34,102 nt of DNA, from positions 1-34,102 of the forward strand of contig DUUI01000039.1 of NCBI GenBank assembly GCA_012841625.1, read 5' to 3'. The notes beneath the pieces are model-generated. The model was not told where the DNA came from, did not search any database, and saw nothing but the letters and a program-made list of their open reading frames with translations. A program made the translations under genes and the position numbers. The stretch is from Erysipelothrix sp. (GTDB lineage: Bacteria; Bacillota_I; Bacilli_A; Erysipelotrichales; Erysipelotrichaceae). Of the stretch, positions 1 to 34,102 are shown in pieces (the stretch's first letter is position 1; each line of letters starts with the position of its first letter).

Positions 1-46
1 ATTGAAGTGCATCCTGTTTGAATTGTTGGTCATAGTGCTTAGCCAT
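1..46 (-). CDS. IS3-family transposase OrfA, N-terminal fragment
   Basis: Only the first 15 codons are inside the window, read leftwards from an ATG at 46-44: MAKHYDQQFKQDALQ. This resembles the start of IS3-family OrfA proteins, small helix-turn-helix DNA-binding proteins that act with OrfB to move the element. A perfect Shine-Dalgarno AGGAGG lies at 60-55, eight bases before the ATG, which fixes the start. The upstream region (47-107) matches the short leader expected between an IS end and orfA. The family call rests on a short stretch, so the subgroup is not assigned. Confidence 0.7.
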   Translation of the reverse strand, partial: MAKHYDQQFKQDALQ

Positions 47-107
47 GATTTGTTCCTCCTAGTTACTATTCTAACCTATTGGGAGAACTCTAAGTTTATT
101 CTGTCCA
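1..107 (-). mobile_element. End of an IS3-like insertion sequence (partial)
   Basis: On the minus strand the sequence from 107 downwards begins TGGACAGAATAAAC. This has the terminal TG and general look of IS3-family ends, and it leads into a transposase start at 46. The rest of the element lies outside the window, so the second inverted repeat and target duplication cannot be seen. The outer boundary (107) is inferred from the TG terminus and the switch to host-like coding sequence, and may be off by a few bases. Confidence 0.6.
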
Positions 108-1039
108 CTTTTTATACTAGCACCACAATAATAAAGCTATTAAACATTTATTTTTATTATAAAGTGAATCAATACTATCGTATTAGTGATATTTTTTTAT
201 TTGTTTTAAATCTTATCATTAGTGTCACTCTTATTATCTTTAATCATCTGTGGTCAAGCTTTTTTGTCCTTAGCTTTTCTATGTATCTTATTTATTATGG
301 CATTGAGCTCATTCTCTTAGCCTTTAGAGATAAAATGATTAAGCTACCTAGCTTTATAAGTGTGATACTTCCTTCTCAATTTGTACGATATTTAGATGAA
401 GGGCGCATTGATGCCAGTGAAGTAAGTGATTATTCAAAGAGTGACAAAACAGTGAATATCTATGTTTACTTAGGTCAAAGATTACAAGACAAAGTAGGGC
501 ATGTTGATATTGGTTATGAGAAAACTATTTATTCTTATGGAGCTCATGATCCATTTCATCGACATAAATCTTTTTTATGGGGAGATGGGGTTCTAATTAA
601 ATCTGATGAAGAAAAGTTTATTGAAACTTCATTAATGGGTGAAAACAAATCGATTATCAAATTTGTTTATCACTTAACTCAAGATGAGAGGCAAAAGCTT
701 GAGACACAAATTGAGAAACTATTAAATCAGAGTATACATCTTGATTGGCCACTTGATTTAGAGAAAGATTATTTAACAATGCTACTTCAGAATATAGGAC
801 AAGAGAATATTTCGTTTTATAAATTTGAAGAAAGTTCAATTTTCAAAACATACAATTTACTTAAAGTAAACTGTGTACTTATGGCTTTTTATCTTTTAAA
901 TAGCTCTCAAATTAAGTTATTTGATATACAGGGTTTGATTACACCTGGTTCTTACTATGAAACGCTCATGTATATTTATCGATTAGAGAATTCACCAATC
1001 AGTGATATGATTGTTTTAAAAGAGAAAGCTTTACATTAA
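108..1039 (+). CDS. Membrane protein with permuted papain-like (YiiX/LRAT-type) domain, 5' end probably lost to the IS
   Basis: The frame is open from base 2 to the stop at 1037-1039, but its first 35 codons are antisense to the IS, so the native gene begins at or after about 108. No start with a Shine-Dalgarno site is visible; the first in-frame ATG past the IS is at 281. Using codon numbers from base 2, there are two clear membrane helices (about 64-80 and 86-109) and possibly part of a third (43-53). A soluble domain follows with GHVDIGY (His167), then YSYG, and near the C-terminus an Asn-Cys pair (Cys291) at the head of a helix. A His followed by a late Cys is the order of the catalytic pair in circularly permuted NlpC/P60-like amidases and acyltransferases. 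The fold assignment is inference. The gene is most likely a 5'-truncated remnant, although a native start hidden in the fused frame cannot be excluded. Confidence 0.5.
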
Positions 1040-1057
1040 TTTATTTTAAAGTAGAAT
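1030..1057 (+). promoter_or_regulatory. Probable promoter of the MATE gene
   Basis: TTTACA (1030-1035), a 16-base spacer and TAGAAT (1052-1057) give five of six matches to each consensus hexamer. Transcription would start near 1064, just at the Shine-Dalgarno AAGGTGAT (1063-1070). The -35 lies over the end of the upstream gene. This suggests the exporter does not depend on transcription from the truncated neighbour. Confidence 0.45.
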
Positions 1058-1076
1058 GATTCAAGGTGATGAATGA

Positions 1077-2477
1077 ATGGAAAGTTTTATAAAGTTTTTA
1101 TCAGCTTCAAATTATAGAAAGAAATTAGACACAAAAATTGATCTAACAGACAAAGAAATTGTCGACAATGTAACAAAAGTTGCTTGGCCATCAATTTTTG
1201 AAGCTCTTTTTATTGCTTTAATATCGAGTGTCGACACGATTATGGTAGCCACGCTTGGGGCATTCGCAATCTCTGCGGTTGGTATTGTGAATCAACCTAG
1301 AATGTTAATGTTGGCACCTATTATGGCACTTAATATGGCGGTCACAGTTATTGTTTCTCGACGAAAAGGTCAAGACAATAAAGAAGGAGCCAATCAAATA
1401 CTTCGCAATGCGATATTACTGTGCTTTGGTTTAGCTTTAGGATTAAATCTATTAGGTTTTACCTTTGCTGAGCCATTATTAGAGTTTGCTGGAGCAAACG
1501 CTGATTATATTGCTGACTCAATTATTTATTTTAAAATCATATGTATAGGTAACTTCTTTTATTCTTTATCATTAACGATTACGGCTGCTCAAAGAGGGGT
1601 AGGTAACACGAAGATCTCAATGGTAACTAATTTAACAGCCAATCTAGTAAACATTGTATTTAACTACTTATTAATTAATGGAATATGGATTTTCCCAAGA
1701 TGGGGCATAATGGGAGCAGCAGTCGCAACTGCAATTGGAAATATCGCTGCCCTTGTACTTGCTGTTTATTCAGTGATACATCGTAGTGATTTCTTGTTTT
1801 TAGATTTAAAAGAGAAATGGACTATTCAAAAAGACAATGTAAGACAAATATTAAACATTGGATGGCCATCAATTATTGAACAAGTATTCTTAAGGATTGG
1901 TTTCTTTACATTTGCGAAACAGGTTTTCTTATTAGGGACATTGGCATCCAGTTCACACCAAATTACTATGAATATTATGCATTTATCTTTTTCAGTAGGA
2001 AATGGTCTAGCTATTGCATCAACTGCATTAGTGGGTCGTTCACTTGGACAAAAAAGAACTGACCTAGCTAAATTATATGGCAAGTCAGTTCAACATATCG
2101 GCAGAGTTTTTGCTATTATTTTAGCTTTAATAACGTTTGTTCTTAGATATCAATTCATTTCTTTATACAGTGATGATCCAGAAATTGTTAGAATCACATC
2201 TGAATTATTTATTATCTTAGCAGCAATGCTTTATTTCCAAATGTCACAAGTCATAACCATAGGTTCCTTAAGAGGGGCCGGAGATGTCCGCTTTGTAGCA
2301 GGATTATCAATGGTTTCGATTATGCTTGTTAGACCCGGTTTAACACAATTATTTGCCTATAACTTAGGTTTTGGAATCTTAGGGGCCTGGGTTGGCACCT
2401 TTATTGACCAACTTATTCGATGGGGTGCATCACTGCTTAGGTATAATTCAGGGAAATGGGTTAATGTTGAAGTTTAG
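1077..2477 (+). CDS. MATE family multidrug/cation antiporter
   Basis: A 466-residue polytopic membrane protein of normal length for the NorM/DinF-like MATE exporters, which expel drugs or metabolites in exchange for Na+ or H+. About twelve hydrophobic helices arranged as two similar halves are visible. The two repeats start alike: VAWPSIFEALFIALISSVDT near residue 36 and IGWPSIIEQVFLRIGFFTFA near residue 262. Other features are GIVNQPRMLMLAPIMALN in the first half and GSLRGAGDVR in the second. The start is the ATG at 1077, seven bases after AAGGTGAT. It converges on the next gene with the two stops overlapping by four bases (2474-2477) and no obvious terminator between them. The substrate cannot be inferred from sequence. 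Confidence 0.93.
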   Translation: MESFIKFLSASNYRKKLDTKIDLTDKEIVDNVTKVAWPSIFEALFIALISSVDTIMVATLGAFAISAVGIVNQPRMLMLAPIMALNMAVTVIVSRRKGQDNKEGANQILRNAILLCFGLALGLNLLGFTFAEPLLEFAGANADYIADSIIYFKIICIGNFFYSLSLTITAAQRGVGNTKISMVTNLTANLVNIVFNYLLINGIWIFPRWGIMGAAVATAIGNIAALVLAVYSVIHRSDFLFLDLKEKWTIQKDNVRQILNIGWPSIIEQVFLRIGFFTFAKQVFLLGTLASSSHQITMNIMHLSFSVGNGLAIASTALVGRSLGQKRTDLAKLYGKSVQHIGRVFAIILALITFVLRYQFISLYSDDPEIVRITSELFIILAAMLYFQMSQVITIGSLRGAGDVRFVAGLSMVSIMLVRPGLTQLFAYNLGFGILGAWVGTFIDQLIRWGASLLRYNSGKWVNVEV

Positions 2478-3859
2478 TCACTCATGACTGAATCCTCGTA
2501 GATTCTTATATTATCCAATTCAATAATACTAAAGTATGCTTTTGTGGCATGCTTTTTAATTTCGCTTTCATCAATTCCAAGTTCTTGTTGATATTCATTA
2601 ATGATTTCAATACCATTATCTTTCTCAGTTTTATTATGAACAACAACATTTTTTGCTGACGCGATAATCTTATCCTTCGAAGGGATAATTCCTTTACTTA
2701 AAATCAATCGATCACCTTGAGTAACATCTTTTAGTGGGAAGGGGTCTAGAATACTACTTTCGATAATAGCAGAAACTTCTTTATTCTTAATCAGATCAAA
2801 TGTTTCTCCACTTATAGTGATTTTATGTGATTCACTATGTGTTTTATAAATCGATTGATAGAACTCAACCCATTGTGCACTTACATTTTCTTTAGAATAG
2901 TAGTCACTAATATCTTTAGAATATTCTTTGGCTTTTTGATACATGTCTGTCTTTTTTGATAGTTCTTGTAACGCTTCCACAAACTGGTCATTATCATTGC
3001 CTTTAAAATACTTATTAAATAGTATGTCTTCATATAAATCTAAATTTCTAAGCAATAGTGGTACTTCCACATTACTTGCTTCAAGAATTGCCATTGGGAA
3101 TAATTCATTATATGATGGCATAAATAAACAATCAGCTATGTTAAACATATGATTCATTTGTTCACGAGGAATAATATTAGTGAAGGTAACATTGCTTGGT
3201 GGGTTTTCAACAACATCTTTAAGTTCTTTATACCCATCAGTAATGGCTCCAAAAGAAAAACCTCCAGCCCAAACAAATTGAATATCTGGACATCTCTTGG
3301 CGACTTCAACAAAATCTAGAACACCTTTGCGGGTTTGAACTTGACCGACACCGATTACTGTGAATTTATCTAAATCTAAATCAAATTGTTCTTTTGTTTT
3401 AATAATCTCTTCGTCAGGAAGAATATAAAAATCATCCTTTGAGACATAGTTAGGAATGTACTTGATTCGATCTGGTGTTATACCGAAAGTTGTTAATGGC
3501 TCAATAAAAATTGGATTAACAACAACGAGATAGTCTGCTGATTTATAGAAATCTAAAAAATACATTTTAAAAATATCCATAATCGGTTTTGGGAATTTAA
3601 TACTACCTTGAAGTGTTTCTGGTAAGAAGTGTACATGCATAACTGAAATGGTGTTACTGTTTTTGATTCTTAAATACATAAATGGATCAATTTGGTGAAA
3701 GTGATTAATATCTCCGTCTTTTTTTGAGTTCTCAGTAATGACAAACACTTCTTGGGTCATTTCTTTCAGCAGATTAATCTGCTCCTTGGTTGCGGATGCG
3801 ACACCTTGACCAGAAGGCTGTGATGTCATGTGCAACATATTTATTGTTAGCTTTTTCAT
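2474..3859 (-). CDS. GT4 glycosyltransferase (diacylglycerol glucosyltransferase-like) with C-terminal ASCH/PUA-like domain
   Basis: A 461-residue protein. Residues 1 to about 340 form a GT-B glycosyltransferase of family GT4 with the EX7E motif NELFPMAILEAS, a phosphate-contact region VIGVGQVQTRKGVLDF, and an N-terminal half resembling firmicute glycolipid synthases (LafA/BgsB and alMGS-like), which transfer glucose from UDP-glucose to diacylglycerol at the membrane face. After about residue 345 comes a roughly 115-residue extension (SGETFDLIKNKEVSAIIES, QGDRLILSKG, YFSIIELDNIRIYED). Its strand pattern and GD motif resemble ASCH domains of the PUA fold, normally linked to RNA binding. No Shine-Dalgarno site precedes the ATG at 3859, and the predicted transcript starts at that ATG. 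GT4 membership is firm, the lipid acceptor is inferred, and the ASCH label is a profile-level guess. Confidence 0.85.
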   Translation of the reverse strand: MKKLTINMLHMTSQPSGQGVASATKEQINLLKEMTQEVFVITENSKKDGDINHFHQIDPFMYLRIKNSNTISVMHVHFLPETLQGSIKFPKPIMDIFKMYFLDFYKSADYLVVVNPIFIEPLTTFGITPDRIKYIPNYVSKDDFYILPDEEIIKTKEQFDLDLDKFTVIGVGQVQTRKGVLDFVEVAKRCPDIQFVWAGGFSFGAITDGYKELKDVVENPPSNVTFTNIIPREQMNHMFNIADCLFMPSYNELFPMAILEASNVEVPLLLRNLDLYEDILFNKYFKGNDNDQFVEALQELSKKTDMYQKAKEYSKDISDYYSKENVSAQWVEFYQSIYKTHSESHKITISGETFDLIKNKEVSAIIESSILDPFPLKDVTQGDRLILSKGIIPSKDKIIASAKNVVVHNKTEKDNGIEIINEYQQELGIDESEIKKHATKAYFSIIELDNIRIYEDSVMSD

Positions 3860-3865
3860 AAATCT

Positions 3866-3894
3866 AGTTTATCCTAATTCGAAAGAATGTTCAA
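3866..3894 (-). promoter_or_regulatory. Promoter of the minus-strand glycosyltransferase; leaderless geometry
   Basis: On the minus strand, TTGAAC (3894-3889), a 17-base spacer and TAAACT (3871-3866) precede the ATG at 3859 by only six bases. The expected first transcribed base is therefore the A of the start codon, and no Shine-Dalgarno site is present. Confidence 0.5.
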
Positions 3895-3910
3895 TTACTG
3901 TTCTTACAGT

Positions 3911-3932
3911 TAACTTTGTGTAACTTTTTGTG
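3911..3932 (+). repeat. Tandem TAACTTT(TT)GTG repeat upstream of nifJ, possible operator
   Basis: TAACTTTGTG (3911-3920) is followed directly by TAACTTTTTGTG (3921-3932). The pair lies roughly 33-54 bases upstream of the nifJ -10, where activators or redox repressors usually bind, and within the divergent region shared with the glycosyltransferase promoter. TTGTGAA-like half sites recall Rex or CRP/FNR sites, but no palindrome is formed, so the binding protein is unknown. Confidence 0.35.
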
Positions 3933-3941
3933 AAAATCATC

Positions 3942-3970
3942 TAGATTTTAGGTCTTATGTGTACTATAAT
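3942..3970 (+). promoter_or_regulatory. Promoter of nifJ
   Basis: A perfect TATAAT lies at 3965-3970. The hexamer 17 bases upstream, TAGATT (3942-3947), is a poor -35, which fits a promoter needing an activator at the tandem repeat just upstream. The start would be near 3977, giving a leader of about 27 bases with AGGAGG at 3989-3994. Confidence 0.5.
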
Positions 3971-4003
3971 AAAAGAGGTTAGTTAAATAGGAGGAACAAT
4001 TGA

Positions 4004-7000
4004 ATGTCTAATAACAAGAATTACATGACAATTGATGGAAATACAGCTGCATCGCATGTTTCGTATGCGTTCACTGAGTTTTCAGCCATTTATCCGATTA
4101 CTCCATCCTCAACAATGGGTGAATTAATCGATGCATGGTCGTCTCAAGGGCGTAAAAATCTTTGGGGTAATGAAGTCAAAGTTGTTGAAATGCAGTCTGA
4201 AGGTGGAGCAGCAGCAGCTGTTCACGGTGCTTTACAGGCAGGAACATTATCGACATCTTTCACAGCGTCTCAGGGATTATTATTAATGCTTCCTAACTTA
4301 TATAAATGGGTTGGAGAGCTATTACCTGGAGTCTTACATATTGCAGCTAGAAGTATCGCAAACCGTTCACTTTCAATCTTTGGTGATCATAACGATATCT
4401 ATGCAGCACGTCCTACTGGAGTGGCGATGATTTCATCTCACTCAGTACAAGAATCAATGGATTTAGCAGGTGTTGCACACTTATCTGCTATTAAAGCGTC
4501 TTATCCATTCATTCACTTCTTTGATGGATTTAGAACTTCTCACGAAATTCAAAAAGTTGAAGAAATTGATCTTGAAGCACTTAAAGGCTTAATTGATCAA
4601 GAAGCTTTGGAAAAATTCAGAGCATCGGCACTTAACCCACACACAAATCCTGTGACTCGTGGTGGTGCAGAAAATGATGATATTTCATTCCAAGGTCAAG
4701 AAGCTGCGAACTTACATGCAGCAAATGTCATCACAGTTGTTGATGATTATATGAAAGAAATTTCAAAACTAACAGGTCGTCATTATGCACCATTTGTGTA
4801 TTATGGACATCCTGAAGCTGACAGAGTCTTAGTTGCGATGGGTTCTGTGACTCAAGCAATTGAAGAAGTTGTTGATGCAATGAATGAAAATGGCGAAAAA
4901 GTTGGTCTTATTAAAGTTCACTTATATCGTCCATTCTCAATTGAACATATTAAAGCAGTTGTCCCTGCATCTGTTAAGAAGATTGCTGTCTTAGATAGAA
5001 CTAAAGAACAAGGTGCTAGTGAGCCTCTATACTTAGATGTACATCACGCTTTATCAAATCATAATGATATCGAATTAATTATTGGTGGACGTTATGGATT
5101 ATCAAGTAAAGACACTCAACCAAATGAATTAAAAGCTGTTTATGATCACTTAAATGCTGAAAATCCATTTGATGGCTTTACAATTAGTATTATTGATGAC
5201 GTTACTCATAAATCACTTAAAGCTGATGAAAACTTTGAAGTCAAGAGAACTTCTTCTGGAGCTATCTTCTTTGGTTTAGGTTCAGACGGAACTGTTTCAG
5301 CTAATAAATCATCAATCAAGATTATTGGTGATCACACAGATTTATATTCTCAAGCATACTTTGCCTATGACTCTCGTAAGGCTGGAGGAGCGACTCGTTC
5401 ATTCTTACGTTTTGGTCCAGAACCAATTAAGTCAACTTATTATGTTAAAGATGCTGACTTCATCTCTTGTTCACTTGATTCATATTTAGTTCGCTATAAT
5501 ATGCTTGATGGACTTAAGAAGGGTGGTACTTTCTTATTAAATACAACCTTTACAGAAGATGAAATTACTGATCGTTTACCTAATCGTGTAAAAAAACAAT
5601 TAGCTGATCGTGATGCTAAGATGTATATTATTGATGCAACTGAAATTGCTGAAGAAATTGGTATGGGTCGTCATACAAATACAATCCTACAATCATCTTT
5701 CTTCGCCTTGAACCCTCAAATTATTCCTTATGAAGATGCCTTAACTTATATGAAGGATATGGCAACTCAAACATATGGTAGTAAGGGACAAGACATTGTT
5801 GAACTTAACCATTTAGCGATTGATAAAGGAAAAGATGGTTTAATTGAAATTCCAGTTGATCCAGCTTGGAAAGAATTAAGTACAGGCCGCGTTATGGCTG
5901 CAACAGGGGATTCATATTATGATGACTTTGTTAATCCAATTAACGCATTAGAAGGATATGATGTTCCAACATCAGTATTCCTTAATGAAGGTATTTTAGA
6001 TGGAAGCTTCCATAATAACTCTGCCTTTAATGAGCATCGTGCAATCGCAACGAATGTTCCTGTCTGGTATCCAGAGAATTGTATCCAATGTGGATTCTGT
6101 TCATTTGTTTGTCCGCACTCAACGATTCGTACTTTCTTATTAGATGAAAACGAAGTTAAGAATGCGCCAATGGAATTTGAAACACTTAAACCTGTTGGTA
6201 AGGGTGTTGATCACCTATACTACCGTGTTCAAGTCTCTCCAGACAACTGCGTAGGATGTGGATTATGTTCTGTTGAGTGTCCTGGTAAAGCTGGTAAGAA
6301 GGCTTTAGTTATGAAGGATATTCACGAATCATTAGAATTCGCACCACTTGCTAATTATATTTTTAAAGAAACACGCTATAAATCAGAATTCTTTCCAACT
6401 GACTCAATCAAGGGTTCTCAATTCTTAATGCCTTACTTTGAAAACTCTGGAGCATGTGCCGGTTGTGGTGAAACTCCTTACTATCGTTTAGCGTCACAAC
6501 TATTTGGTCGTGATATGTTGATTGCTAACGCAACAGGTTGTTCTTCAATCTATTGTGGATCAACTCCTTCAAGTCCATTTGTTAAAGATAAACAAGGTGA
6601 GGGTATTGCTTGGGCTAACTCATTATTTGAGGACAATGCTGAATACGGATTTGGTATGAAGGCTGCTCAAGAATTTAAATCAGCTTCAATCTTAACAATT
6701 GCTGAAAAACTTCAAAAAGAAGAAGCTACTGCTGCTGACTTAAAAGAAAAATTAGCAGAGTATGTTGGAGTTAAGGGCAATCGTGATCAAGAAAGAGAAG
6801 TTGTTGGTGATCTTGTGACTCTACTTAAGAATTCAGATTCACCTATGGCTCAAGAATTACTTGCTTATGAAAGAGACTTGGTTTCTAAATCAGTCTGGAT
6901 CATTGGTGGAGATGGATGGGCATATGACATTGGCTTTGGTGGATTAGACCACGTTATTGCTAATAATCTAGATGTTAATATCCTAATTCTTGATACAGAA

Positions 7001-7537
7001 GTTTACTCAAACACTGGTGGACAAGCATCTAAGGCTTCTCCAACAGCAGCCATTGCTAAATTCGCAGCTTCTGGTAAAGAGACAGCGAAGAAAGACATTG
7101 GTATGATTGCTATGACTTATGGTCATGTCTATGTGGCATCAATTTCTATGGGAGCTAATCGTGTTCAAACAATTAAAGCCCTTAAGGAAGCTGAAGCATA
7201 CAATGGGCCTTCATTAGTTATTGCTTATTCTCCATGTATTGAGCATGGTATTAAGGGTGGCTTAAGTAATCACCAAATTCAACAAAAGATGGCCGTTGAA
7301 AGTGGCTACTGGACATTATTCCGTTACAATCCAGACAATGAAGAGAAACCTCTAACAATTGACAGCAGAAAACCTGATTTCACGAAGTATAAAGACTTTG
7401 TTCTAACAAATCGTCGTTATAATCAACTTGAATCAGTCAATCCTGAGCATGCCGATGCATTATTAACTCGCTCTGCTAAGGAAGCTGAAAGACGTTATCG
7501 TCAACTAGTTAAGTTCTCACAACCATTTGTTGATTAA
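4004..7537 (+). CDS. nifJ: Pyruvate:ferredoxin (flavodoxin) oxidoreductase
   Basis: A 1177-residue single-chain PFOR, the full length for the homodimeric bacterial enzyme. It oxidises pyruvate with CoA to acetyl-CoA and CO2 and passes electrons to ferredoxin or flavodoxin in the cytoplasm. The N-terminal domain has the pyruvate/CoA-binding pattern (AIYPITPSSTMGE, GDHNDIYAARPTG). Two ferredoxin-type clusters follow: C693/C696/C699/C703 (CIQCGFCSFVCP) and C749/C752/C755/C759 (CVGCGLCSVECP). The proximal cluster and thiamine diphosphate domain begins at C818/C821 (GACAGCGETPYYR), with the TPP motif GGDGWAYDIG at about 968-977 and YSNTGGQASKASPTA downstream. AGGAGG lies nine bases before the ATG. 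The gene is followed by a hairpin and then an ABC transporter. All cluster ligands are present, so it should be active. Confidence 0.98.
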   Translation: MSNNKNYMTIDGNTAASHVSYAFTEFSAIYPITPSSTMGELIDAWSSQGRKNLWGNEVKVVEMQSEGGAAAAVHGALQAGTLSTSFTASQGLLLMLPNLYKWVGELLPGVLHIAARSIANRSLSIFGDHNDIYAARPTGVAMISSHSVQESMDLAGVAHLSAIKASYPFIHFFDGFRTSHEIQKVEEIDLEALKGLIDQEALEKFRASALNPHTNPVTRGGAENDDISFQGQEAANLHAANVITVVDDYMKEISKLTGRHYAPFVYYGHPEADRVLVAMGSVTQAIEEVVDAMNENGEKVGLIKVHLYRPFSIEHIKAVVPASVKKIAVLDRTKEQGASEPLYLDVHHALSNHNDIELIIGGRYGLSSKDTQPNELKAVYDHLNAENPFDGFTISIIDDVTHKSLKADENFEVKRTSSGAIFFGLGSDGTVSANKSSIKIIGDHTDLYSQAYFAYDSRKAGGATRSFLRFGPEPIKSTYYVKDADFISCSLDSYLVRYNMLDGLKKGGTFLLNTTFTEDEITDRLPNRVKKQLADRDAKMYIIDATEIAEEIGMGRHTNTILQSSFFALNPQIIPYEDALTYMKDMATQTYGSKGQDIVELNHLAIDKGKDGLIEIPVDPAWKELSTGRVMAATGDSYYDDFVNPINALEGYDVPTSVFLNEGILDGSFHNNSAFNEHRAIATNVPVWYPENCIQCGFCSFVCPHSTIRTFLLDENEVKNAPMEFETLKPVGKGVDHLYYRVQVSPDNCVGCGLCSVECPGKAGKKALVMKDIHESLEFAPLANYIFKETRYKSEFFPTDSIKGSQFLMPYFENSGACAGCGETPYYRLASQLFGRDMLIANATGCSSIYCGSTPSSPFVKDKQGEGIAWANSLFEDNAEYGFGMKAAQEFKSASILTIAEKLQKEEATAADLKEKLAEYVGVKGNRDQEREVVGDLVTLLKNSDSPMAQELLAYERDLVSKSVWIIGGDGWAYDIGFGGLDHVIANNLDVNILILDTEVYSNTGGQASKASPTAAIAKFAASGKETAKKDIGMIAMTYGHVYVASISMGANRVQTIKALKEAEAYNGPSLVIAYSPCIEHGIKGGLSNHQIQQKMAVESGYWTLFRYNPDNEEKPLTIDSRKPDFTKYKDFVLTNRRYNQLESVNPEHADALLTRSAKEAERRYRQLVKFSQPFVD

Positions 7538-7552
7538 TAAAAATTAATAGTT

Positions 7553-7577
7553 AGGGACTGGCAACAGTCCCTTTTTT
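7553..7577 (+). terminator. Rho-independent terminator or attenuator after nifJ
   Basis: AGGGACTG (7553-7560), loop GCAA, CAGTCCCT (7565-7572), then a run of six T. It ends only five bases before the AGGAG (7582-7586) of the next gene, leaving no room for a promoter between them. Downstream genes are therefore read either by leakage through this hairpin or from a promoter inside nifJ. Confidence 0.85.
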
Positions 7578-7594
7578 AAACAGGAGAAACAATT

Positions 7595-8296
7595 ATGATA
7601 GAGGTCAAACATTTAACGAAAAAGTATGGAAAACTAGTAGCTGTGGATAACATTAACCTAACAGCTTATGATGGGCAGATTACAATATTGTTAGGTCCTA
7701 ATGGTGCAGGGAAATCAACCACCTTAAAATCCATTGTAGGATTACTCAGACATGAAGGTGATATTTTTATTGATGGTTATGAAAATACAAGTTTAAAAGC
7801 TAAGAAACATTTTGGGTATGTGTCTGAACTTCCTGCATTTTATGACTTACTTACCATTGATGAACACTTAGAGTTTATTGCCAAGGCGTATCAATTAGTT
7901 GATTACTCGCAGCGAAAAGAACAATTGTTGAAACAATTTGATTTAGAAGATAAAAGAAGTAAGATTGCTAAAGAACTTTCAAAAGGGATGACTCAAAAAC
8001 TTTCTCTTTGTTGCGCCTTATTAATAGACCCACAAACAATCTTAGTTGATGAACCAATGATTGGCTTAGACCCATTAGCAATTGATCAGGTATTGAAATC
8101 TTTAGTGAGTTTAAAGAATGAGGGCAAGGCAGTCTTTATGAGTACACATATCATCGATATGATTGATGATATATGGGATGTTGCTTATATAATGGATAAT
8201 GCTAAAATTGTCAAAGTCGTGAATCGAGATGAACTTCAGGAGAACCAAAGTCTTAAACAATTGTTCTTTGAGTATACTGGAGCCAATCATGAATAA
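7595..8296 (+). CDS. ABC transporter ATP-binding protein
   Basis: A 233-residue ATPase subunit of an exporter-type ABC transporter. The Walker A is GPNGAGKST (34-42), the signature region LSKGMTQKLSL lies near 129, the Walker B ILVDEPMIGLDP near 147-158, and the switch histidine in MSTHIID. The signature serine-glycine is LSKGM rather than the classic LSGGQ, a common variant in two-component exporters of the EcsA/CcmA-like type. AGGAG precedes the ATG by eight bases. Its stop overlaps the start of the permease gene by eight bases, so the two are translated together. The cargo is unknown. Confidence 0.93.
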   Translation: MIEVKHLTKKYGKLVAVDNINLTAYDGQITILLGPNGAGKSTTLKSIVGLLRHEGDIFIDGYENTSLKAKKHFGYVSELPAFYDLLTIDEHLEFIAKAYQLVDYSQRKEQLLKQFDLEDKRSKIAKELSKGMTQKLSLCCALLIDPQTILVDEPMIGLDPLAIDQVLKSLVSLKNEGKAVFMSTHIIDMIDDIWDVAYIMDNAKIVKVVNRDELQENQSLKQLFFEYTGANHE

Positions 8297-9845
8297 TACA
8301 GATGCGATCTGGTATCTTCTTAAAACTAAATTCATGGCCAGACTTCGTAGTTTATTAAAAAAGCCAATTGTATTATTAATTACAATTGCTTTACTTGGTT
8401 TGATGGTTTATAACATTTTTAGTTATCTAACAAGTGATATAGGTTTAACGAATTCATTTCTAATGAATAGTGCTATTTTTAATTTAATAGGTGGTTTAGT
8501 CATTTTCATCACGATGATAGTTTTTGTAGTGAACAAGACATCAGCTTTAGTGTTTGAGAATGATGCAATATTCCTATTCACTAGTCCTTTTTCAAATAAA
8601 CAAACCTATACATACTTAATTTTTCTTACATTACAACAATCCTTAGTGTTTGGGGTTGGTTATGTATTTTATATGCTAATCTTCTTTTTTCAAATTATTG
8701 ATGGACCAGCTCATATGTTAGGAATTGTAATATCTGTTTTTCTTCATTTCTTACTAGTGACGATGTATTTTAATTATGAGTATATCCGAAATGCTGTATA
8801 TAAAGACGTAAGAAGTATATCAAAGATTCCAATCATCATTATTTCTGTGATTATAGTAGTATTATTTGTCAATGCACTGAACTTCGAATTTACATTCAGC
8901 TCAATTCAAGAGTCAATTTTCCATCCACTTTTCAAATATATGCCATTTATTGGCACTTTCGGTTGGATTGCGAATGCCTTTAGAATAGGGGATGTATCAG
9001 CACTAATTCCGATAGGTATTATTCTATTAATAATATTTGTATTTACGACTCGTATGTTTAAGATTGAGGGCAATTTTGTTGAGAAAGCTCTTCAAGATGC
9101 TGAGTATGCTTCAGCCATAAGGCGTAAGGCTGAGTCAGGCAGAACTGTCGAAACAATTGATTCAACCAAAGTCGAGTCTAGAAAAGTGAAGGGATCATTC
9201 TTAACTGGTGCATGGGCATTATTTTCCAAACATGTGCTTGTTATTCGTAAAACACGACGATATCTGCCTTTTGGAATGTTAATGTTTGGAGCTGGTTATT
9301 CAGTTTTGGCGATTTTTCTTCAAGAGATTGAAACGTTTAAAATTCTTATTATCTTTAGTTTGATGTTTGGTAATGATGCTAGTACTTTTCTAATGGATGA
9401 ACTTGAAAAACCATTTATTTATTTAATTCCTGATTCTGAGCTAAAGAAGATTAGTTCAACATTATTGATTCCACTACTCAGAGTCATGTGTCTACTTCTT
9501 CTGTATTTTGTGATCCTTGTATTCTTGGGTGAATCAATCATCGATTCAATTATTTATCTATTGTTTGTTAATTCAACCTATATGATTATTACGGCTGTGG
9601 ATGTTTTAGTCATAAAATTCTTAAAATCGAATTCAAATGTTATCATAAAAGTGTACTTAAATATTATTTTATATGTTATTGCTCTTTTACCAACCATTGT
9701 TTTAATGGTGTTAATGTTTGTAGTGATGGATATTACGAATTTTAATTTACTATTTGTTGGTGGAATGATATTTAATATAATTATCTCTTTAACTATTATT
9801 TATTCATCGAAATCAATCCTAAAAGGAAATAATTTAGCTGCCTAG
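8289..9845 (+). CDS. ABC exporter permease
   Basis: A 518-residue integral membrane protein, partner of the preceding ATPase. The frame is open from 8229, but the ATG at 8289 is preferred: TGGAG (8278-8282) lies six bases upstream, and the protein then begins with a short polar stretch followed by a basic segment and membrane helices. Hydrophobic blocks are concentrated in the N-terminal and C-terminal thirds, with a charged cytoplasmic loop around residues 265-315 (for example KALQDAEYASAIRRKAESGR). This architecture recalls the poorly studied 'putative ABC exporter' permeases of Bacillota. The protein resembles B. subtilis EcsB only in general layout, though the ecs genes also lie near hit and prsA there. 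The substrate cannot be told. Confidence 0.8.
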   Translation: MNNTDAIWYLLKTKFMARLRSLLKKPIVLLITIALLGLMVYNIFSYLTSDIGLTNSFLMNSAIFNLIGGLVIFITMIVFVVNKTSALVFENDAIFLFTSPFSNKQTYTYLIFLTLQQSLVFGVGYVFYMLIFFFQIIDGPAHMLGIVISVFLHFLLVTMYFNYEYIRNAVYKDVRSISKIPIIIISVIIVVLFVNALNFEFTFSSIQESIFHPLFKYMPFIGTFGWIANAFRIGDVSALIPIGIILLIIFVFTTRMFKIEGNFVEKALQDAEYASAIRRKAESGRTVETIDSTKVESRKVKGSFLTGAWALFSKHVLVIRKTRRYLPFGMLMFGAGYSVLAIFLQEIETFKILIIFSLMFGNDASTFLMDELEKPFIYLIPDSELKKISSTLLIPLLRVMCLLLLYFVILVFLGESIIDSIIYLLFVNSTYMIITAVDVLVIKFLKSNSNVIIKVYLNIILYVIALLPTIVLMVLMFVVMDITNFNLLFVGGMIFNIIISLTIIYSSKSILKGNNLAA

Positions 9846-9888
9846 TGTGCCCAATGTGGTATCATAATAGGGTAAAGGAGTCGATTAA

Positions 9889-11814
9889 ATGCGAATAGGG
9901 ATTTTTTCTGATGCATATCTACCCGTTATTAATGGTGTTGTAACATCAATTGAGACATTGCGCAAAGGTTTACTTCGTGAAGGCCATGAAGTTTTTATTG
10001 TGTCTAATCATGGAAAAATATATGATATTGAATATAAGGATAATGTGTTATTACTTCCTGGAATTAAACTATCATTTCTTTTTGATAACAAGCTTTCTAA
10101 TCCAGTTCAAAATCGAGCATCTGAAATTATTAAACAGATGAATCTTGATTTGATACATGTTCAAACTGAGTTTGGGGTAGGAATTTTTGCTCGAATAATT
10201 GCCAAGAAAGAGAATATTCCATTGATTTATACCTATCATACAACGTGGGAAGATTACACCCACTATATTAATCCGCTTCATTTAAAACCTGTTGAGAGTA
10301 TTGCTCGAAAAGGGGTTGCGATATTGTCTAAACAATTAACAAAACCTGCTCAAGCTATTATTACGCCATCGTCTAAAACTAAGGAATTGCTCCATGAATA
10401 TGGTGTATATCAACCAATTCATGTAATACCGACAGGTGTTGATTTATCTCGCTTTAAAATGAATGATACGATTCAAAAAGAATCAAGCGACATCCGCCAA
10501 AAATATGGCGTTGCCAAGAATGATTTACTGCTAGTTTTTGTGGGTCGTTTAGGTGAAGAAAAAGATTTAGAGACAGTTGTTCATTCAGTCTCAAAAATAG
10601 ATAACCCAAGACTTAAATTTATGATTGTTGGGGCTGGCCCGATCTTTGAGAATTTAAAGAAATTGATAAAATCTTTAAACCTTGAGTCCCGTGTCTTTTT
10701 AACCGACAGAGTCCCTAATGATCAGATTGCTTCCTTTTATCATGCAGGAAATGCGTTTATCTCTGCATCAATGACAGAAACCCAGGGCTTAACTTTTATT
10801 GAAGCTATGGCTTGTGGTTTACCATTATTTGCTAGTGATAAAGAAGTTTTACTAGATTTACTACAGGAACAAGAGAATGGTTACTATTTCCACAGTGAAG
10901 AAGAGTGTATCGAAAAATTACAAAAGTTTATTAATTTATCAGAGAATGAAAGACTATTGCTATCTAAAAGGTCACTTGAATTAGTTGAACCATATAGTGA
11001 TAAAGTCTTTGTTGATTCAGTGGTCGATTTATATAAACGAGTTATTAATCAAAAAGAAACTGATTATGTCATTATTGGAGTTCATGACAATTTAATTGAA
11101 TTCTCTAATGGTCTGCATTTTGTTCGCATGTTGCTGGACGCAGAGATTATAAATCAGTATGAATTACAAGAAGATAGGATCGTGAATATAAAAGAAATGT
11201 CAGAATTAAAAGAAAAAGATTTAATCCAAAAGAAGATGAGCAAGTCACTGACTCGTTTAACGTATCATGATTATTCAATCCAACAGATGAGAGAATACCT
11301 TTCAACAATTGAACCTTTTAATCAAGAGCTTGATGAAGAAGTACTACAATCTTTGCAGAAGAAGGGCTTTCTTGATGATGAACGTTTTATCTATGAATTA
11401 TTAGAGCGATATCAGGAGCGCGGGTATGGACGTTATCGAATTGCTAAGAACTTTGAAAAGTATCAGTTTGATGAAGCACTTGTTGAGTTAGTGATGGAAA
11501 TTGTGAGTAGGAAACAAGAAGTTCAAATGAAAGAACAATTTGAGAAGGCCATTAATTCTAATTTAAAAGGATCAACAATAAGCGTCAAGAGTAAGATTTC
11601 TGATAAGCTGATTCGTCAAGGGTTTGAAGCATCAGATGTAACTGAGCTGCTGGCTAGTTCAGATATAAAGTATGATGAGACTGATTCATGCCGGATTGAT
11701 TTAAATAAACTTAAAAGAAAAGAAACTGATCCCTTTATACTAAAACAAAAACTCAGTCAAAGAGGGTATAAAATGGATAGTATTAAAAAAGTGATGGGAG
11801 AACAGAATGATTAA
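9889..11814 (+). CDS. Fusion of GT4 diacylglycerol glucosyltransferase-like enzyme and RecX
   Basis: A 641-residue protein joining two normally separate functions. Residues 1 to about 384 are a GT4 glycosyltransferase with the start MRIGIFSDAYLPVINGVVTS, HTTWEDYTHY, the nucleotide-sugar loop FVGRLGEEKDLE and the EX7E motif ETQGLTFIEAM. This pattern is typical of alMGS/LafB-type enzymes that glucosylate diacylglycerol. Residues about 393-641 look like a complete RecX: a beta-rich N-terminal piece (DYVIIGVHDNLIEFSNGLHF) and three-helix repeats (GFLDDERFIYELLERYQERG, then YGRYRIAKNF). RecX binds the RecA filament and modulates recombination. No start codon with a ribosome site was found at the junction near 11041, so it reads as one chain. 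AAAGGAG lies eight bases before the ATG. The stop overlaps yhaM by eight bases. Confidence 0.88.
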   Translation: MRIGIFSDAYLPVINGVVTSIETLRKGLLREGHEVFIVSNHGKIYDIEYKDNVLLLPGIKLSFLFDNKLSNPVQNRASEIIKQMNLDLIHVQTEFGVGIFARIIAKKENIPLIYTYHTTWEDYTHYINPLHLKPVESIARKGVAILSKQLTKPAQAIITPSSKTKELLHEYGVYQPIHVIPTGVDLSRFKMNDTIQKESSDIRQKYGVAKNDLLLVFVGRLGEEKDLETVVHSVSKIDNPRLKFMIVGAGPIFENLKKLIKSLNLESRVFLTDRVPNDQIASFYHAGNAFISASMTETQGLTFIEAMACGLPLFASDKEVLLDLLQEQENGYYFHSEEECIEKLQKFINLSENERLLLSKRSLELVEPYSDKVFVDSVVDLYKRVINQKETDYVIIGVHDNLIEFSNGLHFVRMLLDAEIINQYELQEDRIVNIKEMSELKEKDLIQKKMSKSLTRLTYHDYSIQQMREYLSTIEPFNQELDEEVLQSLQKKGFLDDERFIYELLERYQERGYGRYRIAKNFEKYQFDEALVELVMEIVSRKQEVQMKEQFEKAINSNLKGSTISVKSKISDKLIRQGFEASDVTELLASSDIKYDETDSCRIDLNKLKRKETDPFILKQKLSQRGYKMDSIKKVMGEQND

Positions 11815-12760
11815 GATAAAAGATTTTGAAGAAAGACAAAAAATTGAAGCTCCACTATTAATTGTAGGATTAACTAAAGGGGTTTCTAATAATGGACAAC
11901 CATATTTATCTTTAACTCTACAGGACAATTCGTCTAGTATCGAGGGTAAGCTATGGGATGTTAGCGAAGAATTATCGGCAAAGGTCCAACAAGGTCATAT
12001 AGTTGAAGTGGTAGCTGATGTTATAAAATATCGGAATAATTTACAATTAAAGATCCAATCACTAGATATTAAGAATCAAAAGGGATATCAACTGAGTGAT
12101 TTTATTATGACTTCATCAATTCCTAAAGAACAATTATCGAAAGAGATTTTTGAGTATGTTGATTCAATTGGGGATGATATTTTAAAATCAGTTGTAACAA
12201 AAACAATTGAGTCAGTTAAGTCTCAATACTTTGTTTATCCAGCAGCAACACGTAATCATCATGAGTTTGTGGGCGGACTTGCGACTCATACATTAGAAAT
12301 GTGTAAGCTAGCTGATAAAGTGTTGGAAGTATTTCCCCATATAAATCGCGATTTATTAATGTCGGGAATCTTATTGCACGATGTTTCTAAGATTGAGGAA
12401 TATGTATCTCCAGTTGTTGTTGAATATTCGACGCCAGGAAAATTACTAGGTCATATTTCAATGGCACAAGCTAAAGTGTATGAAATTGCGACACACTTAG
12501 GTGTTGCTGAGTCTGAACAAGTAATGTTGCTTAGACATTTGATTTTGAGTCATCATGGTGAGTATGAATTTGGCTCGCCAGTACTTCCATTAGTTGTTGA
12601 GGCTGAAGTCTTGAATATCATTGATAATTTATCAGCCCGAGTGTATATGTTTGAAAAAAATACAGAATCAATTGATGAAGGAGCCTTTAGTACTAGAGTC
12701 TTCTCGCTTGAGGGCAGAACTATTTACAAACCACAGTTTACGAAAAAAAATCAGGATTAG
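11807..12760 (+). CDS. yhaM: 3'-5' exoribonuclease YhaM
   Basis: A 317-residue protein, close to B. subtilis YhaM (also called CBF1). It has an N-terminal OB-fold nucleic-acid-binding domain (roughly residues 10-95, LTLQDNSSSIEGKLWDVSEE) and an HD metal-dependent hydrolase domain with NHHEFVGGLATHT and the His191-Asp192 pair in LLHDVSK. The family degrades RNA and single-stranded DNA from the 3' end with Mn2+ or other divalent metals. The ATG overlaps the end of the RecX fusion gene and has GGGAG at 11796-11800. Its last codons sit inside the terminator shared with hit. Its neighbourhood with prsA and hit resembles the B. subtilis yhaM-prsA-hit region. Confidence 0.93.
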   Translation: MIKIKDFEERQKIEAPLLIVGLTKGVSNNGQPYLSLTLQDNSSSIEGKLWDVSEELSAKVQQGHIVEVVADVIKYRNNLQLKIQSLDIKNQKGYQLSDFIMTSSIPKEQLSKEIFEYVDSIGDDILKSVVTKTIESVKSQYFVYPAATRNHHEFVGGLATHTLEMCKLADKVLEVFPHINRDLLMSGILLHDVSKIEEYVSPVVVEYSTPGKLLGHISMAQAKVYEIATHLGVAESEQVMLLRHLILSHHGEYEFGSPVLPLVVEAEVLNIIDNLSARVYMFEKNTESIDEGAFSTRVFSLEGRTIYKPQFTKKNQD

Positions 12761-12772
12761 TCCTGATTTTTT
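12745..12772. terminator. Bidirectional terminator overlapping both stop codons of yhaM and hit
   Basis: The sequence is a perfect inverted repeat: AAAAAATCAGGA (12745-12756), loop TTAG (12757-12760), TCCTGATTTTTT (12761-12772). It gives a stem with a U-run in both directions. The loop carries the overlapping stops of the two convergent genes, so the hairpin arms are coding in both. Confidence 0.9.
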
Positions 12773-13158
12773 AGTATCATTGTTTTAATTTCATTTAAGT
12801 CTAACTCATTGGATGAGAACTCTATCTTAAGGGTATCATTCTCATCATATCGAGGAATCAAATGAATATGGAAGTGAAAGACTGTTTGGCCAGCGACTTC
12901 ATTCATATTAGTTAATACATTAAATCCAGTAGCACCAAGGTTTTCTTCGATTTTTTTGGCAAGTTGTTGAGTCACTTTGAACATTTTACCGATTAATTGT
13001 GAATCAGTTTCTAGAAAGTTCTTCGTTTCAACTTTTGGAATAATTAATGTATGACCTTTAGTTGTTTGAGAGATATCTAAGAAGGCGAACACTTCTTCAT
13101 CTTCATATAGAATGTGAGCTGGTATTTCTTTGTTAATAATCTTTTTAAAAAGTGACAT
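12757..13158 (-). CDS. hit: HIT family nucleotide-binding hydrolase
   Basis: A 133-residue histidine-triad protein with HFHIHLIPR, giving His95, His97 and His99. It also has the N-terminal CLF-like start (MSLFKKIINKEIPAHILYED) and GHTLIIPK typical of the HinT branch, which hydrolyses purine nucleoside phosphoramidates and adenylated compounds in the cytoplasm. The start codon overlaps the stop of the upstream lipoprotein gene as TAATG. No Shine-Dalgarno site is visible before it, so translation probably depends on re-initiation by ribosomes finishing the upstream gene. Confidence 0.95.
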   Translation of the reverse strand: MSLFKKIINKEIPAHILYEDEEVFAFLDISQTTKGHTLIIPKVETKNFLETDSQLIGKMFKVTQQLAKKIEENLGATGFNVLTNMNEVAGQTVFHFHIHLIPRYDENDTLKIEFSSNELDLNEIKTMILKNQD

Positions 13159-14033
13159 TAGTTATTTGGGAAGAAATCTGATAATTGTTCGTTCGCTTTA
13201 ATGCCATCATAGATAGCCTGATCGTATACTTCAAAGTTAGCAGCTTTGAATAAATCAACAATTACTTTGCTTCCAGCTTCTTGATCAGCTAGGAATACTT
13301 CTTTATATTCTTCTGTAAGTGCTTCATTGTCATCTTCAATTAATTTGACAACATAGAACTTAGCTTCTGTGACATCCATTAATGGTGATTTTGTAAAGTT
13401 TTTTAATAAACCTTCTTCACTTTCGATAAAGCGTACGACAACATCGTCCAACTTATTTTTGGCTATAACGGTTGGTTCTTCACGACTGACACCATGATTA
13501 CTGGTTGTTCCTAATTCGTCTAATACATCCGCAATGCTTTTGCCATCATTTAATAAATCAATGGCATTTTGAGCTGTTTCTTGTGAATCATAGTATAGGA
13601 TATTGAGTTTTACTGGATCAGCCTCAGAGATAATAGTATCTTTATTGTCTTCAAAGTAATTTTCAAGTAATTTTCTTTGTCGAACAGCAGGGATAAAGAC
13701 TGTTTCAAGTAATTCTTCATCATCACCACTACCGTAATATGCTTCAAAGTAATCCCCAAATTGTTCTTTACTTTCTTCTAACATCTCTTGAGCTTCAGCT
13801 CTAATTTCATCTGTTAGTTCAACTTTAGATTCAACGAGCATGTTTTGTGCATCATTGATAATAATTTGTCCCACTTGTTGGTAGCGTAACATATTGTAAA
13901 CTTCGCCTTTTGTGACTGAAGTGTCTTCAATCTTGAATAGAACATCATCTTTATCAGAGATTTGAGTGGATGAATTTGAAGAACAACCAACTAAGATTAA
14001 TAAAATTGTTAATAGACTTATAATTTTTTTCAT
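13158..14033 (-). CDS. PrsA-like lipoprotein with degenerate parvulin region
   Basis: A 291-residue secreted lipoprotein with a signal peptide ending in the lipobox LVGC (Cys17), so it should be anchored to the outer face of the membrane. The N-terminal half resembles the SurA/PrsA chaperone domain (LFKIEDTSVTKGEVYNMLRY). The middle region at about 145-230 aligns in layout with a PpiC domain (ILYYDSQETAQNAIDLLNDG) but lacks the usual SHIL start and conserved His, so isomerase activity is doubtful. It is the tandem partner of the gene just upstream, which keeps a canonical PpiC domain. Its AGGAG overlaps the end of that gene, four bases away. It probably acts as a holding chaperone for exported proteins; that role is inferred. 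Confidence 0.8.
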   Translation of the reverse strand: MKKIISLLTILLILVGCSSNSSTQISDKDDVLFKIEDTSVTKGEVYNMLRYQQVGQIIINDAQNMLVESKVELTDEIRAEAQEMLEESKEQFGDYFEAYYGSGDDEELLETVFIPAVRQRKLLENYFEDNKDTIISEADPVKLNILYYDSQETAQNAIDLLNDGKSIADVLDELGTTSNHGVSREEPTVIAKNKLDDVVVRFIESEEGLLKNFTKSPLMDVTEAKFYVVKLIEDDNEALTEEYKEVFLADQEAGSKVIVDLFKAANFEVYDQAIYDGIKANEQLSDFFPNN

Positions 14034-14037
14034 TCTG

Positions 14038-15015
14038 TTATTCTCCTAACCCGTAAGAGGTGCGTAGCTGTGCTTCGAACTCTGGATTGTCTGAGAAATC
14101 AAAGTTTAGAATCTCAGCCTGTTTGAATAATGCTTCACCTTTTAATGAAGGATATAGCTCTTCGAGTAATTGTAGATAGGAAGCATCTGCTGATACATCT
14201 GCGAAATCATTTGAAGTGATAAGAATTTTATGAAATCCTGATGGAGATTCAACCCAATCACTGATTTCACCCACTTCTAATTTGAAGGCTGCATCTTTAA
14301 ACTCATCATGAAACTGAATTGATTTATAGACAAGTCCTAACGAGCCTTGTTGTTGCGCTGAATAAGTATCCGTTGAGTACTCAGTTGCGACTGTTGCGAA
14401 GTCATCCGTTTTTAGAGCTTCATCAACTTCTGCCATTTTTTCTTCTACATATCTTTCTTGTTCTGCTTCACTCATTGTTGAATCTTGTGGAACAGATACT
14501 AAGATATGAGACATTATGACTGGATTTTCTTTTTCAATAAAGTCGTCTTTGTACTCTGATTCGAAATAATCTTCGACCAATGTTACTGCTGCGCTTGCGT
14601 TTAAGTAATAATCGACTAGCTCAGAGTCTTTTGAATAACCCATTGATTGAAGAATTTGTTCGATTAATTCTTGTGCTTTTTCTTCACCTAATTGTGATTT
14701 GTAATAAGCAATTGTTTGATCTGATTCTAGTTTTGCTTCAACTTTTTGATCTTCAGTGTAATCATAAGTCCTTGATAATACTTCACGTTCGAAAACCATT
14801 GCTGCTAATGGAGCTTCATAACGATCTTTAAGTTCTTCGTATAGTTCATCAGCTGTGACATTAGTATTGTTGATTGAATATACTACATCTTTGCCGTCTG
14901 CTTTTTTACCTGAAACTACACCTGTTTGTGAATTGACTATGACAGCGATAATTCCTGCTATAAAGACGATAGAAATTAATCCGACATACCAATATTTTTT
15001 AATGTAATCTTTCAT
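14038..15015 (-). CDS. prsA: Membrane-anchored PrsA-type foldase, parvulin peptidyl-prolyl isomerase
   Basis: A 325-residue protein with one N-terminal membrane helix (about residues 11-29) and no lipobox, so it is anchored by the helix rather than a lipid. A SurA-like N-domain is followed by a PpiC domain from about residue 167: VIMSHILVSVPQD, FATVATEYSTDTYSAQQQGS, LGLVYKSIQFHDEF and a closing SGFHKILITS. These are the expected blocks of an active parvulin. It helps fold proteins outside the membrane. AAGGAAGG precedes the ATG at 15015. It is the first gene of a minus-strand operon with a PrsA-like lipoprotein and hit. Confidence 0.88.
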   Translation of the reverse strand: MKDYIKKYWYVGLISIVFIAGIIAVIVNSQTGVVSGKKADGKDVVYSINNTNVTADELYEELKDRYEAPLAAMVFEREVLSRTYDYTEDQKVEAKLESDQTIAYYKSQLGEEKAQELIEQILQSMGYSKDSELVDYYLNASAAVTLVEDYFESEYKDDFIEKENPVIMSHILVSVPQDSTMSEAEQERYVEEKMAEVDEALKTDDFATVATEYSTDTYSAQQQGSLGLVYKSIQFHDEFKDAAFKLEVGEISDWVESPSGFHKILITSNDFADVSADASYLQLLEELYPSLKGEALFKQAEILNFDFSDNPEFEAQLRTSYGLGE

Positions 15016-15048
15016 AGTTACCTTCCTTTAATTATGCGTTGCTTAAAC

Positions 15049-15077
15049 ATTATACTTGATTTAGAATCAACATGCAA
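15049..15077 (-). promoter_or_regulatory. Promoter of the prsA operon
   Basis: On the minus strand, TTGCAT (15077-15072), 17 bases, then a perfect TATAAT (15054-15049). The expected start near 15042 leaves a leader of about 27 bases with AAGGAAGG in front of the ATG. Confidence 0.6.
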
Positions 15078-15091
15078 AGTATATGTGAGCC

Positions 15092-15111
15092 ACCTTAAAT
15101 TACACTTAAAT
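15092..15111. repeat. Direct repeat (CTTAAAT, 11-base period) between divergent prsA and suf promoters
   Basis: ACCTTAAAT (15092-15100) and CACTTAAAT (15103-15111) share CTTAAAT at an 11-base spacing, one helical turn. The repeat lies between the two divergent promoters, so one bound regulator could affect either. AT-rich chance similarity is possible. Confidence 0.3.
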
Positions 15112-15159
15112 GGTATAAAAACAATTATAATCGTCTAAGAAGTTAGTTAAAGCTTATTA

Positions 15160-15168
15160 TGTTATAAT
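15160..15168 (+). promoter_or_regulatory. Extended -10 promoter of the suf operon
   Basis: TGTTATAAT (15160-15168) is an extended -10 (TGN plus perfect TATAAT); no good -35 is present. Transcription would begin near 15175. A second TATAAT at 15126-15131 could serve as an alternative start. No IscR-type or other known Fe-S operator was recognised. Confidence 0.6.
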
Positions 15169-15195
15169 ACATGAGTGAAAAAAGAAAGGGATACT

Positions 15196-16017
15196 ATGTC
15201 AAAATTAGTCATTAAAGATTTGCACGTCTCAGTAGAAGACAAAGAGATTCTTAAGGGAGTCAATTTAGAAATTAATTCGGGTGAAATTCACGCCTTGATG
15301 GGACCTAATGGTCATGGAAAATCAACACTTTTATCTGTAATCATGGGTCATCCAGCATATACAGTTACATCTGGTTCAGTTGAATTTGATGGTCAAGATG
15401 TTTTAGAAATGGAAGTTGATGAGCGTTCTCAAGCTGGTTTATTTCTAGGGATGCAATATCCTCAGGAAGTTCCAGGAGTTACTAACTCAGACTTTATGAA
15501 AGCAGCATTAAATTCAAGAAGAGAAGAACCAATTGGTTTATTTGAATTTGTTAAACAGATGGATGGCGCAATAAATCGTCTTGATATGAAGGAAGATTTG
15601 GCCCATCGTTATTTAAATGAAGGTTTCTCTGGAGGGGAGAAAAAGCGTAATGAAATTTTACAAATGATTTTATTACGACCAAAAATCGCAATGCTTGATG
15701 AAATCGATTCAGGTTTGGATGTTGATGCGCTGCACTTAGTTGCGGATGTTGTTAATGAAACGGTTAAAGATCATGAGTCTGGAGTTTTAATTGTGTCTCA
15801 CTATGAGCGTTTCTTCCAACAAATTCATCCGTCTCATACTCATATTATGATTAATGGTAAGATTGTTCATTCTTCGGATGGCTCTCTTGTTAATAAGATT
15901 GATAGTGAAGGGTATGATTGGATTAAGAATGAATTAGGCATTGAATTTAGTGAAGCCACTCAAGAAAAGAGAGATCCAATTATCCTTGAGAGACTTGTTG
16001 TAAAGGAAACAGCTTAG
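15196..16017 (+). CDS. sufC: Fe-S cluster assembly ATPase SufC
   Basis: A 273-residue soluble ABC-type ATPase of the SufBC2D scaffold, which drives Fe-S cluster building in the cytoplasm. It has Walker A GPNGHGKST (36-44), the SufC-type signature FSGGEKKRNEILQM, Walker B IAMLDEIDSGLDVDAL and the switch His in IVSHYERF. The start chosen is the ATG at 15196, with GAAAGGG five bases upstream and the usual SufC beginning. An in-frame GTG at 15175, exactly where the promoter predicts transcription to begin, could add seven residues. It is first of five suf genes in the order sufC-D-S-U-B common in Bacillota. Confidence 0.97.
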   Translation: MSKLVIKDLHVSVEDKEILKGVNLEINSGEIHALMGPNGHGKSTLLSVIMGHPAYTVTSGSVEFDGQDVLEMEVDERSQAGLFLGMQYPQEVPGVTNSDFMKAALNSRREEPIGLFEFVKQMDGAINRLDMKEDLAHRYLNEGFSGGEKKRNEILQMILLRPKIAMLDEIDSGLDVDALHLVADVVNETVKDHESGVLIVSHYERFFQQIHPSHTHIMINGKIVHSSDGSLVNKIDSEGYDWIKNELGIEFSEATQEKRDPIILERLVVKETA

Positions 16018-16018
16018 A

Positions 16019-16834
16019 ATGGAAAAGTTGAATATTGATTTGACTGAGAGTCAATTGGTTTCTGTCGCAAACGATGTTCAAGCTTCTTATAACATTACTG
16101 TGAGCGACAAAACAGATATAACTTTTAATTTTCCAGAGAATTCTCATGGAAATGTATTTATCACTTTATTGGGTGAGGGAGATTTAGATCTTCAACTTAT
16201 CTTTGGTGATTATTCAAATTGGAGTTATTTAATTTTAAATGAAAGTGATCATGCTCTTAATATCAAAGAAACGGTTACTTTACATAAAGAAGCATATATC
16301 AAAGCCAATTATGGTGAATTATCAAATGGGCAACATGTTAAAAACACAAACTTTGTCTTAGATGGGGCTCATTCTCATTTAGATGTTCGTGGCGCAAGTA
16401 TTGCTTTTGGCGAACTTGAATGGCATATGTCTGCTCTTCATAGAGCGAAAGATTCTTATGCGATGTTACAAAATTATGGCATCGTCTTTACTGGCGGTCG
16501 TTTAACTTTTGAAGTTTTGGGTGATATTGAAAAAGGACAGTCACGTTCTAAAACACACCAAATAACTAGAGTTATGAACATGGATGAACAAGTGAGAGCT
16601 CGTGTTTTCCCTAAATTAGTCATTGATGAAAATGATGTTGAGGCAAGCCATGCTGCTTCAGTTGGTCAGCCTGATCCAGAAGCCATATATTATATGCGTT
16701 CTCGTGGATTAAGTTTAAAGGAAACACTACAACAAATGACATTGGGCTATTTACTGCCGATTGTTGATGTCATTGAAGATGAAGAGGTTAAGGAACAGTT
16801 AGCACAAAATATATATAGTAAGGTGATGCAGTAA
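16019..16834 (+). CDS. sufD: Fe-S cluster assembly scaffold SufD (short form)
   Basis: A 271-residue SufB/SufD family protein, with the beta-helix core and C-terminal helices that contact SufC. The conserved C-terminal region is clear: GDIEKGQSRSKTHQITRVMN, then ASHAASVGQPDPEAIYYMRS and RGLSLKETLQQMTLGYLLP. It is much shorter than SufD of E. coli or B. subtilis (over 400 residues), mainly because the N-terminal region is cut down, yet the start has AAAGGAAA upstream and lies one base after sufC, so it does not look truncated by mutation. It forms the SufBCD scaffold with its neighbours. The stop overlaps the sufS start (TAATG). Confidence 0.93.
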   Translation: MEKLNIDLTESQLVSVANDVQASYNITVSDKTDITFNFPENSHGNVFITLLGEGDLDLQLIFGDYSNWSYLILNESDHALNIKETVTLHKEAYIKANYGELSNGQHVKNTNFVLDGAHSHLDVRGASIAFGELEWHMSALHRAKDSYAMLQNYGIVFTGGRLTFEVLGDIEKGQSRSKTHQITRVMNMDEQVRARVFPKLVIDENDVEASHAASVGQPDPEAIYYMRSRGLSLKETLQQMTLGYLLPIVDVIEDEEVKEQLAQNIYSKVMQ

Positions 16835-18063
16835 TGTTTGATGTCGCAAAAATTCGTCAAGATTTCCCAGTTCTAAAGAGGATGATGGAAGATAAACCAC
16901 TTATCTATTTTGATAATGCCGCGACAACGTTTAAACCACAAGCTGTGATTGATGCTGTAACTAATTATTATGTGAATGAATCTGTAAATATCCATCGTGG
17001 TGATTATGCTTTAAGTCATGATGTGAGTAATCACTTTGATAATGTGAGAAAACAAGTAGCCGATTTTATTGGTGCTTCTCAAAAAGAAATTGTGTTTACT
17101 TCAGGGGCTAGTGAAGCATTGAATATTGTTGCTAATGGATATGGAATGAAATACCTTAAAGAAGGGGATGTCATTTTGACGACGGAGGCTGAACATGCTT
17201 CCAATATCCTTCCTTGGTTTAATGTGGCTAAGAAAACGGGTGCTATTGTTGAGTATATTCCAATGGATAGTGAGGGCCGTTTAACGATTGAAGATGTTCA
17301 ATCAGTGTTACATAATCGGGTAAAAGTCATTGTTATTGCGCATGTGTCAAATGTCTTAGGATATGTTAATCCTATGAAGGAAATTAGCCAGTTAGCTCAT
17401 GAAATTGGGGCTATTGTGGTTTGTGATGGTGCCCAGTCGGTGGCGCATATGCCAATTGATGTGAAGAACTTAGATGTTGACTTCTTTGGGTTTAGTGCTC
17501 ATAAGATGTGTGGCCCAACTGGTGTTGGTGTGTTATATGGTAAGTATGAACTGCTTGAAATGAGTGATCCGCTTCTATATGGTGGAGGGTCAAATGCTCG
17601 TTTTAACACTTGTGGAGATGTTTTACTGAAACACTCACCTGATAAGTATGAATCAGGCACACGTAATATTGAGGGTGTTCTTGGGTTTGGTGCAGCGATT
17701 GAATATCTTGATTCGATTGGGATGGAAAAAATAGCTGAGATTGAGCGTGAACTTCATCAGTATTTAATGAGTAAGTTAAAAGAATTGGATAATTTGATTA
17801 TCTATAATCCTGAGGCTGATACAGCTATTACAGCATTTAATGTTAAAGGGATATTTGCTCAGGATGTGGCAGCATATTTAAGTACATTTGGAATTGCTTG
17901 TCGTGCTGGGAATCATTGTGCCAAGATCTTATTAGAAGTATTAGGGACCAATGAAACATTGCGTTGTTCTTTATATTTCTATAATACAAAAGAAGAAATT
18001 GATACTTTTGTTGATGTTTTAAAAGATATAACACTTGAAAAAACAATCGACATGTATCTGTGA
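16834..18063 (+). CDS. sufS: Cysteine desulfurase SufS
   Basis: A 409-residue PLP-dependent enzyme of the group II cysteine desulfurases. It takes sulfur from cysteine, leaving alanine, and passes the persulfide to SufU. It has YFDNAATTFKPQ near the N-terminus, INIHRGDY-like sequence (VNIHRGDYALSHD), the PLP lysine Lys224 in FSAHKMCGPTGVG and the active-site cysteine Cys362 in RAGNHCAK. Length and motifs are normal. It overlaps sufD by one base with AAGGTGATG as ribosome site and ends in TGA, confirming that UGA is a stop here. Confidence 0.98.
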   Translation: MFDVAKIRQDFPVLKRMMEDKPLIYFDNAATTFKPQAVIDAVTNYYVNESVNIHRGDYALSHDVSNHFDNVRKQVADFIGASQKEIVFTSGASEALNIVANGYGMKYLKEGDVILTTEAEHASNILPWFNVAKKTGAIVEYIPMDSEGRLTIEDVQSVLHNRVKVIVIAHVSNVLGYVNPMKEISQLAHEIGAIVVCDGAQSVAHMPIDVKNLDVDFFGFSAHKMCGPTGVGVLYGKYELLEMSDPLLYGGGSNARFNTCGDVLLKHSPDKYESGTRNIEGVLGFGAAIEYLDSIGMEKIAEIERELHQYLMSKLKELDNLIIYNPEADTAITAFNVKGIFAQDVAAYLSTFGIACRAGNHCAKILLEVLGTNETLRCSLYFYNTKEEIDTFVDVLKDITLEKTIDMYL

Positions 18064-18070
18064 GGTGATT

Positions 18071-18523
18071 ATGGAAAAATATTTAAGTGACCCATTATTT
18101 CTTAGAGAAATTATTATGGATCATTACCAAAACCCTCGTAATAAGCATTTGTATGAAGATGGTGAACATTTTCATGAAAAACATATGGTCATGGATTCGT
18201 GTATTGATGATATTACAGTCCAGGCTAAGATTAAAAACGGAGTGATTGATGAGGTCGTATGGGATGGTACAGCTTGTGTTATCTCAACTGCTTCAACTTC
18301 AATTATGACGAACCTACTAAAGGGTAAGACTGTTGATGAAGCGATGGCTCTAATTCAAACCTACAATAAAATGATTAACCTTGAAGACTATGATGTTAAT
18401 TCAATGGCTGAGGCGAATGCCTTTAATCAAGTGGGTAAACAGGCAAATCGTATTGGTTGCGCGACTATTGGATGGCGAGCCATTACGGACATTATTGTAG
18501 AAAGTGAGGAACAAAATGTCTGA
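18071..18523 (+). CDS. sufU: SufU zinc-dependent sulfurtransferase
   Basis: A 150-residue SufU/IscU-fold protein. The Zn ligands match the B. subtilis pattern: Cys44 and Asp46 (DSCIDD), Cys69 ([10 protein letters not shown]) and Cys130 (RIGCATIGW), with the insert typical of SufU between them. SufU receives persulfide sulfur from SufS and hands it to SufBCD. The frame is open from 18035, but the ATG at 18071 is chosen: GAGGTGAT (18062-18069) lies directly before it, and homologues begin with this [20 protein letters not shown] pattern. The end overlaps sufB by eight bases. Confidence 0.96.
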
Positions 18524-19916
18524 TAGAGATTTACTACCTTCAACCGAGTATCAGTATGGATTTAAAGATGATGTTGAAACTGTCTTAACGACTGGTAAAG
18601 GGATTAATGAAGATGTTATAAGACAAATTTCATCCTTCAAGAATGAACCTGAATGGATGTTAGAATTACGTTTAAAAGCGTATCGTGCTTTTGATAAGAA
18701 ACCAATGCCTCAATGGGGAGCTGAGTTAAATGATATTAATTTTGATGATTTTATCTATTACTCAACTTCTAGTAATAAAATGGAAAAGAAATGGGAAGAT
18801 GTTCCTGAAGAAATTCGAAATACATTTGATCGTTTAGGTATTCCTGAAGCTGAAGCTAAATATCTTTCCGGAGTTAGTACTCAGTATGATTCCGAAGTTG
18901 TCTACCACAACATGCTAGGAGAAGTTGAAGAAAAGGGCGTTATTTTCCTTGATACTGATACTGCTTTAAGAGAACATGAAGAATTATTTAAAAAGTATTT
19001 TGGGACAATTGTTCCATATACTGACAATAAGTTTGCGGCTTTAAATACAGCTGTTTGGTCTGGTGGTTCATTTATTTATGTACCTAAAGGTGTTAAATTA
19101 GAAAAACCACTCCAATCATATTTCCGTATTAATGCGGATAATATGGGACAATTTGAGAGAACTCTAATCATTGTTGATGAGGGTGCTGATGTTCACTATG
19201 TTGAGGGTTGTACAGCTCCAATTTATAAATCAGATTCACTGCATGCGGCAGTTGTTGAGATTATTGTTCATAAAAATGCCAAATGTCGTTATTCTACCGT
19301 TCAAAACTGGTCAAATAATGTTCTAAACCTAGTGACTAAGCGTGCGAAGGTTTGGGATCATGGGATTATGGAATGGATTGATGGAAATATTGGTGCTCGT
19401 ATTACAATGAAATACCCTGCTTGTATTTTAGCAGGCGAGGGTGCTCGTGGTATGACAATATCAATTGCGGTGGCTGGTCAAGGTCAAAACCAAGACGCAG
19501 GTGCCAAGATGATTCACTTAGCTCCTAATACTCAATCAAATATTATTTCTAAATCTGTGGCTCGTAATGGTGGTGAAGTTAACTATCGTGGTATCGTTCA
19601 CCATGGTAAGCGTGCTTTGGGTGCCAAATCTCATATTGAGTGTGACACTTTAATCTTAGATGAAATATCACGTTCTGATACATTGCCAGTCAATGTGGTT
19701 GAAAACAATCAATCAATTATTGAGCATGAAGCGGCTGTATCAAAAATATCAGAGGAACAATTATTCTACTTGATGAGTCGTGGGTTAAATGAGGAAGAAG
19801 CGGCTGAGATGATTATCTTAGGTTTCTTAGAACCGTTTACTCGTGAGCTTCCAATGGAATATGCAGTTGAGCTTAACCAATTAATGAAACTTGAAATGGA
19901 AGGGTCAGTTGGATAA
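18516..19916 (+). CDS. sufB: Fe-S cluster assembly scaffold SufB
   Basis: A 466-residue SufB, the main scaffold on which clusters form. Family signatures run the length: [19 protein letters not shown] at the start, [20 protein letters not shown] and [20 protein letters not shown], then [33 protein letters not shown] and the C-terminal [20 protein letters not shown]. The ATG at 18516, with GAGG at 18506-18509, is preferred over the upstream in-frame codon at 18504. It is the last suf gene and is followed by a folate gene overlapping its end. Confidence 0.98.
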
Positions 19917-20439
19917 GAAACACTTGCGAGAAGTAAAGTGGCAACAAAGAAGGGTTTTTCCTGACTCTCTAAAAGCACTTTATGATCAAAAGATCTTAGA
20001 AAGACTAAAACCAATCCTAAGTGATTATAAGAACATTAGTACTTATGTTTCAATAAAAGACGAGATTAACACTCGTCTTTTAATCAGTTGGTTACTTGAT
20101 AATAATAAAACAGTTTGTATTCCTAATACAAAAAACAAACTCATGACAATGAACGTATATGAACCTGAGAACAGCATGACGACCAAAATGGGTCTTATTG
20201 AATCTAGAAATTCTACAGAGATAATCCCTGATGTTGTTGTTGTGCCACTGTTAGCTTTTAATAATAAAGGCTATCGGATTGGCTATGGTGGTGGTTACTA
20301 TGATCGCTATCTCGCAAACAAGCATGTATTAAAGGTTGGTCTTGCGTATTCCTGGATGTTAGAGGAATTTAAAGAAGATGACTTTGATGTTAGGATGGAT
20401 ATCATTGTGACTGAGAATGAAAATCATACGTTTACTTAA
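19909..20439 (+). CDS. fau: 5-formyltetrahydrofolate cyclo-ligase
   Basis: A 176-residue enzyme converting 5-formyltetrahydrofolate to 5,10-methenyltetrahydrofolate with ATP. The signature is [15 protein letters not shown] at about residues 121-135, with an N-terminal basic helix ([15 protein letters not shown]) that binds ATP and [12 protein letters not shown] just before the signature. The start is taken as TTG at 19909, with GGAAGGG a few bases upstream and overlap with the sufB stop. No ATG gives a sensible N-terminus; a start further upstream inside sufB is possible but would add non-family residues. It is cotranscribed at the end of the suf operon and closed by a strong terminator. Confidence 0.92.
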
Positions 20440-20443
20440 TGGT

Positions 20444-20470
20444 AAGGATGTTTAGCTAAACATCCTTTTT
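20444..20470 (+). terminator. Terminator of the suf-fau operon
   Basis: A 24-base perfect palindrome, AAGGATGTTT (20444-20453), centre AGCT, AAACATCCTT (20458-20467), continuing into a T run to 20470. It lies five bases after the stop of the cyclo-ligase gene. Confidence 0.9.
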
Positions 20471-20825
20471 ATTTTAGTTTATCATTCAAAATAATTGGAT
20501 TTTAAAGTTCATAATAACCTTTGTTTAGACTCTATTTCATCAATTAATCCATTTTTAGATTACAGTTTTGTCACTTTGCATATTTGTTCTCTTAATTAAC
20601 GTATAATACCCATAAATAGACGTCTTATAAAGCCATGCATTTACTATGTTTTTACTAATTTTGTTATAAGGAGAAAGATATTAAGAGAAAAATTCTACAT
20701 GTTGCATCTGATGACACAGTGAATGTTCAAGCGCTGTGAATAAAATTACAGATAAATAAAGGATGAGTTGGAATTTGAATTAGGATTTGATTAAATAGTA
20801 ACTAACATTTAAACGAGGAGGAATT
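20471..20825 (+). other. Long intergenic region and probable 5' leader of the lipoprotein gene
   Basis: There is no clear full gene in these 355 bases. A TATAAT at 20602-20607 with no good -35 could start a leader of about 210 bases for the lipoprotein gene at 20826. Inside it, CTTATAA (20624-20630) and TTATAAG (20664-20670) can pair, and the second arm runs into a Shine-Dalgarno-like AAGGAG (20668-20673). A 20-codon frame opening with ATT (20680-20739) follows. The stretch 20471-20600 is AT-rich and shows nothing else. Confidence 0.4.
20680..20739 (+). other. Short frame with ribosome site but ATT in place of a start; leader peptide or gene remnant
   Basis: AAGGAG (20668-20673) is followed six bases later by ATT and 18 further sense codons ending in TGA (20737-20739), reading IKRKILHVASDDTVNVQAL. 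AUU is a rare start (as in infC). The amino acid mix is protein-like but too short to identify. It may be the decayed start of a lost gene or a leader peptide; chance is also possible. Confidence 0.25.
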
Positions 20826-21596
20826 ATGAGAAAGTTATTAGGATTAGCGCTATTAGCTTCTGTTTTATTATCAGGATGTACAATTAAAAGTGAAGAAGTG
20901 AATGATAAAGCAGTCGAAAAGATTGATGATGAAAAAGAATTTGTTTATGCAGAAATTATTGAAGATGGTCACTATGCTCCAGTTATAGAAATAGGGTATC
21001 CTTCATCTATTTTATTAGACCGAGTAGATAATCAAATTGAGAGGATAGTGTTAAATTTTGAGTCTCAAGATGCTGAATTAGTTCAAGCAAGATTAGATGA
21101 AACTAAAAACCAACAGTTAGAGTATCATGGGAAAGTAATTAGTACATTTATATTATATGATTTTGTTGAAACAGAGGACACAATTTCATTAATTGCATAT
21201 GCAAATAGATATAAACTCGATTCTGATGGATTTGTGGATAATATTTATACTTATGTTTTTGATAAAACAACTGGAAATCTATTAACTGATGAAGAAATCT
21301 TGGCTTTAGTAGAATTGGACATCGATCAAATTGTTAGACTAATGAAAGACATTCAATCAGCAAATGAAGATGAGAGTATGAAAGGTCGAATAGATTATCA
21401 AATCAGCCAGGAAAGCTGCAGCACAGATGAATCAATGTATGATATGTGTGAGTCGTTGGTTGCTAATAATCGTTTCTTTGTTACTGCACAGAAACATCTA
21501 GTTGTTGCTCTTGAAAAAACATGGATTAAAACAGATGTATTAGATCCTGAGGCTGTTTATTACACCTTGTTAGAGATAACTTCAGCCGATAGGTAG
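20826..21596 (+). CDS. Lipoprotein, DUF3298/RsiV-like
   Basis: A 256-residue protein with a lipoprotein signal peptide: MRKLLGLALLASVLLSGC, Cys18. It is exported and anchored to the outer membrane face. The mature part is acidic and mainly beta-stranded in appearance. Segments such as YTYVFDKTTGNLLTDEEILA and, near the end, RFFVTAQKHLVVALEKTW resemble the extracellular DUF3298 domain found in RsiV-type proteins, which lies after a conserved stretch on secretion of a beta-rich fold. I could not identify a specific function. Two cysteines in the C-terminal third (SQESCSTDESMYDMCES) may form a disulfide. GAGGAGG precedes the ATG closely. It stands alone after a long leader. Confidence 0.75.
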   Translation: MRKLLGLALLASVLLSGCTIKSEEVNDKAVEKIDDEKEFVYAEIIEDGHYAPVIEIGYPSSILLDRVDNQIERIVLNFESQDAELVQARLDETKNQQLEYHGKVISTFILYDFVETEDTISLIAYANRYKLDSDGFVDNIYTYVFDKTTGNLLTDEEILALVELDIDQIVRLMKDIQSANEDESMKGRIDYQISQESCSTDESMYDMCESLVANNRFFVTAQKHLVVALEKTWIKTDVLDPEAVYYTLLEITSADR

Positions 21597-21636
21597 TGAA
21601 GGTTTTGACTTAATGTAAAAGACAATGAAAGAATGC

Positions 21637-21677
21637 TTCACATATTTTCACATAATGTATACACATTAATTTCACAC
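21637..21677 (+). promoter_or_regulatory. Repeated TTCACA boxes, probable response-regulator site
   Basis: TTCACATA occurs at 21637-21644 and again at 21647-21654, exactly ten bases apart, and TTCACAC appears at 21671-21677. Tandem TTxACA boxes one helical turn apart are the form of OmpR/PhoB-family operators such as PhoP boxes. They sit just upstream of a TATACT (21686-21691) that lacks a -35, the arrangement expected for an activated promoter. Confidence 0.4.
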
Positions 21678-21697
21678 TTGTTTTTTATACTATAGTC

Positions 21698-21787
21698 ACA
21701 ATAGAAATATTGAGTGGGGACTGTTCCCCAGACCTTCCTTCCTTGTAGTAATATAGAAAAAGAAACACCGCTCGAGGTGTTTTTTTG
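21698..21787 (+). ncRNA. Candidate structured small RNA
   Basis: About 90 bases lie between a -10 (TATACT, 21686-21691) and a terminator. From the predicted start, hairpin 1 is CAATA/TATTG closed by a GAAA tetraloop (21699-21712) and hairpin 2 is TGGGGA-CTGT-TCCCCA (21715-21730). A single-stranded pyrimidine stretch follows (ACCTTCCTTCCTT, 21732-21744), then a terminator hairpin. An exposed CCUUCC stretch is complementary to Shine-Dalgarno sequences, the usual target region of Gram-positive base-pairing small RNAs. No known RNA family was recognised. It could instead be the 3' end of the lipoprotein mRNA. Confidence 0.45.
21763..21787. terminator. Terminator (strongest in plus direction, also serves mnmM)
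   Basis: AAACACC (21763-21769), loop GCTCGA, GGTGTTT (21776-21782), with T continuing to 21786. Read on the minus strand the stem is followed by CTTTTTC, so it can also end mnmM transcripts, whose stop is at 21788. Confidence 0.75.
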
Positions 21788-22327
21788 TTACATCGCAATT
21801 CGCTTACAAATGAAAGAAATTGGTGAATTCTTGGTAGGGTAATGTAAGGTTTCTACTTCATATTGTTGTTTCTCTTTTTTATGATTAATCCATAATTTTA
21901 CAGCTTCTGTTTCCTGTGATCCACCTGGGTGTCCAGGATAACAAGTTATGATTAAATAGGAGTTAATCTTCAGTAGCTGATGAGCTTTTGAAAGACTAAT
22001 CAGTGTACTATCTTTAGTTGTTTTAATTTTTTTGTTACCACCTGGAAGATATCCTAAATTATAAATAATTAGATTAACATAAGGTTTAACATAATTATTA
22101 ATATTTTGATGGTCATCATGGATATAAGTGATATTATCAAAATCTTTGGTTAATTCCTTCGTTTTGTTAATAGCAACTTCTTGTATATCAATAGTGAAGA
22201 CATGTTTACTCTTTTGTGCTAGAAAATAAGTATCTCTTCCATTACCGGCCGTCATATCAATTGATAGCCAATCTGATTGAATTATTGATTCAAATTTTTC
22301 ATGAATTATTTCATTGTTGTTTTTCAT
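21788..22327 (-). CDS. mnmM: tRNA 5-aminomethyl(-2-thio)uridine methyltransferase MnmM (YtqB family)
   Basis: A 179-residue class I SAM-dependent methyltransferase of the former 'putative rRNA methylase' family, now known in B. subtilis as MnmM (YtqB). It methylates nm5(s2)U34 to mnm5(s2)U34 in tRNA anticodons. Motif I is SIDMTAGNGRDTYFLA and motif IV YNLGYLPGGNKKIKT, with CYPGHPGGSQETEAV characteristic of the family. Length matches relatives (about 190). Its ATG at 22327 lies inside the last codons of the upstream radical SAM gene (17-base overlap), with AAGGAG nine bases upstream, so the pair is translated together. Confidence 0.9.
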   Translation of the reverse strand: MKNNNEIIHEKFESIIQSDWLSIDMTAGNGRDTYFLAQKSKHVFTIDIQEVAINKTKELTKDFDNITYIHDDHQNINNYVKPYVNLIIYNLGYLPGGNKKIKTTKDSTLISLSKAHQLLKINSYLIITCYPGHPGGSQETEAVKLWINHKKEKQQYEVETLHYPTKNSPISFICKRIAM

Positions 22328-23261
22328 TAATCATATCTCCTTGTTGTAAATTGTATTTTGCCATCGTTTTATCAATTTGATTTAGTACTGATATTTTATT
22401 AGTCGTCCATTTTGGTCCGACTAATTCACTCACAACAGGATCTCCTGTTAGTCTCATGATGACTGTTTCTTGTGGGAGCAATTGGAGTTGTTTAATTGTA
22501 ATATCAACAAACTCATCTTGAGTTAAGAGTGGGTAAGGATCTTTTTTGTAACGATATGCTTCTAGTGTATTTTTAAGTATCTGAAACATATGAATCTTGA
22601 TTCCATCAACTTTTAAGTCAGCACAGTATTGAGCAGTGTCTAGCATCATCTGTGGCGTCTCATTTGGTAAACCATTGATAATGTGCAGGGTTGTATGAAT
22701 ATTTGCTTCTTGGAGCATCTTAACAGTGTCAGTAACGATTTGGTTATCATGTCCTCGATTGATGTAATAGTTAGTTATTGGATGAATCGTCTGAAGGCCA
22801 ATCTCTATGTATAAGTCTTTATGTTTAGCTTTCTCTTTAAAATACTCTATTTTTTCTTTATCTAAACAATCTGCTCTGGTCGCAATAATCACAGCAATTA
22901 TGCGGTCATCTTCAAAAAATGGATCATAGAGTTCTTTGAGATTTTCTAAAGTATCATAAGTATTTGTGTAAGCTTGAAAATAAGCCATACCTAAGCCATC
23001 AGGCCATTTATTTCTCATTACTTTAAAGCCATCATCAATTTGAGCCTGAAGCGTACCACGAATAATAGTATCACCACTTCCTGCAATGGAACAAAAGCTG
23101 CAGCCCATAATGCCACGCTCACCATCACGATTCGGACATGTAAAACCTGCATCCAACGGAATGCGGAAACATTTTTGATGATATTTTTGTCTTAAGAAAT
23201 AGTTATATGTATGATAACGCTTATTGTCATCACTATATTTAAAATCATGTTTCTTTTTCAT
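22311..23261 (-). CDS. mnmL: Radical SAM protein MnmL (YtqA/TIGR01212 family)
   Basis: A 316-residue radical SAM enzyme with the cluster-binding cysteines spaced C42-X11-C54-X2-C57 (CPNRDGERGIMGCSFC), preceded by the family start RYHTYNYFLRQKYHQK and followed by AYFQAYTNTYDTLENLKELY and EIGLQTIHPITNYYINRGHD. In Gram-positive bacteria this family (YtqA) has been linked to converting cmnm5U34 to nm5U34, the substrate of MnmM encoded next. No Shine-Dalgarno site precedes the ATG at 23261; the promoter places transcription start at that codon. It needs a [4Fe-4S] cluster and reducing power. The family call is firm, while the detailed reaction comes from recent work on relatives. Confidence 0.88.
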   Translation of the reverse strand: MKKKHDFKYSDDNKRYHTYNYFLRQKYHQKCFRIPLDAGFTCPNRDGERGIMGCSFCSIAGSGDTIIRGTLQAQIDDGFKVMRNKWPDGLGMAYFQAYTNTYDTLENLKELYDPFFEDDRIIAVIIATRADCLDKEKIEYFKEKAKHKDLYIEIGLQTIHPITNYYINRGHDNQIVTDTVKMLQEANIHTTLHIINGLPNETPQMMLDTAQYCADLKVDGIKIHMFQILKNTLEAYRYKKDPYPLLTQDEFVDITIKQLQLLPQETVIMRLTGDPVVSELVGPKWTTNKISVLNQIDKTMAKYNLQQGDMINEKQQ

Positions 23262-23267
23262 GTCTAA

Positions 23268-23299
23268 ATTATAGCATATTGTTAAAAGAGTGTTATAAT
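23268..23299. promoter_or_regulatory. Interlocked divergent promoters of mnmL (minus) and typA (plus)
   Basis: Minus strand: ATAACA (23296-23291), 17 bases, TATAAT (23273-23268), six bases, ATG of mnmL. Plus strand: extended -10 TGTTATAAT (23291-23299) for typA, whose -35 position would fall on the minus -10. The two promoters occupy the same 32 bases, so one RNA polymerase should exclude the other. Confidence 0.5.
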
Positions 23300-23322
23300 A
23301 GCACAGTTAAAAAGGAGGTCAT

Positions 23323-26289
<2,967 letters not shown>

Positions 26290-26290
<1 letters not shown>

Positions 26291-27315
26291 TGAAGACAAG
26301 TGACTTCTCTTATCATTTACCAGAACAGTTGATTGCTCAAAGTCCTATCGATAAGCGCGATCAATCAAGACTAATGGTCATAAATAAAAAAGACAAATCA
26401 ATTAATCATAAACATTTCTATGATATTTTAGACTATTTAGGTGAAGAAGATGTTTTAGTCATGAACAATACTCGTGTTATTCCTGCTAGGCTATTTGGTA
26501 TTAAAGATGGCACTGGTGCCAAAGTTGAGGTCTTAATTTTAAAAACAACAGGAAACATTATTGAAGCCTTAGTTGGTAATGCGAAGGTTGTCAAAGAGGG
26601 AACTATTATTACTTTTAAAGAGGGTGTTTTAAGTGCCAAATGTATTGAGGTCAAAGATGAAGGGATTCGTATTTTTGAATTTGTTTATGAAGGTATCTTA
26701 ATTGAAAAGCTAGAAGAGATTGGCCAGATGCCTTTACCACCTTATATTCATGAGCAGCTTGAAGATAGTGAACGCTATCAAACTGTCTATGCGAAGATCA
26801 ATGGATCAGCCGCAGCCCCTACAGCAGGTTTGCATTTTAATAAAGACTTGTTATCACTCTTGAAAGAAAAAGGGGTGCAGATTGTTGAAATAACACTCCA
26901 TGTTGGGTTGGGTACATTTAGACCTGTTAAAGTAGATGATGTGAGTAATCATGTCATGCATTATGAAGACTATGAAATATCACAAGACTCAGCAAGACTT
27001 CTTAACAAGGCTAAAAAAGACAATAAAAGGATTATATCTGTTGGAACAACGACGACTCGAGTTTTAGAAACTCAAATGATGTTGTATAATGAGTTTAGGG
27101 CACAAAAGAGCAGATCTAATTTGTTTATTACTCCAGGCTTTAAGTTTAAAGCAGTTGATGCTTTAATTACCAACTTCCATTTACCTGAATCAACCTTGTT
27201 AATGCTGGTTAGTGCTTTTAGTAATAAAGAGTTTATTTTAAAAGCATATCAAGAAGCAGTTGACCAAGAATACCGTTTCTTTAGTTTTGGAGATTCAATG
27301 TTTATCTATGGCTAG
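26290..27315 (+). CDS. queA: S-adenosylmethionine:tRNA ribosyltransferase-isomerase
   Basis: A 341-residue QueA. It adds the epoxycyclopentandiol ring to preQ1-tRNA using the ribosyl part of SAM, giving epoxyqueuosine. Family features are YHLPEQLIAQSPIDKRDQSR at the N-terminus, LVMNNTRVIPARLFG, SAAAPTAGLHFNKDLL, LHVGLGTFRPVKVDD and LITNFHLPESTLLMLVSAFS. Length is standard. AAAGGAT precedes the ATG, which overlaps the tgt stop. It is read with tgt and queH, the enzymes before and after it in the pathway. Confidence 0.97.
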
Positions 27316-27961
27316 ACGAAAAAAAGTAAGTAAATACGTCGAATTATTTGATGAGACGATTAAGAATTTAGAGGGTAAACCTAAAATTCTAATACAAGCT
27401 TGTTGTGCTCCTTGTAGCTCAGCAGTTTTAGAGCTGTTAGCAGACAAATTTGAAATTGTCTTATTTTTTAATGGACATAATATTTATCCATATGCTGAGT
27501 ACGAGAAACGATTAAATGAAGTAAAACGACTTGTCGATATTGCTCGTGCTGATTTTAATGCGACTATTGAACTAATTGTAATTAATCCACAAATTGAACA
27601 GTACAATGATAAATTAGCATTTGGAGCTGATCAAAAAGAGGGTGGGACTCGCTGTGCAGCATGTTATGGTATGCGCTTGAAAGAGACATTAGACTTTGCG
27701 GTTGAAAAGAAGATTGAATATGTGACAACTGTCATGACTATTTCTAGACAAAAATGTTCAAAAAAGATAAATAAAACGGCTGAAAACTTAATGCCACATT
27801 ACCCTCAGCTAAACTATGTCTATTCAGACTTTAAGAAGAGACATGGTAACACAAGAAGTACACAACTTTGTAAAGAATATGATTTATATCAACAACAATA
27901 TTGTGGGTGTTCATATTCACTCAATGAGTATTATCAGCGAATTAATGATAAAATTGTCTAA
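27308..27961 (+). CDS. queH: Epoxyqueuosine reductase QueH
   Basis: A 217-residue QueH (DUF208), the non-B12 epoxyqueuosine reductase that completes queuosine, and an alternative to QueG. Conserved cysteines are Cys32-Cys33 (QACCAPCSS) and Cys116/Cys119 (RCAACYGMRL), which bind a [4Fe-4S] cluster in the family, plus a late Cys199/Cys201 pair (CGCSYS). The ATG at 27308 overlaps the queA end by eight bases; the longer open frame upstream is a shadow of queA. The nearest ribosome site, GGAG (27289-27292), is a little far away, so coupling to queA translation is likely. Confidence 0.95.
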   Translation: MARRKKVSKYVELFDETIKNLEGKPKILIQACCAPCSSAVLELLADKFEIVLFFNGHNIYPYAEYEKRLNEVKRLVDIARADFNATIELIVINPQIEQYNDKLAFGADQKEGGTRCAACYGMRLKETLDFAVEKKIEYVTTVMTISRQKCSKKINKTAENLMPHYPQLNYVYSDFKKRHGNTRSTQLCKEYDLYQQQYCGCSYSLNEYYQRINDKIV

Positions 27962-27977
27962 GGAGGACAACAAACAA

Positions 27978-28802
27978 ATGATTAAAACTGACTACAAATT
28001 AAACAACAATATTCTAATTCCTAGTATTGGTTTTGGAACCTGGCAAATCCCGGATGGTGATGATGCTTATAATTCAACCTTATGGGCTTTAGAAAATGGA
28101 TATCGCCATATTGATACGGCGTATGTTTATCGCAATGAAAAGAGTGTTGGACAAGCTATCAAGGATTATGGGCTAGATCGCTCTGATGTCTTTGTGACAA
28201 CAAAACTTAGCGCAAATATTAAGGATTCAACACTTGTTCGAGAATATGCACTAAAATCACTAGATAATCTAGGGCTTGACTATGTTGACTGCTACTTAAT
28301 TCATAATGCTCGTCCATGGTCAGATGGCATTGAAGGACATGATTACTTTGAAGAAAATGTCGCTGTTTATAAAGTAATGGAAGAACTTTATGATGAAGGA
28401 AAAGTTCGCAGTATAGGAGTTTCAAACTTCTTAGTCAAAGACTTAGAAAACTTACTCGAATACTCAATGGTTATTCCAGTCTTAAACCAAATTAAATTGC
28501 ATCCTGGTTACCTACAAGAAGATATTGTTGAATTCTGTGAGAATCATCAAATTCTAGTAGAAGCTTACAGTCCATTTGCGACGGGCAAGATATTTGGACA
28601 TGAAGATATTATGAAACTTGCTCAAAAACATAATAAGACTGAAGCACAAATAATCTTGCGTTGGATTTTACAATTAGGCCATTTACCTTTACCAAAATCA
28701 GTCACTAAAGAACGCATTATATCAAACCTTGATGTCTTTGATTTTAACCTTGATGATGAGGACATGAAAGTTATGAATAATTTCAAATATGAAGCCCAAT
28801 AG
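27978..28802 (+). CDS. Aldo/keto reductase
   Basis: A 274-residue NADPH-dependent reductase of the AKR5-like bacterial group (2,5-diketogluconate reductase and glyoxal/methylglyoxal reductase type). The catalytic tetrad is intact: Asp46 and Tyr51 (HIDTAYVYRNE), Lys76 (VTTKLS) and His109 (YLIHNA). Other features are IPSIGFGTWQIPDGDD at the start and IGVSNF in the middle. The ATG at 27978 has AGGAGG at 27961-27966, eleven bases upstream, while the frame above it is out-of-frame queH. The substrate is unknown; detoxifying aldehydes is the common role. It is last in the typA operon. Confidence 0.94.
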   Translation: MIKTDYKLNNNILIPSIGFGTWQIPDGDDAYNSTLWALENGYRHIDTAYVYRNEKSVGQAIKDYGLDRSDVFVTTKLSANIKDSTLVREYALKSLDNLGLDYVDCYLIHNARPWSDGIEGHDYFEENVAVYKVMEELYDEGKVRSIGVSNFLVKDLENLLEYSMVIPVLNQIKLHPGYLQEDIVEFCENHQILVEAYSPFATGKIFGHEDIMKLAQKHNKTEAQIILRWILQLGHLPLPKSVTKERIISNLDVFDFNLDDEDMKVMNNFKYEAQ

Positions 28803-28847
28803 GGTGCACCTTACGATTCTGTCTTAGAAAAAGAAATAAAAGGTAAA

Positions 28848-28873
28848 AAAAACGGATATTTCTCCGTTTTTTG
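28848..28873. terminator. Bidirectional terminator between aldo/keto reductase and cyclophilin genes
   Basis: AAAAAACGGA (28848-28857), loop TATTTC, TCCGTTTTTT (28864-28873). The A and T runs on either side give a U-tailed hairpin in both directions, serving both convergent genes. The cyclophilin stop begins at 28874. Confidence 0.88.
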
Positions 28874-29395
28874 TTATTTATTAGAGTTTTTAATGACTTC
28901 AACCGGTTCAACGACATCCGTCGTAACTTTTGTCATAATGATATCAGTAAGAGGTTTATCTTGGCGATTTGTTTGTTGACTTGCAATCCAATCAACTACT
29001 TCAATACCTTCTATTACTTTACCAAATGCGGCATATTGACCATCAAGATGAGGTGAATCTTGATGCATAATAAAAAATTGTGAACCAGCACTGTTAGGGT
29101 TCATCGCACGAGCCATAGATAAGACTCCGCGAGAGTGTTTTAAATCATTTTCAAAACCATTTGTTGAAAATTCTCCATCAATTCCATAACCTGGTCCACC
29201 CATACCAGTTCCAGTTGGGTCTCCACCCTGAATCATAAATCCAGGAATAACACGATGGAATATCACATTGTCATAAAATCCTTGTTGAACTAAAGAAATA
29301 AAATTGTTCACTGAGTTTAAAGCAATTTCTGGGTATAGCTCCACAACGATTTTTTTGTCATCATTAATTAATATTGTTACTGTAGGTTTGTTCAT
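28874..29395 (-). CDS. ppiB: Cyclophilin-type peptidyl-prolyl isomerase
   Basis: A 173-residue cytoplasmic cyclophilin (no signal peptide). The active-site blocks are IFHRVIPGFMIQGGDPTGTG, GVLSMARAMNPNSAGSQFFI and HLDGQYAAFGKVIEG, including the catalytic Arg in FHRV and the binding pocket Phe. It isomerises Xaa-Pro bonds to speed folding. AAAGGAG lies a few bases before the ATG at 29395. It is a single-gene unit pointing away from the MFS gene. Confidence 0.96.
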   Translation of the reverse strand: MNKPTVTILINDDKKIVVELYPEIALNSVNNFISLVQQGFYDNVIFHRVIPGFMIQGGDPTGTGMGGPGYGIDGEFSTNGFENDLKHSRGVLSMARAMNPNSAGSQFFIMHQDSPHLDGQYAAFGKVIEGIEVVDWIASQQTNRQDKPLTDIIMTKVTTDVVEPVEVIKNSNK

Positions 29396-29454
29396 ATATT
29401 CTCCTTTTTTACCTTTATAATCATGTCAAAAATTAAGTAGTAAATCAAGGTTCA

Positions 29455-29463
29455 TGCTATAAT
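29455..29463 (+). promoter_or_regulatory. Extended -10 promoter of the MFS-trhP operon
   Basis: TGCTATAAT (29455-29463) is a perfect -10 with a TGN extension and no good -35, giving a leader of about 16 bases before the ATG at 29486. It is the third extended -10 in the window, after suf and typA. Confidence 0.5.
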
Positions 29464-29485
29464 TAAGGGCGGATTGGAAGTGACT

Positions 29486-30784
29486 ATGGAATTAATATAT
29501 ATACTCACAGTGATCATTACTATGGCATTGGTCCTGTTCTTAATAAAAAAATATCATTTGACAAAATATCAAGTCATGATATTTATATTACTTGTATTAT
29601 TTTGGAGCTCAGTTATTGTCGTTAGAGCTTATCGAAAATCATATGCAGGAAACCCAATTGATAAAGGGGGCTTAGCTTTAAGTGCTGCTGCTGCCGCAAC
29701 AATTGCTTCAGGATATGGATTTATATCTATATTCGCACGATTTTCAATTTTTTATTTGTCGGATCTATTTCATTCACGTAAGTTAATGATTGGTTTAGGT
29801 TTAGTAATTATAGGTCTAACATCATACTGGGTCTTTATTGATCCAAATTACACATCACTCTTAATGTCGAGCTTAGCATTAGGAATAGGGGCCTCGATGC
29901 TCAGTTTATTTAATGTCTTTTTTGCTCAAACATTTACACCAAAACAAGCCATGATGTCGGTTTCCATTTTATCAGTCGCACCTTTATTGGCTGAATTTAT
30001 AATGTCAGCCTTTCAAGCAGACTATACAATTGTTACTCAAGAAAACTATTCGATGCTCTGGCTCTTATCAGCAGGCTTAGCGGTTATTTCATTAATATTC
30101 TTAGCCTTTGTGAAGGATAATAAAGAACCAGGAAGAGTTATGACGAAAGCTTCATTAAAGTCTGTTTTATCAAATAAGAATATTTATTTCTTTGGCTTAA
30201 TAGCAGTCTTAGTCTCACTTATTAAATTTTCAACTTCTGGAAGTAATATCATAACTTACTTCCAATCAGACATTATTAATATGAATTCAACCATGGTTGC
30301 CTACAGTGACTTTATGTTTTCAGTCTCTCAATTAGTAGCTGGTATATTAGCTGGTTTAACAATATCAAGAAGAATCGGACTTAAAAATACCTTGCTTCTG
30401 GGGGTTGTCTTAGGAATTGTTTTTACAGTTATTCTATTAATCTCACATAATGATTGGATGTTATTCTTAACATCATTATTATCAGGATTTGGGTATGGCT
30501 TAACCTATAATTCATTAATTGGGCTGACCCTACAATCAGTCGACGTAAAACTAAGAGAAATGAATATGGCCATTTTCCAAACATTCTTCGCGATTGGGAT
30601 ATTCTATGGTGATTACATGTATAAAATGATTCTCTCATTTATTGGAAACGTCTCTGAATTACAGATGTATAATTCAGTCTTCTGGGTGATTCTATTCTTA
30701 AGTGTCGTCCTCCTCTTATTTACAGCATTTGGCATTAATTATGATGAAAGGAACAATTCACATGAACTTAATCACAGTGTATAA
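29486..30784 (+). CDS. Major facilitator superfamily transporter
   Basis: A 432-residue protein with about twelve membrane helices in two halves, separated near residue 210 by a basic cytoplasmic loop (VKDNKEPGRVMTKAS). There is a helix-rich start (IYILTVIITMALVLFLIKKY) and typical MFS small-residue stretches such as GIGASMLSLFNVFFAQ and LLSGFGYGLTYNSLIG. The ATG at 29486, with GGAAG at 29476-29480, is chosen over a TTG at 29474. The substrate cannot be read from sequence. It overlaps trhP1 by 23 bases, so the operon extends through trhP1, trhP2, the methyltransferase and nadE. Confidence 0.9.
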   Translation: MELIYILTVIITMALVLFLIKKYHLTKYQVMIFILLVLFWSSVIVVRAYRKSYAGNPIDKGGLALSAAAAATIASGYGFISIFARFSIFYLSDLFHSRKLMIGLGLVIIGLTSYWVFIDPNYTSLLMSSLALGIGASMLSLFNVFFAQTFTPKQAMMSVSILSVAPLLAEFIMSAFQADYTIVTQENYSMLWLLSAGLAVISLIFLAFVKDNKEPGRVMTKASLKSVLSNKNIYFFGLIAVLVSLIKFSTSGSNIITYFQSDIINMNSTMVAYSDFMFSVSQLVAGILAGLTISRRIGLKNTLLLGVVLGIVFTVILLISHNDWMLFLTSLLSGFGYGLTYNSLIGLTLQSVDVKLREMNMAIFQTFFAIGIFYGDYMYKMILSFIGNVSELQMYNSVFWVILFLSVVLLLFTAFGINYDERNNSHELNHSV

Positions 30785-31643
30785 CAATGATCCAGAATTA
30801 ATCTCTGGTGAATTTGACATATTTTTATTAGCAAGAGAGGGGCTTAGTTCACATTATCAACATGAGACGACCAATTTAATTGATACCATCGAGATGATTC
30901 ACAAACAAAATAAGAAGGCTTATGGCCTAATTAATCGTTTCATCTTTGAAGATGAGATGGATATTGTCAAAGAGAGAATGAATGAACTGATTGATTTAGA
31001 TATTGATGGTTTTGTGGTTAATGATTTTGGTTTATTTTATATTTTAAGAGACTTAGGATTTGAGAAACCAATCTCATTAGTAACTAACACAACCATGACT
31101 AACCATCTAGAAATTCGGGTTTTAGCAAACCAAGGATTTGATAAAGTTCTGACAGCGCGTGAATTAACCTTTGAAGAAATTATTGAACTCGCAAAAACAG
31201 TCGCAGACTCAATGATTGTTCCAATTTTTGGACATCAGATTATTTCAACATCAAGAAGGCAATTAATCACAGCCTATAGTGATTTAATCGAAAAAGAATT
31301 AGAATCTTATCAAGTATATCGACTTCGAGAGTCAAATCGAAAAGACTATTTTCTTGTATACCAAGATGAAACTGGTACACATATTTTTGATGAAAAACTA
31401 TTTATTGGTTTTGAAGGTGTTCAAGAGTTAATAAAGCATAATGTTTCGATGTTTTGGGTTGATTCATTCAATCTAAGCACTCAGCAATTAATCGATGCAG
31501 CAAAGTCTTTAAAGTTATTATCATTAAATCAAATTGATGCAACGATGGCGATTAATGATTTTTTAAACAAATACCCTCAAACAAGCATGAGCACCGCATT
31601 ATGGACGCTCAAGACAGCTGAAAAGAAGGAGGACTTAGAATGA
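30762..31643 (+). CDS. trhP1: U32 family tRNA hydroxylation protein, YrrN/TrhP1-like
   Basis: A 293-residue short member of the U32 family. In B. subtilis the pair YrrN-YrrO (TrhP1-TrhP2) makes 5-hydroxyuridine at tRNA wobble position 34 from prephenate. This protein has the alpha/beta barrel strands (VVNDFGLFYIL, ISLVTNTTMTN, IVPIFGHQII) but not the Cys cluster of the larger partner, as expected for the small subunit. The start is the ATG at 30762, with AAAGGA nine bases upstream; the longer frame overlaps the MFS gene. It overlaps trhP2 by four bases (ATGA). The name is by homology and gene order. Confidence 0.85.
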   Translation: MNLITVYNNDPELISGEFDIFLLAREGLSSHYQHETTNLIDTIEMIHKQNKKAYGLINRFIFEDEMDIVKERMNELIDLDIDGFVVNDFGLFYILRDLGFEKPISLVTNTTMTNHLEIRVLANQGFDKVLTARELTFEEIIELAKTVADSMIVPIFGHQIISTSRRQLITAYSDLIEKELESYQVYRLRESNRKDYFLVYQDETGTHIFDEKLFIGFEGVQELIKHNVSMFWVDSFNLSTQQLIDAAKSLKLLSLNQIDATMAINDFLNKYPQTSMSTALWTLKTAEKKEDLE

Positions 31644-32842
31644 ATCAAATAGAATTATTAGCCCCAGCGGGTGATTTACATAGGCTTAAAACAGCCATCA
31701 AATTTGGAGCCAATGCAGTCTACATCGGAGGCAAGCGTTTTTCACTGAGATCAAGAGCTTCTAACTTTGATTTAGATACAATTCAAGAAGCGGTCGACTT
31801 CGCTCATCAACATGGATCAAAGGTATTTGTTACTGTTAATATGATTCCTCATGATGAAGACCTAGAAGGATTAGATGACTATTTAATAGCACTCAATAAA
31901 ATTGGAGTAGATGCCATTATAGTTGCGAGTCTTGCTATTCTTAAACGTGCTACAGAACTGACAACGAATATGGAAGTTCATATTTCAACCCAATATTCAA
32001 TCACAAATGCGGCAACAATCGATTTCTACAAACAACAAGGAGCAGACAGAGTTGTTTTAGCTCGCGAAAACACATTAGACGAACTTGATGCTCTAATGGA
32101 CAAAACGTCTTTGCCTATTGAAGTCTTTATTCATGGTGGAATGTGTGTCAATTATTCTGGTCGTTGTACATTAAGTAACTATATGACCTTAAGAGATGCT
32201 AATCGTGGGGGTTGTGCTCAATCCTGCCGTTGGAAATATGAAATGATAAAAGATGATCAAATTATGAGTGATCCTAATCAATTATTTTCAATGAGTTCAA
32301 AAGATTTAAATGCGATAGAAGTCCTTCCTGATTTAATCCGCTTAGGTGTTTCAAGTTTAAAAATTGAAGGTCGTATGAAAACAGAATACTACATTGCGAC
32401 CGTTGTCAGTGCTTATCGACGAGCAATTGATGCAATTAATGACAATAAAGATCCACAAACAGTCATAAGTCGAGCCATTACTGAACTGAAGTATGCAGAA
32501 AACAGAGAAACCTTTGGAGGGTTCTATGATGGTCATCCAACTGTTTCAGGTCATTTATATGGAGTCAATGGGGCGGGTGTTAACCAAAACTTTATTGGTG
32601 TTGTTACGGATTATGATGAAGTGAATCAAATTGCTTCAGTGCAAGTTAGAAATCAATTAAGTAGCGATGATGAAATTGAAGTTTTTGGTCCAAAAACACA
32701 ACCAGAAGGATTTTATCCGACTCAAATGAAAGATTCTGATGGAGTTGATACTAATCGTTTTTATAAACCAATGGAAGTTGTGAGCATGCATATTCCTTAT
32801 CCTGTTTCAAAGGATGACTTTATTAGAAAGATAATAAAATGA
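31640..32842 (+). CDS. trhP2: U32 family tRNA hydroxylation protein, YrrO/TrhP2-like
   Basis: A 400-residue U32 family protein with the signature ELLAPAGDLHRLKTAIKFGA at the N-terminus and the Fe-S cysteine region Cys169, Cys176, Cys192 and Cys196 (MCVNYSGRC, then RGGCAQSC). SLKIEGRMKTEYYIATVV follows. Former annotation as a peptidase is considered wrong; in E. coli and B. subtilis these enzymes hydroxylate RNA (ho5U34 in tRNA here by analogy with TrhP2). Length matches B. subtilis YrrO (about 420). AAGGAGGAC precedes the ATG, and the ATGA overlap with trhP1 indicates coupled translation. It needs a [4Fe-4S] cluster. Confidence 0.9.
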   Translation: MNQIELLAPAGDLHRLKTAIKFGANAVYIGGKRFSLRSRASNFDLDTIQEAVDFAHQHGSKVFVTVNMIPHDEDLEGLDDYLIALNKIGVDAIIVASLAILKRATELTTNMEVHISTQYSITNAATIDFYKQQGADRVVLARENTLDELDALMDKTSLPIEVFIHGGMCVNYSGRCTLSNYMTLRDANRGGCAQSCRWKYEMIKDDQIMSDPNQLFSMSSKDLNAIEVLPDLIRLGVSSLKIEGRMKTEYYIATVVSAYRRAIDAINDNKDPQTVISRAITELKYAENRETFGGFYDGHPTVSGHLYGVNGAGVNQNFIGVVTDYDEVNQIASVQVRNQLSSDDEIEVFGPKTQPEGFYPTQMKDSDGVDTNRFYKPMEVVSMHIPYPVSKDDFIRKIIK

Positions 32843-33552
32843 TTTTCGAAGGGGCCCTTAGTGTTAAAGCAATCTTAGAATCTCAAAAAAGAGATATAAA
32901 TTGTGTCTATATTAATGAGAAGAAACAATCTAAGGATATCAATTATATTCTACATCTATGCCATAAAAATAATGTAAAAGTGAAACGAGTCAGTGTAGAG
33001 ATAATTGATGAACTAGCAACAGGCCATACACATGGTGGAATTTTAATTGATGCAGGTCATAGAAAGGTTGAACCTTTAGATTTATCTCATGATTTTTACT
33101 TGTATTTAGAAGGTATTGAAGATCCATATAACATTGGTGGAATTATTCGAACTGCAGCTATTGCAGGTTGTCAGACTGTTTTATTATCGCATCGAGATTA
33201 CTCAAGCATGGAGAATACTATTTTAAAGAGTTCAGCAGGAACAAGTGAGCGAATTAATTGGGTTGTTTGTGATGAAGAAGTTAAAAATTTGGTACAATTA
33301 AAGCAAGCAAAGATTAAATTAATTGCTGCCAAGCGTGATAAAAAGTCGATTCCAATGACACAGGCCAACTTTAAACAACCACTTTGTTTGTTAATTGGTG
33401 GTGAAAAAAGAGGGCTGTCTCGTACTGTCGTTGAGTTGAGTGATCATTTTGTTCAAATTTTTTATCCGACTCAAATCAAGGCAGCATTGTCAGCTGCTGC
33501 ATCTGCCGCAGTCCTATGTTTTGAAGTAGTCAAACAAAGAATGGAGCAATAA
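32839..33552 (+). CDS. TrmH/SpoU family RNA 2'-O-methyltransferase
   Basis: A 237-residue SPOUT methyltransferase. The three SpoU motifs are clear: motif 1 EGIEDPYNIGGIIRTAAIAG near 93-112, motif 2 LLIGGEKRGLSR and motif 3 IKAALSAAASAAVLCFEV. An N-terminal substrate-binding piece of about 80 residues (FEGALSVKAILESQ, THGGILID) resembles RlmB/TrmH-like enzymes. It methylates a ribose in rRNA or tRNA; the exact site is unknown. The ATG overlaps the trhP2 stop (ATGA), and the ribosome site is weak, so translation probably follows trhP2. Grouping with wobble-modification genes makes a tRNA target plausible. Confidence 0.9.
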   Translation: MIFEGALSVKAILESQKRDINCVYINEKKQSKDINYILHLCHKNNVKVKRVSVEIIDELATGHTHGGILIDAGHRKVEPLDLSHDFYLYLEGIEDPYNIGGIIRTAAIAGCQTVLLSHRDYSSMENTILKSSAGTSERINWVVCDEEVKNLVQLKQAKIKLIAAKRDKKSIPMTQANFKQPLCLLIGGEKRGLSRTVVELSDHFVQIFYPTQIKAALSAAASAAVLCFEVVKQRMEQ

Positions 33553-34102
33553 ATGAAAATACAAGTAGTTCAAATGAAGAGTGTCTCAGGTAAGCTTGAA
33601 TTAAACCTGCAAAAGATGCTCAGTGAAATTGAAAAGGCCAAAGGGCATGCTGATGTCATTGTTTTTCCTGAATTATGTATTAGTGGCTCAATGTTAATGC
33701 ATTATTTTAAAAATTCAGCGGTGATTGGCCAGCTCTTGGATATGAATCAACAAATTATTGATGCTAGTGAAAACATCATGATTATTTGGGGTAATGTAGA
33801 TCAAGATTTTGATGAGATATTTGATACGGCTTATGTAGCTAAGGACAAAAAGATTATCCATAAAGTTCATAAACAATTTAATTCGACAACTAACTTAGAA
33901 GTTAAGAAGCAATATTTTACTCATCTACAAAAAAAGGAATTAGAAACATTTAAAGCATTTGATAGAAAAATGGCTGTTGTTGTAAACAATGATTTGATGG
34001 TCCATGACTATCACGATACAGATATTGTCTTTCACTTAAATACACATTATTATCGTGGTGTTGATACTATTCAACAAAAGCTAACCTTTATTAACAACAT
34101 TG
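33553..34102 (+). CDS. nadE: NAD synthetase-like protein, N-terminal nitrilase (glutaminase) domain, partial
   Basis: The first 183 codons of a gene cut off by the window end, starting with ATG directly after the upstream stop, with GGAG six bases before it. The protein looks like the glutamine amidohydrolase (nitrilase-fold) domain of NadE, which makes NAD from deamido-NAD. The Glu of the catalytic triad is at 40 (VIVFPELCISG), and Lys104 or Lys107 fits the catalytic Lys (IHKVHKQFN). The segment expected to hold the nucleophile, usually reading like ICEDLW, is VVNNDLMV with Asn145 in the Cys position. The amidase domain may therefore be inactive. The synthetase domain lies outside the window, so an orphan nitrilase-like protein is possible. 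Confidence 0.65.
   Translation, partial: MKIQVVQMKSVSGKLELNLQKMLSEIEKAKGHADVIVFPELCISGSMLMHYFKNSAVIGQLLDMNQQIIDASENIMIIWGNVDQDFDEIFDTAYVAKDKKIIHKVHKQFNSTTNLEVKKQYFTHLQKKELETFKAFDRKMAVVVNNDLMVHDYHDTDIVFHLNTHYYRGVDTIQQKLTFINNI

Follow-up and report, generated by a model that had tools for sequence, protein, structure and literature searches.

The window, a 34,102-nucleotide stretch of Erysipelothrix sp. DNA (assembly GCA_012841625.1, contig DUUI01000039.1), contains a candidate small RNA gene of ∼90 nucleotides on the plus strand (21698-21787; 5′ end placed from the -10 position), lying between a lipoprotein gene (20826-21596, plus strand) that matches no Pfam family, and a convergent rRNA-methylase-like gene (21788-22327, minus strand; PF06962). 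Its components are a -10 hexamer, TATACT (21686-21691, plus strand), with an extended block, TATACTATAGTC, that is kept across the broad family described below; a first hairpin, CAATA-GAAA-TATTG, with a GAAA loop (arms at 21699-21703 and 21708-21712), whose helix covaries in that family; a second hairpin, TGGGGA-CTGT-TCCCCA, with six perfect pairs (21715-21720 and 21725-21730); an exposed CU-rich stretch, ACCTTCCTTCCTTGTAGTAA (21732-21751), which includes a putative target-binding motif, CTTCCTTCCTTGTAGTAA (21734-21751); and an intrinsic terminator, GAAACACC-GCTCGA-GGTGTTTTTTT, with a T run (about 21759-21787), all on the plus strand. The promoter (recognized by sequence only) and the terminator belong to the RNA itself, clear of the flanking open reading frames. 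These are the elements, at the same positions, from which the original prediction had proposed a regulatory small RNA with an anti-Shine-Dalgarno (SD) stretch and of no recognizable family; a scan of the window against Rfam, at both gathering and relaxed thresholds, likewise returned nothing credible.

The region folds more stably than expected, with a z-score of -3.1 for positions 21690-21800 against dinucleotide shuffles; z-scores range from -2.7 to -3.9 for the RNA as it stands in the window and in the three closest relatives (L046, which is genome G001; L033, which is genome G009; and L038, all metagenome-assembled genomes labeled Erysipelothrix sp.; the window genome is G000). Across these four genomes the motif CTTCCTTCCTTGTAGTAA is identical at 18 of 18 positions and predicted to be largely single-stranded, with a mean unpaired probability of 0.60-0.77 for the whole motif and 0.71-0.94 for TTCCTTCC. 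The hairpins behave differently: the arms of hairpin 2 read TGGGGA/TCCCCA, GTTGGAG/CTCCAAC, GATTC/GAATC and GATTC/GAATC, and those of the terminator also differ, with pairing retained in both. Conservation of the hairpins, on which the original prediction depended, is thus seen in the relatives as changed sequence with preserved pairing, and in the broad family as covariation of the helices. A conserved structure presenting an exposed, invariant pairing region is characteristic of trans-acting small RNAs. Among the sequences searched, exact copies of the motif are confined to this group: apart from the four genomes above, a 14-mer (TTCCTTCCTTGTAG) in 295 genomes, and a 17-mer in GTDB contigs, gave only chance matches in unrelated contexts. 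A 16-mer scan of the viral_contigs collection matched 30 stretches.

The terminator hairpin is bidirectional and also reads as the terminator of the convergent gene at 21788-22327, so that the sequence might be taken for no more than the 3′ end of the lipoprotein or methylase gene, with no independent RNA. Comparison with the relatives makes this very improbable. In all three the RNA lies downstream of the suf genes, as it does in the window, and in L046 and L038 it also lies just before methylase and radical-SAM genes; in these two genomes the lipoprotein gene is absent from between suf and the methylase, and the RNA and its promoter remain, which separates the RNA from the lipoprotein gene as far as comparative evidence goes. 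Promoter, upstream boxes and motif are all conserved, and homologous RNAs occur at unrelated loci and in tandem. A coding function for the same bases is scarcely credible: a short frame ending in ...LPSL (TTG start at 21710, TAG stop at 21746) can be read through in the window and L033, but it has no conserved start or SD sequence. No other frame is open, and in two of the four genomes (L046 and L038) this one is interrupted, even though both retain the motif at all 18 positions, which defeats the peptide reading. The segment 21698-21787 is therefore almost certainly a free-standing regulatory small RNA gene, judging from its own promoter and terminator, its covarying hairpins and its invariant exposed motif.

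No -35 hexamer was found upstream of the RNA; TTCACA-type repeats (21637-21677) are arrayed in its place. Two of these, TTCACATATTTTCACATAAT (21637-21656, plus strand), include the octamer TTTTCACA (21645-21652) and are conserved in L046, L033 and L038; two further box-like repeats on the same strand, TACACATT (21660-21667) and TTTCACAC (21670-21677), lie about one helical turn apart over the -35 region and are partly conserved, column by column, in the relatives. A promoter in which such an array stands in for the -35 element appears to be built as in activator-dependent promoters. The octamer TTTTCACA is the published canonical box of CssR (PMC6749698), and serves as operator in the Bacillus subtilis CssRS regulon, which comprises htrA, htrB and cssRS itself and so combines control of htrA with autoregulation (PMC6749698). 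The arrangement described here resembles that regulon in that the same operator adjoins the RNA promoter and recurs at htrA and cssR in relatives. The box was found in 44 of 96 relatives, with ∼67 matches as against 6-7 for a reversed control. In the form TTTCACATA, allowing at most one mismatch, it precedes 10 of 24 htrA genes, as against 4 of 161 other genes of the same loci (p = 1e-7), and 5 of 19 cssR genes; it was found upstream of none of 10 pstS genes. In a second family, several genomes have the box in front of a response-regulator gene. Since neither the htrA nor the cssR gene of the window genome itself is preceded by the box, the link to CssR rests on the relatives.

The window genome does encode a CssR-type regulator, with a kinase-like open reading frame downstream. 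One clear orthologue is present in each of 20 genomes, at 58-79% identity (the query genome excluded), the next paralogue reaching at most ∼40%. The orthologue in the window genome is 50% identical to B. subtilis CssR, 38% to WalR and 34% to PhoP, values that serve as a lead only.

Our first idea was that a genuine family RNA is regulated by a different member of the OmpR type, PhoP/PhoR in particular. PhoP boxes are direct repeats ∼11 bp apart, and TTCACA is compatible with the loose B. subtilis PhoP consensus; as the best predicted target common to two species is pstS, the pairing would then belong to phosphate control. This idea was dropped, and we now consider it rather improbable, given that the pst promoter of the window genome (L129, 2290-2390) carries TTAACA repeats ∼11 bp apart, of PhoP type and unlike the TTCACA array of the RNA, and that the box is found at htrA and cssR instead of pstS. 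A box that is canonical for CssR and lies at these genes in relatives makes CssRS the likely switch, and CssR probably controls the RNA. As a separate observation, a perfect TTCACATATTTTCACATAAT box lies directly 5′ of a membrane-protein-like open reading frame in another genome (L138; G055, contig C3, 84929); this gene may also belong to the regulon.

Starting from promoter matches, we found RNAs in numerous other genera that share the same boxes, a TATACTATAGTCAGCAAG start, two hairpins and a terminator, and that carry pyrimidine motifs (UUUCCCCUC, UCUCCCUUUC, UAUCCCCUUA) in a loop, in the single strand and in the terminator loop; none of these loci was recognized by Rfam. A covariance model (R1) was built from an alignment of 11 sequences from other genera, excluding the window. 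In this alignment 96% of cells are paired, and covariation is 0.233, compared with 0.101 for shuffled alignments (0 of 500 as high) and far lower values for slid controls. The model matches the window at 21637-21763 (E = 8.8e-6 in its genome, and 6.8e-7 in another R1 search), and also recovers L046, L033, L038 and a second copy in the window genome. At E≤0.01 it matches 197 of 295 Erysipelotrichales genomes, in 52 of 79 genera, a count that is an estimate, as the E-values are rough. Tandem arrays occur, with three copies in a row in G007 (L130, 1090-1711) and four matches in G043 (contig C2, 183430-184535; contig C7, 4893-5046). The RNA thus almost certainly belongs to a widespread, previously undescribed family of the Erysipelotrichales, which count gut commensals as well as Erysipelothrix among their members; the literature searched contained no description of a small RNA of this kind from the order.

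The second copy in the window genome is canonical; it lies between hprK and lgt (contig C56, L265, 15156-15301, minus strand), with UUCCCCCUAA in its loop and CUUUCCCCUUA in its single strand. Just downstream of it on the same locus, a single open frame (L265, 13237-14736, minus strand) fuses LGT, the prolipoprotein diacylglyceryl transferase, to a HAD-type hydrolase domain. The window copy has the promoter and 5′ hairpin of the family, but a different motif, one long conserved element replacing the repeated UCCC sites, and is therefore a divergent member. Regulator boxes, RNA family and second genomic copy are additions to the original prediction.

The closest known system is found in Listeria monocytogenes, where the LhrC1-5 RNAs (Rfam RF00616; ∼110 nucleotides) are multicopy and governed by the two-component system LisRK, which has htrA as a further target (PMC4132741, PMC8079631, PMC11236296). 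Their CU-rich sites are placed in a loop, in the single strand and in the terminator loop, and they repress the surface and substrate-binding proteins OppA, TcsA and LapB through the SD region (PMC4132741, PMC8079631, PMC11236296). Canonical Erysipelotrichales members have tandem copies and may share the three CU sites: two or three UCCC/CU-rich sites are present in many canonical relatives and two in the C56 copy, and the window copy has one such stretch. The window RNA differs in its regulator box, which is of CssR type, and in relying on a single 18-nucleotide CUUCCUUCC plus UUGUAGUAA motif, where LhrC has repeated UCCC. The RF00616 model found no match in the window or in the family loci; it also gave none in 395 genomes of the class, a search in which the positive control was silent as well, so that absence elsewhere in the class is not proven. 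Because there is no Rfam match and the motif of the window copy is different, we do not file the RNA as LhrC; it would work like the LhrC/LisRK system, and membership by sequence is unsupported.

For target prediction, genes of the window genome were ranked by how strongly the motif is predicted to pair with positions -40 to +20 of each gene, as duplex energies that leave mRNA structure aside; genes were called on ∼687 kb, and the scan came to 972 genes, about three quarters of the genome. Lipoproteins made up 10 of the 33-34 top-5% pairings in the first half of the window genome, against a background of 32 of 669 (hypergeometric p = 9e-7). As this pattern had been noticed by eye before testing, 303 unseen genes (25%) were used as a pre-planned hold-out, in which 2 of the 15 top pairings were lipoproteins, a result in the right direction that is not significant (p = 0.13). 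Over all 972 genes, lipoproteins account for 11 of the 49 in the top 5%, where 2.3 are expected (p = 5e-6). The G001 genome, which overlaps the window genome in ancestry, gave 4 of 10-11 top pairings against a background of 13 of 206 (p = 0.002-0.003). Among the control queries, shuffled motifs (60 mononucleotide and 60 dinucleotide) retrieved a mean of 1.4-1.7 lipoproteins and a maximum of 6, the ribosomal anti-SD sequence retrieved 1 among its top pairings, and the sister RNA (the C56 copy) retrieved 0 of 49 with either of its motifs and showed no bias.

A scan of lipoprotein leaders for enriched 6-mers, made without reference to the RNA, points the same way. ACTACA ranked first of 2136 (five of its eight occurrences), and other complements of the motif followed closely (AGGAAG 5th, CAAGGA 7th, ACAAGG 12th); as a group, the motif 6-mers rank high in lipoprotein leaders (rank test p = 1.5e-7), with p-values that are somewhat generous because two related genomes were pooled. 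Since ACTACA is not a ribosome site, its enrichment supports real pairing, and it would account for the conservation of UUGUAGUAA alongside that of CUUCCUUCC. GGAAGG alone, tried as a lipoprotein signal, was weak and was absent in G001.

These data bear on the possibility that the RNA is real but acts broadly on purine-rich SD sequences, the lipoprotein bias being an accident of sampling. Many non-lipoprotein genes do pair well with the motif, as this would predict, and the hold-out taken by itself is compatible with it; set against this, the ACTACA signal is independent of the SD sequence, the G001 replicate points toward lipoproteins, and shuffled motifs, ribosomal anti-SD sequence and sister RNA all lack the bias. 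On balance broad action is unlikely, if worth keeping in mind. Preferential action on lipoprotein mRNAs is the reading we follow here, and the predicted targets include, besides pstS, genes for PnrA/Bmp-like, PhnD-like, sugar-, OpuAC- and SBP_bac_8-type binding lipoproteins.

The pairing that the original prediction had singled out, with the leader of prsA, is real as a match: nine bases, AAGGAAGGT, lie in the prsA ribosome site (minus strand, within 15018-15028). It is unexceptional as a target, since prsA ranks only 141 of 972 by pairing energy, a middling position that led us to set it aside as the main target. Lipoprotein mRNAs, pstS among them, are likely better candidates.

Taken together, these observations suggest a CssRS-activated, trans-acting small RNA that blocks translation, chiefly of lipoproteins, by pairing of its motif with ribosome sites, a reading to which we assign a probability of about 60%. 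At the level of sequence it is supported by the RNA gene and its conservation, the family, the box array, the exposed invariant motif and the bias of predicted targets; from these we infer that CssR binds the promoter, that secretion stress induces the RNA and that the targets are repressed. Misfolded secreted proteins would trip the CssRS alarm and activate CssR, and phosphorylated CssR would bind the TTTTCACA array upstream of the -35-less promoter, allowing the RNA to be made. The RNA would then base-pair in trans, through its invariant single-stranded CUUCCUUCCUUGUAGUAA, with the ribosome-binding regions of mRNAs, the CUUCCUUCC half pairing with AAGGAAGG/AGGAGG SD sequences and the UGUAGU half recognizing ACUACA elements that immediately precede them. 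With the ribosome site covered, translation would be blocked, chiefly that of lipoproteins such as the substrate-binding PstS, PnrA/Bmp-like and PhnD-like proteins, and the secretion and lipoprotein pathway would carry less traffic while HtrA clears the damage.

In enterobacteria, the sigma-E small RNAs RybB, MicA and MicL link envelope stress to the silencing of abundant envelope proteins. Those RNAs and their regulator are different, and they are Hfq-dependent and directed at outer-membrane proteins, whereas the predicted targets here are Gram-positive lipoproteins. An exposed pyrimidine motif that pairs with SD sequences is also typical of the C-rich/UCCC small RNAs of Gram-positive bacteria (RsaE, FsrA and similar), from which the window RNA is set apart by its lack of an Rfam match and by the stimulus proposed. 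A broader proposal, on which we would offer slightly less than even odds, is that the family forms an order-wide RNA arm of the CssRS response, a counterpart of the sigma-E RNAs, in which one copy has become specialized as a lipoprotein silencer with a two-part site (ACUACA plus SD). The literature searched, mostly papers available outside subscription, contained no report of a small RNA in a CssRS regulon. If the proposal is true, a Gram-positive secretion-stress system has an RNA branch that prevents further lipoproteins from being made as HtrA disposes of damaged protein, and the parallel with LisRK, LhrC and htrA in Listeria would look like a general design. The covariance model, the named regulator and the ranked targets are all directly testable.

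The leader of cssR itself, CACAAGGAGGG (L248, 15052-15095), is among the best partners of the RNA in the window genome and is not in G001, so that feedback of the RNA on cssR is only suggested. In the second family, cssR-like promoters (L164, L165, L167, L168, L178 and L179, near position 1500) carry the box TTCACATATTATCACAAAAT and, between it and the -10 element, a long perfect inverted repeat, ATATTGCCAT...ATGGCAATAT.
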